Source: Halofilum ochraceum
Lineage (GTDB): Bacteria > Pseudomonadota > Gammaproteobacteria > XJ16 > Halofilaceae
Length of the DNA: 64,000 nucleotides
Direction of reading: 5' to 3'
Assembly: GCF_001614315.2 (NCBI RefSeq)
Contig: NZ_LVEG02000017.1
Location: 62,001 to 126,000 of the forward strand
Shown: positions 1 through 64,000 of the stretch, one piece after another
How positions within the stretch are numbered: position 1 is the first letter of the stretch
Layout: every line of letters begins with the position of its first letter
Translations under genes and position numbers: made by a program
The notes under the pieces: model-generated
The model's input: only the letters and a program-made list of their open reading frames with translations
What the model was told of the DNA's origin: nothing
The model's database searches: none

Positions 1-33
1 CGGAGCACGCGAAGGGCGCAGAGAAATTCCTTT

Positions 34-55
34 GTAGGAGCGGGCTTGCCCGCGG
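34..55. repeat. REP-like palindromic unit
   Basis: The unit begins GTAGGAGCGGGCTTGCCCGC and contains the hairpin CGGGC-TT-GCCCG. It is the same type as the paired unit at 50292-50440 (GTAGGAGCGAGCTTGCTCGC), differing at the stem bases. Units of this kind are familiar REP sequences of gammaproteobacteria such as Pseudomonas. Confidence 0.6.
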
Positions 56-155
56 TCCGCTCGAATGCGCGCAGCGCCCCGGGCGAGGTCATCCAAGCCT
101 GGCTGGTTCTCTCGCCACGACGCGAGGGGCGACAGCGAGCCCCCAAAAAAGATGA

Positions 156-297
156 ATCACGCAGAGCCGCGGAGTGCGCAGAGTCTGAAAGAAAATCGAT
201 ACTGGGCTAAACGCTCATGGCATTTCCATGTCGCCCGATTTTCGAAATATGGTTCAAAAGGTTTATTTACTTTGCGCCCTCTGCGGCTCTGCGTGAT
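156..297. repeat. palindromic element with 29-bp imperfect terminal inverted repeats
   Basis: The left end (156-184, ATCACGCAGAGCCGCGGAG...) and the right end (269-297) are reverse complements with about three mismatches in 29 bp, including 15 perfect terminal bases. The centre, about 85 bp, is AT-richer than its surroundings and has no gene. This resembles the CGCAGAG-type interspersed repeats of many proteobacteria. It could fold into a long hairpin downstream of yajL. Confidence 0.65.
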
Positions 298-335
298 CCC
301 GCCTTGTTCCTGGCGCCCTGAAGAAAGCCCGAAGC

Positions 336-875
336 CTACCGCTGCAGCCGCGCCTCGACTTCCCGACGCCGTTCGCGCGAGTCCAGCCGTTCGATGAGCT
401 CCAGCGCGAAGTCCATGGCGGTGCCCGGACCGCGTGAGGTCGCGACGTGGCCGTCGATCTCGATCGGCGCATCACTGCTTTCGATGCCGTAGGGTTCCAG
501 CGCCCCGGGGAAGGCGGTCACCGGGCCGGGACCGAGGAGGTTGTGGGCGGCGAGCACGCCCGGCGCGGCGCAGATCGCGCCGAGCCAGCCGTCGCCCTCG
601 CGGTGCCGGTTGAGCATATCGATCAAGCGTTCGTCCTCGCGCAGCCGGTCGGCACCGGGGCCGCCGCCGGGCAGCACGATGGCGTCGAACGATTCGGCGG
701 CCACCATGGCCAGTGTGGTATCGGGGACGAGGACGACCCCGCGGCTGCAGGTGACCGGGCCCTCCTCCAGTCCGGCGGTAACGACCTCGAATTCCGCCCT
801 CCGGAACAGGTCGATCAGGGTTACGGCTTCGAGTTCCTCGCAGCCGCTGGCGATGGGGATGAGGATACGCGCCAT
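336..875 (-). CDS. yajL: DJ-1/YajL family protein (protein/nucleotide deglycase-type chaperone)
   Basis: A 179-residue cytosolic protein of the DJ-1/PfpI superfamily, proposed to protect against oxidative and carbonyl damage. The start at 875 is chosen because family similarity begins with ARILIPIASGCEELEAVT and is preceded by GGAGA; the open frame extends 47 unrelated codons upstream. Visible hallmarks are the acidic residue near position 15 (GCEELEAVT), the LPGGGPGAD loop, and the nucleophile elbow AICAAPGVL with Cys102. It overlaps the 3' end of the upstream yibQ-like gene by 55 bp, suggesting translational coupling. Membership of the superfamily is sure; YajL rather than another subgroup is likely from the CAAPGVL elbow. 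Confidence 0.85.
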   Translation of the reverse strand: MARILIPIASGCEELEAVTLIDLFRRAEFEVVTAGLEEGPVTCSRGVVLVPDTTLAMVAAESFDAIVLPGGGPGADRLREDERLIDMLNRHREGDGWLGAICAAPGVLAAHNLLGPGPVTAFPGALEPYGIESSDAPIEIDGHVATSRGPGTAMDFALELIERLDSRERRREVEARLQR

Positions 876-1624
876 TTCGTGTCTCCAGTGGCGGGAGTCC
901 CGCAGCGTTCGATGTAGGTCGCCAGGTCCACGCGCTCGATCCCATTCGCACGCGATAGCCGGCGTTCGAGCACCCGCATCGTATCCGGCCGCGGGTGCGC
1001 GATCGCGAGCGCGCACCCGGTCTCGCGGGCGCGCGCGAACCAGGCCTCGGTCGCCCGCTCGATCGCGTCCGTGCCCTTCCGGTGATCGAGAAACACATGC
1101 CGGCGGGCGACGGCGATACCCGCGTCCCGCGCAGCCGCTTCGGCTTCCGTGGCGGCCGTCGTGCGGGAGTCGATGAACAGCAGTGGCGGCGACCGTTGGG
1201 CGAGTTCCCGCATGACGACATCCATGACTGAAGCCCGTGTCGTCAGGCCACTGCCCTGGTGATTATTCACGCCGACGGCCCCGGGGACCGAATCGACGGC
1301 GCGCCCCAGGCGCGCGCGCAGGGTGCTCTCATCCATATCCGCGAGCAGCGCATGGGGTGCGGCAGGACCGCGTTCGGTCTCCATCGGCATATGGACGAGG
1401 ATGTCGGTACCCGCTCGCCTGGCGGCCCGGGCAATGGCGGTGGTGTACGGTGCGTGGGGGAGGATCGCCACCGCGAACGGGGGTGGCAGCGCGAGAGCGC
1501 GCCGCGCGCTCTCGCGATTGTGCCCGAGATCGTCGATGATCAGCGCGGCGGTCGGGGCCGCTGCCGCCTGGCTGATGCCAAGCGCCAGCGTCAGGAGCAG
1601 CGGACCCCAGCGCCGCACCGCCAC
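821..1624 (-). CDS. yibQ: divergent polysaccharide deacetylase (YibQ family)
   Basis: A 267-residue secreted protein with a signal peptide (about residues 1-22, ending QAAAAP) and a divergent polysaccharide deacetylase fold. The motifs ALIIDDLGHN, LPHAPYT, DILVHMPME, VGVNNHQGSGLT and LFIDSRTT are typical of the family. The start is GTG, four bases after the ctpA stop, so it is the distal partner of ctpA and envC, an order conserved in Gammaproteobacteria. The last 18 codons run into yajL in another frame. The substrate is unknown; an envelope role is inferred from the neighbours. Confidence 0.85.
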   Translation of the reverse strand: MAVRRWGPLLLTLALGISQAAAAPTAALIIDDLGHNRESARRALALPPPFAVAILPHAPYTTAIARAARRAGTDILVHMPMETERGPAAPHALLADMDESTLRARLGRAVDSVPGAVGVNNHQGSGLTTRASVMDVVMRELAQRSPPLLFIDSRTTAATEAEAAARDAGIAVARRHVFLDHRKGTDAIERATEAWFARARETGCALAIAHPRPDTMRVLERRLSRANGIERVDLATYIERCGTPATGDTKWRVSSSPSPAAARNSKP

Positions 1625-1628
1625 GCCG

Positions 1629-2960
1629 TTACTTCGAGCCGAAGATACTCAGGGCCTTGAGCACGTTGAGACCGACGTAGAGCTCGTAATCGCTGGTCGC
1701 GAGATCGCCGTTCTCCCCGTCGCCGGAGTCCGCATCCTCGTCTTTGGCCGCATCGTCCTTGTCTTCCCCGTTGGGGTTGGTCAGGTGCTGGGCCAGATCC
1801 GCCTCCGTCAGCGCGCCGACGCCCTCATCCTTGATCGAGGTGAGCCTGTATGCCCCGGTCGCGATGTCCGGCTCGATCCCTTCCGCCTGGATCGAGCGCC
1901 CGTCCGGCGTGTAGTAGCGCGCCGTCGTGAGCTTGAGTGCGCCGCCATTCGACAGGTCCTGGATCGTCTGCACCGAGCCTTTGCCGAAGGTCTGTTTACC
2001 GACCACCAGCGCCCGCTCGTGATCCTGCAGCGCACCCGCGACGATCTCCGACGCGGAGGCCGAGCCCTCGTTCACGAGCACGATCATCGGTGCGCCGTCG
2101 ATCGCGTCACCGGGGCGCGCGCTGTAACGTAGTTTCGAATCCTTGACGCGGCCCTCGGTGTAGACGATCAGCCCGTCTTCGAGGAACGTGTCGGAGACGC
2201 TCACGGCCGCCGAGAGTACGCCGCCCGGGTTGTTGCGCAGATCGAGCACGAGTCCCCGGAGGCCGTTTTCCGCCTTGTCTTTCAGGCCGCGGATGGCCTC
2301 ATCGACTGCCTGCTGGGTGTTGGTCTGGAAATGCGAAACCCGCAGGTAGCCGTAGCCCGGTTCAAGCATCCGCGAATCGACGCTGGTGACCTCGATCGTG
2401 TCGCGCGTGATCGTGACCCGGATCGGCTTGTCCTCGCCGTCGCGCACGATCATGAGTTCGATATCCGTACCCGGCTCCCCGCGCATCTTCTGCACGGCGT
2501 CGTTGAGGGTCATTCCCTTCACCGGCTTGTCGTCGAGCCGGACGATCAGATCGCCCGCCTGGATCCCGGCGCGCGCCGCGGGCGTCCCGTCGATCGGCGC
2601 GACCACCCGGACAAAGCCGTCTTCCATCGTCACCTCGATGCCAAGGCCGCCGAACTCGCCCTGGGTCCCGATCTGCAGTTCACGGAACGCCTCCTGGTTG
2701 AGGTACGACGAGTGCGGATCAAGGCCGTTCAGCATGCCTTCGATCGCGTATTCCAGCAGTTGGTCGTCGTCGATTTCCTCGACGTAGTTGTCCTTGATGC
2801 GCGAGTACACGTCCGTGAATGTGCGCAGCTGCTCCAGCGGCAGTTCCTCGGCGGCGCTGCGGTCTTCGTCCTGCGCCAGCACGGCATGCCCCAGGGTCAG
2901 GGTGGCGCCGAGCACGGTACCGAGGAGTACCAGCAAGAGTTTGCGGGTCGGGTGGGCCAT
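1629..2960 (-). CDS. ctpA: S41 family C-terminal processing peptidase (CtpA/Prc type)
   Basis: A 443-residue periplasmic serine protease. An N-terminal signal or anchor (LLLVLLGTVLGATLTLGHAV) is followed by an N-terminal helical region, a PDZ domain at about residues 100-180 (GGLGIEVTMEDG, APIDGTPAARAGIQAGD) and the S41 catalytic core. Catalytic Ser lies in NEGSASASEIVAGAL (about residue 305) and the general-base Lys in GKQTFGKGSVQ. The C-terminus is acidic (EDKDDAAKDEDADSGDGE) and dispensable in appearance. ATG at 2960 is preceded by CCGGAG. It lies between envC and yibQ on the same strand; this triad is linked to cell-wall hydrolase control. Confidence 0.92.
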   Translation of the reverse strand: MAHPTRKLLLVLLGTVLGATLTLGHAVLAQDEDRSAAEELPLEQLRTFTDVYSRIKDNYVEEIDDDQLLEYAIEGMLNGLDPHSSYLNQEAFRELQIGTQGEFGGLGIEVTMEDGFVRVVAPIDGTPAARAGIQAGDLIVRLDDKPVKGMTLNDAVQKMRGEPGTDIELMIVRDGEDKPIRVTITRDTIEVTSVDSRMLEPGYGYLRVSHFQTNTQQAVDEAIRGLKDKAENGLRGLVLDLRNNPGGVLSAAVSVSDTFLEDGLIVYTEGRVKDSKLRYSARPGDAIDGAPMIVLVNEGSASASEIVAGALQDHERALVVGKQTFGKGSVQTIQDLSNGGALKLTTARYYTPDGRSIQAEGIEPDIATGAYRLTSIKDEGVGALTEADLAQHLTNPNGEDKDDAAKDEDADSGDGENGDLATSDYELYVGLNVLKALSIFGSK

Positions 2961-3061
2961 GCGGGATCTCCGGGGCGGCCGGTATTGAACACGAGTATGA
3001 TTTCAAGTCTAACACGCGATTTCGACGGCGCGGCGCATGGGGATGCGCCCCATAGGCACAA

Positions 3062-4219
3062 TCAGCGCGCGGCGAGCCAATCCATCGGGTCCACGGGCTG
3101 GCCCTGGCGGCGGATCTCGAAGTACAGGCCGGGTTCGCGCTGACCCCCGGAGGCACCGACCCGGGCGATCGCCTCGCCGGGGGCCACCCAGTCCCCGGTC
3201 GAGCGCAGCAGTTGCCGGTTGTAGCCATACAGGCTGAGCCACCCGTCCTGATGGTCGACGATCAGCAGTTGGCCAAACCCTTCCAGCCAGTCGGCGAACA
3301 CCACCCGGCCATGATAGACGGCTCGCACCGGCTCGCCCGCGGCGGCGTCGATCACAAGACCCCGCCACCGGGTGCGGCCGCTGGCGCGTTCGCTCCCGTA
3401 CCGGACGCGCAGATCACCCCCCGCGGGCCAGTCCAGGGCATTGCGCTGGGTGTCGAACGGTCGTTCCTCCAGCGGCGCGCCGGGGATGTCATCCATGACA
3501 TTGCCGAGTTTCTCGAGCAGCTCCCGAAGCCGTTCCCGGCTCGCCTGCAGGCGTTCCAGTTCATCGCCCTTCTCGGCGATGGACGCCTGCAGCCGTTCGA
3601 CGACCTGACGTCGTTCAGCGCTCGCCTGTTCCAGCCTGGCCCGCTGGCTCTCGAGGCCCTCGCGCGCGGTTGCCAGTTCTTCGCGGGCCGCGCGCGCGTC
3701 CTGAGTCACCCCCGCGATCTTGTCCATCAGAGATCGCGCCTCATCGATCGCGCCCAGCCGTGCGCGATTGAAATACCCGTAATAGCCGAGTGCGCGGGCC
3801 AGGGTGCCAGGACTGTCCTGGCGCAGCAGCAGACGCAGGGCCGGTTGGCGGCCGAATCGGTGCGCCGCCCGCAACTGCTCCGCCAGTGTATCCCGGTGGC
3901 CCTCCAGTGACTCGACCAGCTCGCGCCGCCTGGCTTCGAGCTGGTCGAGGCGCCGCCGGCTCCGGTCGATCCGGGTATCGAGATCGTCGATCCGGTTCGC
4001 GATCGAGCCGATGCGCTGCTCGAGCCTGGCGAGTGTCGCGCTGGCCTCATCGCGGCGTTCACGCTCCTCGCGCAGATCACCCTGGACGGCATCGATCCGT
4101 TCCCGCAGTTCCTCGAGACGGGCTCGGGTCTCGGCCTCATCGGCCGCGACGCCGGGCGCCGGCAGGAGTGCCAGGGCCAGGAGCGGGAGCAGGAAAGACG
4201 GCAAGCGGGGGCGGCGCAT
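3062..4219 (-). CDS. envC: murein hydrolase activator EnvC
   Basis: A 385-residue periplasmic protein with a signal peptide (LPSFLLPLLALALLPAPGVAA), a long coiled coil (about residues 28-250, rich in RLEELRERID-type heptads) and a C-terminal LytM/M23 domain. The LytM metal ligands are missing: the usual HxH is YFE in LYFEIRRQG. This is the state expected of EnvC, which activates amidases rather than cutting peptidoglycan itself. ATG at 4219 is chosen because the signal peptide starts there; the frame upstream is not protein-like. It is the first gene of the envC-ctpA-yibQ set, with a bidirectional intergenic region in front. Confidence 0.9.
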   Translation of the reverse strand: MRRPRLPSFLLPLLALALLPAPGVAADEAETRARLEELRERIDAVQGDLREERERRDEASATLARLEQRIGSIANRIDDLDTRIDRSRRRLDQLEARRRELVESLEGHRDTLAEQLRAAHRFGRQPALRLLLRQDSPGTLARALGYYGYFNRARLGAIDEARSLMDKIAGVTQDARAAREELATAREGLESQRARLEQASAERRQVVERLQASIAEKGDELERLQASRERLRELLEKLGNVMDDIPGAPLEERPFDTQRNALDWPAGGDLRVRYGSERASGRTRWRGLVIDAAAGEPVRAVYHGRVVFADWLEGFGQLLIVDHQDGWLSLYGYNRQLLRSTGDWVAPGEAIARVGASGGQREPGLYFEIRRQGQPVDPMDWLAAR

Positions 4220-4271
4220 GGCGCGTATTGTAGGCGAGTGGCAGGCTCCTCTCACCCGCCGCTGCGGGGTT

Positions 4272-4299
4272 TTGCGCTGCTGCGGCCGCGGCGTATACT
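4272..4299 (+). promoter_or_regulatory. putative sigma-70 promoter for yibN-secB-gpsA
   Basis: TTGCGC (4272-4277), a 16-bp spacer and TATACT (4294-4299) form a good sigma-70 match about 50 bp before the yibN-type start codon. Found by eye only. Confidence 0.5.
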
Positions 4300-4349
4300 C
4301 CCGCGCCATTCAACCGGGCGCTGGCGCGTCACCCAACACGTGAGTCCTC

Positions 4350-4850
4350 ATGGAACGTATCCCCGAATTCGTCGCCAATCATCCGTTGATGTTCGTGGCG
4401 CTCGCCGTGACCGTGACCATGATCGTGGTCCTCGAAGTGCAGCGTGCGCGCCGCACGACGCAGCCGCTGTCGCCCGCGCGGGCGACCCGGCTGAGCAACA
4501 ATGAAGACGCCGTGTTCATCGACACCCGTGCACAGAAGGAGTTCGAGCAGGGGCACGTGCCGGGCGCGCGCTCCATCCCGTCGCGTGAAGTCTCGAGTCA
4601 CCTGAAACAGCTCGAGAAACTGCGCGAATACCCTGTCATCCTCTATGACGAGGGCGGGCTCGACGCGGAACGCGCCGCGAAGGAACTGGCGAAAAACGGG
4701 TTCACCCGGCTGCACTCCATCGAGGGCGGTATGCCGGCATGGCGCAAGGCGGAACTGCCGGTGGAGACCGGCAGCGGTTCGCGCAAGAGCGGTTCCGGCG
4801 GTCAAAAGAAGAAGAAAAAGCCGCAGAAAGACGAGCGCGCGAAGAGCTGA
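4350..4850 (+). CDS. yibN: membrane-anchored rhodanese-like protein (YibN type)
   Basis: A 166-residue protein with one N-terminal membrane helix (about residues 11-27, LMFVALAVTVTMIVVLEV), a rhodanese fold (EDAVFIDTRAQKEFEQGHV, GARSIPSREV, GGMPAWR) and a Lys-rich tail (KKKKKPQKDE). The catalytic loop reads VILYDEGGLDAE, so the usual Cys is Asp and sulfurtransferase activity is unlikely. E. coli YibN, as remembered, also lacks the Cys here. It is followed by secB and gpsA, the usual yibN neighbourhood. Its molecular role is not established. Confidence 0.85.
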   Translation: MERIPEFVANHPLMFVALAVTVTMIVVLEVQRARRTTQPLSPARATRLSNNEDAVFIDTRAQKEFEQGHVPGARSIPSREVSSHLKQLEKLREYPVILYDEGGLDAERAAKELAKNGFTRLHSIEGGMPAWRKAELPVETGSGSRKSGSGGQKKKKKPQKDERAKS

Positions 4851-4957
4851 ACCGGGCGCATCGCGCCGGCAAGGCGGCGCGGAGATGAGCGGGCGGCACC
4901 AAGTGTCATAAAATCGACACCCGGAAACGGGTGGTGACGGCGGAGACCACAGGCACC

Positions 4958-5470
4958 ATGAGCGAAGAACAGCAGGCAGGGGCCGACAGCGGCCGCCGTT
5001 TCCAGATCCAGAAGCTCTATCTCAAGGACGTATCCTTCGAGTCACCCGCCGCGCCCGGGATTTTCGGCTCCGGCAGCGACTGGCAGCCCCAGATCAGCTT
5101 CCAGCTCAATACCGAGCACAATCAGGTCGGCGATACGCTGCACGAGATCGTCCTTGGTGTAACCGTCACCGCGCAGCACGGTGAGCGCACGGCCTTCCTG
5201 GTCGAACTGAAACAGGCGGGCCTGTTCGATATCGCCGGTTTCGAGGGCGAGGAATTCGAGCATATGCTCGGCAGTTACTGCCCTGGCATCCTCTATCCCT
5301 ACGCCCGGGCGGCCGTGGGTGATCTGGTCCAGAAGGGCGGTCTGCCGCAGCTGGTTCTGCAGCCGATCAATTTCGACGTGGTCTATGCGCAGCAGCGGGC
5401 CCGCCAACAGGGTGGCGATGGCGACGCCGCCGGCGGTGCCGCAGCCGATTCGACCGACACGGCCCACTGA
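4958..5470 (+). CDS. secB: protein-export chaperone SecB
   Basis: A cytosolic tetrameric chaperone of about 170 residues that holds preproteins unfolded and hands them to SecA. The core is well conserved: FQIQKLYLKDVSFESP, NTEHNQVGDTLHEIVLGVTV, EHMLGSYCPGILYPYARA and LPQLVLQPINFD. The ATG at 4958 (MSEEQQ) fits family N-termini; an in-frame GTG at 4931 is an alternative. The tail is extended and Gly/Ala/Asp rich. It lies between yibN and gpsA as in enteric bacteria. Confidence 0.95.
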   Translation: MSEEQQAGADSGRRFQIQKLYLKDVSFESPAAPGIFGSGSDWQPQISFQLNTEHNQVGDTLHEIVLGVTVTAQHGERTAFLVELKQAGLFDIAGFEGEEFEHMLGSYCPGILYPYARAAVGDLVQKGGLPQLVLQPINFDVVYAQQRARQQGGDGDAAGGAAADSTDTAH

Positions 5471-5491
5471 CCAGAACGCACGTAGAGCGAC

Positions 5492-6526
5492 ATGAACCCC
5501 GCCCCCGCCACCCGTATCGCCGTCCTGGGCGCTGGCGCCTGGGGCACCGCCCTGGCCGCCGCCCTCGCGCGTAATGGCCTCGGCGTCACCCTCTGGGGCC
5601 GGGATGCGGACAACGTCGCGGCGATCCGCGACCGGCGCGAGAACCGGCGCTATCTGCCGGATCTGACCCTGCCCGAAGGCATTTACGCGACCACCGACCT
5701 CGCCGAGGCCGTCAGCGGCAGCGACGCGCTCCTCTACGCGACCCCGAGCCATACCTTCCGCGCCATGCTGCGCATGGTCGCTGATCTGGACCCGGAGGCG
5801 GCGCAGGCACGCCCCTTCCTCTGGGCCTGCAAGGGTGTCGAGCCCGATACGCATGCGCTGATGCACGAGGTTGTCGCGGCCGAGTGCACGTATCCACCCC
5901 CGCATGGTCTCGTCTCCGGACCGAGTTTCGCGCGTGAGGTCGTCGCCGGACTGCCCACCGCCCTGACCGTCGCCAGCACCGACGCCGAGTTCGCCGGCCG
6001 TGCGGTTACCTGGTTCCACGGCGCCGGCATGCGAGCCTATTCGAACCCGGATGTCGTCGGCGTCGAACTCGGCGGCGCGCTCAAGAACGTGCTCGCCATC
6101 GCCTGCGGGGCCACCGACGGTCTCGGTTTCGGGGCCAACGCCCGGGCCGCCGTCATCACGCGCGGACTCGCCGAACTGATGCGGCTCGGGCATGCGATGG
6201 GCGGGTTGCCGCAGACCTTCATGGGACTCGCCGGGATGGGTGATCTCGTGCTGACCTGCACCGATGATCAGTCCCGCAATCGGCGCCTCGGTCTCGCGCT
6301 GGCGCGCGGCCTGTCACCGGAGGCGGCCTGCGAGGAGATCGGTCAGGCCGTTGAGGGTCTCCGGACCGCACGGGCCGCCAAGGCCCTGGCCGCGCGCTAC
6401 GGTGTGGATATGCCGATCGTGGAGCAGGTCCACGCCGTGCTGTATGAGGATCTGGCCCCGGCGGCCGCGGTACAGGCCCTGCTGGATCGTGATCCGAAAG
6501 AAGAAATCCCGCATGGCGGTGCATGA
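5492..6526 (+). CDS. gpsA: glycerol-3-phosphate dehydrogenase [NAD(P)+]
   Basis: This cytosolic enzyme of 344 residues reduces dihydroxyacetone phosphate to sn-glycerol 3-phosphate for phospholipid synthesis. The N-terminal Rossmann motif AVLGAGAWGTALAAALA, the segments LPDLTLPEGI, SGPSFAREVVAGLPTA, the catalytic-Lys motif GGALKNVLAIACGATDG, and GLAGMGDLVLTCT are all present. Its length is normal. It follows secB by 21 bases and ends convergently with trmL. Confidence 0.95.
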   Translation: MNPAPATRIAVLGAGAWGTALAAALARNGLGVTLWGRDADNVAAIRDRRENRRYLPDLTLPEGIYATTDLAEAVSGSDALLYATPSHTFRAMLRMVADLDPEAAQARPFLWACKGVEPDTHALMHEVVAAECTYPPPHGLVSGPSFAREVVAGLPTALTVASTDAEFAGRAVTWFHGAGMRAYSNPDVVGVELGGALKNVLAIACGATDGLGFGANARAAVITRGLAELMRLGHAMGGLPQTFMGLAGMGDLVLTCTDDQSRNRRLGLALARGLSPEAACEEIGQAVEGLRTARAAKALAARYGVDMPIVEQVHAVLYEDLAPAAAVQALLDRDPKEEIPHGGA

Positions 6527-6536
6527 TTGTACCGAT

Positions 6537-6555
6537 GGGCACCCCGGCGGTGCCC
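6537..6555. terminator. hairpin between gpsA and trmL
   Basis: GGGCACC, a 5-base loop and GGTGCCC form a perfect 7-bp stem in the 31-bp gap between two convergent stop codons. There is no T tract, so it is a possible bidirectional transcription barrier rather than a textbook terminator. Confidence 0.4.
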
Positions 6556-6557
6556 GA

Positions 6558-7034
6558 TCATTCCGCCACCGCACCCTCGAAGTTCCCCTGCCGCCACGCC
6601 TCGAATATTACCACCGCAACAGAGTTGGCAAGGTTCATGCTTCTGGACCCGCGACGCATCGGAATGCGCAGTCGCTGTGCGGCGGGGATGTCCGCCAGCA
6701 CGGTCGACGGCAGACCACGGGTCTCCGGTCCGAACAGCAGTGCATCGTCCGGGCCGAAGGGGATCGTCGCGTAGTTGGTTTCGCCATTACGCGTCAACGC
6801 GAACACGCGTGCCGGCCGGATCGTGTCCAGGCAGGCGTCCAGATCGCGGTGTTCGTGAACGCGCGCGAATTCGGCGTAATCGAGGCCAGCGCGGCGCAGC
6901 CGACGATCCTCCAGGCGGAAGCCCAGCGGGTGCACGAAGTGCAGCGGCGCACCGGTGTTGGCGCACAGGCGGATGATGTTGCCGGAATTCGGCGGAATTT
7001 CAGGCTGAAACAGCACAATGTGCGGTAAGTTCAT
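6558..7034 (-). CDS. trmL: tRNA (cytidine/uridine-34-2'-O)-methyltransferase TrmL
   Basis: A 158-residue SPOUT-fold methyltransferase that modifies the wobble nucleotide of tRNA-Leu. Family motifs are IVLFQPEIPPNSGNIIRLCA at the N-terminus, HPLGFRLEDRRLRRAGLDY, LLFGPETRGLP and the knot segment IPMRRGSRSMNLANSVA. The start at 7034 (MNLPHIVLF) is the standard family start; the open frame continues upstream without similarity. It is a single gene, convergent with gpsA and divergent from the pilus operon. Confidence 0.93.
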   Translation of the reverse strand: MNLPHIVLFQPEIPPNSGNIIRLCANTGAPLHFVHPLGFRLEDRRLRRAGLDYAEFARVHEHRDLDACLDTIRPARVFALTRNGETNYATIPFGPDDALLFGPETRGLPSTVLADIPAAQRLRIPMRRGSRSMNLANSVAVVIFEAWRQGNFEGAVAE

Positions 7035-7117
7035 GATTTGACCTGATCTGCCTGGCAGTTCATAAAGGGTCCGGCGCGAAGCAGCGGCCGGGCCGCAACG
7101 GGAGCGGGAAGACGAAA

Positions 7118-8053
7118 GTGCGGTCTCTGCTGAACAGGCGCAAGGCGAAATCGGGAACCACCGTCGGCGTGGCCTATGGCACCGACGGCGTTGCGCTCGC
7201 CGCCGTACGCGGTGGCGGGCGCGACGCACCGCCACGCCTGACGCATGCGGCCCATATCCCGTTGACTTCGGAGGCCTCGGTGGCCGAGCGCATCGGCGCG
7301 TGGATTGCCGACAGCGGGCTCGAGAAATGCCGAGGCGTCGGCGTGATCGCGGATGGCGAGTACCAGGTCGTGCAGGTGGAGGCACCGGCGGTGCCCGCCA
7401 CGGAGATGCGCCAGGCCGCCGCCTGGCGCGTTCGCGACCTGCTCGACTTCCCGATCGATCAGGCGGTGATCGACACGTTTCCGCCACCGGATTCCGCGCA
7501 GCGCGGGCAGCATAATATCAACGTGGTCGTCGCACGCCGTGCACTGATCACGGAACGGATCGAGCAGCTCACCGAGGCCGGCCTCGCGCTGGAGGCGATC
7601 GACATCCCGGAACTGGTGCAGCGCAACATCTCGGCGCGCCTGCCGGAAACACGGGGTGGCCACGCGCTGCTGGCGCTGGGTGCGGAGGATGGGCTGATTA
7701 CCGTGTTCCGTGAAGGCGAACAGTTCCTGGCACGCGGCCTGGATGCCGGCCTGAACGGGCTGGCACAGGATGCCGAGGATACGGGGGAGACGCTCCTGCT
7801 CGAAGTCCAGCGCTCGTTCGATTATTTCGAAAGCGCGCTGTCACAGCCGCCACTGGGTGCACTCTATCTCTATCCGGCGGGGCCCGCGATCGATGTGCTG
7901 AGCGAACACTTCACGGATAATCTCGGCAACGTAGCGGTACGCGCGTTCGCCCTGGGGGATCTGGTGCAGCTCGACACCGAGCCACCGGAGGTCGGTGCGC
8001 AGCTCCTGCACGCCGTGGGCGCGGCCCTGCGCGAGGGACAAAAGAGCCGATGA
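7118..8053 (+). CDS. mshI: MSHA biogenesis protein MshI (PilM-like)
   Basis: First gene of the first MSHA cluster, 311 residues with an actin-like PilM/MshI fold and no membrane segment. Recognisable segments are TTVGVAYGTDGVALAAVRGG, MRQAAAWRVRDLLDFPIDQAV, INVVVARRALITERI and LLLEVQRSFDYFESAL. By analogy with PilM it sits on the cytoplasmic face and binds the N-terminus of the PilN-like protein encoded next. The start is GTG with GGAG upstream. It overlaps the next gene by 4 bp (ATGA). Confidence 0.85.
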   Translation: MRSLLNRRKAKSGTTVGVAYGTDGVALAAVRGGGRDAPPRLTHAAHIPLTSEASVAERIGAWIADSGLEKCRGVGVIADGEYQVVQVEAPAVPATEMRQAAAWRVRDLLDFPIDQAVIDTFPPPDSAQRGQHNINVVVARRALITERIEQLTEAGLALEAIDIPELVQRNISARLPETRGGHALLALGAEDGLITVFREGEQFLARGLDAGLNGLAQDAEDTGETLLLEVQRSFDYFESALSQPPLGALYLYPAGPAIDVLSEHFTDNLGNVAVRAFALGDLVQLDTEPPEVGAQLLHAVGAALREGQKSR

Positions 8054-8655
8054 CCCAGCAGATCAACCTCTATCTGGACGAGTTCCGCCGGCGGACCGAT
8101 CCGCTCGACGCGAAGCACATCGGCATCGGCATCATGGCCCTGCTCGCGATCCTGGCCGCGATCAGCGCGGGTCAGGTATGGCAGGTCCGCGGGGTCGAGT
8201 CCCGCGTCGCTGAGCTCGAGCGCGAGCGCGATTCCGTCCAGGCCGAACTGAATCAGAAACAGCAACGCCTGCAGTCGCTGCAGGCGGAGCAGAACGATGA
8301 CGAGCAACTCCGGCGCCTGCGCGCTGAACTCGCGGCCAAGCAGCGGCTGGCGGAATACCTCGAGTCAGGGCGTTTCGGCACGCGCGGGGGCTTCTCGGTG
8401 TATCTCCAGGCACTGGCCCGCAACCGCGTGGAGGATCTCTGGCTGGCCCGGGTCGAATTGCGCGGCGGCGGCAGCCAGCTGCGCATTGCCGGCCACGCGC
8501 TGAATCCCGAGACGGTGCCATCGTTCCTCAGCGGCCTAGCCGAGCAGCCGTCGTTCAGCGGTTACCGTTTCCGCACCATGCGGATCGATCGCACCGACGA
8601 CGGCGATCGCCTCGATTTCCTTTTGGCCAGTGACCGCAGGGAGGGCGACGGATGA
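8050..8655 (+). CDS. PilN-like MSHA biogenesis protein (MshI2-type)
   Basis: A bitopic inner-membrane protein of 201 residues. It starts MTQQINLYLDEFRRR, the PilN/MshI2-type cytoplasmic motif that docks into PilM-like proteins, followed by one membrane helix (about residues 27-45), a coiled coil (ESRVAELERERDSVQ..., about 50-105) and a periplasmic ferredoxin-like region. It overlaps both mshI and mshJ by 4 bp, so it is translationally coupled. In Vibrio-type loci this position is often annotated as a second mshI-like gene. Confidence 0.8.
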   Translation: MTQQINLYLDEFRRRTDPLDAKHIGIGIMALLAILAAISAGQVWQVRGVESRVAELERERDSVQAELNQKQQRLQSLQAEQNDDEQLRRLRAELAAKQRLAEYLESGRFGTRGGFSVYLQALARNRVEDLWLARVELRGGGSQLRIAGHALNPETVPSFLSGLAEQPSFSGYRFRTMRIDRTDDGDRLDFLLASDRREGDG

Positions 8656-9341
8656 AGCCGAACAATCCCCTGCACGTGCTGGCAACGCGCATTGACGAGC
8701 GCAACCGCCGCGAGCGCCTGCTGCTGGCCGGGACGCTGGCGGTGGTCGTGCTGGTCGCCTGGAACGGGCTGTTCCGGGCGCCGCTGGCCGAGCGTCGGGC
8801 CGTCGCCGTGGATTCCGTCGCGCAGCTCGAGGGTGATATCGCCGCGCTCGAAGACAGCCGCGCGGGGATCGACGAGCGGATCGCCGGGCTGGAGGCCGAT
8901 TCCGGTACGAGCGCGGTCGAGCGCGTCCGCCAGCGCATCGACGCCGTCGACGAGGTGCTGGCCGAGCGGACCGCGCGCCTGATCTCGCCGGATCAGATGG
9001 TGCGGGCGCTGCGCGACGTCGTGAACGCCGATGCGGACGTCTCGCTGGTTCGACTGCGCAACGCCGGCCCGACGCCCGTGATTACCCAGCCCGGGCAGCA
9101 AGCGGGTAACGGTGAATCGAGCGGTGAGGGCGATGGCATTCCGCGGGTGTACCGGCATGATGTCGAACTCGTGATCGAAGGGCGTTATCTTGCGCTGCTC
9201 GCGTACCTGGAGCGGCTCGAGGGACTGGAGTGGCAGTTCCAGTGGGAAGCGATCACCGTCGAAACGCGTGAATACCCGACCGCGCGTGCGACCGTGTCGC
9301 TGTCGACACTCAGCCTCGCGGAGGACTGGATCGGTGTGTGA
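8652..9341 (+). CDS. mshJ: MSHA biogenesis protein MshJ (PilO-like)
   Basis: A 229-residue bitopic inner-membrane protein of PilO/GspM-like layout. It has a membrane helix at about residues 23-40 (LLLAGTLAVVVLVAWNGLF), a periplasmic coiled coil (about 50-110) and a C-terminal domain containing YRHDVELVIEGRYLALLAYLERLEGLEWQF split by two strands, typical of PilO/MshJ. It forms the alignment complex with the PilN-like protein. Operon position between the PilN-like gene and mshK supports the call. Confidence 0.82.
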   Translation: MKPNNPLHVLATRIDERNRRERLLLAGTLAVVVLVAWNGLFRAPLAERRAVAVDSVAQLEGDIAALEDSRAGIDERIAGLEADSGTSAVERVRQRIDAVDEVLAERTARLISPDQMVRALRDVVNADADVSLVRLRNAGPTPVITQPGQQAGNGESSGEGDGIPRVYRHDVELVIEGRYLALLAYLERLEGLEWQFQWEAITVETREYPTARATVSLSTLSLAEDWIGV

Positions 9342-9723
9342 GATTCGGCGCATCAAGGGCTCGTCGCCGCGGGGCCGGAAGGCCTGGTGGCATACGGCGT
9401 TGGCGGTGCTGGCCCTCGCGGTGGCCCCAATGCCCGCGCAGGCCGAAGACGAGGAACTGCATGATCCGTTCATGCCACCGGGCTGGAATGAGCCGAGTGC
9501 GCCGGAAGCGAACAGCTTCAACGCAGCGGCATGGACGCTTGCATCGACCCTCACGTCGAACGGCCGGCGCGTGGCCATCATCAATGGCCGCGCCGTGCGC
9601 CCCGGCGAGTACGTCGGTGGTGCCCGCCTGCTCGGCGTCACGCGCGGTAGCGCGCGCCTCGAATACAACGGGCACCGGTTCACGATCCGGCGCCCCGGAA
9701 CGCAGGTCCGAACGAGCCGGTAG
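9334..9723 (+). CDS. mshK: MSHA biogenesis protein MshK (PilP-like)
   Basis: A 129-residue exported protein. GTG at 9334 is chosen: it overlaps mshJ by 8 bp, has GGAGG nine bases upstream, and gives a clean signal peptide (AWWHTALAVLALAVAPMPAQA). The mature part carries DPFMPPGW near its N-terminus and a small beta domain (GRRVAIINGRAVRPGEYV, ARLLGVTRGSARL) of the GspC/PilP kind, expected to link the inner-membrane complex to the secretin MshL encoded next. Confidence 0.75.
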   Translation: MCEIRRIKGSSPRGRKAWWHTALAVLALAVAPMPAQAEDEELHDPFMPPGWNEPSAPEANSFNAAAWTLASTLTSNGRRVAIINGRAVRPGEYVGGARLLGVTRGSARLEYNGHRFTIRRPGTQVRTSR

Positions 9724-9830
9724 TCGGCTCAATGACCGCCCCGACCATAGCGCGAGTAGCGATAATGAAGATGCAAACGACGGCGCCCATGCGGCGGCCG
9801 GCTCGCGATGACCGCGGAGAGACGACGGCC

Positions 9831-11564
9831 ATGAACCCGACCCGTATGCGAACCCGGCCGCTGGCCGCCGCTTTCGCCGCCACCCTGTTGCTGGCTGGCT
9901 GCGCCAGTCCCATGGAGCGCGAGCCGGAAAGCGGACCCACGCTTGATCGGATCCGTGAGGCCCTCGACGAGGGGGCGGCCGCCAGTGAACCGGAGGAAAC
10001 GCCGGCGGATGTCGAGGCGGCGCTGATGCCGGGGATGGAAGAACAGTTGAGTGACGAAAAGGCGAGCGCGGGCGGCGATACCGAACGCTTCGACCTGTCG
10101 GTCACGAATGCCAGTGCGCGGGCCTTCTTCATGGGCCTCGTCGAGGGGACGCCTTACAACATGGTGGTCCATCCCGACGTCGAGGGCGAGATCAGCCTCG
10201 AACTCAAGGATGTGACCATCCCCGAGGTCATGGATATCGCCCGGCGCGTTTACGGCTACGAATTCGAGCGCCGTTCCACGGGCTATATCGTCATGCCCGC
10301 GCGCATGGAATCGCAGATCTTCTATGTCGATTACCTGAATGTGAACCGCGATGGTGAATCGAACATGAGTGTGGCATCGGGCGAGGTCACCAGCGCGCCC
10401 GCCAACGGCAATAGCGGCAACAACAACGGCGGCAGCAGCCGCCGGACGCAGGACCCGGGCAGCCGGATCGCAACCAGCTCCCAGGCGAACTTCTGGGGCA
10501 CGCTGCGAGAGACCGTCCGCTCCATCATCGGATCTGGCGAGGGCCGCAGCGTGGTCGTCGATCCGCAGGCGGGCCTCGTCGTCGTTCGGGCGATGCCGGG
10601 CGAACTGCGTGACGTCCGCGGCTACCTCGGCGCCGCCGAGGAAAATCTCCAGCGTCAGGTCGTGCTCGAGGCGAAAATCCTAGAGGTCCGGCTGTCCGAG
10701 TCGAACGAGACCGGGATCAACTGGGCGGCTCTGGGCGACGGTGCCAATGGCGACGCGGTGATTGCTGGCCAAGGCACGATCAGTCAGGGCACGACCGATG
10801 TGCTCACCGACAGTGGTGCGTTTGATCCAACCTCGATCACCAGCCCCGGTGGTACCGGAGGCGCGTTCGATTTCGGCGGGATTTTCGCGATCGGCGCGCG
10901 CGCCAACGACTTCGCGGCGCTCATCCGTCTGCTCGATACCCAGGGTGACGTCCAGGTCCTGTCGAGCCCGCGTGTATCTACACTCAACAACCAGAAGGCG
11001 GTCATCAAGGTCGGCACTGACGAATTCTTCGTGACCGATGTCCAGACCGATACTGACACCACCGCCGCGACGAGCACGCGCAGTGTCGACGTCGATCTGA
11101 CGCCGTTCTTCTCCGGCATCGCGCTCGACGTCACGCCGCAGATATCGCAGTCCGGCAGCATCACCCTGCACGTGCATCCGACCGTGAGCGAGGTCACGGA
11201 CCAGCAGAAGAGCATTACCTTCGCGGGCCAGCAGCAGTCTCTGCCATTGGCCGTCTCACAGGTGCGCGAATCCGATTCCGTCGTCCGCGCCAAGGACGGT
11301 CAGGTCATCGTCATTGGCGGTCTGATGCAGGATCAGGCCACCCGCAACCGGGCCCAGCCCGGCGGTCTGGGTGATCTGCCGCTGGTCGGCGGCCTGTTCC
11401 GCCAGAAGGCGGATTCGAGTTCCCGCAGCGAACTGGTGATCCTGCTGCGCCCGATGATCACCGGCGATGGCGGTGGCGACTGGTCCGATCAGATCCGCGA
11501 GATGCGCGAGCGCCTGCCGGATTCGGATGTCACCGGTGACGGTCAGGGGGCCGCGTCGCAGTGA
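9831..11564 (+). CDS. mshL: MSHA outer-membrane secretin MshL
   Basis: A 577-residue lipoprotein secretin that forms the outer-membrane gate for the pilus. The ATG at 9831 gives a lipoprotein signal with lipobox LLLAGC; the open frame extends 33 codons upstream without purpose. N-terminal STN-like and secretin N domains (about residues 85-170: FDLSVTNASARAFFMGLVEG, HPDVEGEISLELKDVT) lead into the secretin barrel (VLSSPRVSTLNNQKAVIKVG, QVIVIGGLMQDQATRN, LPLVGGLFRQK, ELVILLRPMI). Its stop codon overlaps the mshM start (TGATG). Confidence 0.92.
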   Translation: MNPTRMRTRPLAAAFAATLLLAGCASPMEREPESGPTLDRIREALDEGAAASEPEETPADVEAALMPGMEEQLSDEKASAGGDTERFDLSVTNASARAFFMGLVEGTPYNMVVHPDVEGEISLELKDVTIPEVMDIARRVYGYEFERRSTGYIVMPARMESQIFYVDYLNVNRDGESNMSVASGEVTSAPANGNSGNNNGGSSRRTQDPGSRIATSSQANFWGTLRETVRSIIGSGEGRSVVVDPQAGLVVVRAMPGELRDVRGYLGAAEENLQRQVVLEAKILEVRLSESNETGINWAALGDGANGDAVIAGQGTISQGTTDVLTDSGAFDPTSITSPGGTGGAFDFGGIFAIGARANDFAALIRLLDTQGDVQVLSSPRVSTLNNQKAVIKVGTDEFFVTDVQTDTDTTAATSTRSVDVDLTPFFSGIALDVTPQISQSGSITLHVHPTVSEVTDQQKSITFAGQQQSLPLAVSQVRESDSVVRAKDGQVIVIGGLMQDQATRNRAQPGGLGDLPLVGGLFRQKADSSSRSELVILLRPMITGDGGGDWSDQIREMRERLPDSDVTGDGQGAASQ

Positions 11565-12477
11565 TGTATCTCGAATACTTCGGCCTGCGCGAAGCGCCCT
11601 TCTCGCTGACGCCCGACACCGGCTTTTTTTTTGCCATACGGGCCATCGCGAGGCGCTGAACACGCTGCGGATCGCCCTCGACAGCGGCGAGGGCTTCATC
11701 CGCGTGAGCGGCGAGGTCGGTACCGGCAAAACGATGCTGTGCCGCATGCTGTTGTCGGAACTGCGCGAAGACGAACGCGCGATCTACATCCCGAACCCGC
11801 ACCTCATGCCGTCGATGCTACGCGTGGCCGTCGCCCGCGAACTGGGTCTCGAGGCGGACAGCCGGCTGGACCAGAATCTCCTGCTCAGCCGGATCCAGGA
11901 TCGACTCATCGAGCTTGGACACGAAGGCATCCGGCCCATCGTCTGCCTCGACGAGGCCCAGGCGATGCCCGATGAGACCCTGGAAGCCCTGCGCCTGTTG
12001 ACCAACCTGGAAACGGAAAAGCGCAAACTGCTGCAGGTGGTCCTGTTCGGCCAGCCCGAACTCGACGAGAAGCTGGCGAAACCCTCGCTGCGCCAGGTGC
12101 GCCAGCGCATCGCCTGGTCGTGCCGGCTCGAGCCGTACGACCGCAACGACATCGCCGCCTATCTGGACCACCGCCTCGCCGTCGCCGGTTACGACGGCCA
12201 TCGCCTGTTCCGCGATGGCGCGGTGGACGCGCTCCACCGCACCAGCGGCGGCATTCCACGCCTGATCAACATTATCGCCCACAAGGCGCTGATGCTGACG
12301 TACGGCCGCGGCGGCGATACCGTGCGCGTGGCGGATGTCGAGGCAGCCGCCGCCGATACCGACGGTGCGCTGGAATCGGCCAGCAACCGCGGCCGGACCT
12401 GGCTCCTGGCGGCCGGCCTCGTAGCGCTTGCCATCGGCGTCCTGGCCCTGTTGCGGCCCGGTGGGTTGTTGCCATGA
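11564..12477 (+). CDS. mshM: MSHA biogenesis ATPase MshM (ExeA/GspA-like), apparent frameshift
   Basis: An AAA+ ATPase of the ExeA family, thought to help place the secretin. The expected N-terminus MYLEYFGLREAPFSLTPDTG starts at 11564 with the ATGA overlap to mshL, but after TTT TTT TTT (11624-11632) this frame ends 27 bases on. The rest (CHTGHREALNTLRIAL..., Walker A GEVGTGKT, Walker B IVCLDEAQ) continues in the -1 frame from 11632. Joined by a -1 shift, the product is about 304 residues, and its first 40 residues align without a gap to the intact second copy at 32234. A T10 run would restore the frame. The C-terminus has one membrane helix. It could be a pseudogene, a sequencing error or a slippage-decoded gene. 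Confidence 0.8.
11624..11632 (+). other. T9 homopolymer frameshift / candidate slippage site in mshM
   Basis: Nine consecutive T follow GGC in an otherwise GC-rich gene. Upstream and downstream coding frames differ by exactly -1 here. Runs of nine or more A or T are known to allow RNA polymerase slippage, and T TTT TTT allows tandem tRNA re-pairing. They are also common sequencing indel sites. Confidence 0.7.
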
Positions 12478-14066
12478 GCGTGATCAACCGCATGCTCGCC
12501 GACCTCGAACGCAGGGGCGCCCCGGGGGCACGACGGCAGCACACCGCGAACGCGTCCGCGCGTGCGCTGTCCCCGCGCGGGGCCCTCACGCGCTTGCGCC
12601 CTCTGGGGCCGCCCGTGCTGCTGGTCGCCCTGGTGATCGTGGCCGCCACCCTCTGGCGGGAACAGTGGCCACGGGTGCTGGCTCTGGTCGAGAGCACGCG
12701 CGAGGCACCGGCCGTAGAGGTCACGGCGACCGACGCCAAAGAATCCGGTGAAGCTTCACTGCCAGGCGTCCGCCGGTTCGAGTTCGAGCGCGATGGTGCG
12801 ACGACCCGCCTCGTCGTCGCGTTCGACCGTCCACTGGAGCAGGCGCCGGGGTATGGCCGGACGGGAGACCGGATCGGTCTGCAGTTGCCGGCGCGCTGGG
12901 ATCGGGAGGCACCGCCCGCGCCGCCGGGGGATCAGTCCGTATACCGCAGCGCCGTCGTGAACGATCGCGCGGAGGACGGCACACGTATCACCATGCGTGT
13001 GGATCCGGAAGCGCGCTTCGATCTCGCGATCGATGGCGATCGGCTGACCCTCACGGGACGCGCGCCTTCCGGGGGCGAGCGCGATCGGTCCGGGGAGGCG
13101 TCGGGTGCCGACGGCTCGGATCCGGAGGTTGGCGTGGGTGTGGCTGAGACCGGGGATACCGCCGAACGCGGGACCAACGGAACCGGGACCACCGGCGCGA
13201 CGACGCCAGGCGATACCCTGCAGGTGGCCGCGCAAAGCGGAGCGACCGCCGAGGGCGATCGGCCCGAGCGGTCCGAACGCTCCGGGCAATCCGAAGACGA
13301 AACGGCGGATAAGGACGACCGTGCAGACGCCGGACGGGGATCGGCCGCGCCGGCGAGCAACGACGACGGTGCGGACAATGTGACGCGGACGGCTGCGTCC
13401 GCTGGCGGCAGTGGATCCGCAGAGGCGAACGAACGGGCGGACGAATCCGAAGGCCGGGTCCGGAAGTCCGAACCCGATATCGGACCGCAGGAGCGCGCGC
13501 AGCGGCTCGAGGCCAAGGCCCGGGAGCGCCTCGGCGATGGGGATGTCACGGCGGCGCGGCGGCACCTCGCGAAAGCGCTCGAGTTCGATCCCGACCGTCA
13601 TGCCGCACGGGATCTGCTGGTCGGTCTATCCCTGCGCAGCGGCGACTCGGCGGCGGCACGCAACCTGCTTGCAGAGGGTGTGGCACGGGCGCCGGAGCGC
13701 ATCGCCTATGCGAAACCGTTCGCCCGCCTGCTGGTCGACGCGGGCGATCTGGAGCGCGCACTGCGCGTGCTGCAGCGCGCGGCGCCGGCAACCGACGGTG
13801 ATGCCGGGTACCATGGGCTTACCGCCGCCGTCGCCCAGCGCCTGAAACGGCACGAACTCGCCGCGAGCGCCTACACGCGTGCGCTGGAAATCAACAGCGG
13901 CCGCGGCGTGTGGTGGATGGGGCTGGGCATATCGCTGCGCGCGACCGGCCATCCGGACGAGGCGCTGGCCGCGTTCCGCGAGGCCCGCGCGAGCGGTGAT
14001 CTGAACGAGCGGCTCGACCGCTGGGTGCAACAGCGTATCGAGGCGCTGGCGCGTACCGGGGAGTAG
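12474..14066 (+). CDS. mshN: MSHA biogenesis protein MshN (TPR protein)
   Basis: A 530-residue inner-membrane protein. The ATG at 12474 overlaps the mshM stop (ATGA) and gives the family start MSVINRMLADLERRG. One membrane helix at about residues 42-60 is followed by a beta-rich, AMIN-like stretch (VRRFEFERDGATTRLVVAFD), a long acidic/Gly/Thr linker (about 200-335) and C-terminal TPR repeats (about 340-525). The TPR part probably faces the periplasm. The low-complexity linker is unusually long and is shared in style with the second copy at 34860. Confidence 0.85.
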   Translation: MSVINRMLADLERRGAPGARRQHTANASARALSPRGALTRLRPLGPPVLLVALVIVAATLWREQWPRVLALVESTREAPAVEVTATDAKESGEASLPGVRRFEFERDGATTRLVVAFDRPLEQAPGYGRTGDRIGLQLPARWDREAPPAPPGDQSVYRSAVVNDRAEDGTRITMRVDPEARFDLAIDGDRLTLTGRAPSGGERDRSGEASGADGSDPEVGVGVAETGDTAERGTNGTGTTGATTPGDTLQVAAQSGATAEGDRPERSERSGQSEDETADKDDRADAGRGSAAPASNDDGADNVTRTAASAGGSGSAEANERADESEGRVRKSEPDIGPQERAQRLEAKARERLGDGDVTAARRHLAKALEFDPDRHAARDLLVGLSLRSGDSAAARNLLAEGVARAPERIAYAKPFARLLVDAGDLERALRVLQRAAPATDGDAGYHGLTAAVAQRLKRHELAASAYTRALEINSGRGVWWMGLGISLRATGHPDEALAAFREARASGDLNERLDRWVQQRIEALARTGE

Positions 14067-14072
14067 ATCGGC

Positions 14073-15863
14073 ATGGCATTCCGCAAAAAAATCCGCCTCG
14101 GCGACCTGCTGGTGCAGGACGGGCTCATCAACCAGGAGCAGCTCGACCGGGCCCTGTCCGAACAGAAGCGGAGTGGCCGCAAGCTCGGCTCGACCCTGAT
14201 CGACCTCGGCTATGTGACCGAGGACCAGGTCCTCGACTCGCTGGCGCGTCAGTTGCACCTGGAGCGTGTCGATCTCACGCGCTACGACTTCGACCCCGAA
14301 GTCGTGCGCATGCTCCCCGAGACCCAGGCGCGGCGCTTCCGGGCCGTGGTCCTGGCGGATGAGGGCGACGCCCTGCTGGTCGGCATGGCCGACCCCACCG
14401 ACATCTTCGCTTTCGATGAGCTCTCCCGGCATCTGAAACGCCCGGTCCGTCAGGCCGTGGTCAGCGAGACGCAGCTTGTGCGCATGCTCGACCGCATCTA
14501 TCGCCGCACGGCGGAGATCAGCAATCTCGCCGAAGAGCTCGGCCAGGAACTGTCGGAGAGTGATTACGACATCGAGCGCCTGCTCGAGGAGGAAGAGCAG
14601 ACCGAGGTCCCGGTCGCCAAGCTGCTCAAGTCCCTGTTCGAGGACGCCGTCCAGGTCGGCGCCTCGGACATCCACATCGAACCGGATGAACGGATCCTGC
14701 GCATCCGCCAGCGCGTTGATGGCGTGCTGCAGGAACAGGAGATGAAGGAGCGCCGCATCGCGCCGGCCCTGGTCCTGCGTCTGAAACTGATGGCGGGCCT
14801 CGATATCTCCGAGAAGCGTGTACCGCAGGACGGGCGCTTCAACATCCGCGTGAAGAAGCGCTCCATCGACGTGCGCCTGTCGACCATGCCGGTGCAGTAC
14901 GGCGAATCCGTCGTCATGCGCCTGCTCGACCAGAGCGGCGAGATGCTGGATCTGGGCCAGCTCGGCATGACCGAGGAAACGGTCACGCGCCTGCGCCGCC
15001 ACGTGCACCACCCCTACGGCATGGTGCTAGTGACCGGCCCGACCGGCAGCGGCAAGACGACCACGCTCTATGCCGCCCTGCGCGAACTGAACAACGCCGA
15101 GAAGAAGATCATCACGGCCGAGGACCCGGTCGAGTACCGCATGTCGCGCGTCAACCAGGTCCAGATTCAGCCGCGCATCGGGCTCGATTTCGCGCGCATC
15201 CTGCGCTCCGCGCTGCGCCAGGATCCGGACGTCATGCTCGTCGGCGAGATGCGCGACGCCGAGACCGCGGACATCGGCCTGCGCGCCGCGCTGACCGGTC
15301 ATATGGTCCTGTCGACGCTGCATACCAATGACGCGATCGGCACGGTCGATCGTTTGATCGACATGGGCGCGGAGGGCTATCTTATCGCCGCCACGCTGCG
15401 CGCCATCGTCGGCCAGCGATTGCTGCGGCGGGTGTGCACCAGCTGCCGCCAGCCGACGGAACTCGACGCAACGCAGCGCGCCTGGCTGGAATCGCTCATC
15501 GGCGAGAAGCGGGCGGCGAAGCTGACGTTCCAGGTGGGCAAGGGCTGCGCCCAGTGCAACCGCACCGGCTACCAGGGACGGATCGGCATCTATGAGATCC
15601 TCGAGCTGACCGCCGAGATGCGCACCGCGCTGCGGCGCAGCGACACGATCGCCTTCGCCGAGGCCGCCCGCAGGGCGCCCGGCTATAAGCCGCTGGTCGC
15701 GAGCGCACTGGAACTCGCGGCGCGCGGGACCACCACGCTGCGCGAGGTGGAGCGTATCTCCGGCGAGGTGGAGGAACTGCTCGCCGAAAACAACATGCCG
15801 GGTGCCGACCGCGCCGAGGAAGAAGCCGCGGCTGATGGGGTGACAACGAATGCCGCGCTTTGA
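14073..15863 (+). CDS. mshE: MSHA pilus extension ATPase MshE
   Basis: A 596-residue GspE/PilB-type hexameric motor ATPase. The N-terminal MshEN domain has two c-di-GMP-binding motifs: RLGDLLVQDGL..., starting at Arg8, and KLGSTLIDLGYV.... The core has Walker A GPTGSGKTTTL, an Asp box, Walker B DVMLVGEMRD, His box (TGHMVLSTLHTNDA) and a zinc tetracysteine (CTSCRQ...CAQCNRTGYQGR). Both MshEN motifs keep the Arg/Lys-Leu-Gly start and terminal Gln, so control by c-di-GMP as in Vibrio MshE is likely. It overlaps mshG by 14 bp. Confidence 0.95.
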   Translation: MAFRKKIRLGDLLVQDGLINQEQLDRALSEQKRSGRKLGSTLIDLGYVTEDQVLDSLARQLHLERVDLTRYDFDPEVVRMLPETQARRFRAVVLADEGDALLVGMADPTDIFAFDELSRHLKRPVRQAVVSETQLVRMLDRIYRRTAEISNLAEELGQELSESDYDIERLLEEEEQTEVPVAKLLKSLFEDAVQVGASDIHIEPDERILRIRQRVDGVLQEQEMKERRIAPALVLRLKLMAGLDISEKRVPQDGRFNIRVKKRSIDVRLSTMPVQYGESVVMRLLDQSGEMLDLGQLGMTEETVTRLRRHVHHPYGMVLVTGPTGSGKTTTLYAALRELNNAEKKIITAEDPVEYRMSRVNQVQIQPRIGLDFARILRSALRQDPDVMLVGEMRDAETADIGLRAALTGHMVLSTLHTNDAIGTVDRLIDMGAEGYLIAATLRAIVGQRLLRRVCTSCRQPTELDATQRAWLESLIGEKRAAKLTFQVGKGCAQCNRTGYQGRIGIYEILELTAEMRTALRRSDTIAFAEAARRAPGYKPLVASALELAARGTTTLREVERISGEVEELLAENNMPGADRAEEEAAADGVTTNAAL

Positions 15864-17070
15864 ATACACCGCGCGCGATCGCTCCGGCAGCCGCGTTACC
15901 GGCGCGGTCGAAGCGGGCTCGGTCGACGCCGTCGCCGGGCAGCTGTTCGACCAGGGCATCACCCCGATCGATATCCAGCAGCGCGCGCGTTCCCGGGGCC
16001 CGGGCCTCCGCCGCCGCCTCGGTATGGATCAGCCCTCGCGCGACGACATCGTCATGTTCTCGCGCCAGATGTACACGCTCACGCGCTCCGGCGTGCCCCT
16101 GATCCGCGGGCTCACCCAGCTCGCGGAATCCACCCGGAACCCGGTGCTCAGGGAGACCATCCGCACCGTCATGGCGGACCTCGAGTCCGGGCGCGAGCTC
16201 TCCGGCTCGCTCGCCCGCCACCCGCGCGTATTCTCCCCGCTTTATGTGGCCATGATCCGCGTAGGCGAGGATTCGGGGCGCCTCGAGGAGTCGTTCGAGC
16301 GCCTCACGCGGTACCTCGAGCGCGAGCGCGACACCGTCCGCCAGATCAAGCAGGCGGTCCGCTATCCGACCATCGTCGTGGCCGCGATCGCGATCGCGAT
16401 CTTCATACTCATGACCTACGTTATCCCGGTATTCGCCGACGTGTTCGAGCGTTTCGATGCTCAACTGCCGCTGATGACCCGCGTGCTCATCGCCGTGTCG
16501 AACTTCTTCGCCGCGTACTGGTGGGCGATCCTGATCGCGATCGGCGGGGCGTGGTACGGACTGAAGCTGTGGCGCAGAACCGAAAACGGCGCCCTGCGCT
16601 GGGACCGGGGCAAGCTGAAGACGCCGATCATCGGCGATATCCTGCTGCGCGCCACGCTGGCCCGCTTCGCGCGCGCCTTCTCGATGTCCCAGCGTTCCGG
16701 CGTGCCCATCCTGCAGGCCATGAACGTCACCGCCGCCGCCGTCGACAACGTCTGGATCAGCCGCAAGGTCCTGGGGATGCGCGAGGGCATCGAGCGCGGC
16801 GAATCCCTGTCGCGCACCGCACAACGCACGGAAGTCTTCACCCCGCTGGTCATCCAGATGATCAGCGTCGGCGAAGAGAGCGGCCGCCTCGACGAAATGA
16901 TCGACGAGGTCGCCGATTTCTACGAGCGCGAGGTCGATTACGACGTCCAGAACCTCGGCTCCCTCGTCGAACCGATCCTCACCATCGGTGTCGCCATCCT
17001 CGTATTCCTGCTGGCCCTGGGCATCTTCCTGCCCATGTGGGATCTCGGCGCGGTGCAGCTCGGTGGATGA
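15850..17070 (+). CDS. mshG: MSHA platform protein MshG (GspF/PilC family)
   Basis: A 406-residue polytopic inner-membrane protein with the two tandem GspF domains of the family (first about residues 65-190, MFSRQMYTLTRSGVPLIRGL; second about 270-390, FARAFSMSQRSGVPILQAM). Membrane helices flank them, including the C-terminal one (ILTIGVAILVFLLALGIFL). It is turned by MshE to insert pilin. The N-terminal MPRFEYTARDRSGSRVTGAV is the usual start. The next gene starts inside its stop region. Confidence 0.93.
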   Translation: MPRFEYTARDRSGSRVTGAVEAGSVDAVAGQLFDQGITPIDIQQRARSRGPGLRRRLGMDQPSRDDIVMFSRQMYTLTRSGVPLIRGLTQLAESTRNPVLRETIRTVMADLESGRELSGSLARHPRVFSPLYVAMIRVGEDSGRLEESFERLTRYLERERDTVRQIKQAVRYPTIVVAAIAIAIFILMTYVIPVFADVFERFDAQLPLMTRVLIAVSNFFAAYWWAILIAIGGAWYGLKLWRRTENGALRWDRGKLKTPIIGDILLRATLARFARAFSMSQRSGVPILQAMNVTAAAVDNVWISRKVLGMREGIERGESLSRTAQRTEVFTPLVIQMISVGEESGRLDEMIDEVADFYEREVDYDVQNLGSLVEPILTIGVAILVFLLALGIFLPMWDLGAVQLGG

Positions 17071-17654
17071 TGACGAGCGCGCCCACGCAGCCAAAGGATG
17101 GACCCGCCATTGCGAACGCAGCCACCGCTGCGAAGAGCCAGACGCGACGCGGCAGGAATCAATCCAGGCCACTCCGCCATGCACAAACCGGCCTCTCCAT
17201 CCTCGAATTCACCCTCGTGGTCAGCATCTTCAGCGTCCTGATCGTCTTCGCGGCCAACCGCATCACGGAACTGCGCGTTGACCTCGAGCGCGCGGCCGTC
17301 GAACATACGCTCTCCGGCATGCGCAGCGCGCTCGCCCTGAAATTCTCCGAACTCCTGATCCAGAGCGAGCGTGAGCGTATCCGCGAATGGGCCGGCGGCA
17401 ACCCGCTGGAACTCTTCGAAAGCCGCAAAGCGCTGGAAGCCGAAGCCGGCGCGGACCCCGGACCGGGCGACTGGCATTACGACCGCGAACGCGGCGAAGT
17501 CGTCTACCGGCCCGCCTACCCGAATGCCCTGACCGGCGACCCGGATGCGGTGGGTCGCTGGCGAGTGACCGTACGCGGTGAAGAACAACCGAACGGCCTC
17601 GAGCTGGTGGCGATCGAACCGCTGCCCGGCATCGGCCGCGCCCAAGGGGGATAA
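17067..17654 (+). CDS. mshF: MshF-like prepilin-type protein
   Basis: A 195-residue protein starting at 17067 in the mshG stop region (ATGATGA). A long leader of 42 residues, rich in Arg, ends in G42 followed by LSILEFTLVVSIFSVLI, with Glu at +5. It therefore fits the prepilin peptidase rule, although the leader is long. The remaining part is small and alpha/beta, with GNPLELFE and DWHYDRERGEVVYRPAYP, typical of MshF. Position directly after mshG matches mshF in Vibrio and Shewanella. The function of MshF is not well defined. Confidence 0.7.
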   Translation: MMTSAPTQPKDGPAIANAATAAKSQTRRGRNQSRPLRHAQTGLSILEFTLVVSIFSVLIVFAANRITELRVDLERAAVEHTLSGMRSALALKFSELLIQSERERIREWAGGNPLELFESRKALEAEAGADPGPGDWHYDRERGEVVYRPAYPNALTGDPDAVGRWRVTVRGEEQPNGLELVAIEPLPGIGRAQGG

Positions 17655-17661
17655 AAAACCA

Positions 17662-18282
17662 ATGGATGAAACGACCGCCCTGCTCGTGAGCGCGGCCTTC
17701 GCCATACTCGCCGCCCTGCTTGCGCTGACCGCGCTGCTGGGCGCCGCCGTCGCCATCAAGCCGGATCTGCTCCCGCGCCTGCGCGCCGCCGCCGATCGGC
17801 GCTACTCCATGCGCCGCGTGACCCGCCCGCTGGACGTGCCGCGCAATATCGATCGAATCCTCTACCGTCACCACAAGCTCTATGGCGTTTTCGTGGTCGC
17901 GCTCGCGATCTTCCTGCTGTATTTTCTGGCGTTTGGCGAGCAGCGGCCGTTCTGGCGCGAACTCTTCCCGCCGGATTACCGCGAAGTGGCGTCCATCGTG
18001 GCGGATGTGGCACGACTCGTGCTTTGGTTATTCACGGTGTTCGCGCTCATGATCGGTACGATCGTGTTCGTTCGTCCGAGCGCGCTCAAGCGGCTGGAAA
18101 GCCGGGCCAACCAGTGGGCCACGCCCCGCCGCGCGACCCGCGATCTGGACCGCGAGTACCGCTGGCTCGATGAACGGCTGGGACGGCGACCCCGTCTCTG
18201 GGGTACGGTGACCCTCTTATTGAGCCTGACCTGCCTGATCGCACTGCTCGTGCAATGGCAGGCATCCGGCTTGGCCGGCTGA
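17662..18282 (+). CDS. four-helix membrane protein of unknown function
   Basis: A 206-residue integral membrane protein with no recognised domain. ATG at 17662 is preceded by AAGGGGG. Four hydrophobic segments lie at about residues 6-32, 72-92, 112-138 and 178-200, separated by Arg-rich cytoplasmic-looking loops (RRVTRPLDVPRNIDRILYRHHK, RRATRDLDREYRWLDERL, each shown here as part of longer loops). It lies 7 bases after mshF and before the major pilin promoter region, so it belongs to the biogenesis operon, but it has no counterpart in the Vibrio MSHA locus that I recall. Confidence 0.6.
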   Translation: MDETTALLVSAAFAILAALLALTALLGAAVAIKPDLLPRLRAAADRRYSMRRVTRPLDVPRNIDRILYRHHKLYGVFVVALAIFLLYFLAFGEQRPFWRELFPPDYREVASIVADVARLVLWLFTVFALMIGTIVFVRPSALKRLESRANQWATPRRATRDLDREYRWLDERLGRRPRLWGTVTLLLSLTCLIALLVQWQASGLAG

Positions 18283-18421
18283 AACAACGACAAGATCCGA
18301 TCGCACCGCGACCGGTTTGTCACAATCTGACAGGGAAGGTAGCGCACCGCTGCGGCGGTGACGCCCGCAGGCAAAGCGGATACACGGGCTGCGGCCCAAC
18401 GCAAAGAGAGGAGAAAACATC
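18283..18421 (+). promoter_or_regulatory. intergenic leader of the major pilin gene
   Basis: This 139-bp gap precedes mshA and is the natural place for a separate strong pilin promoter. It contains a perfect 6-bp hairpin CACCGC-TGCG-GCGGTG at 18345-18360, which would lie in the transcript leader or an operator. A strong ribosome binding site, AGAGAGGAGA, lies before the ATG at 18422. A TTGTCA at 18317-18322 could be a -35 box, but no convincing -10 follows. Confidence 0.4.
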
Positions 18422-18823
18422 ATGATGAACAAACAACAGGGTTTCACCCTGATCGAACTGGTGGCGGTCATCGTCATCCTGGGCGCGCTGGCGGTTGTCG
18501 CGCTGCCGCGTTTCATCAATCTGCAGGACGAGGCTAACGAGGCGGCGCTCGAGGGCGTTGCGGGTGCTGCAGGCTCAGCAATGGCGGTCAATCTTGCCGG
18601 CGTATTGGCGAGCGACCAGAACGCTGAAAATGTCGATAACTGTAATGACGTCGGCGCGCTTCTGCAGGGTGGTCTCGCCAGCAACTACGAAGCCGAAAAC
18701 GAAACTATTAATCCTCCAAATGGTACCGAGGCAACCTGTACGCTGCGACAGGATGCAAATAATGAAGTGTTCAGCTCCGCCACAAATTCGACCACTTTCA
18801 CGGGTTATTACGCGTCGAACTGA
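18422..18823 (+). CDS. mshA: MSHA major pilin-like prepilin
   Basis: A 133-residue type IV prepilin. A 7-residue leader MMNKQQG is followed by [20 protein letters not shown], with Glu+5; this is a classical class IVa processing site and hydrophobic N-helix. [12 protein letters not shown] is typical of MshA-type pilins. Two pairs of Cys (VDNCND, EATCTL) could form the D-loop disulfide. Codon use is less GC-rich than the neighbours, as is common for pilins. It is the best major pilin candidate of cluster 1 because of its strong RBS and small size. Confidence 0.82.
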
Positions 18824-19013
18824 AGTCTCGCGGTAATGCTGGATGCGTGGCTCCGGGGCGGATTATTCCCCTCGGGGCCATTGCCTGCGGACGTATTGAG
18901 GATCTACTAGAAAAATCCAGTACTTTATTGTCCCCCGAAGCTGAGACTGGCGTTCGAGAGCGCGTGGAAGCACGGCATCGACAGGGGCACCGGTCACGGA
19001 ATCAACCTCCGCG

Positions 19014-21008
19014 ATGATGACCGGGGCGACTGATACCGGCGATACGGGCCCGCGGACCGGATGGTTCGGGATCCATTTCAAACACCGAATCTCGCTCGAC
19101 GCGATTTCGCCTGTGTGCGTCCTCGTCGCCGTGGTCGTCGCATCGTTTTACAACGGCATCCACACTGACTATTACGCCGCCGCTGGGATCACGATCTGCG
19201 TCGCCATCGTATTTGCTGTCTGGAGTCCAGGCGCAAGGCCTGCGCTGTCGATCGGACCGGCAGGCTGCATGCTGGCCGCGCTTTTCCTCTGGACACTCGT
19301 CAGTACCCTGTGGTCAACGGTGCCCTACCTCACGTCCATTCACGCCGGGGCCATCGGTTGCGCGCTCGGCGCTTATCTTGTCGTCCGCATTCAGGGCGCA
19401 AGCGCTATAGCATCAGCGCTCACTGCAGGATTCCTCCTCACGGGAGGTTTCGCATTCTCTCTGTTCATGATTCTGCAAGCCCTTGCGGGGGAGCGGCCCG
19501 AAGGGACTTTCCTGAACGTCAACACCGCGGGTGCGTTCGTCAATCTCCTCTGGCCCGTCGCGGCCGCGCTTGTGCTGCACCCACGTATTGAAAAAAAGCC
19601 GAGACTAGTTCTTCTGGCACTTGTTACGACAAGCATTTTCGCTGTTGGTATCACTGGGGGGCGGGCGCTCGCCCTCGCGTTGATCGCGGCTGTCGCGGTC
19701 ATGGCCATCGCCGCCCTCTGCTGGGGATATCGCCGCAAAGTCGCCGTGCTGGTGATCACGGTCGCTATTGCGCTCGTGCTCGCTCACGGGCTTAACCGTC
19801 TGCTCCCGGACAGCGGTATCCGCGGGCTCGGGCATCGTCTGACTACCCTGTCCGATCCCACTGCGGCGGGCGCTTCCCGACTGCGAATCTGGGAGCCCAC
19901 CTGGCAGATGATCCTGGAGCATCCATGGCTCGGCTGGGGGCCGGGTACCTTTTTCCAAGCGTACACGGCATACCGGCCCTCGCAGGACGGGAGCGCGGGA
20001 TTTCAGGCGCATAACGACTACCTTCAGGTTTGGGCAGAGTCCGGACTCCCGGGCCTCGTCCTTCTGCTGGGTCTTGCCGGTGCGTGTATCTATATCTACA
20101 CCCGCGCCATGCGGCGCCCACCGGCAAGCAACGGCGATCGGGTCAAAATCATTGCAGCAGGCGGTGCACTCGCCAGCGTGGGCGTCCACGCGCTGTTCAG
20201 TTACAATCTCCAGGTACTCGTTTACCTGATCGTGCTGGCGATATTTCTTGCGATGCTCGATTCGACCGCAGCCACCCGGATCGTGACGGCGGTCCCCATC
20301 GCTCGCCTGCGCAGACGCCGTCTTCCCGCCGTTGCCCTGATTCTTCTGTTGGCAATTCCGGCCGTTCATCTCGGTACTGTGGCCACATCCCACCGGTACA
20401 CTAACCGTGGGGTCACGCTTCTTGCCAACGGTGACTACCAAGCGGCTGATGAGGCGCTACGCACCGCCGCTCGTCTCTGGGATGCGCAGGATCTAGCACC
20501 GGGTCTGCAGGCCAAGGTTCGGAGCCGTGCTCTCGATACTGTCGAAGAGAGCGATATCGATCAGCGGCAGGCGTTGAAGCGCCAGGGGATTCAGCATGTT
20601 GAAGCCGCGCTGGAGCGGAATCCCCTGCGCGCGCTCCACTACCTTACGCTTGGCCGTATCCAGCTGGAGCCGCCCGGCGCCGATCTCGACGCCGCCGCCG
20701 CGAGCTTCCGGCGCGCATTGGCCCTGAATCCGCGCGCGGCGTCGGCACGGCGCGAACTCGCACTCCTGCTCCGAAAACGTGGCCGCGAAGACGAGGCGCT
20801 CGCAGTCGCCAACGCCGGCTTCGGCATGTACTACTCGCGTGCAAACCCGATTCCACTCATGCAACTCGGAATCGAGCTGCGATCGAGCGCTGGCGATCAC
20901 GCCGGTGCCGAACGTCTCCAGACCCAGATACGCGAGCGCCGCGCACGGGCCGAAAGCCTCGACGAAGAGACAGGGGAAGTCCTCACCGCTGAGCCGGGTG
21001 ATTCATAG
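19014..21008 (+). CDS. O-antigen ligase-like membrane protein with TPR tail (possible pilin O-glycosyltransferase)
   Basis: A 664-residue polytopic membrane protein with about ten to twelve helices (residues 30-450) and the Wzy/WaaL/PglL-type periplasmic loop near residues 303-345 (LGWGPGTFFQAYTAYRP, then FQAHNDYLQVWAESGLPG). The C-terminal 190 residues are TPR-like (ANGDYQAADEALRTAARLW, NPLRALHYLTLGRIQLEP). Such proteins transfer lipid-linked glycans either to lipid A core or to proteins such as pilin. It sits between mshA and the minor pilin genes, which favours pilin glycosylation; that is inference. The ribosome binding site is weak, so the start at 19014 is tentative. Confidence 0.75.
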   Translation: MMTGATDTGDTGPRTGWFGIHFKHRISLDAISPVCVLVAVVVASFYNGIHTDYYAAAGITICVAIVFAVWSPGARPALSIGPAGCMLAALFLWTLVSTLWSTVPYLTSIHAGAIGCALGAYLVVRIQGASAIASALTAGFLLTGGFAFSLFMILQALAGERPEGTFLNVNTAGAFVNLLWPVAAALVLHPRIEKKPRLVLLALVTTSIFAVGITGGRALALALIAAVAVMAIAALCWGYRRKVAVLVITVAIALVLAHGLNRLLPDSGIRGLGHRLTTLSDPTAAGASRLRIWEPTWQMILEHPWLGWGPGTFFQAYTAYRPSQDGSAGFQAHNDYLQVWAESGLPGLVLLLGLAGACIYIYTRAMRRPPASNGDRVKIIAAGGALASVGVHALFSYNLQVLVYLIVLAIFLAMLDSTAATRIVTAVPIARLRRRRLPAVALILLLAIPAVHLGTVATSHRYTNRGVTLLANGDYQAADEALRTAARLWDAQDLAPGLQAKVRSRALDTVEESDIDQRQALKRQGIQHVEAALERNPLRALHYLTLGRIQLEPPGADLDAAAASFRRALALNPRAASARRELALLLRKRGREDEALAVANAGFGMYYSRANPIPLMQLGIELRSSAGDHAGAERLQTQIRERRARAESLDEETGEVLTAEPGDS

Positions 21009-21455
21009 CCGGATGAGTAATAAAACCAGTACAGCACCGGTGACGCGTCAGGCAGGCACCCCTCCCGGGACGATAGCGTAATGCTGTTCCGGTTGGCCTC
21101 TGCTGAAACCCCGATTGGATCGTCGCACGCCTGACGCCAATCTATCGCGCGGGATCCGCCACCAGGACGGTGTCTGTGTATGCCCGGCACCTCGACGAAC
21201 TGACCGAGCACCGATGGGCCACTCCGCGGGGCCGCTTACGCCAGAGGCTGCGCTGTTCGCGGGGCTGGACGCCTCGCGCGATGTCATAATTCTGTTCTGG
21301 GCGAACCGCTTGTCATACGGCGCGCATGGTCCCGACCGGCGCGCGGATGGGGTGAATCTGGCATGCCGTGGTCGTCGGCGAGCATTTTGCATGCGACAAC
21401 CGTTAGACTGACATAAGGTTTACCCAGACCAAATCGGTTCAGCGAGGCAGGCGGC
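21009..21455. other. 447-bp intergenic region before mshD
   Basis: No coding region, repeat or terminator could be supported. A 98-codon open frame (21115-21411) has no protein-like composition or similarity I recognise. The region probably carries the promoter for the minor pilin genes, but no clear sigma-70 or sigma-54 match was seen. Confidence 0.4.
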
Positions 21456-21992
21456 ATGCCTAGGCGCATACAAACCGCGATATCACGCGGCTTCACCCTC
21501 ATCGAACTTGTGATTGCGATCGTTGCCCTCGCCGCGTTGGGTGCGGGTCTTGCCGCCGTATTCATCCAGGCCCCCGCGGCAAGCGCCGACCCCCAGATCC
21601 GCGCCCAGGCGCGTGCGATCGCCGAGGGCTACATGGAGGAGATTCTGCTCAAGGCCTACGAAAATCCGGAACCGGGTTTCGACGAAACCGGTGGAGTCGA
21701 GACCGAGGGCGGCAGCCAGGAGACCCGCGACGAATACGACGATATCTGGGACTACTGCAATATCGGCGGCAACAATGACTGCAGCCAGGGTATGGAGACG
21801 CCAACCAATCAAGATGGAAACGCCATGGCGGATAACAATGATGATGGCGTCGGGGTGTTGGACGACTACACCGTCGCGGTCGTGATCGAGGGAGACCATA
21901 CGACCTCGGGTCCCGCGACGATCCGGGTCACGGTCGGCCACAGCACCGGCCGGGTGAACTACGAACTCGTCAGCCAGCGGGCGGATTACTGA
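21456..21992 (+). CDS. mshD: MshD-like minor prepilin
   Basis: A 178-residue prepilin: leader ending at Gly12, then FTLIELVIAIVALAALGAGL with Glu+5. After the helix, DPQIRAQARAIAEGYMEEIL is characteristic of the MshD family. The C-terminal part has a Cys pair (DYCNIGGNNDCSQG) and an acidic, Asn-rich loop. It is the first gene of the tight block mshD-C-O-P; the MSHA locus of Vibrio has the order C then D, so these two are swapped here. Confidence 0.8.
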   Translation: MPRRIQTAISRGFTLIELVIAIVALAALGAGLAAVFIQAPAASADPQIRAQARAIAEGYMEEILLKAYENPEPGFDETGGVETEGGSQETRDEYDDIWDYCNIGGNNDCSQGMETPTNQDGNAMADNNDDGVGVLDDYTVAVVIEGDHTTSGPATIRVTVGHSTGRVNYELVSQRADY

Positions 21993-21994
21993 TC

Positions 21995-22474
21995 ATGCGC
22001 GCGGTACGCGGCTTCAGCCTCATCGAACTGGTGACCGTGCTGGTGCTGATCGGCGCGCTCGCCGTGTTCGCGGTGCCGCGGCTCAACACGGGCGGGTTTG
22101 CCGGCTACAGCTTCCACGAGGAACTGCTCGCCGTCGTGCGCCACGCACAGAAGACCGCGACCGCATCGCGCTGCGAAGTAGAGGTGACAGTCGATAAAAA
22201 CAATGACAGCTACGCGATAGTGTTCACGGGCGCAGGGCCGGATGGATGTCCACCCGCCGATACGCCGCTCATTGCGCCCGGCCGCGGCGGTAATCTCGCG
22301 GGAAACGCACCGAGCCGCGTCAACATCAATCAGGGCGCGCAGTTTATCTTCGACGGTTTCGGAGTGCCGAAATCAACGACACCGCCGCCCGAAATCACCA
22401 TGACCACCACGATCGAGATCGACAATCGCCGCCGGATCGAGATCGAGGCGTTCACGGGGTACGTCCATGACTGA
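21995..22474 (+). CDS. mshC: MshC-like minor prepilin
   Basis: A 159-residue prepilin with a 6-residue leader MRAVRG and mature start FSLIELVTVLVLIGALAVFA (Glu+5). AVPRLNTGGFAGYSFHEEL and VVRHAQKTATASRCEVEV match the GspH/MshC type of minor pilin. It starts two bases after mshD and overlaps mshO by 8 bp. A role in pilus tip or initiation is inferred from the family. Confidence 0.78.
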   Translation: MRAVRGFSLIELVTVLVLIGALAVFAVPRLNTGGFAGYSFHEELLAVVRHAQKTATASRCEVEVTVDKNNDSYAIVFTGAGPDGCPPADTPLIAPGRGGNLAGNAPSRVNINQGAQFIFDGFGVPKSTTPPPEITMTTTIEIDNRRRIEIEAFTGYVHD

Positions 22475-23375
22475 TGCGCGCAGCCGCCACCGATCGATCC
22501 GGGGATTTACCCTGGTCGAGTACATCGTCGTGATCCTGATCATCGGCGTCCTCGCCGCCATCTCGGCGGTCTTCATCGTCCAGCCCTTCGAGGCCGCCCG
22601 CGACACGACCCGCCGCGCGGAACTGGTCGACGCCGCTGAGACGGCCCTGAACCGCATGACCCGCGAGATTCGCCTCGCCGTGCCCAACAGCGTGCGCATC
22701 AACGCCGGCGCCAATGCGCTCGAGTTCCTGCGTACGACAACCGGTGGGCGTTACCGGCGCCTGCTCGATGGTGATGGCAATGGTAATGTGCTGGACCCGA
22801 CAGTGGACGCCAGCGAGCAACCCGCGACCTTCGACGTGTTGGGTGGGCTGCCGGATCCGGACGGTGACGTGGCCGCCAACACCCGTTCTGCCGGCCGTGA
22901 CTGTGCCGAGGGTAGCGGTTACTGCATCGTCATCAACAACACCGGTCCGCGCGGCACCGATTTCGATGCCTACGACACGGGCAACAACGTCGCCGCGATC
23001 ACTGCCACCAGCGGCCTTGGTGACAGCGACAGGACAAACGATACCCTGACCTTCGATACGGGGGGCGCCGGTGCGGCCGCGGCCTTTCCGGCCCATTCAG
23101 CCAGTCAGCGATTCCAGGTGATGGACACGGCCGTGACGTATGTGTGTACTGGCAGCCGCATCGATCGTCATCACGACTATGGCCTGAAAGATCCCCAGGA
23201 GGCGCAGCCTGGAGGCACCGTCAGCGAACTGGCACGCGACGTGGTGGACTGCGAGTTCACGTACGACGACGGCGCGGGCCAGCGCCATGGCCTGGTCACC
23301 ATCGACATCACCATCCAGCGCGACGGGGAGACCGTGCGCCTCGTCGATCAGGCCCATGTGGTGAACGTCCCATGA
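22467..23375 (+). CDS. mshO: MshO-like minor prepilin
   Basis: A 302-residue large prepilin: leader to Gly13, then FTLVEYIVVILIIGVLAAIS with Glu+5. ARDTTRRAELVDAAETALN and RMTREIRLAVPNSVRI are typical of MshO / GspJ-like minor pilins. The size and place between the MshC- and MshP-like genes agree with mshO. Its stop overlaps the mshP start (ATGA). Confidence 0.8.
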   Translation: MTDARSRHRSIRGFTLVEYIVVILIIGVLAAISAVFIVQPFEAARDTTRRAELVDAAETALNRMTREIRLAVPNSVRINAGANALEFLRTTTGGRYRRLLDGDGNGNVLDPTVDASEQPATFDVLGGLPDPDGDVAANTRSAGRDCAEGSGYCIVINNTGPRGTDFDAYDTGNNVAAITATSGLGDSDRTNDTLTFDTGGAGAAAAFPAHSASQRFQVMDTAVTYVCTGSRIDRHHDYGLKDPQEAQPGGTVSELARDVVDCEFTYDDGAGQRHGLVTIDITIQRDGETVRLVDQAHVVNVP

Positions 23376-23770
23376 AGCGGCCATCGAACCAACGCGGCGT
23401 CGCGCTTTTCACCGTCGTCTTCCTGATCGTGGTGGTCGGTGGCCTCGCGGTCTCGCTTGGCCTGATCAGCGGTCAGCAACAGCTCACGACCGTGCAGACC
23501 CTGGAGCAGACGCGGGCGTATTACGCGGCTCGGGCGCGCCTCGATACCCTGATCGCGACCGTGCTGGACCCGAGCAACAATTGCCCAGTATCGGCCCCGC
23601 CGCCCTTTGAGGGATTCACGATCGAACAAAGCTGTGATTCCTACAGCGTCAACGAAGGCGGCGCTCCTTATGAAATATACGAGCTTGAGGTGAGTGCCTC
23701 TAGCGGCAAAGCCGGCAGCGGCACCTTGGTGCACCGCTCCATCCGGGTTCAGGTGACCTCGGGCCCATGA
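23372..23770 (+). CDS. mshP: MshP-like protein (PilX/GspK-like)
   Basis: A 132-residue protein. ATG at 23372 overlaps the mshO stop and gives MKRPSNQRGVALFTVVFLIV, an atypical prepilin N-terminus lacking Glu+5 (Thr instead), as in MshP and PilX/GspK-like tip proteins. The rest (QTLEQTRAYYAARARLDTL) matches the helical continuation of this group, followed by a small domain with two Cys. Confidence 0.75.
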   Translation: MKRPSNQRGVALFTVVFLIVVVGGLAVSLGLISGQQQLTTVQTLEQTRAYYAARARLDTLIATVLDPSNNCPVSAPPPFEGFTIEQSCDSYSVNEGGAPYEIYELEVSASSGKAGSGTLVHRSIRVQVTSGP

Positions 23771-23781
23771 ATGCGATGATC

Positions 23782-23877
23782 GTAGGCCGGCTTTTGCCGA
23801 AGGCAACAGCCGGCGTTTGTGCGCAGCGGTCCGGCGGTGTGCGCCGGCTGGCTCCCTTCGGTCGCAAACCGGCCTAC
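23782..23877. repeat. dispersed palindromic repeat, copy 1
   Basis: The element starts GTAGGCCGGCTTTTGCCGAA and ends with the near reverse complement (...TTCGGTCGCAAACCGGCCTAC). A second copy in the same orientation lies at 46680-46771; the arms are almost identical and the centres differ. It lies between mshP and the ECF sigma gene. Confidence 0.8.
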
Positions 23878-23971
23878 GGTGCGGGTTATGCGGGCGAATG
23901 GCGCAGGGCTCAGCGAAGCGAATGCGTCACCGATGCGACCGGGCGCCCGACACGATACCGGCAAGAGCCAC

Positions 23972-24481
23972 ATGGCCGAAGGCGATGACGCTATCCGGCG
24001 CTGGTGCCGTGATGGCGACGAGCGCTGGTTCGAACGCTTCTATCACGCCCATGCAACGCCGTTGTGGCGCATGCTCGTGCTTCGCGGTGTCGATCGCGAC
24101 GCGGCCTACGACGTGGTCGCCGAGGCCTTCAGCCGCCTCATCCAGCAGGTCTGTCAGCGCCCGGAGGCGCCGCGGGCCCTGCTCTACCGTATTGCACTGA
24201 ATCTGGTCACGGATCGGTTTCGCCGCAGCCGTGTCCGCGCCGTCTCCGATACTGATCCGGACACCCTCGGTCACGCCGGGCCACCCGTGGAACTCACCGA
24301 AGAGGCGCGGCGCCTGCTGACCCTGCTCGATCCCAGTGAACAGAATCTGTTGCTCATGCGTTACTGGCTCGGGATGACGCACCGTGAGGTCGCCGAGGTG
24401 CTCGAATGCCCCGAGGGCACGGTCCGGCGCCGTGCCGCGGCCCTGCTGCAGCGCCTGCAAGAGACGTTCGATGAGACCTGA
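23972..24481 (+). CDS. ECF-type RNA polymerase sigma factor
   Basis: A 169-residue sigma-70 family protein with only regions 2 and 4. Region 2 (about residues 15-80) includes FERFYHAHATPLWRMLVLRG, AYDVVAEAFSRLIQQ and LYRIALNLVTDRFRRSR. Region 4 (about 110-165) has LDPSEQNLLLMRYWLGMTHR and CPEGTVRRRAAALLQRL. ATG at 23972 is chosen from the sigma domain start; the frame extends upstream through the repeat. Its stop overlaps the start of a membrane protein that looks like an anti-sigma factor. It lies between mshP and mshQ, so it may control the adhesin gene. Confidence 0.85.
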   Translation: MAEGDDAIRRWCRDGDERWFERFYHAHATPLWRMLVLRGVDRDAAYDVVAEAFSRLIQQVCQRPEAPRALLYRIALNLVTDRFRRSRVRAVSDTDPDTLGHAGPPVELTEEARRLLTLLDPSEQNLLLMRYWLGMTHREVAEVLECPEGTVRRRAAALLQRLQETFDET

Positions 24482-24908
24482 TCCGGACAAGGAGCGGCAG
24501 TGGCAGGCGAGGGTCGCTATCCAGCTGGCGGACGCCCCCGATCCCGATCCCGTGCGTCTCGCCGCGGGCCTCGCGGTGGCACAGGTGCGGGCGGTCCGCC
24601 GCCGGCGGGTACGAGTTGGCACGATCATCGCTGCGGTGGCCTTGTTCGCCGGCAGTGCGGCGGCCGCTGGCGCCTGGTGGCTCGGATATGCCGGCAGCAG
24701 CTACGACAACACGGCGCCTACGACCCCCGACGCGACCCCGCCGAAACAGCGGGCGCTCGAGCGGCGGCCGGCGTCGTCGTCGGACAACGAAGGTGCCGGC
24801 GAAAACGGGTCAACCAAGTCACCATCAGGGCGACGCGACGGCGCAAACGGTGCGGATGCTCGGGATCAGGATGACGAAACACCGTTCATCTACCGCCCCG
24901 CCGAATGA
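24471..24908 (+). CDS. single-pass membrane protein, probable anti-sigma factor
   Basis: A 145-residue protein whose ATG (24471) lies inside the sigma gene, 8 codon-frame-shifted bases before its stop region, so the two are coupled. It has about 49 N-terminal residues rich in charged and Ala residues, one membrane helix (about 50-72, VGTIIAAVALFAGSAAAAGA) and a disordered, acidic outer tail. No HxxxCxxC zinc motif is visible. The anti-sigma role is inferred from topology and coupling to the sigma gene only. Confidence 0.6.
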   Translation: MRPDPDKERQWQARVAIQLADAPDPDPVRLAAGLAVAQVRAVRRRRVRVGTIIAAVALFAGSAAAAGAWWLGYAGSSYDNTAPTTPDATPPKQRALERRPASSSDNEGAGENGSTKSPSGRRDGANGADARDQDDETPFIYRPAE

Positions 24909-25467
24909 CGTCGGCGTGGAAGAACGTCTTTATGGCGTAATCCGTGCCAGAGGCGGGCTTTGTGGCCAAGGAACGCAAATGGATCGATCGGATCCCGCGG
25001 CAGGAGGACCTCCAACTGGTACCTGTCTCGATCCAGTGTACGTAGCAAGTCTGGGAGCGTCGGCGACAGCGGGCTCGCAACCTGACCGCCGGCACGTCCC
25101 GATGCCGGCCGCTGTCATGTCTAGCCATTGGCGCCGTCAACTGGACTGCGCGGCAAGCCGAGGTTCCAGGGTTGGCGTCGACTCCGGAAGCTGCACCCGC
25201 TGCATGATGGAAGGCGCCGGAAGACAGATGTGTTCAGCCCCGACGTGTAATCCACGCGTTCCGGGACCGGTACTGCGGTCGGCCGGCGACCATACCGGAA
25301 TATCGCGTCGTGCAGCATGGGGCTACGAGTACTCGAGGCCGCAAATCCGTCGAGTGGCGGTCGCGTCTATCGGTAATCGCGATTCGCGCGATGACATGGG
25401 TCGCGTGCCGCCGACCGAACTAGAGTAATTCCGGAATTCGCCGGCACTAGACCGAGGTGGGGAACCT
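24909..25467. other. 559-bp intergenic region before mshQ
   Basis: No supported gene. Open frames here lack protein-like character. A 12-bp palindrome AATTCCGGAATT lies near 25428-25439, about 30 bases before the mshQ start, and a GAGGTGGGG ribosome binding site follows. It may hold an ECF-dependent promoter, but no motif can be assigned by eye. Confidence 0.4.
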
Positions 25468-28400
25468 ATGGCGTGCGCAACCAGACATCCAATTGCCGCC
25501 GTTCTGCTGGTAATGGCCGGGGTGCTGAGCCCACCGTCGTCGGCTGACCAGACGGAAGAGTTCACCACTCCGGGCTCGGGGACATTCGAGGTCCCCGATA
25601 CCGTCACGGAACTCACCGTCGAGGTCTGGGGCGGGGGCGGTCGCGGGGGCGACGCCGACGGCAACAAGAAGGGCGCCGGCGGTGGTGGCGCAGGCGCGTA
25701 CGCCCGCTCGGTCATCTCCGTGCAGCCTGGCGATTCGTTTGACTACACCGTTGGCGCGGGCAGTGCCTCCGCGACCCAGCCAGGCGGGACGAGTCGTTTC
25801 GGCAGCCCGGCGGTGGCGGAGGCGCAAGGTGGGCGCAGTGTTTCCGGAACGAACACGGAACCGGGAGCGTCCGGGGGCCAAGCGAGCGCGAGTACCGGCA
25901 ACCAGGAGAGACTGAACGGCAGCGACGGCGCGAATGGAAGCAGTGCCGGCAGTTCTGCCAGCGGTGGCGATGGCGGTGATGCCCCGGACGGCACTGACAT
26001 CGCAGGCGGCACAGGTGGTGCCGGTGCGTCGGGTGGTGGAGATGGCGCCCCGGGCGGTGCGCCGGGTGCCGGTGGCGGTGGGGCTGCGACCGCCACCGGC
26101 GGCGGTGGGTCCGCGGCCCAGGACGGCGGCGCGGGCGCTAACGGACGGATTCGGGTCACGTACGTCACGGGTGGGCCCTTCATTGGTACCGGCACGGGGC
26201 TGACGGGCGCCTACTGTAATCGTCCTGACGCGTCCAGCGCCCGCAACGATGTCTGCGACACGAACCCCGACGTCGAGCGCGTCGATGCGACGGTGGAATT
26301 CACGAACGGCGATCCGGGCTGGCCGCCGGCCGGAGTCGATGAGACTACCTACAACGTCCGCTGGACGGGGCAGGTCCAGGCTCAGTGGAGCGAGGACTAC
26401 ACCTTCCACGCCCTGCACGACGACGGCGTGCGCATCTGGGTGGATGGTACCCAGGTGATCGACAATTACAGCGACCAGGACGACGCCTGGACCGATTCGG
26501 GCATGCCGATCAGCCTGCAGCGCGGTCAGAAGTACGACATTGTCATCGAGTGGTACGAGAACCAGGGGCAGCAGGACATGACCCTCGCCTGGTCGAGCGC
26601 ATCGACCGCCTTCCGCACCACAGTCCCGCAGACGCAGCTTTACCCGGACAGTGCGCCCCCGCCCGCACCCGGCGGTGATCTCTTGCTCGAGTGGCGCATG
26701 GACGAGTCGGGATGGAGCGGGACCCCGGGCGAGGTCACCGACGCGTCCGGCAACAACCGCGCCGGAACGGCGGAGGGCGGCGCCGACACGGCGGGCGCCC
26801 CTCCGGCCATCCCGGGTGATCCCGGCACCTGCCGCTACGGCGACCTCTCCGGCGGGGGGCAATACGTGCTCGACGACAATGCTGGCGACTATCTCAACGG
26901 CCGCAGCGCGATCACGGCCACCGCGTGGGTGCGCAACACCGCATCGACGCCGGTAGACGCGGGCATCTTCAATACCGGTCCGACGATCGGCCAGGACAAC
27001 AACCTCGCGATCCGCTATGACGCTGCCGGCGCCGGCAGCGGGTCCACGGCCGGCCTCAAGGCCTCGCTCAATACCGACCAGTGCGCCTCCGGGCAGGACT
27101 GCATCCAGGTGGAGACGGACAGCGGGCTGCAGGTCCAGGACCAGTGGCAGCACGTGGCGATGACCTGGTCATCGGGCGACAAGATCCGCATCTACATCGA
27201 CGGCGTCGAGGTGCAGACCACAGTGGTCAACGGCAGCGGCAATCTGACCGGCACGATCGACGACGTGGACTTCCTGCGCGTCGGTCAGAGCAGCAAGGGC
27301 GGCGAGGACTGGCAGGGCTCGATCGACGAGGTGCGCATCTACGACCGTGCGCTCGACGAGAGCGAGGTCAAGACCGTCTATAACGCGACGCATGCCTGCG
27401 AAGCGTCCTCCGGCGGCGGCAACTGCAGTGCGACCTTCCCGAGTGCAGTGCAGAACACCGCGAGTGGCGGCAGCATCGGTCTCGGGTTCGACGCGCAGAT
27501 CACCGATTCCGACAACGCGCTCGAGACGACGACGCTCAACGACAACGTCGGCTTCGGCAACAACAGTTGTGGCAGCGTTGACTGCACCGCCACCACGCCG
27601 CTCGCCACGGTGCCGAATGTGCCGAACTTCCAGACGGCCAGCGGTAACAACGATGTCGATACTCAGGGCGGGGCCTCGTCGTTCGCGCTCGGCCAGGACG
27701 GCGAGACGGACTACGACCAGGTCCGCATCCGCAACAACGAGACGCTCAACGACAGCGGCAACTTCTCGACCTACCGGATCGATGATCTACGGCTCAACTT
27801 CCGCTCTACCTGGAATCTCGCCGGCGGTGCCGACTACTACGTGGACGACATCACGATCGGCACTCGCACGGAGATCAACGTGACGGGCAGCGGCACGGCC
27901 CGTTTGTTCGTGCGCGGTTCGGTCACGTTCCCCAACCGCTCCACAGTCAATGCGGGCGGCACGCCGAACCAGTTGCTCATCGTCGGTTACAACGACATCA
28001 CGGTAGACAACGACATCGGGCAGACCGCCAATGCCCTAATCTACGCACAGGGCGACGTCAGTCTCGATTTCCAGGACCAGGTTAACGGGGCGGTGGCTGC
28101 GGCCGGCACGGTCACGGTGGGCAACAGCGCGGGCGTCACCTATGACTCGGGCGCCGTGACCGGGGTCGACGATCGCGGCTTTTGTCCGATCATCGACGAA
28201 CTCGACGGCTACTCGATCGACATCGGCTCCGGGACTGCCAGCACCTGCCAGCCGCGCACGGTGACGATCATGGCCGAGGACGATGCGGGCGATCCGCTGA
28301 CCGACTACACGGGGACGGTGGATCTGGCGACCAGCAGCGGCAACGGCACCTGGTCAATCGCGGACGCCGACGGGACGCTGACGGAGGCCACCGCGGACGA

Positions 28401-30501
28401 CGGTGCGGCGAGCTACACCTTCGTCGACAGCGACAACGGCACGATCGAGCTCGACCTCGCCAATCAGCACGCCGACGACCTGACCATCACGGTGACCGAG
28501 GACGACGGGAGTCCGACGGCGAGCAGCGCCACGCTGAGCTTCCGCGACAATGCCTTCGTCATCGACTCGATCGACCCGCTCGGCGACGACGTGGTCGCCG
28601 GGCGCGACCACGACCTGCGGGTGACGCTCTGGCGTCGTGATCCCGCCACCGGCGACTGCGGCATCGCCGACGCCTATGCCGGCGCGAACCAGGGCGTGAA
28701 GCTCTGGCTGGACCGCAGTGCCGGCGACCCGAACGGGAACGCGCCCGACGGCACGGGCGTCGACAGCGCGACCCTGCCCGACAGTGCGCCGGGCTCGAAC
28801 AACATCACGCTGGACTTCTCGGGCGCCACCCTCGGGCAGGCGGGCCGTGCACCGCTGACGCTGGGTACCGACGATGTCGGGCACTACGCTCTGGATATCC
28901 GTGACGACACCAGCGGCTTCGCCCAGGACACGGCGGGTAACCCGCTGCCGATCAGCGGCGGCTCGACCGACTACGTCGTGCGCCCGTTCGCCTTCTCTAT
29001 CACGTCCTCGCGCAGCGACTTCACGGCGACCGGACCGGGCGACGACAGCGCTGACGGCCCGTTCGTCGCCGCCGGCAGCGACTTCGACGTCACGGTGACC
29101 GCGCTGCAGTGGCAGGCCGCCGACGACGGCGACGACGACGGCGTGCCGGATACCGGGGCCGACCTGCTGGACAACGGCGCCACCCCGAACTTCGGCAACG
29201 GCACGCCGGCGCCGACCGTCGATATCGCCCACACGCTCTCCGCGCCCACCGGCCCGGGCGCCGTCGGCGGCACGCTGACCGGCGGCAGCGGCGTCGCCGG
29301 TTTCGGCAGCGCCGGCGGTGGCGCCACGACGACGCAGTTGTCGTTCGACGAGGTGGGCATCCTGGTGCTCACTGCGGACCTCACTGACTACCTCGGCGAG
29401 CCGGGAGCCGATGTCACCGGCACCCGCTCCGACATCGGCCGGTTCATCCCTGCGCGCCTCGAGGCGGCAGGCAATGAACCGGAACTGGCACCCTTCTGCG
29501 GGCTGGCACCCGGTTTCACTTATCTCGATCAGTCGTTCGGGTACGCGACTGATCCACGGGTGACGATCACCGCCTACAATGCGGCCGGCAATGTCACCGA
29601 AAACTATGGTGACGCCTTCTGGAAACTCGCCGTGCCGGCGGAATTCCCGAATCGAACCTATACGGACCAAAGCGGCGCCGCCGCCACGCTGAGCGATGAC
29701 GCAACCAATACCACGATCGCCTGGGCCGATGGCGGGGCCGACGGGTTCGGCGGCAGTGATGCCGCAACGATTACCGGCGAGCAGTTAACCTACGGGCGCA
29801 ATGGACTCGAGGCGCCGTTCGAGGCCGCCGTTGATCTGCGCATCCCGGAAGCCGACCTGACCGACAGCGACGGGGTCTGCGCGCCGGACGCCATCCCGGC
29901 GGACGGCATCTGTAACACTAATGCCGGCGATAGCGGGGCCGATCTCGTGTTCGACGGTGACGGCGGCGCGGGCCAGCAGCCGATCGGGGGCACGCAACTG
30001 CGTTTCGGGCGCCTGCGCCTCGATGATGCCTATGGCCCGGAGGTCGCGCCGGTCGTCCAGCGCTGGCAACTCGATTACTGGACCGGTACGACCTGGGCGA
30101 TCAATGGTGACGATACCTGTACCGTCCTGGCGCTGGCAGATGACATTGAACTGGATCCGGACGAAGCCGCCGGCAGCGGCAACGAGGTCGACGGCACGCA
30201 GGAAGTGGATCTGAGTTCGGGTGACGGCACGACCTCGGTCGTGCAGCCGACACCCGACGTCATGAGCGGTTCCATCCTTTTTACCGGCGGTCTGGCTGAT
30301 GTGCGATACGAGGCCCCGGGCGCGGGCGACCGCGGCTGGATCGAGACGCGGGCGCTGCTGGCGACCGACTTCCCGCACCTGCTGGCGGACACCGATGGGG
30401 ATGGCGTTTTCACCGATGAGCCATCGGCACGGGTGACATTCGGTATCTTCGCCGGCGACTCCGAGCAGATTTATCTGCGGGAGGTGTTTCCCGCGCCATG
30501 A
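25468..30501 (+). CDS. mshQ: MshQ-like giant adhesin with Gly-rich, PA14 and LamG domains
   Basis: A 1677-residue exported protein. Signal peptide about 1-27; Gly-rich domain about 30-230 (FEVPDTVTELTVEVWGGGGR at its start, NGRIRVTYV at its end); PA14-type domain about 235-395 (YTFHALHDDGVRIWVDGTQV, TLAWSS); LamG/concanavalin-type domain about 403-643 (DQWQHVAMTWSSGDKIRIYI, GSIDEVRIYDRALDESEV); a beta-helix-like stretch about 650-910; then the long MshQ-type C-terminal region (DUF6701 as remembered) to the end. MshQ is the last gene of MSHA loci. PA14 and LamG domains bind glycans in many proteins, so a surface or tip adhesin is inferred. Only the C-terminal half is standard MshQ. Confidence 0.82.
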   Translation: MACATRHPIAAVLLVMAGVLSPPSSADQTEEFTTPGSGTFEVPDTVTELTVEVWGGGGRGGDADGNKKGAGGGGAGAYARSVISVQPGDSFDYTVGAGSASATQPGGTSRFGSPAVAEAQGGRSVSGTNTEPGASGGQASASTGNQERLNGSDGANGSSAGSSASGGDGGDAPDGTDIAGGTGGAGASGGGDGAPGGAPGAGGGGAATATGGGGSAAQDGGAGANGRIRVTYVTGGPFIGTGTGLTGAYCNRPDASSARNDVCDTNPDVERVDATVEFTNGDPGWPPAGVDETTYNVRWTGQVQAQWSEDYTFHALHDDGVRIWVDGTQVIDNYSDQDDAWTDSGMPISLQRGQKYDIVIEWYENQGQQDMTLAWSSASTAFRTTVPQTQLYPDSAPPPAPGGDLLLEWRMDESGWSGTPGEVTDASGNNRAGTAEGGADTAGAPPAIPGDPGTCRYGDLSGGGQYVLDDNAGDYLNGRSAITATAWVRNTASTPVDAGIFNTGPTIGQDNNLAIRYDAAGAGSGSTAGLKASLNTDQCASGQDCIQVETDSGLQVQDQWQHVAMTWSSGDKIRIYIDGVEVQTTVVNGSGNLTGTIDDVDFLRVGQSSKGGEDWQGSIDEVRIYDRALDESEVKTVYNATHACEASSGGGNCSATFPSAVQNTASGGSIGLGFDAQITDSDNALETTTLNDNVGFGNNSCGSVDCTATTPLATVPNVPNFQTASGNNDVDTQGGASSFALGQDGETDYDQVRIRNNETLNDSGNFSTYRIDDLRLNFRSTWNLAGGADYYVDDITIGTRTEINVTGSGTARLFVRGSVTFPNRSTVNAGGTPNQLLIVGYNDITVDNDIGQTANALIYAQGDVSLDFQDQVNGAVAAAGTVTVGNSAGVTYDSGAVTGVDDRGFCPIIDELDGYSIDIGSGTASTCQPRTVTIMAEDDAGDPLTDYTGTVDLATSSGNGTWSIADADGTLTEATADDGAASYTFVDSDNGTIELDLANQHADDLTITVTEDDGSPTASSATLSFRDNAFVIDSIDPLGDDVVAGRDHDLRVTLWRRDPATGDCGIADAYAGANQGVKLWLDRSAGDPNGNAPDGTGVDSATLPDSAPGSNNITLDFSGATLGQAGRAPLTLGTDDVGHYALDIRDDTSGFAQDTAGNPLPISGGSTDYVVRPFAFSITSSRSDFTATGPGDDSADGPFVAAGSDFDVTVTALQWQAADDGDDDGVPDTGADLLDNGATPNFGNGTPAPTVDIAHTLSAPTGPGAVGGTLTGGSGVAGFGSAGGGATTTQLSFDEVGILVLTADLTDYLGEPGADVTGTRSDIGRFIPARLEAAGNEPELAPFCGLAPGFTYLDQSFGYATDPRVTITAYNAAGNVTENYGDAFWKLAVPAEFPNRTYTDQSGAAATLSDDATNTTIAWADGGADGFGGSDAATITGEQLTYGRNGLEAPFEAAVDLRIPEADLTDSDGVCAPDAIPADGICNTNAGDSGADLVFDGDGGAGQQPIGGTQLRFGRLRLDDAYGPEVAPVVQRWQLDYWTGTTWAINGDDTCTVLALADDIELDPDEAAGSGNEVDGTQEVDLSSGDGTTSVVQPTPDVMSGSILFTGGLADVRYEAPGAGDRGWIETRALLATDFPHLLADTDGDGVFTDEPSARVTFGIFAGDSEQIYLREVFPAP

Positions 30502-30673
30502 GTCGAGCGCGCAGGCGTTGAATCCTGGGGCTAACGCTTGGGCACTTATGACAATCTCTGCACACGTTTGACGGAAAACCGACATATCTACTTGAGTCTG
30601 CGCGCCAAACGTCGAATAATCGACGCCGTCGCCCTGTGCCCGGCGCCGCGGCGCCCGCTACCGGTAGAGAATA

Positions 30674-32098
30674 ATGTCGAACGAAGCCGCCGGCTCGGCC
30701 GCTCCGAAACCCGGACTGCTGCTGGTCGATGATGACCCGCTGATCCGGGACAGCCTGTCCTACATGCTGCGCCCGGATTTCGATGTCCACGTGGCGGAGA
30801 CGCGGCGCGAGGCCACCGAGATTCTGCAGCAGCTCGAACCGACGCCCGTGCTGGCGCTGGTCGACCTCGGGCTGCCGCCGTATCCGCATAAGCCCGACGA
30901 GGGCTTCGCGCTGGTGCCCGAGTTGCTGGCGCACAATCCCCGCATGCGTGTGCTGGCGCTGTCGGGCCAGGATGACCCGGCGAACCTGCGCCATGCCTTT
31001 GCCCTGGGTGCCGCCGACTTCATCGCCAAGCCCTGCGAGCCGGAGCTGCTGAAATCGCGCCTCAGCCACCAGCTCATGCTCATCGAGGCCGAGGAAGAGG
31101 CGGAAGAGAAAGCACCCGAGACGGTACTGCACGGCGAGAGCGCCGCCCTGGAGGCGCTGCGCGAGCAGATCGCCCAGTTCGGCGATGCGCCGTTCCCGGT
31201 CCTGATCGAGGGCGAGTCGGGGACGGGCAAGGAGCTGATCGCCAAACGCCTGCATGAGCTCAGTTCGCGCGCGGACCAGCCGTTCGTGGCCGTCAACTGC
31301 TCGGCCTTCACCGAGACCCTGCTCGAAGCGCAGCTCTTCGGGCACGCCAAGGGCGCGTTCACCGGCGCCACGCAGGCCCGGACCGGTTTCTTCGAGGAGG
31401 CGGGCGACGGCACCCTGTTCCTGGACGAGATCGGTGAGATGCCACAGGAGCTGCAGTCGCGCCTGTTGCGGGTGATCGAATCGGGCGAGTATTACCGCGT
31501 GGGCGAGACGCGTCCGCGCACGGCCAACGCCCGTCTGGTGGCCGCCACCAACAAACAGCTGCTGCGTGAGGTGGACGCCGGGCGTTTTCGCCAGGATCTG
31601 TACTATCGCCTCAGTATCCTGCCGATCCACGTGCCGCCGCTGCGCGAGCGCGCCGAGGATCGCCTCGGCCTGCTGGCGTTCTTCCAGGATTTCTACACCG
31701 GCACGGTGCCACCGTTCTCGCTCGACGACGGCGCCCGCGAGCGCTGGCTGGCCTATCCCTTCCCGGGGAACGTCCGGGAGCTGCGCAATATCGTGATCCG
31801 TCTCGGGACCAAGTACCCGGGGCGCACGATCGACGCGGCCACGCTGGAGGGCGAACTCGACCCGACCGCGGCCACGCCTGGATCCGCTGGTGCCGACACG
31901 CGCTCGGAGGAGGAGATCGCCCGCGACCGGCTCGACGACGGCGACTTCGATCTCGATCGCCACCTCGCCGAGATCGAGCGAACCTACGTGCGGGCCGCGC
32001 GCGATCTGGCCGGCGGCAACCTCAGTCGCGCGGCCAAGCTGCTCAACGTCAACCGGACCACGCTCTACAGCAAGATCGAGCGACTGGGGGATGATTGA
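30674..32098 (+). CDS. sigma-54-dependent response regulator (PrsR/NtrC-like)
   Basis: A 474-residue regulator. The receiver domain (about 14-135) has DDDP acidic pocket, phospho-acceptor Asp64 in LVDLGLPP and Lys in IAKPCEPE. The AAA+ domain (about 150-385) has Walker A GESGTGKE, the GAFTGA loop that contacts sigma-54, and DEIGEMP. A Fis-type helix-turn-helix ends the protein (LSRAAKLLNVNRTTLYSKIE). It starts the second pilus cluster, 135 bases before its MshM-like gene. Its overall look recalls PrsR of exosortase loci, but no exosortase is present here. The likely kinase partner is encoded at 44915-46606. Confidence 0.88.
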   Translation: MSNEAAGSAAPKPGLLLVDDDPLIRDSLSYMLRPDFDVHVAETRREATEILQQLEPTPVLALVDLGLPPYPHKPDEGFALVPELLAHNPRMRVLALSGQDDPANLRHAFALGAADFIAKPCEPELLKSRLSHQLMLIEAEEEAEEKAPETVLHGESAALEALREQIAQFGDAPFPVLIEGESGTGKELIAKRLHELSSRADQPFVAVNCSAFTETLLEAQLFGHAKGAFTGATQARTGFFEEAGDGTLFLDEIGEMPQELQSRLLRVIESGEYYRVGETRPRTANARLVAATNKQLLREVDAGRFRQDLYYRLSILPIHVPPLRERAEDRLGLLAFFQDFYTGTVPPFSLDDGARERWLAYPFPGNVRELRNIVIRLGTKYPGRTIDAATLEGELDPTAATPGSAGADTRSEEEIARDRLDDGDFDLDRHLAEIERTYVRAARDLAGGNLSRAAKLLNVNRTTLYSKIERLGDD

Positions 32099-32233
32099 TA
32101 TCGGCTGAGAGTCGAACGCCCTGGCCGTGGCGGAACCCGCCTCCCGGTGTCGCCCGGATGGAGGCGCGACCGGACTCCGGGGCGCGCCGGGTTACCGCCA
32201 CTGGCCGGCATGCCGTCGAACAGGGGCTGCCGC

Positions 32234-33196
32234 ATGTACCTTGAGCACTTCGGCCTCGACCACCCCCCGTTCCGGATTACACCGGATACGCGCGTGTTTT
32301 ATGAGGGCGGCGACCGCGGTGCAGTCCTCGAAGCCCTGGCCTGGGCGGTCGAGAATGGCGAAGGCATCGTCAAGGTCGTCGGTGAAGTCGGCAGCGGTAA
32401 GACCGTGCTGTGCCGGATGCTCCCGCAGAAGCTGCCCGCGCACGTGGATGTCGTTTATCTTGTCAATCCGGGGCTGGGGCCGGATGACGTGATCCCGGCC
32501 GTCGCCTTCGAGCTCGGCCTCGACATCCGTGCCGAGGAGCGGCTGGCGCAACAGCACCGGCTGCACGAAGAACTGGTCGAGCGCCATGCGCGCGGTCGCC
32601 AGGTCGTGGTGTTCATCGAGGAAGCGCAGAACATGCCGCTGGCGACCCTCGAATCGCTGCGCCTATTGTCGAACCTCGAGACCGATGATGCGAAGTTGCT
32701 GCAGATCGTGCTGTTCGGCCAGCCGGAACTCGACCGCAATCTCGACGCCAACGAGATCCGGCAACTGCGCGAGCGCATCACCCACTCATTCGACCTGCGG
32801 CCCCTAGAGCGGCAGGATGTCGCCCGGTACCTCAATTTCCGTCTGCGTGCCGCCGGCTATCGCGGCCCTGACCTGTTCGGTCCGCGCATCGCGCGCGCGC
32901 TCAACCGCCATGCCCGGGGCCTGATCCGGCGGCTCAACGTGCTGGCGGACAAATGCCTGCTGGCGGCCTACGCCGAGGGTACGCATACCCTGAGATTGCG
33001 CCATGTCCGGCGCGCGGCGCGGGACGTCCAGGCACCGGATACGCGTGCGCGGGTCGGGCGGCGACGCATCGCACTGGCCGGTGCCGCCGTGATCGTCATC
33101 GCGGCCATGGCATGGATCGTGCTGAACGGAGAGGGTCCGGGGTATATCGAGACCGATCTCGCAATCGGAAATACCGCGGGGGGAGACAGCCAATGA
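32234..33196 (+). CDS. second MshM/ExeA-like ATPase
   Basis: A 320-residue AAA+ ATPase. ATG at 32234 gives MYLEHFGLDHPPFRITPDTR, the same start as mshM of cluster 1; the frame upstream is not protein-like. Walker A GEVGSGKT, Walker B VVFIEEAQNMP and sensor region LLQIVLFGQPELD are present, and a membrane helix lies near residues 277-295. It overlaps the secretin gene by 4 bp. In contrast to copy 1 its frame is intact. Confidence 0.87.
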   Translation: MYLEHFGLDHPPFRITPDTRVFYEGGDRGAVLEALAWAVENGEGIVKVVGEVGSGKTVLCRMLPQKLPAHVDVVYLVNPGLGPDDVIPAVAFELGLDIRAEERLAQQHRLHEELVERHARGRQVVVFIEEAQNMPLATLESLRLLSNLETDDAKLLQIVLFGQPELDRNLDANEIRQLRERITHSFDLRPLERQDVARYLNFRLRAAGYRGPDLFGPRIARALNRHARGLIRRLNVLADKCLLAAYAEGTHTLRLRHVRRAARDVQAPDTRARVGRRRIALAGAAVIVIAAMAWIVLNGEGPGYIETDLAIGNTAGGDSQ

Positions 33197-34863
33197 CCGA
33201 AGGAAGTCCGGTCCCGATCCGGATCGGCCTGTGCGCGCTCGTATTCGCGCTTCTGGCCGGTTGCGGTGTGACGCGCCCACCGAGCCCCTCCGAGGGGCAC
33301 ATCGAGGCTGAAAGCGACGGGCAACAGTCGCAGGACGGCGACGCGTCGGCCACCGATGACGCCATCCCGGATCCCGTGACCAACGGCGCCCCGCTGCCGG
33401 CGCCCTCCGAACCCGAAGAGGTGGAACGCTATACGGTGGTGGTCAATCAGGTGCCCGTGCGCGAACTGCTGTTCGCACTGGCGCGCGATGCCGATATCGA
33501 GATCGACATCGCCGGTGATATCCAGGGCGAGGTCACCCTCAACGCGATCGACGAAACCCTGCCACGTCTGCTCGAGCGGATTTCGTATCAGGCCGCGATC
33601 CGTTATGAGCTCGACGACGATTACCTGCGCATCGCCGCCGACGAGCCGTATCTCGAAAGCTACCCCGTCGATTACGTGAACCTCTCGCGCAATGCGACCA
33701 GTACCGTGGAGACCGCGACCCAGATCACCTCCACGGGATTCGGCGAGGACGGTAGCGGTGGTAGTGGCTCCGGCGGAGGTTCTTCCGGGACGAACAATTC
33801 GAGCACCAGCCTCGAGAACGAGAGCGATAACCAGTTCTGGAGCACCCTGGAGCGCAATCTCTCCGGCATGCTCGGCGTCGAGGTCGAGGACGCCGGGGAG
33901 CGGTCCGACGAGCGGCGCTATCTGATGATCAACCGCGAGGCCGGTTACGTCACGGTCCGGGCGACGCAGCGCCAGCATGAGCAGGTGCAGCGTTACCTCG
34001 ATCGCGTCATGGAGAGCGCCCGGCGCCAGGTACTGATCGAGGCCACCGTGGTCGAGGTCGAACTCAGCGATCAATACCAGGCCGGTGTCGACTGGAGTTA
34101 CATCTCCAGTTCGGTCGGTGGCCTCGATCTGCTGGAGCAGAACCTGACCGCCGGTTCCCTTGGCAGCGCACCGAACGCGCTCGCCACCTTCGTGGACACC
34201 GACCTCGGCGGCGGGGAACTCCAGGCCACCGTGCGCGCGCTGGAGACCTTCGGTGACGTCAGCGTCATGTCGAGCCCGAAGATCATGGCCCTGAACAATC
34301 AGCTTGCCATCCTCAAGGTCGTCGACAACCGTGTGTACTTCACGGTTGATGTGGAGCAGACGCTGGACGAAGGGGTTACCAACACCGTCTTCGACAGTCA
34401 GATCAATACCGTCCCGGTCGGTCTCGTCATGACCGTCACGCCGTATATCGGTTCCGATGACGAGGTCCTGCTCAATACCCGACCGACCGTGTCGCGCATC
34501 CTCGGGTTCGTCGAGGACCCGAACCCCTCGCTCGCAGAGGCCGGTGTAACCAACCAGGTGCCCGAGATCCAGGTCCGCGAAATGGAGTCGCTGCTGCGCG
34601 TGAACTCCGGCCAGGTCGCCGTGATCGGGGGTCTGATGCAGGACAGCATCGACCAGAGCGAGCGCAGCGTGCCCCTGGTCGGCAATCTGCCCCTGGTCGG
34701 TAACCTGTTCTCGTATCGCGACGACCGGGTCGAGAAGACCGAACTGATCATCTTCCTGCGCCCGACCGTCGTCGATCAGGCGAATCTGGACGGCGATATG
34801 AAACGCTTCCGCCAGTACCTGCGGAGGCCAGAAATCGAGTCGGACTCCCCGGAGCAGCCGTGA
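33193..34863 (+). CDS. second MshL-like secretin
   Basis: A 556-residue lipoprotein secretin. The start at 33193 overlaps the upstream stop and gives a lipobox FALLAGC. STN-like and secretin N regions (VNQVPVRELLFALARDADIE, DIQGEVTLNAIDETLP) are followed by a Ser/Gly-rich insert (about 190-215) and the secretin barrel (VMSSPKIMALNNQLAILKVV, QVAVIGGLMQDSIDQS, LPLVGNLFSYRDD, ELIIFLRPTV). It is clearly diverged from the cluster-1 MshL, so an old duplication or separate acquisition is more likely than a recent copy. Confidence 0.9.
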   Translation: MTEGSPVPIRIGLCALVFALLAGCGVTRPPSPSEGHIEAESDGQQSQDGDASATDDAIPDPVTNGAPLPAPSEPEEVERYTVVVNQVPVRELLFALARDADIEIDIAGDIQGEVTLNAIDETLPRLLERISYQAAIRYELDDDYLRIAADEPYLESYPVDYVNLSRNATSTVETATQITSTGFGEDGSGGSGSGGGSSGTNNSSTSLENESDNQFWSTLERNLSGMLGVEVEDAGERSDERRYLMINREAGYVTVRATQRQHEQVQRYLDRVMESARRQVLIEATVVEVELSDQYQAGVDWSYISSSVGGLDLLEQNLTAGSLGSAPNALATFVDTDLGGGELQATVRALETFGDVSVMSSPKIMALNNQLAILKVVDNRVYFTVDVEQTLDEGVTNTVFDSQINTVPVGLVMTVTPYIGSDDEVLLNTRPTVSRILGFVEDPNPSLAEAGVTNQVPEIQVREMESLLRVNSGQVAVIGGLMQDSIDQSERSVPLVGNLPLVGNLFSYRDDRVEKTELIIFLRPTVVDQANLDGDMKRFRQYLRRPEIESDSPEQP

Positions 34864-36323
34864 GCCTCCTGCTCGATGCGCTGCGCCGCGCCGGTTCCGC
34901 ACGCGGCAATGACATCGCCGAGCCGGTGAACCGGCGCCCGGCTACCGACGACAATGGCACCGCGCGTGCCGGCGTGGACGAGTTCGATCTGGATCCCGAT
35001 GCCGCGACCGCCCTGGAGGCGAGCGGCGAGACCGCCGGCGCTGGCCTCGAAGGGCCCGCCCGCGCCGAGGCCGTCTTTCGCGGCGGCGCCCCGGGACGGC
35101 GGGTCATCCGTACCGCCGCCCTGTATACGCTGGTTGCGCTCATGCTGTTGGGCGGGCTGGTCGTGGGCGGCTGGTACTACTATGAGTCGACCCGCAGCGC
35201 GGTTGATCAGGAGCTTGTGCGCTACACCCCGGACCCCGCGACCGCGCCGGTGACCGACCCGGTAGCCGAGCGCGATGCCGACGCCGATCCGGCAACCGAC
35301 GATGCGCTCACAACGGCAGCAGCCGACAGCGCCGCTACCGCCCCCGATGGCGCCGACTCCGATAGCGTCGGGGCGGATACCGGCGCCGCGGAGGGAGATG
35401 CCGCGGCCGCACAGGCCGCTGCCGCCGACGGCGGTGACGGCAATCCCGCGGACGCCGCCAACGGGACGCCGGAGCAGGGTAGCGCCGCGGCGAACGAAGG
35501 GGCGACCGCGGGCGACGCGGGTACGGCCGCGAGCAGCACTGCCAGTGCGGAAACGGATTCCGCCTCCGGATCCACCACCGCGCAGGCGAATGCCAGTGCG
35601 GGCGCAGCGGACGCCACGGCGCCGGAAAGCGATAACGCCAAGCCGGCCTCGAATCCATCCCGTGGCACGAGCGCGTCGAGCGACGAGACGCGGACCGCCG
35701 CGGAGACGGGCGACGCGCCGATGGTGCGCAGCACCGGCAGCGCCGATGGCCGTTCCCCGCTCGGCCAGGCCCTGCAGGAAGGCTACCAGGCGCTGCGTGG
35801 CGGTGACCTCATGGCGGCGCGACGGCACTACCGCAAGGCGCTCGACCTCGCCCCGTCGAACCGGGACGCCCGCCTGGGCGCGGCCGCGGTGGCCCAGCGC
35901 CAGGGCAACGCCGCGGCCGCGATTGAACATTACCGCCGGGTATTGGCCGACCACCCGCGCGACCCGTACGCGCGCTCCGGTCTCGCCAGCCTGCAGAGCA
36001 CCGCCGATCCGCGCCAGCTCGAGAGTGAACTCAAAACGCTCCTGAAACAGGACCCGAACGCCCACGCGCTGCGCTACGCCCTGGGGAACCTGTATGCGCG
36101 CGAGGACCGCTGGTCGCAGGCGCAGTCGGCGTACTTCGAGGCGTTCCGCAGCGCCCCGCAGGAGGCGGACTACGCGTTCAATCTCGCCGTGGCGCTGGAT
36201 CAACTGGGTAAGCGGGAATCGGCCGTGGAGTACTATGACCGCGCCCTGGAACTGGCGGGTGACGGTTCCGCCTCTTTCCCGCTGGAATCCGCCCGCCGCC
36301 GCCTGGAAAGCCTCCGCCCATGA
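34860..36323 (+). CDS. second MshN-like TPR protein
   Basis: A 487-residue inner-membrane protein starting with GTG at 34860 (MSLLLDALRRAG), in the secretin stop (GTGA). A membrane helix lies at about residues 84-101 (AALYTLVALMLLGGLVVGGW), followed by about 180 residues of Ala/Asp/Gly-rich linker (about 115-295) and TPR repeats (about 300-480, ALQEGYQALRGGDLMAARRH). Architecture equals MshN of cluster 1. Overlaps the ATPase gene by 4 bp. Confidence 0.82.
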   Translation: MSLLLDALRRAGSARGNDIAEPVNRRPATDDNGTARAGVDEFDLDPDAATALEASGETAGAGLEGPARAEAVFRGGAPGRRVIRTAALYTLVALMLLGGLVVGGWYYYESTRSAVDQELVRYTPDPATAPVTDPVAERDADADPATDDALTTAAADSAATAPDGADSDSVGADTGAAEGDAAAAQAAAADGGDGNPADAANGTPEQGSAAANEGATAGDAGTAASSTASAETDSASGSTTAQANASAGAADATAPESDNAKPASNPSRGTSASSDETRTAAETGDAPMVRSTGSADGRSPLGQALQEGYQALRGGDLMAARRHYRKALDLAPSNRDARLGAAAVAQRQGNAAAAIEHYRRVLADHPRDPYARSGLASLQSTADPRQLESELKTLLKQDPNAHALRYALGNLYAREDRWSQAQSAYFEAFRSAPQEADYAFNLAVALDQLGKRESAVEYYDRALELAGDGSASFPLESARRRLESLRP

Positions 36324-38035
36324 CCGAGACCGAGCAACGGCAGGCCGCCCCGCCCCGGCGCCTCGGCGAACGCCTCGTCGAGGCGGGCATCGTCAGCGGC
36401 GACCAGCTGCGGATCGCGCTCACCGAACAGGACCGGGACGGTGAGCCGCTCGGCCGGATCCTGATCCGCCTCGGTTTCGTGACCGAGGCGGTCATGCGCG
36501 AACAGCTCGGCGAGGCCCTCGGGCAGGAGAGCATCGACCTCGCCCACGCGGTCCCGGACCGCGAGGCGCTCGCCCGCATCCCGAAGGAGCAGGCCAAACG
36601 CTTCGGGATCGTCCCCATCAGCTGGCGCGCTGATGAGGAAGCGCTCTATATCGCCATGGCCGATACGTTCAACCTGGTGACGCTCGACCGGGTCCGTGCG
36701 TACGTCGGCAGCGCGATCGAGATCCGCACGCTGCTGGCCGGCGAGGTCGAGATCGACGAGGCCATCGATCGCTTCTACGGCTACGAACTGTCGGTCGACG
36801 GCATCCTGCACGAGATCGAGACCGGCGAGATCGATTACGCCAGCCTCAACGCCGAGTCGGGCGAATACAGCCAGCCGCTGGTGCGCCTCGTCGATGCCAT
36901 CCTCGCCGACGCTGTCAAACGTGACGCCTCGGATATCCACTTCGAGCCCGAGGAAGGCTTCGTCCGCATCCGCTACCGCATCGACGGTGTGCTGCGCCAG
37001 ATCCGCAGCCTGCATGCGCACTTCTGGTCGCCGATCGCTGTGCGGCTCAAAGTGATGTCGGACATGAATATCGCCGAGACGCGTGCGCCGCAGGACGGGC
37101 GCATCTCGCTGTCGATCGGTGGGCACGTAATCGACTTCCGCGTCTCAGCGGTGCGCACGACCCATGGCGAGAACATCGTCCTGCGCGTGCTCGATCGGCA
37201 CAAGGGCATCCGGCCGCTGCCGTCGCTCGGCTTCGATGAAGAAACGATGGACACCCTCAACCTGATGATGTCGCGCCCCGAGGGCATCATCCTGGTCACG
37301 GGCCCGACCGGCAGCGGCAAGACGACCACGCTGTATTCGATGCTTTCCCACCTGAACCAGGAAAGCGTGAATATCGTCACGCTGGAGGATCCGGTCGAGT
37401 ATCCAATGCCGCTGGTGCGCCAGAGCGCCGTCAACGAGGCCGCGAAGCTGGACTTCGCCAATGGCATCCGCAGCCTCATGCGCCAGGACCCGGACATCAT
37501 GCTGGTCGGCGAGATCCGCGACGAGCCGACCGCGAGCATGGCCTTCCGCGCCGCCATGACAGGCCATCAGGTCTACTCCACGCTGCATACCAACTCCGCG
37601 CTCGGCGCGATCCCGCGCCTGCTCGATATCGGCATCCTGCCGGACGTCATCGCCGGCAACATGATCGGTGTCATGGGCCAGCGTCTGGTCCGCCGGCTCT
37701 GCGAGCACTGCAGGGCGCCCTATTCTCCGGACGCCGCGGAGCGCCGCCTGCTGGCCCTGGAGGCGCACGGCGATCACACGCTGTATCGCCCCGTGGGCTG
37801 CAGCCGGTGCGATGGCCGTGGCTATCGCGGGCGTTTTGCCCTGCTCGAGGTCCTGCGCATGGATGCGGATCTCGACGACCTGATCGCCCGCCGCTCGACG
37901 CTCAAGGAGCTCTCCGCCGCCGCCTACGACAAGGGCTTCCAGACGCTCGCGGCGGACGGCGCCCGCCGCGCACTCGAGGGCACGACTTCGCTGGAAGAGG
38001 TCGCCCGCGTCGTCGATCTGACGAGTCGGGTGTAG
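36320..38035 (+). CDS. second MshE-like ATPase (GspE family)
   Basis: A 571-residue motor ATPase. The MshEN region begins at Arg14 with RLGERLVEAGIVSGDQL...Q (intact first motif), but the second motif is altered: PLGRILIRLGFV lacks the leading Arg/Lys and ends in Ala instead of Gln. The core has Walker A GPTGSGKTTTL, Walker B DIMLVGEIRD, TGHQVYSTLHTNSA, and a zinc tetracysteine (CEHCRAPY...CSRCDGRGYRGR). It is the extension motor of the second machine. c-di-GMP control is possible but less certain than for MshE of cluster 1. Confidence 0.92.
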   Translation: MTETEQRQAAPPRRLGERLVEAGIVSGDQLRIALTEQDRDGEPLGRILIRLGFVTEAVMREQLGEALGQESIDLAHAVPDREALARIPKEQAKRFGIVPISWRADEEALYIAMADTFNLVTLDRVRAYVGSAIEIRTLLAGEVEIDEAIDRFYGYELSVDGILHEIETGEIDYASLNAESGEYSQPLVRLVDAILADAVKRDASDIHFEPEEGFVRIRYRIDGVLRQIRSLHAHFWSPIAVRLKVMSDMNIAETRAPQDGRISLSIGGHVIDFRVSAVRTTHGENIVLRVLDRHKGIRPLPSLGFDEETMDTLNLMMSRPEGIILVTGPTGSGKTTTLYSMLSHLNQESVNIVTLEDPVEYPMPLVRQSAVNEAAKLDFANGIRSLMRQDPDIMLVGEIRDEPTASMAFRAAMTGHQVYSTLHTNSALGAIPRLLDIGILPDVIAGNMIGVMGQRLVRRLCEHCRAPYSPDAAERRLLALEAHGDHTLYRPVGCSRCDGRGYRGRFALLEVLRMDADLDDLIARRSTLKELSAAAYDKGFQTLAADGARRALEGTTSLEEVARVVDLTSRV

Positions 38036-38117
38036 TGTATGGACGTGCAATCCATCATTGCGGACGTTGCGGTTCGCACCGAAGGCGCCGGTCTGATCGG
38101 CCGGGCGGCTGAACACC

Positions 38118-38297
38118 GTAGGTCGGACTTCAGCCCGACACCCCGGTGTCGGGCTGCCCAGCGTGCCCTTTTTGCCGAAGCGCGGCGTTCTGCGGGGTTC
38201 ACGGGCCGGCGGCAAAATCCGTTCGATCGGGGTGGGCACCGGCAATGGACCCGTAGTGCACGCCGACACGCTGGTGTCGGGCTGAAGCCCGACCTAC
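38118..38297. repeat. palindromic element with 25-bp inverted termini
   Basis: The left end (38118-38142, GTAGGTCGGACTTCAGCCCG...) and right end (38273-38297) are reverse complements with one mismatch in 25. Immediately inside the left end is a perfect 12-bp hairpin CAGCCCGACACC-CC-GGTGTCGGGCTG (38129-38154). It occupies most of the 285-bp gap between the second mshE- and mshG-type genes, the only sizeable gap in that operon. Confidence 0.8.
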
Positions 38298-38320
38298 AGC
38301 CATTGCTGGCGTCCTGAACC

Positions 38321-39526
38321 ATGGACACCTACAAATACAAAGCCATGGACCAGCAGGGGCGCCGGGTCACCGGCACCCTCGATGCGGCGAACCTCACCGA
38401 TCTGGAGATGCGCCTCGGGCGCATGGGGCTCGATCTCATCGACTCGCGCGAGGTGCGCCGGGTCACCCTGTTCCAGCGCTTCCGCCGCACGCCACGCGCC
38501 GAACTCATCAACTTCTCGTTCCATCTCGAGCAGCTGCTCAATGCCGGCGTGCCCATGGTGGATGCCCTGTCGGATCTGGGCTCGACCATCGACGACCCGG
38601 GCTTCCGCGATGTGGTCGCGGAACTGGTCGAGGCGATCGAGGGCGGCAAGACCTTCTCCGGCGCCCTCGCCGATTTCGAGCACGTGTTCGGCAGCGTCTA
38701 CATCTCCATGATCCGCGTGGGCGAGGAGAGTGGCAGTCTGCCGCGGGTGCTGCAGGATCTCGGCGAGATGCTCCGCTGGCAGGACGAGATCGTCGCCTAC
38801 GTGCGCCGGGTGATGGTCTATCCGCTGATCGTGCTCGCCGTGGTCGGCGCGGCGGTCGGTTTCCTGATGGTGTACCTCGTGCCGAAGCTGACCTCCTTCC
38901 TGCAGTCGGTGGGCAGTGAACTGCCGGCGCACACGCGCGCGCTGATCGCCGTATCCGACTTCTTCGTCGCCTGGTGGTATGTGCTGCTGCTGGTGGCGCT
39001 CGTCACGCCGGCCGTGATCCGGTATCTGTCGCGCAACAGCCCGCGTTTCCGGTTTGCCTGGGATGGCTTCAAACTGCGGGTATGGCTGTTCGGCGACCTG
39101 ATGTACAAGATCCGCCTGGCGCGCTTCTCGAACTACTTCGCGCTGATGTATGGCGCGGGTATCACGGTGCTAGACGCCCTGCGCCTGTCGCGCGCCCTGA
39201 TGGACAATGCCGTGCTCGAAGAAGCCGTCGACCGGGTGCATCGCCACATCGGCGAAGGTCAGACGCTCGGCGAGGCGTTCGCCCGCACCGGCCTGTTCCC
39301 GCCGTTCGTGGTGCGCATGATGCGCGTGGGCGAGAGCACCGGCGCGCTCGACGAAGCGCTGCGCAACGTGAGCTACTTCTACGCCCGCGAGGTGCGCGAG
39401 GCGGTCGAGCGCCTGGAACCGGCGATCCAGCCGGTGCTGACCGTGTTCCTCGGCGGCCTGGTGGGCTGGATCATGTTCTCCGTGCTCGGGCCGATCTACG
39501 ACACGATCGCGACGCTGGATTACTGA
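38321..39526 (+). CDS. second MshG-like platform protein (GspF family)
   Basis: A 401-residue inner-membrane platform protein with two GspF domains (LINFSFHLEQLLNAGVPMVD; FSNYFALMYGAGITVLDALR) and the helices around them (VYPLIVLAVVGAAVGFLMVY; QPVLTVFLGGLVGWIMFSVL). The N-terminus MDTYKYKAMDQQGRRVTGTL is the usual beta hairpin. It is separated from its ATPase by the palindromic element at 38118 and is followed after one base by the PilM-PilN-type gene. Confidence 0.92.
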   Translation: MDTYKYKAMDQQGRRVTGTLDAANLTDLEMRLGRMGLDLIDSREVRRVTLFQRFRRTPRAELINFSFHLEQLLNAGVPMVDALSDLGSTIDDPGFRDVVAELVEAIEGGKTFSGALADFEHVFGSVYISMIRVGEESGSLPRVLQDLGEMLRWQDEIVAYVRRVMVYPLIVLAVVGAAVGFLMVYLVPKLTSFLQSVGSELPAHTRALIAVSDFFVAWWYVLLLVALVTPAVIRYLSRNSPRFRFAWDGFKLRVWLFGDLMYKIRLARFSNYFALMYGAGITVLDALRLSRALMDNAVLEEAVDRVHRHIGEGQTLGEAFARTGLFPPFVVRMMRVGESTGALDEALRNVSYFYAREVREAVERLEPAIQPVLTVFLGGLVGWIMFSVLGPIYDTIATLDY

Positions 39527-39527
39527 C

Positions 39528-41102
39528 GTGAAACGCCTGCTCTTCTTCCCCGGCCATCGCATCCTCGCCTACGAGTGGCGGGCCGGCGCGTTCCGGCGCA
39601 TCGAGGCGTTCGAGCCCGACGAGGAGGGGCGTGAGCAGTTCCGGCAGTGGCTGCGCGAGGCGCCGCGCACGCCGCTGCAGATGCTGATCGACGTGATCGA
39701 GGAGGAGTTCCACATCGATCACGTGCCGCATGTGATCGGCCGTGAGCGCGCGCACCTGTACAAACGCACGGCCCGCAAGCACTTCCGCAACAGCGATTAC
39801 ACGTATATCACCTGCCAGGGCCGCGAGCGCCAGGGGCGGCGCGATGACCGCGTGCTGGTGGCGGGGCTGACCAACCCCGAACTGCTCCGCGTCTGGCTCG
39901 ATATCCTCGCCGAGGCCCAGGTCCCGCTGAAGGGGATCCATTCGCTGCCGCTGGTCGGCGAATACCTGCTGCCGCACCTCGGTGCCGCGCGCTCCGAACG
40001 CGTGCTTGTCGTCAGTCAGCAGGTACCGAGTACGCTTCGCCAGTCGTATTACGAGAACGGCCGCCTGCGTTTCTCGCGCCTGGTCCCGGGTCGCTATGAC
40101 GGCGTCGCCGAGTACGCCGATTTTGTCCACGACGAACTCCATCAGACGCTGCATTTCCTCGAGAACCAGCGCTTTCGCGGACACGGCCGGCCAGTGGATA
40201 CCTACGTCCTCGCCGACAGCGACGCACACGCCGCGCTGCGTGAACGCCTCGCCAGCAGCGCCGTCGTCAATTGCCACCTCGTCTCGCTAACCGATCTGGC
40301 GGCCAGCGTCGGTGACCGCGACGAGGTCTCCGGACCGTATGCCGATACGATCTTCGCCCAGCTCCTGTTGAGCCGCCGTCGCCCGGCCAACCATTACGGG
40401 CTCGCGCGGTTGCGGCATTTCTTCTTCGTGCAGCGCGCCCGCGTCGGCCTGTGGGCTCTCGCCGCGGGTGCCGTCCTCGCCGCGGTGGCGGTGGCCGGTG
40501 GCGCATGGGTGCGCGGTCAAGCGTACGAGAGCGGGATCGTTCAGGCCCAGGCGCGAGAAGCCAGGTTCGAGCAGTTGTACGAAGAGCGCCTGAGCCAGCT
40601 CGACGAGTTCGATTACCGCGCCGTCGACGTCAAGACCGCGGTCGACCTGATGACCGAAGTGGACACGGGGGCGCGTCAGACACCAAAGCCCCTGATGGAC
40701 ACACTCGGAGACATCCTTGCCGAGCATCCGGCGCTTACGCTCGAACGCCTGCAATGGACCCGTGCTGATGGGATCGCCGAAGAGGGCGGACGTAGCAGCG
40801 GGCTGAACACCAGCGCCAACGGAGTCGCGGGGATGGGGCCGGTCGTTGAGATCGGCGGCCACGTATCCGGTTTCGACGGTGACTACCGCCGTGCGATCAG
40901 CCGTTTCGAGGGCTTCGTGCAGACACTACGCAATGCCGACCTCGGCACGGTCGCGGTCGCCCGCGCCCCGTTCGATCTCGCCCCTGGCAGCGGTGTGAGT
41001 GGCGACAGCGGCACGACCGCGAGCAAGCAGACGAACCAGAGCGGCGAATTCGCGCTGGAATTGCGGCTCACGGCGGATGACGGGGAGCCGGCCGATGGCT
41101 GA
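39528..41102 (+). CDS. PilM-PilN-like fusion protein of the second cluster
   Basis: A 524-residue bitopic membrane protein. The N-terminal 300 residues look cytoplasmic with alternating beta/alpha segments (RVLVVSQQVPSTLRQSYYE, FSRLVPGRYDG, VDTYVLADSDAHAAL), in the place of a PilM/GspL-type actin-like domain. A membrane helix follows at about 306-327 (GLWALAAGAVLAAVAVAGGA), then a coiled coil and a periplasmic PilN-like domain. Thus one protein appears to replace both mshI and the PilN-like gene, as in GspL of type II secretion. GTG start one base after the platform gene stop. Assignment rests on position and topology more than on clear motifs. Confidence 0.6.
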   Translation: MKRLLFFPGHRILAYEWRAGAFRRIEAFEPDEEGREQFRQWLREAPRTPLQMLIDVIEEEFHIDHVPHVIGRERAHLYKRTARKHFRNSDYTYITCQGRERQGRRDDRVLVAGLTNPELLRVWLDILAEAQVPLKGIHSLPLVGEYLLPHLGAARSERVLVVSQQVPSTLRQSYYENGRLRFSRLVPGRYDGVAEYADFVHDELHQTLHFLENQRFRGHGRPVDTYVLADSDAHAALRERLASSAVVNCHLVSLTDLAASVGDRDEVSGPYADTIFAQLLLSRRRPANHYGLARLRHFFFVQRARVGLWALAAGAVLAAVAVAGGAWVRGQAYESGIVQAQAREARFEQLYEERLSQLDEFDYRAVDVKTAVDLMTEVDTGARQTPKPLMDTLGDILAEHPALTLERLQWTRADGIAEEGGRSSGLNTSANGVAGMGPVVEIGGHVSGFDGDYRRAISRFEGFVQTLRNADLGTVAVARAPFDLAPGSGVSGDSGTTASKQTNQSGEFALELRLTADDGEPADG

Positions 41103-41697
41103 TCCGACCGTGCGCAATCTTGCCGGATCACTGATCGCCGCCGCTGCGGGCCTGGCGGTGCTGGCCGCCACCGTCTGGCTCGCCTCGGACTGGCTGGCCG
41201 AACGCGAGCGCGCGTTCAACCGCGCCCGCGGCGATCTCGCCCGGGCGGCCAATCAATACCGGAACGCGAGCGACAACCAGGCCGTCTACCGGCAATACGC
41301 GGACCGGTTCCGCGACATGTCCGAGCGCGGCTGGATCGGCGAAGAGGGCCGCCTTACGTGGATCGAGGCGCTGCAGTCCATCAACGCCGATCTGAAACTC
41401 CCCACCCTGCGCTACGAGATTGGCCAGCGCACTGGCGTGGCGCATGATCGAGCCAGCGGCTCCAGCCGTCTGCACCTGTACCGCACGCCCATGCGCCTAG
41501 AGATCGGCGCGCTGCATGAATACGACGTCGTCGAACTGCTGGAGCGCCTCGATCAGCGCGGCGACGGCCTCCTGTCGCTGTCCGGCTGTACAATGACCCG
41601 CAACGGCAACCTGCGCTTCGACGCGCGCAGCGCGAACGTCAACGCCGCCTGCGAACTCAACTGGTATACGCTGCGCCTGGACACCGATGAGGAATAG
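41095..41697 (+). CDS. PilO/MshJ-like protein of the second cluster
   Basis: A 200-residue bitopic membrane protein. ATG at 41095 overlaps the previous stop by 8 bp; helix at about residues 8-29 (NLAGSLIAAAAGLAVLAATV), coiled coil (WLAERERAFNRARGDLARAA) and a periplasmic domain with two Cys (LSGCTM, NAACEL) that could form a disulfide. Length and topology fit PilO/MshJ/GspM. No strong family motif is visible. Confidence 0.55.
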   Translation: MADPTVRNLAGSLIAAAAGLAVLAATVWLASDWLAERERAFNRARGDLARAANQYRNASDNQAVYRQYADRFRDMSERGWIGEEGRLTWIEALQSINADLKLPTLRYEIGQRTGVAHDRASGSSRLHLYRTPMRLEIGALHEYDVVELLERLDQRGDGLLSLSGCTMTRNGNLRFDARSANVNAACELNWYTLRLDTDEE

Positions 41698-42205
41698 CCG
41701 CGTGGACAACCCGTATCGCCGGGACCAGCCTGGGCGCGGAGACCGCACCATTCGCGGCTGCGGGTACCGGCCATCGAGCGTGCTACCGAGCCTGGCCGCG
41801 GCCGTCCTCCTGCTCGCGGCCATCCCGGTATCCGCGGCCGGCCCCAGCCTGTTCACCACCCCCGAGCAGCGCGAACGCCTCGACCGCATACGCGCCGAAG
41901 CGACCGCGGAAGAACTCGCACGCGAGCCCGAACCCGAGCCGGAACCAGCGGCCACCGCAGCCCCGAAACCCCCGCCGCGCGTGCACCTGCGCGGTTTCGT
42001 ACGCCGCAGCAAGGGCCCATCCGCGGTCTGGGTCAACAGCGGCAATACACTCCAGGGCACCGCAGTCGGCGAAGGCCTCGCCGCCGGCCGCGTCGAAGGC
42101 GCCACCGTCGTGGTCACTCTGCCGGACGGCAAACAGGTGCGCCTGAAACCCGGTCAGACCTGGGATCCCGAGAGTGGGGAAGTCGTCGATGTCCAGGGTG
42201 ATTGA
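41687..42205 (+). CDS. MshK/PilP-like periplasmic protein of the second cluster
   Basis: A 172-residue exported protein: signal-like helix at about residues 34-50 (LAAAVLLLAAIPVSAA), a Glu/Pro/Ala-rich linker (EPEPEPEPAATAAPKPPP) and a small beta domain (RVHLRGFVRRSKGPSAVWVN, GKQVRLKPGQTWDPESGEV). This matches the layout of MshK and PilP, which connect the inner-membrane complex to the secretin. ATG at 41687 overlaps the PilO-like gene by 11 bp; a GTG at 41702 is an alternative start. Confidence 0.58.
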   Translation: MRNSRVDNPYRRDQPGRGDRTIRGCGYRPSSVLPSLAAAVLLLAAIPVSAAGPSLFTTPEQRERLDRIRAEATAEELAREPEPEPEPAATAAPKPPPRVHLRGFVRRSKGPSAVWVNSGNTLQGTAVGEGLAAGRVEGATVVVTLPDGKQVRLKPGQTWDPESGEVVDVQGD

Positions 42206-43346
42206 AACGCAACCGGAGTGGCGACACCAGAGTGGTTTTGCGCTGCTCTTGACGCTTCTGGTTCTGGTGGTCGGGGCGGCGACGTTGTTTGTAAGCGCTC
42301 GCTCACCTACGGCCCACACCGACCCGCACGATCCGGGGGTATCTAGAAGTCTTGCCGATGCGCGTAACGCCGTGTTGGCCTATGCACAGTTTGGTGGCGC
42401 CAACAACAAGCCTGGAGCATTGCCGTGTCCGGATACGCGGGAGAAATCCGATCCTCAGGCCGGGCAAGTTGGGAATCATTGTAAGGGGAATCCGGATCCG
42501 GTGTACCTTGGTCGTTTGCCGTGGCGCACGATCGATATTTCTGGTTTGAATGCCGACAGTGCGTCGAACATTTGGTACGCCATAGATGGCGATTTCGCGA
42601 ACGATCCGCTGATCCCACCAGCATCGCGAATCAATCCCGACACAACTGGAGATCTTTCCATTAGTGGAACGTCCTACGCAGCTGTTCTGATTCTTGCCGG
42701 TGACCCGATTGAAGGTCAGTCTGAACTTGCAAAGCGCCCCAACACTGATCCGCGGGCCTATCTCGAAGACGAGAATGCTGAAGCTGAAACAGTCGATGAA
42801 GCGATTTCGTTCGTTGATTGCGTGGATATCGAGGATTGCAATGATCGAGTCATTGGGCTCACTGCCGACACGTTGCTTGCGCGGGTTCCCTCGCATGTCA
42901 TCGAAGATGTTTCCGCAACGTTGGCCGATTTCTACGCAGAGCACGGGTACTTTCCTACTGCCGCGGAACTGGGAGGCAATGACACCTGCAAGGACGGCAC
43001 CTACCGCGGTCGTATACCAGTTGGCGGTCCTGAGGACGCGGGCGATGATCGTTCACCGCATTTCGTCTGCGATGACAACGGGATTCTGCCCGACTGGATT
43101 GATGCGAACGGGTGGAACGATTACATCTACTACGCGGTTGCGGAGGCCTGTGCCGGTGAAGGCTCGGCATGCTCCGATGCAGGCTCTGGCGAGCTGTTAA
43201 CGCTGGATGGTCTCACCGGTCAAGCCGTGATTTTCGGTGTCCCCCCTGAAATCGACGCCTACAGCGCTGACTATCCGCCTGGGGACGATGTGTTCGAAAC
43301 TCCCACGAGTGAGAAATATGGGTGGATGCGCTCGATCTCGCCGTAG
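42189..43346 (+). CDS. large pseudopilin-like protein, LPCP/LPWR type
   Basis: A 385-residue protein starting at ATG 42189 (GGGGA upstream) and overlapping the previous gene by 17 bp. After Gly16 comes FALLLTLLVLVVGAATLFVS, a prepilin-like helix without Glu+5, as in PilX/GspK-type tip subunits. The outer domain has GALPCPD, GRLPWRT, SNIWYAIDGDFANDP and eight or more Cys. The next protein shares the LPCP...LPWR...DFA pattern, so the two are paralogs. Base composition is more AT-rich than the neighbours. Function is unknown; a minor subunit is inferred. Confidence 0.6.
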   Translation: MSRVIETQPEWRHQSGFALLLTLLVLVVGAATLFVSARSPTAHTDPHDPGVSRSLADARNAVLAYAQFGGANNKPGALPCPDTREKSDPQAGQVGNHCKGNPDPVYLGRLPWRTIDISGLNADSASNIWYAIDGDFANDPLIPPASRINPDTTGDLSISGTSYAAVLILAGDPIEGQSELAKRPNTDPRAYLEDENAEAETVDEAISFVDCVDIEDCNDRVIGLTADTLLARVPSHVIEDVSATLADFYAEHGYFPTAAELGGNDTCKDGTYRGRIPVGGPEDAGDDRSPHFVCDDNGILPDWIDANGWNDYIYYAVAEACAGEGSACSDAGSGELLTLDGLTGQAVIFGVPPEIDAYSADYPPGDDVFETPTSEKYGWMRSISP

Positions 43347-44121
43347 TAATGGCGGCTTCTCTCTGATCGAGCTGGCGGTCGTGCTGGTGATCGTCGGCCT
43401 TCTGGTGGGAGGTGGGATTGCTGCGTTGGATGCGACCACCCAACAGGCGCGGCGCAGCGAGCAACAGCGCCAGATGGTCGAGGTTCGCGAAGCCTTGTAC
43501 GGGTTTGCGCTGTCGGAGGGACGTTTGCCGTGCCCGGTGGATCTTGATCCTTCCGAGTATCCACCTGATGGGAACGAAGATCCGGAAGACCCGGATGCGG
43601 GGACCGATTGTTCGGCGGAAGAGGGCGCTCTGCCATGGCGGCAACTCGGCGTTGGTCGCCGCGATGCCTGGGATAATCCGCTCCTATACCGCGTGACGCA
43701 GGATTTCGCGGATGGACCGGTAGACGATGACGGAATGGATAGCGATACCGGTAGCAGTTTCGCTTTGTCAAGTAGTGAAAGTGACGGTGATGGTGACCTC
43801 ACTGTGGAGGATGGAGCCGGCGGGACGATCACCACCAATACGCCGGCTGTTGTCGTATCTTTTGGGCCTCAAGGCGATCAGGTCTGGACCGAGGATGGCT
43901 TCGTCTGCCCGGGCTCCGGCGGTGCACCCGCAAACGGCTTTTCCGATGACGAAACCGAGAACTGCGACTGGATCGACGACAATACGGACGACACGTATGT
44001 GGCGGCGGATTTCCGCACACCGGAGGCGGACGACGGGCGGTTCGACGACATGCTGATCTGGCTGCCGACGCCGATTCTGAAAGCCCGGATGGTCGATGTC
44101 GGGCGCTTGCCCCGGCAGTGA
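43318..44121 (+). CDS. prepilin-type protein, LPCP/LPWR type
   Basis: A 267-residue prepilin. ATG at 43318 overlaps the previous gene by 29 bp. Leader to Gly13, then FSLIELAVVLVIVGLLVGGG with Glu+5, a proper processing site. The outer domain repeats the signature of the preceding protein: GRLPCPVD, GALPWRQLG, DAWDNPLLYRVTQDFADGP, and is very acidic (DDDGMDSDTG, DGDGDLTVEDG), perhaps binding Ca2+. It is a minor-pilin candidate of the second machine. Confidence 0.68.
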   Translation: MGGCARSRRSNGGFSLIELAVVLVIVGLLVGGGIAALDATTQQARRSEQQRQMVEVREALYGFALSEGRLPCPVDLDPSEYPPDGNEDPEDPDAGTDCSAEEGALPWRQLGVGRRDAWDNPLLYRVTQDFADGPVDDDGMDSDTGSSFALSSSESDGDGDLTVEDGAGGTITTNTPAVVVSFGPQGDQVWTEDGFVCPGSGGAPANGFSDDETENCDWIDDNTDDTYVAADFRTPEADDGRFDDMLIWLPTPILKARMVDVGRLPRQ

Positions 44122-44282
44122 CCAAGCTGGCGGTCCCGCGTTGGCTGCCGCAGTGGCGGCGAATCCGGCTCTGCAGTCACCGGCGAAAAGGTTAGAATCC
44201 TTGGCGGCGCAGGCCACGGTGGCCGCCCGCCTGGGTTCAGGGCAATCGCTGCGCGGAAAATCCCCCTTATGGGCTATCCCTT

Positions 44283-44927
44283 ATGCGCCCGATCTTTGGA
44301 GCCAGTCGGAATCGAAGGGCGCGCGGTTTCTCGCTGGTCGAGGCCGCGGTCGTGCTGGTGGTGATCGGCATCATCCTGGGCGCCGTGCTGCAGGGGCGTT
44401 CATTGATCGAGAGCGCGGAGTACAAGTCGTTCCGTCAGCAGATCCGCGAGTACCGGGGTGCCTTCCACAATTTCCGTGACCGCTTCGACGCCCTGCCGGG
44501 CGACTTCGAGGACGCGTCGGATCGTCTGGAGAGCACGCAGAACGATGGCGGGGGCGATGGCCTCATAGGCACCAACATCGAGAGCGACTGGGACGGGTGT
44601 TCCACAGACACGGATGAGCGGTGCATGGCGTGGCAGCATCTGCGCGCCGCCGGCATGCTGGACGGCAATCCCGAGACGCCCAACGACGCCGCTGCACCGG
44701 AACACCCTTACGGTGGTCTCGTGGCGGCATTTTTCACGGGGGCGGGCGAGAACGGCGCGTTTGGTCACAAGCTTTTGATTACCGATGTCCCCGTCGGGAT
44801 CGCGCAGCGCTTCGACGCGGATAATGACGACGAGCGCTGCGACGGCGGGCGCATCACCGGCCAGACATGCCCCGACGGCGACTGGCCCACGGGTCAGACG
44901 ACTGTTGATGTCGTCTACGCGCTCTGA
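44283..44927 (+). CDS. prepilin-type protein with FRDRFDALPGDF domain
   Basis: A 214-residue prepilin. Leader to Gly15, then FSLVEAAVVLVVIGIILGAV with Glu+5. After the helix comes LQGRSLIESAEYKSFRQQIR and HNFRDRFDALPGDFEDASD, which resembles KGQELISSARVR and IDRYRAVPGDMPQAD of the pilin at 48707, so these are paralogs. The outer part is acidic with Cys pairs. It overlaps the convergent kinase gene by 13 bp at its 3' end. Confidence 0.75.
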   Translation: MRPIFGASRNRRARGFSLVEAAVVLVVIGIILGAVLQGRSLIESAEYKSFRQQIREYRGAFHNFRDRFDALPGDFEDASDRLESTQNDGGGDGLIGTNIESDWDGCSTDTDERCMAWQHLRAAGMLDGNPETPNDAAAPEHPYGGLVAAFFTGAGENGAFGHKLLITDVPVGIAQRFDADNDDERCDGGRITGQTCPDGDWPTGQTTVDVVYAL

Positions 44928-46606
44928 GCCGCCGGCGCCCCGCTCAGCCGAAACCGCACCAGCCCCGATTCATTATCCGTCAGGCGCAGATCGAACCCGT
45001 GGTACTGCGCCAGGCGGGCGCACTGGTACAGCCCGACACCCAGGCCCCCCGCCGACTGGACCGCGCCGTTGAACAGGTTGCGGGCCGTGGCCTCGGGCAT
45101 CGGCGCGCCCGTGTCCTCGATCTCCAGTGCAACGGCCTCGGCCGTGCTCGACAGCCGTGCGCGGATCGTGACCTTCCGGTCGGTCGCCTGCTTGTAGCGG
45201 GCATTCTCCAGAAGATTCTCGGCCACCGTATCGAACAGATCGCGTGGCACCTCGAGGCCCGAATCCGCTTCACCCTCGAATGTGACCGCGCCGTCGGCGT
45301 AGCGGCGTCGGAGGCCCTCCCACCAATCGCTTACGGCGACCGAATCATCATTTTCGACCGCGGCGGGTTCGCGCAGCTTCTCGAGCGTCGACTGCAGGCG
45401 CTGGTTGATGTCGGGTAACTGCCGCTGGACCAGCTGCAGCGCTTCGGCGCTGCGCTCTTCCCCCGAGGAAGCGACTGCGGCCGACAGCGACTGCAGCGAC
45501 TGCAGCAGGTTCTTGATGTCGTGCGTGAGCCGCGCGCCGGTCTCGTGGACGGCCCGCACCTTCTCCTGATTGCGCAGCTCGACCTCGTGCAGGCGCGAGT
45601 GATAAAGCTGCTGGATCAGGCGCGCCAGCAGCTGGATATGCAGCCGCAGTGTCGGGCCCGGATCGTTCGCCGTGTAGACGATCAGCGGGGCGGTATCGTC
45701 GTAGCCCTCGGTGGCGTGCTCCGTGCGCTGACCGATCAGGCGCTCACGAGCCGGTCCGCGCACCTCCACGCCCTGAACCCATTCGAGCTCGGACATCGCG
45801 GTGACGGCCTGGTCCAGATAATCGTCGGGACCGAGTCCGGTGGCAGCGGGCCCCGAGAGGCTGACGAGGTAGTGCTCGAACGGCGTGCCGATGTTGAGCA
45901 GGTACCGGTTCCAGAGCACCTGGAACATGGTATGGCTGGCCTTGCGGCGCCAGACCCAGTTCATCACCAGGATCAGGCCCGCGACGAACAGCGTCGTCTG
46001 TACGAGCGTGATCGCGTAGGGCGTGCCCGTGCGATAGGTCCACAGCACGCCGCCGGCGGCCATCAGCAGCGCCAGGAGCGTGATCGCGAGGCTGCGCAGG
46101 TAGTCGAAGCGCTGCAGGTATGCGGGCGGTGAAGCGGCCGGCATGAACAGCAGCAGGAGCGGAATCGAGCCGCCCGCGGCCATCACCGTCCAGAGCGCGT
46201 TATCGCCGTTGGCCTCGACCGCGAACAGCGGTGGCGTGACGCCGATCAGCAGTGCCATCAGCAGGTACAGGATCACGAGCCACTGCACGAGCTGGTCGCG
46301 CCGGCTGCCGACCTGCTCGCCACCGATCAGGCCGAGCAGCACCAGCAGCCAGGCGGCGAGCAGCAGCCAGCTGCTCAGCAGCACCACCGCCGTGCCGACC
46401 ACCAGGGTCGCGATGGCCGCCCGGCGGTTGACCTCGGTCGATCCCTGCCAGAATGGCTGCCACAGGATGATCAGCCCGAAGTGCACGAGCGTGGCGGCGG
46501 TCACGACCGCCGGCTCGTCCGGCGCGAGCAGGGCGACCTGGAGCGCCAGCAGCGCCAGTGCCAGCAGGCGGTGACGCTGCGAGTGGTGCTGAATCCATGG
46601 AAGCAC
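44915..46606 (-). CDS. membrane histidine kinase
   Basis: A 563-residue sensor kinase. The N-terminal 235 residues hold about seven membrane helices with almost no loops, followed by a GAF-like stretch (about 245-350), the phospho-acceptor region (ETGARLTHDIKNLLQSLQSL) and the ATPase domain (ENLLENARYKQ as N-box, EIEDTGAPMP as G1, GGLGVGLYQCARLAQYHG as G2). The long membrane sensor recalls PrsK of exosortase loci. It is transcribed toward the pseudopilin genes. The response regulator at 30674 is the only orphan regulator in the cluster, so the two are probably partners. Confidence 0.85.
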   Translation of the reverse strand: MLPWIQHHSQRHRLLALALLALQVALLAPDEPAVVTAATLVHFGLIILWQPFWQGSTEVNRRAAIATLVVGTAVVLLSSWLLLAAWLLVLLGLIGGEQVGSRRDQLVQWLVILYLLMALLIGVTPPLFAVEANGDNALWTVMAAGGSIPLLLLFMPAASPPAYLQRFDYLRSLAITLLALLMAAGGVLWTYRTGTPYAITLVQTTLFVAGLILVMNWVWRRKASHTMFQVLWNRYLLNIGTPFEHYLVSLSGPAATGLGPDDYLDQAVTAMSELEWVQGVEVRGPARERLIGQRTEHATEGYDDTAPLIVYTANDPGPTLRLHIQLLARLIQQLYHSRLHEVELRNQEKVRAVHETGARLTHDIKNLLQSLQSLSAAVASSGEERSAEALQLVQRQLPDINQRLQSTLEKLREPAAVENDDSVAVSDWWEGLRRRYADGAVTFEGEADSGLEVPRDLFDTVAENLLENARYKQATDRKVTIRARLSSTAEAVALEIEDTGAPMPEATARNLFNGAVQSAGGLGVGLYQCARLAQYHGFDLRLTDNESGLVRFRLSGAPAAQSA

Positions 46607-47026
46607 TGCGCCCCTCCTTCTCGAGACTGACTGATCCGGAACTGCTCTACGCTGTTGGCGATGATGCCCGATTTCGCCCGTAGGCCGGCTTTTGCCGAAG
46701 GCAACAGCCGGCAGACCAGGTATCGTCCCCGAAAATGCCGGCTGGCTCCCTTCGGTCGCAAGCCGGCCTACGTGCTACGGCGCGCCGCCAAAGCCTTGTA
46801 GCCCGTACGCAGTCGGCAGCCGGAATCCGGAAAGGATATGCCCGAACGAACCGGTATCCGTCCCCGGGATCAAGCAAATGCCGCACCACATCCCGCCACG
46901 GCGAGCCCGATGGCACCCCTCATGGTATCTTGTCAGGCTGTAAACGGGGGCGATTGCAATTCCCCGCAACCGCTCGGCGGGCATGGCTGATGCCCGTGAG
47001 GTACGCAGACGCCGGAGGCCCCGCCA
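46607..47026. other. 420-bp divergent intergenic region
   Basis: It lies between the minus-strand kinase gene and the plus-strand ABC permease gene and must hold both promoters. It contains the second copy of the GTAGGCCGGC palindromic repeat (46680-46771). No clear sigma-70 or sigma-54 promoter was found by eye, and no gene is supported. Confidence 0.4.
46680..46771. repeat. dispersed palindromic repeat, copy 2
   Basis: This starts GTAGGCCGGCTTTTGCCGAA and ends ...GGTCGCAAGCCGGCCTAC. The arms nearly match copy 1 at 23782-23877, in the same orientation; the central 24-28 bases are unrelated between the copies. Confidence 0.8.
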
Positions 47027-47788
47027 TTGGTCGCGACGATCGCGCGTTTCACCCTGCGCCAGGCACGGCACAGTCGCCTGCTCGTGCTGGCGGGCCTTCT
47101 GCTGGTGTTCGCGTTCGTCCTGACCGGCCTGGCCGGTGCGGTTGCCCTGACCGAGCACGCCGCCGTGCAGGCGGTACTGCTCGCCGCGAGCCTGCGCGCC
47201 GGGGCGGTCGGTCTGATCGCCCTGTTCGCCGTATCCGCCTGTCTGCGTGAGCAGGACGACCGCACGCTGGATCTCGTGCTCGCGCTGGACGCGCCCCGCA
47301 GCCACTACGTGCTGGGCAAGCTCGCCGCCTTCGCTCTGATCGCCGTTGCCCTGGCCGCCGCCTGCGCGCTGCCGCTGCTGCTCTGGTCGCCGCCACTGGC
47401 CGTCGCCGGCTGGGCCGTGTCGCTCGCCTGCGAGGCGTGGCTGATCGCCGCGCTCGGCCTGCTGCTCGCGTTTACTTTCCGCCAGCCGGTGACCGCGCTC
47501 GCCGCGCTCGCCGCTTTCTATCTGCTGGCCCGCGGGCTCGACGCACTGCTCCTGCTCGCACGCGATCCCGTGTTCGTGCATGAGGGGGCGTTCCGGGCCT
47601 TCGTCGAATCCGGGATCGCGTTGATCGCCTGGGTCATGCCCGGCCTGCACCGCTTCACGGACGCCGGTTGGCTCGGCACGGCCGGGTTCGACCCTGTGCT
47701 GCTGTGGCCGGTGCTCGGTCAGACCCTGGTCTACGGCGCGCTGCTGGCTGCGGCGGCAGCCTTCGATCTCTACCGCCGCGAGTTCTGA
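47027..47788 (+). CDS. ABC-2 type transporter permease associated with the second pilus cluster
   Basis: A 253-residue membrane protein with about six helices (LLVLAGLLLVFAFVLTGLAG, GAVGLIALFAVSA, VLGKLAAFALIAVALAAACA, and others). The cytoplasmic motif LREQDDRTLDLVLALDAPRSHYVLGK, split here by charge, is typical of NosY/ABC-2 permeases. The start is TTG with GGAGG nine bases upstream. The ATP-binding partner is probably the product of 49448-50191. Layout resembles PilI of the Myxococcus PilGHI transporter, which is needed for type IV pili; this link is inferred. Confidence 0.75.
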   Translation: MVATIARFTLRQARHSRLLVLAGLLLVFAFVLTGLAGAVALTEHAAVQAVLLAASLRAGAVGLIALFAVSACLREQDDRTLDLVLALDAPRSHYVLGKLAAFALIAVALAAACALPLLLWSPPLAVAGWAVSLACEAWLIAALGLLLAFTFRQPVTALAALAAFYLLARGLDALLLLARDPVFVHEGAFRAFVESGIALIAWVMPGLHRFTDAGWLGTAGFDPVLLWPVLGQTLVYGALLAAAAAFDLYRREF

Positions 47789-48522
47789 TGCGACTGCCGG
47801 CACGACTCGCCGCGGCCCGGACGCCAACACGCCCCCTCCGCGCGGTACCGGTGGGCGTTCAGGGCGCATTCGCGCTGGCGCTGACCGCTCAGCTTTTGTG
47901 GTACGGCTTCGCACCGACACCGAGTAGCGAGCGCCACGCGTTGCCGCCCGCCCCGCCGGTATCCCTGCTGCGCGTCTCGGCCTTCGGCGAGCCGGCCGCG
48001 CTGGCGCGCGCGGGGACGCTCTGGCTGCAGTACTTCGATCAGCAACCGGGGCACAGCGTGCCCTACCGCGAACTCGATTACGGCCGTCTACGCGCTTGGC
48101 TCGACCGCTGGCTTATGCTCGCGCCCACGAGCGAGTATCCGCTGTCGCTGGCGGTGCGCCTCTACGGCCAGGTGTCCGATCCGTCCCGCCAGCGGATCAT
48201 GCTCGATTTCGTCCACGAGGCCTTTCTCGAGGATCCCGGTGCGCGCTGGCGCTGGCTCGCCGAGAGCACGCTGCTGGCAAAACACCGCCTCGAGGACCTC
48301 GACCTCGCCCTGCGCTATGCCCGCGACCTCGCCGAACACACCGAGGGCATGGACGTGCCGTACTGGGCACGGGATTTGCAGATTCTCCTGCTTGAAGACA
48401 TGGGCGAATACGAAGCCGCACGGATCCTGATCGGTGGCCTGCTGGCCAGCGGCGAGATCGAGGATCCCCGCGAAGTGCGGTTTCTGGAGCGACGCCTCGA
48501 GGCACTTTCGCAGGGAGAATGA
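47788..48522 (+). CDS. membrane-anchored helical-repeat protein between ABC permease and pilin
   Basis: A 244-residue protein starting at ATG 47788, overlapping the permease stop by one base. One N-terminal membrane helix (about residues 26-40, GAFALALTAQLLWYGF) is followed by a TPR-like helical domain (AALARAGTLWLQYFDQQPGH, RQRIMLDFVHEAFLEDPGAR, ALRYARDLAEHTEGMDVPYW). No catalytic motif is visible. It may be the accessory subunit of the transporter, in the position that PilG has relative to PilHI in Myxococcus; no sequence similarity to PilG is claimed. Confidence 0.55.
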   Translation: MRLPARLAAARTPTRPLRAVPVGVQGAFALALTAQLLWYGFAPTPSSERHALPPAPPVSLLRVSAFGEPAALARAGTLWLQYFDQQPGHSVPYRELDYGRLRAWLDRWLMLAPTSEYPLSLAVRLYGQVSDPSRQRIMLDFVHEAFLEDPGARWRWLAESTLLAKHRLEDLDLALRYARDLAEHTEGMDVPYWARDLQILLLEDMGEYEAARILIGGLLASGEIEDPREVRFLERRLEALSQGE

Positions 48523-48706
48523 CGCGGCGATAATGCGCCGCGGCCTCGGTCGCCGACCATGAATGACGGTTATCTGACGTCGAAACGCCGACGCTGTGTC
48601 GGCGATCCGACACAACACCCGGGCGCTCGCGACGCCCGACGCGGCAAACGGAATGCCATGCGAACGCGGCGGTAACAACCAACCGTCCGCCAGGCGGGGA
48701 GTCACA

Positions 48707-49420
48707 ATGCAACTGAAGCAACGACAGAAAGGTTTCACGCTGGTCGAGATCGCCGTGGTTCTGGTGATCATCGGCCTCCTGCTGGGCGGCGTACTCAAGG
48801 GACAGGAGTTGATCTCGAGCGCGCGAGTGCGGAACCTGGCGGATCAGCAGGCCGGTATTCAGGCTGCTTATTTCGGCTTCATTGATCGATACCGCGCTGT
48901 GCCTGGCGACATGCCGCAAGCCGATGCCGACAACGCGATCCAGGCCAATGTCACAACCGGCGGCGATCCTTCCGGCGACGGCGCTAACGGCGTGATCGAT
49001 GCAAACTGGACAGAAGTGAATGCAGTGTGGGAACACCTGTCCAAAGCTGGGTTCATCAAAGGGAGCTACGAAGGATCGAGTTCTCAATCCACGGCCGATA
49101 CCTCCCCGATCAACGTTTTCAATGGTGTCCTGGTGTTAGCACGGGATGATGGCTATGAGGACACCGATACTGACCCGCCGCCGCGATTGCTGCTGCACAT
49201 GGGTCGATTCGTTCCTGCGGATATCGCGAGAGAACTCGACGTAAAGCTCGATGACGGTGAGCCGGACACTGGAAGTTTGCGGAATGCGCTCGATGCCGAT
49301 TCACCGTTCGTGGAACTCGCGCACTCCGACTCCAGTTGCTCTGTAGACGACAACGGCAATCAAATCTGGAATATCGATCAGAACCCGACGAACTGCGTGC
49401 CGACGTATCTTATGCAGTAG
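48707..49420 (+). CDS. prepilin with IDRYRAVPGDM domain (candidate major subunit of second machine)
   Basis: A 237-residue prepilin. ATG at 48707 with GGCGGGGAG upstream; leader of nine residues MQLKQRQKG, then FTLVEIAVVLVIIGLLLGGV with Glu+5. The segment LKGQELISSARVRNLADQQA and IDRYRAVPGDM is shared with the paralog at 44283. One Cys pair (SSCSVDD, TNCVPTY) sits near the C-terminus as in the pilin D-loop. It lies inside an ABC transporter gene set. Short leader, good RBS and own upstream gap make it the best main-subunit candidate of cluster 2, but this is not proven. Confidence 0.75.
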   Translation: MQLKQRQKGFTLVEIAVVLVIIGLLLGGVLKGQELISSARVRNLADQQAGIQAAYFGFIDRYRAVPGDMPQADADNAIQANVTTGGDPSGDGANGVIDANWTEVNAVWEHLSKAGFIKGSYEGSSSQSTADTSPINVFNGVLVLARDDGYEDTDTDPPPRLLLHMGRFVPADIARELDVKLDDGEPDTGSLRNALDADSPFVELAHSDSSCSVDDNGNQIWNIDQNPTNCVPTYLMQ

Positions 49421-49447
49421 CGTGCCCGGGAAATGTGATCCCGCGGT

Positions 49448-50191
49448 ATGAAAGTTGTCGACGAAGATGTCCTACGCGTAGCGTCGGTCAGCCGCCGTGA
49501 AGGCAGGCGCACGGTGCTCGCGGGCGTCGATCTCGCCGTGCAATCGGGCGAAACGGTGGCCCTCGTCGGCGCCAACGGCGCCGGCAAGTCGACCCTGATC
49601 CGGACCATTCTGGATCTGCGGGCCGCGCACGGCGGCACGATTACCCTCGCCGGCCGCCCGAACACCGATCGCCGCGCCCGCGCGGCGGTCGCCTATCTCC
49701 CCGAACGCTTCCAGCCACCGACCTACCTGAGCGGCAGCGAATTCCTCGATTACATGCTGTCCCTGTACCGCGTCGGGCCGGCGGACCGCGGCGCGCGCGA
49801 GGTTGCGGCGGCGTTGGGTCTGGGCGCCGAGGCGCTGGCGCGTCCGGTCGCGACCTACTCGAAGGGCATGGGCCAACTGCTCGGACTGACTGCCTGCATC
49901 GCCTCCGGCCGGCGGTTACTGATCTTCGACGAACCGATGGACGGGCTGGATCCGGCGGCGCGCGTGCGTCTGCGACAGGCGCTCGAAGTCCGGCGCGCCG
50001 AGGGGGCCAGCGTCCTGTTCAGCACCCACCTGCTCACCGATGCCGCGGAATTCGCCGACCGCATCGCGATCCTGCACGACGGCCGGATCGCCGCTGCGGG
50101 GAGCGTTGCGGAGCTCTGCGCGCGGTTCGAGGCCGATGATCTCGAGTCGGCCTACCTCTATTGCACCGGGGAAACCGCCGCGACGGCCTGA
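49448..50191 (+). CDS. ABC transporter ATP-binding protein
   Basis: A 247-residue ATPase with Walker A GANGAGKST (about residues 40-48), Q-loop region, a signature YSKGMGQLLGL in place of LSGGQ, Walker B LLIFDEPMDGLDP (about 156-167) and the switch His in LFSTHLL. The YSKGM signature is typical of NosF/CcmA-like ABC-2 ATPases. It closes the set permease, accessory protein and pilin, and should pair with the permease at 47027. Possible role by analogy: PilH of Myxococcus. Confidence 0.88.
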   Translation: MKVVDEDVLRVASVSRREGRRTVLAGVDLAVQSGETVALVGANGAGKSTLIRTILDLRAAHGGTITLAGRPNTDRRARAAVAYLPERFQPPTYLSGSEFLDYMLSLYRVGPADRGAREVAAALGLGAEALARPVATYSKGMGQLLGLTACIASGRRLLIFDEPMDGLDPAARVRLRQALEVRRAEGASVLFSTHLLTDAAEFADRIAILHDGRIAAAGSVAELCARFEADDLESAYLYCTGETAATA

Positions 50192-50525
50192 CCATGTCTC
50201 CCGGATCGAAACGCGAGCAGAAATCCCGTGTGCGCCGGTTTCTCGTCGACTCGCCAAAAGTCGTCAAGGCAAACGAAGGCGAGTGCCGGAGCCTGTAGGA
50301 GCGAGCTTGCTCGCGATAATGCCTGCACAGCGCTCGGGTATCATCGGGCAAACCCCGCCGAAGCCGAGAGGGTCAGCAATAACCGGTGTGGCCGCCAGCC
50401 GCAGTGCGGGCACAATCGCGAGCAAGCTCGCTCCTACAGGGTTGTTGCTCTTGTCGCGCCTCTTTGCGAGGGCTCTGTAATCGGCTCGCGAACTTGCCGA
50501 TACGTCCCTTGAGCAATTTTTCCTG
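50192..50525. other. 334-bp intergenic region at end of second cluster
   Basis: Convergent gap between the ABC ATPase and ntrC genes. It is largely filled by the paired REP element 50292-50440. No gene is supported, and no separate T-tailed terminator was seen. Confidence 0.5.
50292..50440. repeat. REP pair with perfect 26-bp inverted termini
   Basis: The left unit 50292-50317 (CCTGTAGGAGCGAGCTTGCT...) and right unit 50415-50440 are exact reverse complements over 26 bp, separated by 97 bp. Each unit has its own small hairpin GCGAGC-TT-GCTCGC. It belongs to the GTAGGAGCGAGCTTGCTCGC REP type known from Pseudomonas; here it can serve as a bidirectional barrier between convergent genes. Confidence 0.85.
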
Positions 50526-51918
<1,393 letters not shown>

Positions 51919-51926
<8 letters not shown>

Positions 51927-53040
51927 CGCCCGTCTCCAGCGGCAGCAGTACCCGGAAGATGGTGCGCGGCTCCGCTCTGCCGGTGCCGCTCGCATCCGCC
52001 GTCGCGAGGCGCTCGCATTCGATCAATCCCCCGTGACGGCTGACCAGTGATTGCGCGATCGTCAGGCCGAGTCCGGTCCCTTCCGCGCGACCGCTGACCA
52101 TGGGCTGGAACAGGCTGTCCAGCAGATCGGGCGGGATGCCCGGTCCGTCGTCGGCGATCTCGATGCAGGCGACGAGGCGGTGCTGGACTTGCCCGATCGT
52201 GAAGCGTCGGCGGGTGCTGGTGCGCAGGGTCACGTGACCCTGCTCGCCCACCGCCTGGATCGCATTGCGGCCCAGGTTCAGCAGCGCCTGGATCAACTGG
52301 TCCCCGTCCGCCTGGAGGTCGGGGATGCTGGGGTCATATTCGGTCTGCAGCGACACCCCTTCCCCGGCCTCGCCACGCAGCAGCTGCAGCACGTGCTCCG
52401 TCAGCCGATGGATGTTCACGCGTTCGAACGCGGGGGGCTGCACCGGCCCCACCATCCGGTCCACCAGACCCCGCAGCCGGTCGGCCTCGCGCACGATCAC
52501 ATCCGTGTACTCGCGCTGGGCGTCGTCTTCGAGCTCCCGCGCCAGCAGCTGCGCGGCGCCGCGGAGGCCGGCAAGCGGATTGCGGATCTCATGCGCCACC
52601 CCACGCAGCAGGCGCCGGTTCGCGAGTTCCTGCGTGCGCAGCCCTTCCTCGCGAGCGATGCGCAGGTGGCGGTCAACCGGGGTGAGTTCAATCACCACGG
52701 CCGACGCCAGCTCACCCCACGCCAGGGGCGTGACACTGGCATCGACCTGCCGCGTGCTGGTGGCGTCGTGGGTCGTGAGCGTGACCTCGCGCGCGGTGAA
52801 GGTCGCGTCGGCATCGAGGTTGGCGGCGACGTGGTCCAGCCAGGTCGGCTCGAAACCGGCGACCACGGCCAGCGGTTGCCCCAACGCCCGCCGTCGGCTA
52901 AGGCGGATCAGGTCCTCGGCGGCCGTGTTGAGGTAGCGCACGTGCAGCTCGGCGCCCTCGACCACGAGGATCGCACCGGACAGCGCTTCCAGCAGCTCGG
53001 CCGCCGCCGTGCCGGCATTGTTGTCGGTATCGGGGATCAT
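51919..53040 (-). CDS. ntrB: nitrogen regulation sensor kinase NtrB
   Basis: A 373-residue soluble histidine kinase with an N-terminal PAS domain (about 15-125), the H-box GVAHEIRNPLAGLRGAAQLL and the ATPase domain (NLGRNAIQAV, ADDGPGIP, GTGLGLTIAQSLVSRHGG). It phosphorylates NtrC under nitrogen limitation, controlled by PII. The ATG at 53040 is immediately preceded by an NtrC box and by no Shine-Dalgarno sequence, so the message may be leaderless or the true start slightly downstream. Confidence 0.93.
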
Positions 53041-53057
53041 TGCACCATTGTAGTGCA
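53041..53057 (-). promoter_or_regulatory. NtrC-binding box abutting the ntrB start codon
   Basis: On the minus strand the sequence is TGCACTACAATGGTGCA, nearly the NtrC consensus TGCACTAAAATGGTGCA. It ends directly at the ntrB ATG and includes TACAAT, a good -10 hexamer placed so that transcription would begin at or near the ATG. This suggests autorepression of ntrBC, as at the E. coli glnL promoter. Confidence 0.75.
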
Positions 53058-53085
53058 GGCGAGACCGCCACGGTGGCCGTCGGGA

Positions 53086-53634
53086 TCAGTTCCCGCCGCT
53101 GCCACCCAGCGCCTTGCGAAGCAGGTAGAACTTGACCGAATCGGACTCGTACCGCGTCTGGCCGGAACTGTCGATGATCCGTGCGCGCACGGTGTGCGGG
53201 CCACGATTGACCGGCGATACCGTCACCCGGGCGCTCGCCGCGCGGCCACGGACCTCGCCGTCGAGGATGATCTCGACCTGGTGTCCGCGCGGGAGCGTTG
53301 CGCCTTCCGGCTCCAGCGCGACCTCGAAGGGGACGTTGCCGCCGTTGTGGCGGATGCCCTTTTCGTTTTCCGGGTAGGCGATGGCAATCCCGGAGATGCC
53401 GTTCGACGGTGTATCCGGTTCGCCGGAAGAGGAGTTCACGGCGCCGTCGGGATCTCCCTCGACGGGCTCCACCGTGGTCAGCGGATCGAGTTCGACCGGT
53501 TCGGCGTCCTCGTCCGGCGGATCGTCGGTGAACACGACGTTGCCGTCCTCGTCGGTCGTGCGGTAAATCTCCGACGCCACGACCGGCCCCGCGGCCAGCG
53601 CCGCCGGCAACACCATCATGAGCAGACGTTTCAT
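53086..53634 (-). CDS. exported DUF4124 domain protein
   Basis: A 182-residue periplasmic protein with a signal peptide (MKRLLMMVLPAALAAGPVVA) and an N-terminal DUF4124 motif (SEIYRTTDEDGNVVFTDDPP), followed by an acidic linker and a C-terminal beta domain (GHQVEIILDGEVRGRAASAR, RGPHTVRARIIDSSGQT). ATG at 53634 gives the best signal peptide; a TTG two codons upstream is possible. DUF4124 genes are often found next to glnA-ntrBC in gammaproteobacteria; function is unknown. Confidence 0.8.
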   Translation of the reverse strand: MKRLLMMVLPAALAAGPVVASEIYRTTDEDGNVVFTDDPPDEDAEPVELDPLTTVEPVEGDPDGAVNSSSGEPDTPSNGISGIAIAYPENEKGIRHNGGNVPFEVALEPEGATLPRGHQVEIILDGEVRGRAASARVTVSPVNRGPHTVRARIIDSSGQTRYESDSVKFYLLRKALGGSGGN

Positions 53635-53791
53635 AATCAAAGTCTATCGCTCCCCGGCCCACCGGGCCACATCCGGTTGGCCCCCGGACCGCGCAACCCG
53701 ATCGAGTGTTCTGTGATCGTGGTGGCGGATCGGGGGCGTTGCAATGGCCGCCTCCCGGTTCATGGGCAGGCGTGGTTGCCCGAAATCGGGG

Positions 53792-54028
53792 GGAAAATCG
53801 ATTTCTCGCCAAGACGCCAAGCGCGCCAAGGAAACCAAAAATAGTGAAAATAGTTGATCGATTTGCGCCCCATCATCCCGATTTCAATTTGTCCGTTATC
53901 GGGCGCAAACCTGAGTGGCGAGCCCGCCCCGCACACCCGGCACGTGTGCGGTGCGCTCGCCATAGTCGGTCCTTTATCAATTGTGTTTCCTTGGTGCGCT
54001 TGGCGTCTTGGCGAGAGAACGATTTTCC
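53792..54028. repeat. MITE-like element with about 44-bp inverted termini
   Basis: Left arm 53792-53835 and right arm 53985-54028 are reverse complements with about three or four mismatches; both contain CTCGCCAAGACGCCAAGCGC. Inside are further hairpins, TTTGCGCCC/GGGCGCAAA and GCGAGC...CCGCACAC/GTGTGCGG...GCTCGC. No open frame of note. It lies between glnA and the DUF4124 gene and has no transposase. Confidence 0.8.
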
Positions 54029-54058
54029 AGACTTCCTGCACCCACCCAGCCATCATGA

Positions 54059-54093
54059 AAAAGCCCGGCATGCCAAGGACATGCCGGGCTTTT
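54059..54093 (-). terminator. glnA rho-independent terminator
   Basis: AAAAGCCCGGCATG (54059-54072), a 7-base loop and CATGCCGGGCTTTT (54080-54093) form a perfect stem with A and T tracts at both ends, so it can act in both directions. It lies 23 bases after the glnA stop codon. Confidence 0.92.
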
Positions 54094-54115
54094 GTGGCTA
54101 CGCGGGACGAATCCC

Positions 54116-55525
<1,410 letters not shown>

Positions 55526-55607
55526 CGTGTGCTCCTGTCGATCAGGTTGAATAAAGGGCCGGTCCGGGTTCTGGCCGCGATCCGGAATCAGGATCCGTTC
55601 GCGGTTG

Positions 55608-55623
55608 AGCAGAAACCGTGCCA
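55608..55623 (-). promoter_or_regulatory. sigma-54 promoter of glnA
   Basis: On the minus strand TGGCACGGTTTCTGCT matches the sigma-54 consensus TGGCAC-N5-TTGCA, with GG and GC exactly ten bases apart and only the first T and last A of the -12 box changed. It lies about 83 bases upstream of the glnA start codon. Confidence 0.82.
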
Positions 55624-55667
55624 CTCCCTGCTTGGTCAGTTATGCCGTTTATTTTCAGATAGTTACG

Positions 55668-56909
55668 TTATTCCCTGCCGTCTTTGCCCTGCACCTCCCC
55701 TGTGCAGTGTGCATCGTGGCTGCACTCAATTGGTGCAACGCGTTCCAGTACGCTGATGTTGCCGACCTCGGGATCCGCTGCGGCGGCCCGTCGCAGGGTC
55801 TCGGCGGCCGCGGCCGCGTCGATGCCCGGTCCGGCCGGGCGCAGCGCGATCTCGAGATGGATGCGCCCCGCCAGATAGTGCAGTGTCAGGCCCTCGATCC
55901 GCTCCGCCGCCTCCAGTCCGTCCATGCGCGCGCGCAGCCGTTCACAGAGTTCCGTGCGCAGCGCCAGCGCGTTCGATGGCCCGCCTTCGGTGTCGTCCTC
56001 CGGGTCGACGTGCACCATCACGTCCGCCAGCTGGCTGAGCCGGTCGAGCAGACGCAGACGGACCGCCTCCGCGATCCGGTGTCCCTCGGACACGCTCATG
56101 CGCGAGCCCACGCGGATATGCAGGTCGACCAGCGCCCGGTGGCCCATCCAGCGCGAGCGGAAGGTATGGGCGTGCTTGACGCCATCGACCGCCAGCGCCG
56201 CATCGCGCAGTTCGGCGACCGTCTCGGGATCGAAACCGGTATCGACGAGCTCGCGCAGGCTGTCCCGGATCACGTCCCAGCCGACCTTCGCGATCATCAC
56301 CGCGACGATCAGGGCGGCCACCGCGTCCAGCGTGACCACGCCGGCGAGCGCGCCGGCGATGCCGAAGCCGACCACGACCGAGGACAGCGCGTCGGAGCGA
56401 TGATGCCACGCGTTGGCCTCGAGCAGGCGGGAACCGATCGATCGGCCGGCGTGGCGCGTGTAATGGAACAGCGCCTCTTTGCCCGCGACCGACGCCAGCG
56501 CGATCAACAGCGTGATCATCGAAGGCGGCCCCGGACGAGCGGCGGCGGTCAGCGACTCCACCGCGTTGTAGCCGATCAGGAGCGCCGTCAGGAGCAGCAA
56601 CAGGCCGACCAGCACGGTCGCGGCCGTCTCGATTCGGCCATGACCGTAGGGATGGTCGTGGTCCGCGCCCTGCGCGGCATGCCGCGCGGCGAGCAGCACG
56701 ACGGCGTCGGTGACCAGGTCCGAGAGCGAGTGGATGCCGTCCGCGACGAGCGCCTGCGACTGACCGGCCACCCCGGTCACGGTTTTGACCGCGGCCAGCA
56801 CGAGATTGACCGCGATGCCCACCCAGGTCACCCGCCGGGTGACCTGGTAGCGTGCCTTGCGGCTCGGACGGTGGGGCGTGTCGGTAGACAGGGTTGTGGC
56901 TGTGTTCAA
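55668..56909 (-). CDS. cation diffusion facilitator (CDF) family transporter
   Basis: A 413-residue metal/proton antiporter of the inner membrane. Six helices are expected; metal-site motifs are HSLSDLVTD in helix 2 and HRSDALSS in helix 5, and a His-rich loop (DHDHPYGHGR) lies between. The cytoplasmic C-terminal domain (about 210-300, VKHAHTFRSRWMGHRALVDL) is followed by a second, similar ferredoxin-like stretch (about 305-395, LTLHYLAGRIHLEIAL), longer than in the usual 300-residue CDF. Metal is not predictable; a HSxSD/HxxSD site would fit Mn, Fe or Zn. Its last 70 codons contain the glnA enhancer sites. Confidence 0.88.
   Translation of the reverse strand: MNTATTLSTDTPHRPSRKARYQVTRRVTWVGIAVNLVLAAVKTVTGVAGQSQALVADGIHSLSDLVTDAVVLLAARHAAQGADHDHPYGHGRIETAATVLVGLLLLLTALLIGYNAVESLTAAARPGPPSMITLLIALASVAGKEALFHYTRHAGRSIGSRLLEANAWHHRSDALSSVVVGFGIAGALAGVVTLDAVAALIVAVMIAKVGWDVIRDSLRELVDTGFDPETVAELRDAALAVDGVKHAHTFRSRWMGHRALVDLHIRVGSRMSVSEGHRIAEAVRLRLLDRLSQLADVMVHVDPEDDTEGGPSNALALRTELCERLRARMDGLEAAERIEGLTLHYLAGRIHLEIALRPAGPGIDAAAAAETLRRAAAADPEVGNISVLERVAPIECSHDAHCTGEVQGKDGRE
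55690..55706 (-). promoter_or_regulatory. NtrC-binding site 1 upstream of glnA
   Basis: TGCACCTCCCCTGTGCA is a TGCAC-N7-GTGCA palindrome. It lies about 100 bp upstream of the expected transcription start and inside the 3' end of the CDF gene. Confidence 0.75.
55721..55737 (-). promoter_or_regulatory. NtrC-binding site 2 upstream of glnA
   Basis: TGCACTCAATTGGTGCA is very close to the NtrC consensus. Its centre is 31 bp from that of site 1, three helical turns, like the paired enhancer sites of E. coli glnAp2. Confidence 0.8.
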
Positions 56910-57244
56910 GTCCGGACCGGGTGCGCTGGCTGGTGGTGGATGGCCGTACGGGAACGGCCATTGCGCGACCGGGCAGTGTACGCGGTCCGCCCGTATTTCT
57001 CACCAGTGCATCAAGAACCTGAGCCAGGCAAGGGAGGGCGGTCGTTTTATCGTACGGTTCGACCCGCGTAGCCCGGATGAAGGCGAAGCCGCAGGGATGC
57101 GCCGGGAGCGCATCACCGCGTAAGCCGTCGCCAGACGGTCAGGACCACGGACGGGCCTGACCATCCGGGGCGTCTATCCCCCGGATTCCGCTGGCGCTGC
57201 ATCCGGGCTACGCAGAGCCGTCACCGACGAGCGGCCCGTTATTT
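56910..57244. other. 335-bp intergenic region with palindromic repeat
   Basis: No gene supported. The main feature is the palindromic repeat 57068-57211. The region separates the CDF gene from the unknown gene at 57245-57808, both on the minus strand. Confidence 0.5.
57068..57211. repeat. GTAGCCCGGATG-type palindromic repeat
   Basis: Starts GTAGCCCGGATGAAGGCGAA and ends CATCCGGGCTAC, giving 12 perfect terminal bases and looser pairing further in (GAAGCC.../...GGATTCCG). Repeats with these ends are common between genes in many proteobacteria. Confidence 0.7.
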
Positions 57245-57808
57245 TTACCGCCTACGGTTCGGATCCAGCAGGGTCACATTCTCGGGGGCCGCGCGATCCC
57301 ACGCCCGATGGCTGCCGGTCTGCCGCGCCAGCGCGGCGGCATCCCCGGGCTGCAGCGCGGCCTCCGGATCGTGGTCCCGCATCGCCTGCAGCAGCTCCAT
57401 GAGGGAGATGAATCCCCGGGCAAGCTCGTCATACGGCCCGCTGTCGTCGGCCACGCCGCTGCGGGCCAGCGTGTGGTAGGCGCCGCGGCCCAGTCCGACG
57501 TAATAGGAGAACGGCAGCGCACGGCGGCGAACGCGCTGCGGAAACAGGCCACAGATCAGCAGGCACTCGTCGCCGGTCGCGCGCAGGCGTTCACCGCCGC
57601 TGCGTTCCCCCGATGCCTGCATCCCTTCCAGCCAGCGGATCGCAAGCGCCTCGCGTCCGAGCGTTGTGCACTTCGAGAAGCGCATCAGCATGAAGACGAC
57701 GTAGGCCTCGACGGGTTCGTCGAGGCGGGTATTGCAGGCCTCGCCCGCCGTGCGGACAAGACGCTGCCACTGGGCGACACTGGTCGGTTCAACGGCGAGA
57801 TCCGGCAT
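57245..57808 (-). CDS. conserved protein of unknown function
   Basis: A 187-residue soluble protein, mostly helical in appearance, with no signal peptide or membrane segment. I do not recognise a named family. ATG at 57808 is chosen for its strong GGGGGAAAG upstream; the frame continues 56 codons without good composition. Segments worth noting are YVVFMLMRFSKCTTLGREAL, ECLLICGLFPQRVRRRALPF and YYVGLGRGAYHTLA. It is divergent from gshA. Confidence 0.7.
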   Translation of the reverse strand: MPDLAVEPTSVAQWQRLVRTAGEACNTRLDEPVEAYVVFMLMRFSKCTTLGREALAIRWLEGMQASGERSGGERLRATGDECLLICGLFPQRVRRRALPFSYYVGLGRGAYHTLARSGVADDSGPYDELARGFISLMELLQAMRDHDPEAALQPGDAAALARQTGSHRAWDRAAPENVTLLDPNRRR

Positions 57809-58213
57809 GGCTTTCCCCCTGTGCGGAAGGCGCTCGCGCGGTACGCGGGCCTCGCTGCAGCCCGCGCGGGAGCCGGTCAACCTGCACTGGAACCCGCGAC
57901 CCCCGCAGCGGTCGAACCGCCGGTGGATCGCCGGCCGATCGGGTTGCCGGCCTGCGGCACTTCCTGGAATCGGCACCTTTATTGAAGCATGAAGCGGGCC
58001 CGAATGCCGCCTGCCTGGCCGGAGAATGCGCCCGTTCGTCGGCTACGAACGGCGTCCCGCCGTATTCCCCAGGGCGGCGCTCAGCGGCACGGGATGCAGG
58101 CGCGCGCCGAATCGGCCACAATCCGCGCGACGTTCCCGCGCGAACTCGACCCGCGTGCCGCTGCTATCCAGGCGGCGCGCATTCCGCCCACAGATACAGC
58201 TGGACCGCGTCCC
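57809..58213. other. 405-bp divergent intergenic region upstream of gshA
   Basis: It should contain the promoters of the unknown gene (minus) and gshA (plus). The gshA reading frame stays open up to 57989 but without family similarity. I see no clear promoter, repeat or RNA structure. Confidence 0.4.
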
Positions 58214-59578
58214 ATGGCCGAAGCCTCGCCACTTGCCGATCAGGTCGTCACCGAACGGCGCCAACTCGTCGAGTATCTGGAAAGCGGCTGCAAACCGCCT
58301 GATCAGTGGCGCATCGGCACCGAGCACGAGAAATTCGTGTTCCGCCTCGCGGACCACCGCCCGGTCCCGTATGAAGGCCCCGACGGCATCGGCGCGTTCC
58401 TCTGCGGCCTCACGGAATACGGCTGGGAGCCCGTGCGGGAGCACGGCAATACGATCGCCCTGAAACGCGACGGGGCCGCGATTACGCTCGAGCCCGCCGG
58501 CCAGCTGGAACTCTCCGGAGCGCCACTGCACGACCTCCACCAGAGCTGCCGCGAGGTGAACGAGCATCTGCGCGAGGTGCGCGAAGTGGCCGGCGAACTC
58601 GGTGTCGGCCTGATCGGGCTCGGGTTCCAGCCGACCGCCACGCGCGAGGAAATGCCGTGGATGCCCAAGGCCCGCTACGACATCATGCATCGCTACATGC
58701 CGCAGGTGGGTACGCTTGGCCTGGACATGATGACGCGCTCCTGTGGCGTGCAGGTGAACCTCGACTTCTCCAGCGAAGCGGACATGATCCGCAAGTTCCG
58801 CGTCTCGCTCGCGCTGCAGCCGATCGCCACCGCCCTGTTCGCGAATTCCCCCTTCACGGACGGCAAGCCGAACGGCTTTCTGAGCTACCGGGCGCATGTC
58901 TGGACGGACACCGACAACGACCGGTCCGGGATCCCGGCGTTTGTCTTCGATGACGATATGGGCTTCGAGCGTTACACCGAGTACGCGCTCGATGTGCCCA
59001 TGTATTTCATCGTCCGCGATGGCGAACTCATCGACTGCTCCGGCCAGTCCTTCCGCGATTTCCTCGATGGCCGGCTGCCGGCGATGCCGGGGGCCCAGCC
59101 GACGCTCGCGGACTGGGAGGACCATCTGACCACCCTGTTCCCGGAGGTCCGGATCAAGCGTTTCATGGAGCAGCGCGGCACGGACTCCGGCCCCTGGGGG
59201 CGGCTGTGCGCGCTGCCGGCGCTCTGGGTCGGGCTGCTCTACGATGAACGCGCGCTGGATGCTGCCGCCCAGTTGACGCGGGACTGGACCGCGGCCGAGA
59301 TCGATCAGCTACGCCGCGATGTGGCGCGGGAGGGCCTCCGCGCCACCTTCCGCGGCCGCACGGTCCAGGCGATCGCGCAGGAGGTGCTGGCGTTCGCACG
59401 CGGCGGGCTCGAGCGCCGCGATTGCCGCGACGGCAACGGCCGCGACGAGAGCCATTTTCTCGAAGAGCCGGAGGCGATCGCCGCCAGCGGCGTGACCCCG
59501 GCCGAGCAGCTGTTGCGGGACTACGAGGGCCGCTGGGGCCGGAATATCGCACCGCTGTTCGACGAATACTGTTACTGA
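58214..59578 (+). CDS. gshA: glutamate-cysteine ligase, plant/EgtA-like type
   Basis: A 454-residue cytosolic enzyme that joins glutamate and cysteine, the first step of glutathione synthesis. Motifs: WRIGTEHEKFVF at the N-terminus, ITLEPAGQLELSGAPL, TMTRSCGVQVNLDFSSE-like segment (MMTRSCGVQVNLDF), PFTDGKPNGFLSYRAHVWTD and MEQRGTDSGPWGRLCALPAL. This is the plant-type class, also usual in many proteobacteria, not the E. coli GshA class. ATG at 58214 (MAEASPLADQVV) is chosen because similarity starts there. Confidence 0.92.
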   Translation: MAEASPLADQVVTERRQLVEYLESGCKPPDQWRIGTEHEKFVFRLADHRPVPYEGPDGIGAFLCGLTEYGWEPVREHGNTIALKRDGAAITLEPAGQLELSGAPLHDLHQSCREVNEHLREVREVAGELGVGLIGLGFQPTATREEMPWMPKARYDIMHRYMPQVGTLGLDMMTRSCGVQVNLDFSSEADMIRKFRVSLALQPIATALFANSPFTDGKPNGFLSYRAHVWTDTDNDRSGIPAFVFDDDMGFERYTEYALDVPMYFIVRDGELIDCSGQSFRDFLDGRLPAMPGAQPTLADWEDHLTTLFPEVRIKRFMEQRGTDSGPWGRLCALPALWVGLLYDERALDAAAQLTRDWTAAEIDQLRRDVAREGLRATFRGRTVQAIAQEVLAFARGGLERRDCRDGNGRDESHFLEEPEAIAASGVTPAEQLLRDYEGRWGRNIAPLFDEYCY

Positions 59579-59628
59579 CGGCCACCGGCATCCGTTGCGG
59601 GCGGCGACGGCGGTGGACGGGAGATGCC

Positions 59629-60183
59629 ATGCAGATTCGCCATACCGTCGTCACGCTCGCATTGCTCCTGGCCGCCTGTGCCGGCCCGGATGGTGAGCGC
59701 CCGGTCTCCGGGGGCACCGCGGGACCGAGCACCGCGGTAGCCTGTCAGGACGACGACGACGCCTTCCGGCAGGCCATGGTCGCCGCGCTCAATGCCGCAC
59801 GCAGCCGGGCCCCGGCCTGCGGTGGCGAGTCCATGGAGCCCGTTCGCGGTCTCGAGTGGTCGCCCGCGTTGGGCAAGGCCGCCCGCGCCCATGCACGCGA
59901 CATGGCCGGGAATGATTTCCTCGGTCATGCCGGTTCCGACGGGCGCCGCGTTGACCGGCGCGCGAGCGATGCGGGTTACGAGTGGCGCGCCATCGGCGAG
60001 AATGTCGGGGCCGGCGCACGCAATGTCGCCCAGGCCGTCGATCACTGGCTGGGAAGCCCCGCACACTGCCGTAATATGCTGAACGGTGACTACGGGGAAT
60101 TCGGGGCGGCCTGCGTCCGCGCTCCGGACTCCCGCTACGGGACGTACTGGGCGCTGATCCTGGGCGAACCGCAGCCCGAATGA
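59629..60183 (+). CDS. CAP/SCP domain lipoprotein (YkwD-like)
   Basis: A 184-residue lipoprotein: signal with lipobox LLLAAC near residue 17, then a CAP domain (MVAALNAARSRAPACGGESM, LEWSPALGKAARAHARDMAG, NDFLGHAGSDGRRVDRRASD, IGENVGAGARNVAQAVDHWL, SPAHCRNMLNGDYGEFGAAC, YWALILGEP). The His and Glu pairs of the CAP cavity are conserved. ATG at 59629 follows GGGAG. Function of bacterial CAP proteins is mostly unknown. Confidence 0.85.
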   Translation: MQIRHTVVTLALLLAACAGPDGERPVSGGTAGPSTAVACQDDDDAFRQAMVAALNAARSRAPACGGESMEPVRGLEWSPALGKAARAHARDMAGNDFLGHAGSDGRRVDRRASDAGYEWRAIGENVGAGARNVAQAVDHWLGSPAHCRNMLNGDYGEFGAACVRAPDSRYGTYWALILGEPQPE

Positions 60184-60528
60184 CCCGATCTAGTGGGCCA
60201 TGCAGGTATTTCGGTAACGCTCTGCGTCGCAGTGCGTGCTCGCCGCAAGGCGCGAGGAGCGCGTGTAGCGTCACTACACAAGTGACGAGCAACGCAGCGG
60301 CGGGTGCGCACAGCGTCGCCCTTCGGGAGCGGACATGGCGCTCCATCACGGCGTTGCGCCTCACTCACGTAAGAGGCGCTACGCTCGATCGGCGCGCCTT
60401 GTGCTGAAGCGCCATGTCCGCTCAGAGCGTTACCGAAATACCCGCATGGCCCACGAGGGCCGACGATCCGGACAGGCCCGCGCGGCGGCCGGCCAGGCCC
60501 ATTCGGTCATGACAGGGACGGGTGAATA
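60184..60528. other. 345-bp intergenic region with MITE-like element
   Basis: No gene supported. Most of the gap is the element at 60193-60454; the remaining 74 bases lead into the GGDEF/EAL gene. Confidence 0.6.
60193..60454. repeat. 262-bp MITE-like element with 32-bp terminal inverted repeats
   Basis: Left end 60193-60224 starts GTGGGCCATGCAGGTATTTC; right end 60423-60454 is its reverse complement with one mismatch in 32. Inside are a 16-bp perfect inverted pair GAGCGGACATGGCGCT (60327-60342) and AGCGCCATGTCCGCTC (60408-60423), a hairpin GCGCCTC/GAGGCGC and CGTCACT/AGTGACG. No open frame and no clear target-site duplication. Confidence 0.85.
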
Positions 60529-62211
60529 ATGGCGCAAGGCAGCGATTCACACGGCGGTGGCAGCGGCGTCGGCCTGGAAGCACTGGACCGCCAGATCTTC
60601 GAACGCCATGCCCTGGTCATGCTGCTGATCGACCCGGCCAGCGGCCAGCTGCTCGACGCCAACGATGCCGCCGCCGCGTTCTATGGCTACCCGCGTTCGG
60701 TCCTGCGGTCGATGAACATCGACCGGATCAACACCCTGACGAGTCATGAAATCCGGGCCGAGATGGCCCGGGCCCGTCGGCGCGACGTCGCCACCTTCCA
60801 GTTCCGCCACCGCCTCGCCAACGGCGAGGAGCGGAGCGTCGAGGTGTGCAGTGCACCGGTCGAACTCGATGGCCGCGAGGTGCTGCACTCCGTCATCCGG
60901 GATACCAGCGAGCGTGAGCGACTCGTCGCCGAGGTAACCCAGCACGCCTGGTACGATGGCCTCACCGGACTACCGAACCGGGCCCTGTTTCGTTCGCGGA
61001 TCGATGAGGTGCTCGAACGCGCGCAGCGCCACGGTGGCCGGGCCGTGGTGATGCATCTCGACCTCGACCGGTTCCGCGACCTCAACGAGGTCTGGGGGCA
61101 CGAGCACGGTGACGCGATTCTCTGTCAGGCGGCCGCCGCGATTGAAGTGGCGCTCCCCGGCGCCGAGGTCATCGCCCGCCTGGCCGCGGATGAGTTCGGG
61201 ATCGCCGCGGTGGAATCGGCCCTCGGCCCCGATGCGTCCGATCTCGCCGAACGCGTGCGCACCGCGTTTCACACGGTCCGTTTCCGCGTCGGCGATCGAA
61301 GCGTGCGTCTATACACCAGCATCGGTGTGGCCGTGTGCCCGGATGACGACCGGGATCCGGCCACGCTCATGCGCCACGCCGAGGCGGCGCTGATCCAGGC
61401 GAAACGTGACGGGGGCGATCAGTGGGCCCTGTACAACCCGGCGCTGTCCGGGCGCGCAAGCGAACGCGTGCTGCTCGGCGGTGACCTCCGCGAGGCGATC
61501 GAATCAGGCGGCCTGAGGCTCGCCCTGCAGCCGGTTGTCGACATGCGTGATGGCTCGCGCATCGGCGCGGAGGCCCTGGTGCGCTGGCACCACCCCGAGC
61601 ATGGGTGGATCGCCCCGGACCGATTTATCCCGGTGGCCGAGGCGACGGGGCAGATTGCCACGCTGGGGGACTGGGTGCTGTGCAACGCCGCCCGTTATGC
61701 CGCCGCCCACGCCGATATGCCCGGGTCGCGCATCGCGGTCAACGTATCGGCGCTGCAGCTGCGCGGCCAGGATATCGCCGGGACAGTGGCGCGCGTGCTC
61801 CGCGAAACCGGTCTGCCGGCCGCGTCACTGGAACTCGAACTGACCGAGAGCGCGATCGTCGACGAGGGCGAGCGCCTGATCGGGGACCTCGCCGCGTTGC
61901 GGGCGCTCGGAATCAGCGTGGCCATCGACGACTTCGGCACCGGCTACTCGTCGTTGCAGTATCTTAAGCGCCTGCCCGTCGATCGGCTCAAGATTGACCG
62001 CGCCTTCGTCCAGGGCCTGGATCACGACCCGGACAATCACGCGATTGTCGCCACGATCGCGGCGCTCGCGAACCAGTTCGGCCTGGCGTTGACGGCCGAG
62101 GGCGTCGAGACTGAAGACGAGGTCGCGGCGCTGCTGTCGCTAGGCTGCTACTCCGCCCAGGGGTATTACTACGCCGCGCCGGAACTCATCGACCCGCCTG
62201 CAGGCGACTGA
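60529..62211 (+). CDS. PAS-GGDEF-EAL protein, probable c-di-GMP phosphodiesterase
   Basis: A 560-residue cytosolic protein: PAS domain about 15-130 (LVMLLIDPASGQLLDANDAA), GGDEF domain about 140-300, EAL domain about 315-555. The GGDEF motif is degenerate, RLAADEFGI (about 217-225), with no RxxD inhibitory site, so cyclase activity is doubtful. The EAL domain looks active: EALVRWHHPEHG, ELTESAIVDEGE, IDDFGTGYSSLQYLKRLPVD, KIDRAFVQG and TAEGVETEDE. It could lower c-di-GMP sensed by the two MshE ATPases; no direct genetic link is shown. Confidence 0.92.
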   Translation: MAQGSDSHGGGSGVGLEALDRQIFERHALVMLLIDPASGQLLDANDAAAAFYGYPRSVLRSMNIDRINTLTSHEIRAEMARARRRDVATFQFRHRLANGEERSVEVCSAPVELDGREVLHSVIRDTSERERLVAEVTQHAWYDGLTGLPNRALFRSRIDEVLERAQRHGGRAVVMHLDLDRFRDLNEVWGHEHGDAILCQAAAAIEVALPGAEVIARLAADEFGIAAVESALGPDASDLAERVRTAFHTVRFRVGDRSVRLYTSIGVAVCPDDDRDPATLMRHAEAALIQAKRDGGDQWALYNPALSGRASERVLLGGDLREAIESGGLRLALQPVVDMRDGSRIGAEALVRWHHPEHGWIAPDRFIPVAEATGQIATLGDWVLCNAARYAAAHADMPGSRIAVNVSALQLRGQDIAGTVARVLRETGLPAASLELELTESAIVDEGERLIGDLAALRALGISVAIDDFGTGYSSLQYLKRLPVDRLKIDRAFVQGLDHDPDNHAIVATIAALANQFGLALTAEGVETEDEVAALLSLGCYSAQGYYYAAPELIDPPAGD

Positions 62212-62240
62212 TCCCGCCGCGGATCGGACGGGGAATCCCT

Positions 62241-62672
62241 TCAGCCCGTAACGTCACGGTCCGGCAGGTGCGTGACCGCCTCGATGTTGTAGCCGTCCGG
62301 GTCGTAGACGAAGGCCGCGAAGTAATCCGGATGGTGGGCCGGGCGGAGTGCGGGTGCGCCGTGGTTGCGACCGCCGGCGGCCAGAGCGGCGCGGTGGAAT
62401 GCACGCACCTCGGCCTGGCTGGCGGCCTGGAACGCGACATGGGCGTGGCCGCGCGACACGCCGACCGAAGAGACCCAGAACCGGGGCGGATGGCCCTCGC
62501 GGCCGTAGCCGCAGGCCTCGTGCCCGTGGTCGAGTTCGACGTCGACGACCCGGCGGATCCCGAGCGGTGCGAGGGCCGCGTCATAGAACTCGCGACTGAT
62601 CGCGCAGTCGGTTACGGATACACCCAGGTGGTCGAGGATCGCGGATGGGTCCGCACCGCTATGCGTCGTCAT
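62241..62672 (-). CDS. VOC family (glyoxalase/bleomycin-resistance-like) protein
   Basis: A 143-residue protein of the vicinal oxygen chelate superfamily, with two beta-alpha-beta-beta-beta modules: AILDHLGVSVTDCAISREFY and the C-terminal YFAAFVYDPDGYNIEAVTH. Putative metal ligands are His in LDHLGV, His in HAHVAFQA and Glu in NIEAV. Substrate cannot be told from sequence. Single gene on the minus strand between the PAS-GGDEF-EAL gene and proB. Confidence 0.85.
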   Translation of the reverse strand: MTTHSGADPSAILDHLGVSVTDCAISREFYDAALAPLGIRRVVDVELDHGHEACGYGREGHPPRFWVSSVGVSRGHAHVAFQAASQAEVRAFHRAALAAGGRNHGAPALRPAHHPDYFAAFVYDPDGYNIEAVTHLPDRDVTG

Positions 62673-62734
62673 GGTCTTTCTCCAGAGAGGGCCGCTGCCC
62701 CCTACTGAAGAATATAGACCGCATGGCTCACCAG

Positions 62735-63859
62735 TCAGCCGGTGATGACCATATTATCCCGGTCGATGAGTTCGGGCTCGACGACATAGCCGAGGATGGA
62801 CTCGATGTCGCGGCTGCTGCGCCCCTTGAGCCGATCGATCTCCTCCGCCGCGTAGTTCACCAGCCCCCGGGCCACCTCACGACCCTCGGGATCGATACAG
62901 GCCACGACCTCGCCACGACGGAAAGCGCCCCGCACCGCCGTGACCCCCACGGCCAGCAGGGAAACGCCGGAAGCACGGAGCGCCCGGGCCGCCCCGGCGT
63001 CGACGTCGAGCGCACCGGCAAGGCGCAGATGGTTCGCCAGCCAGCGTTTACGCGCCATCAGCGGCTCCTGACTGGGTTCCAGCAGCGTGCCCAGTTCGTC
63101 GCCCGCGCGCAGGCGCGTGAGGACGTGGCGGTCGCTACCGGGCGCGATCACGGTGGCCGTACCGGAGCGGGCCGCGCGCCCCGCGGCATCGACCTTGGTC
63201 GCCATGCCGCCGCGGCCCCAGGCGGAACCGGTACCCCCGGCCATATCCGCGAAGCGGGGATCGCCGGCAGTCCCTTCACGGATGATGCGCGCCGCCGGGT
63301 CCTGGCGCGGGTCACGATCGTAGAGCCCGTCGGTATCCGTGAGGATGACCAGCGTGTCGGCCTCGACCAGGTTGGCGACGAGTGCGGCCAGGGTGTCGTT
63401 CTCGCCGAAGCGGAACTCGTCGTTGGCGACCGTGTCGTTCTCGTTGACGATGGGGATCACCCCGAGGCCGCCGAGCGTGCGCAGGGTCGAACGCGCGTTC
63501 AGGTAGCGCTGGCGATCGGCCACGTCGTCGTGAGTAAGGAGAATCTGTGCGGTACCGATGCCGTGCCCGCGGAACGCGCTCTCGAAGGCCTGCACGAGGC
63601 CCATCTGGCCGACGGCGGCGGCCGCCTGGAGTTCATGCAGGGCGTGCGGCCGCTGCCGCCAGCCAAGGCGGCTCATGCCCTCGGCGACCGCCCCCGAGGA
63701 GACCAGCACGACCTCGACGCCATCGGCGTGCAGCGCAGCGAGCTCGGCGCTCCAGCTCTTGATCGCGTCCCGATCGAGACCGCGGCCGTTGGCCGTGACC
63801 AGCGAACTGCCGATCTTGACCACCCAGCGCCGCGCTTGTTGCAGGCGTTCACGCCCCAT
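62735..63859 (-). CDS. proB: glutamate 5-kinase
   Basis: This cytosolic enzyme of 374 residues phosphorylates glutamate in proline synthesis. The amino-acid kinase domain has [68 protein letters not shown] and [18 protein letters not shown]; the C-terminal PUA domain (about 280-370) is present. ATG at 63859 overlaps the obgE stop by 11 bp, the usual obgE-proB coupling; a start 12 codons upstream is less likely. Confidence 0.96.
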
Positions 63860-64000
63860 CGCCGCGTTCCGGCCAGGCGATGGTGTCGCCGGCATCGTGG
63901 CTCTCGGTGTCCACCGGGCGTTCGCGGGCCTCCGCGCGGAGCGCCTCGAGCCGGGCCATGATGGCGCGGCACAGTTCGTCCGTGCCCTCGCCGGCGATCG
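63849..64000 (-). CDS. obgE: GTPase Obg (ObgE/CgtA), C-terminal fragment
   Basis: Only the last 49 codons lie in the window; the gene continues past base 64000. The frame reads [20 protein letters not shown] and ends in AWPERGDGA. The segment [15 protein letters not shown] matches the end of the G domain of ObgE (the SA.xGEG..L motif), and obgE directly before proB is a common order. The tail is short, without the long acidic extension of E. coli ObgE. Confidence 0.8.

Follow-up and report, generated by a model that had tools for sequence, protein, structure and literature searches.

A T9 run splits mshM of an MSHA-type pilus cluster into two reading frames that are probably joined by transcriptional slippage

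Results

The window analysed here, 64,000 nucleotides of the Halofilum ochraceum contig NZ_LVEG02000017.1 (66.8% GC), carries on its forward strand a cluster of msh genes. An intact gene for the MshL secretin (9732-11564; TIGR02519, 279.9 bits with a cut-off of 250.2) lies directly upstream of mshM. Directly downstream is an intact gene for an MshN-like TPR protein (12474-14066, by domain match), followed by an intact gene for the extension ATPase MshE (14073-15863, T2SSE and MshEN domains) and, further on, by MshG. Between the secretin and TPR genes, a run of nine T at 11624-11632 (context cggc-TTTTTTTTT-gcc) breaks mshM into an ORF of 31 residues and, in the -1 frame, an ATPase ORF of 281 residues. 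ORF1 (11564-11659) starts at ATG 11564 and translates as the conserved stretch MYLEYFGLREAPFSLTPDTGFFF, followed by the eight off-frame residues AIRAIARR and a TGA at 11657-11659; the run supplies three TTT Phe codons in this frame, 20 codons after the start. ORF2 (11632-12477) opens as CHTGHREALNTLR..., contains the Walker A motif GEVGTGKT of the AAA+ ATPase body, and ends with the stop at 12475-12477; downstream of the run the -1 frame translates as CHTGHREALNTLRIALDSGEGFIRVSGEVGTGKT.... Both translations confirm the first-pass annotation, in which a frame beginning MYLEYFGL ran into the T9 tract and the rest of the ATPase continued in the -1 frame. Its second observation, that the joined product is collinear with a homologue at 32234, is borne out as well: the joined product has 57 residues from M to GKT, and the same count holds in the intact paralogue that begins at 32234 and in almost all of 77 homologues. 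The predicted junction peptide is ...TPDTGFFFCHTGHR.

The stop of mshL and the start of mshM overlap in TGATG (11562-11566), and the start of mshN and the stop of ORF2 overlap in ATGA (12474-12477). Both overlaps are conserved in the second species described below, and translational coupling is likely at each. The longest ORF call for mshM (11467-12477) begins at an ATG within mshL where the second species has ACG; from this start, automatic annotation would probably misplace the MshM N-terminus and conceal the frameshift.

ORF2 is an AAA+ ATPase by domain-model search (AAA_22, E 9e-29). No model named MshM matched it in the profile libraries searched, nor did any solved structure by sequence, and the XrtA/PEP-CTERM ATPase model (TIGR03015) reached 192.3 bits, far under its cut-off of 324.5. 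Because of its gene order and sequence, an AAA+ protein with Walker A flanked by MshL and by the MshN-like TPR protein and MshE, we regard ORF2 as the putative MshM, the ExeA-like ATPase of MSHA pili, a name taken from gene context. MshM of Vibrio cholerae (VC0403; PMC4624765) is likewise an ExeA-like AAA+ ATPase in the same mshL-mshM-mshN-mshE order, but it is annotated as an ordinary gene, and the homologues read are single ORFs.

The same contig holds a second MSHA-like gene set (32234-38035) with an MshM-like ATPase, a secretin, a TPR protein and an MshEN-T2SSE ATPase, preceded by a gene for an NtrC-type regulator (30674-32098). The MshM-like paralogue of this set (32234-33196, forward strand) is intact in a single frame and 43% identical to the split gene. 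Within the msh cluster, an O-antigen-ligase-like (Wzy_C) protein with TPRs (19014-21008) adjoins the pilin gene; it is 39% identical between the two species compared here, for which most assembly genes are 82-92% identical, mshQ 48% and the pilin 64%.

A genome search located ORF2, 93% identical across all 281 residues, in a second species, the congeneric MAG CAJXKK01 (uncultured Ectothiorhodospiraceae). The tract length in relatives had been proposed as a check, and this locus has exactly T9 at the same position and the same mshM split. CAJXKK01 is a metagenome consensus that was assembled independently of the source genome. The genus, the family and the order were each represented by just three genomes, of which two carry the split; the third genome of the genus is without an orthologue of the split gene. 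Elsewhere, 77 of 77 homologues with a complete N-terminus are single-frame. Walker A follows the PF.LTPDT motif at a distance of 113 nt here but at an in-frame 114 nt in almost every other homologue, and among 72 loci with a readable N-terminal motif and Walker A, only those of these two species are out of frame. In some other genera a T8 or T9 stands at this spot as well, but in frame. When 369 genomes of the class were searched for the pattern, some ATPase-family genes came up with T8 at the site, and each one whose locus was read is in frame. Since one frame and equal spacing are the rule among the other homologues whose N-terminus can be read, the joined product represents the ancestral protein. 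The split is confined to the genus as sampled, and would either predate the separation of the two species or have arisen twice at the same run; with the arrangement seen in two species, convergence, or phase variation with both genomes caught in the off state, may still account for it. Chance may have produced the T run itself before the deletion took place, as homologues elsewhere keep such a run in frame.

Between the two species, ORF2 has a dN of 0.041, a dS of 0.567 and a dN/dS of 0.072 (NG86, indicative only for a single species pair), the lowest ratio among the cluster genes compared (mshI 0.088, mshL 0.092, mshE 0.103, gpsA 0.121, mshG 0.149, others higher). Third positions of its own frame take 89 of the 113 substitutions, and the ratio exceeds 2.5 when either of the other two frames is assumed. 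In the 0 frame, the two species agree at 21 of the 23 ORF1 residues up to the run. Both parts of mshM are under purifying selection, the downstream one in a frame of its own where homologues have one ORF.

The shared T9 at a dS of about 0.57 and the dN/dS of 0.072 make a sequencing error in both species, or a pseudogene, very unlikely. Homopolymers are typical error sites, and the first-pass annotation had left room for a sequencing indel. However, the same T9 and the same split occur in two independent assemblies of diverged species with purifying selection on the out-of-frame part, and the other 9-mer of this kind, an A9, is called in frame in both, so that we attach next to no probability to an error of sequencing or assembly. 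The idea of a shared pseudogene, whose frame would have been broken in the common ancestor and which would yield no full-length protein, could appeal to the intact paralogue present in both species and to the dispensability of mshM for piliation in V. cholerae (PMC4624765). Against it stand the low dN/dS over that divergence and 281 codons with neither a stop nor a second indel in either species, and a defunct mshM seems to us similarly close to negligible.

The T9 is the sole A/T run of at least 8 in the window, and runs of T9 or A9 on either strand number five in the source genome (3.64 Mb), three in the second species and none in the third (3.0-3.6 Mb for the three genomes of the genus), and are thus not common in the genes of these genomes. 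Of 217 Phe codons in neighbouring genes, 17 (8%) are TTT, and in genes aligned between the species TTT stands in both at 5 of 119 Phe positions, so that three successive TTT codons retained in both are unusual, on a small count. The only other conserved coding T9 or A9 seen is the A9 mentioned above, which lies in a small SET-domain gene (...GPEAKKNGSH...) and is in frame in both species (locus L122, G000:C8, about 197326-197334; locus L123, G001:C39, about 4125-4133); slippage there would give truncated products.

Discussion

What joins the two frames of mshM? We consider it probable that mshM is a functional gene in two frames joined by transcriptional slippage on the T9 run. RNA polymerase would slip on the template A9, on which the rU:dA hybrid of 9 bp holds only weakly, and some of the transcripts would gain one U (or lose two). 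Only these slipped transcripts would encode the complete MshM-type AAA+ ATPase, and the unslipped majority would yield the 31-residue peptide and leave about 0.8 kb before mshN untranslated and open to polarity. Because mshM is probably coupled to mshL through TGATG and to mshN through ATGA, mshN would be translated less from unslipped transcripts; slippage should determine how much MshM, and probably how much MshN, is made. That slippage occurs here, how efficient it is and how it affects mshN are what we infer from comparing the sequences.

The arrangement fits the comparative criterion for slippage genes of Baranov et al. (PMC1088944), who look for an A/T homopolymer of at least 9 at an ORF junction, as the T9 is here. 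Relative to in-frame controls, Escherichia coli RNA polymerase restores 5% and 10% of the expression of reporters frameshifted by poly(T7/T8), and it slips more as T runs lengthen (PMC6260861). In Shigella, slippage in spa13 and mxiE affects adjacent downstream genes (PMC5009743).

The same protein would be expected from -1 programmed ribosomal frameshifting, in which tRNAs slip on U_UUU_UUU into ORF2 and all mRNAs have nine U. This heptamer is present in the correct phase (0-frame UUU UUU after U), and since three Phe residues in TTT codons contain it, the run alone cannot separate a ribosomal from a polymerase slip. However, the folds predicted downstream differ between the species and do not exceed shuffled sequences in stability (z -1.3 to +0.4, pseudoknot-free folding), synonymous conservation does not cluster around the T9, and no Shine-Dalgarno-like stretch is apparent by eye in ctgacgcccgacaccggc just upstream of the run. 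In published work, heptamers that lack a stimulator reach only 2-10 fold over a no-motif background of about 0.05% (PMC4066793). The evidence that separates the two routes is one-sided and weak; taken together, we think ribosomal frameshifting rather improbable.

A different possibility is phase variation, in which the tract length changes in the DNA, with T9 off and another length on, and mshM is switched at high frequency. A homopolymer early in a gene for a surface structure is the classical layout for such a locus, and frequent switching would also maintain purifying selection on ORF2. There is a pilus precedent in the G tracts of the Bifidobacterium breve sortase pili (PMC9187656), where a homopolymer controls a pilus gene; those tracts vary in length by replication slippage at the DNA level, whereas the mshM T9 is equal in both species. 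Slippage by the polymerase is favoured over phase variation because both species share the out-of-frame length, and a contingency locus should vary; as the comparison covers two genomes, this favours transcriptional slippage but would not prove it. The tract is exactly the same out-of-frame T9 in each species, one of them a metagenome consensus, and T9 and A9 runs are nearly absent from these genomes. MshM would also make a poor switch, as V. cholerae deleted for mshM produces no fewer MSHA pili on its surface (PMC4624765, S4 Fig). This weakens the earlier proposal that the tract turns the pilus on and off, which we regard as unlikely, and we give little credence to phase variation of mshM as a whole. 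Of the three explanations put forward at first pass, the shared T9 and split favour slippage and leave next to no room for an indel.

Finally, ORF2 might have its own start and need no slippage, either at ATG 11527 within mshL (about 316 residues) or by termination-reinitiation at CTG 11656, which overlaps the ORF1 stop. Of the standard starts that precede Walker A in the ORF2 frame, ATG 11527 alone is conserved in both species; between the T9 and Walker A, no ATG, GTG or TTG is conserved in both. However, the extension from ATG 11527 is identical at just 23 of 35 residues, compared with 93% for ORF2. It is without the motif MYxxFGLxxxPFxxTPDTxFF, which is retained in homologues and in the 0 frame, and no clear Shine-Dalgarno sequence precedes its ATG. 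CTG, for its part, serves poorly for initiation, and a product begun there would lack about 30 conserved residues. A separate start thus appears highly improbable.

How does transcriptional slippage in mshM compare with known systems? The closest resemblance is to Shigella flexneri mxiE (PMC1088944, PMC5009743, PMC6260861), which, like mshM, has a sense T9 and two overlapping ORFs (mxiEa/mxiEb), needs one added U for its long functional product, and belongs to an envelope machine; slippage there is demonstrated, and here predicted, and in mxiE it affects the adjacent downstream gene too. mshM differs from mxiE in that its product is an AAA+ ATPase of a pilus and its genome is rich in GC; its run comes only 20 codons after the start, which leaves an unslipped peptide of 31 residues. 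The frame of Citrobacter rodentium tssM1 (PMC4256274), a gene for a secretion machine, is restored by transcriptional slippage on A11 with 20-25% long product; that run comes towards the end of the gene, and the long and the short variant are both required, whereas the T9 of mshM is near the start and its short product is unlikely to be an enzyme. In Buchnera poly(A) genes and in E. coli ORFs disrupted at 9A/9T (PMC6260861, PMC1088944), a homopolymer indel is tolerated through RNA polymerase slippage. Those cases come from AT-rich reduced genomes or single strains, whereas mshM stands in a genome of 67% GC and its split is conserved in two species.

A conserved frame that depends on slippage is rare among bacterial genes outside mobile elements: a 2005 survey of 108 genomes gave mostly IS elements plus mapW (PMC1088944). 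Our literature search found no relevant paper that links mshM with frameshifting and, in titles and abstracts, none on transcriptional slippage in a type IV pilus gene. Annotation pipelines would probably label a split mshM a pseudogene or start it inside mshL.

More tentatively, and with a probability that we put well below even, the T9 may be a maintained set-point, through which RNA-polymerase fidelity controls the type IV pilus operon by way of the amount of MshM, the mshL/mshM/mshN coupling and possible polarity. If so, the slippage rate would fix the output of MshM, of mshN and of the downstream assembly genes, possibly varying with growth state or salt. MshM is listed among the MSHA components of unknown function (PMC9815625). 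As no function is known for MshM and V. cholerae makes surface pili in its absence, the split gene may be informative on its role: a natural limit on the dose of MshM, in what is nevertheless among the most constrained genes of the cluster, would offer a handle on MshM function.
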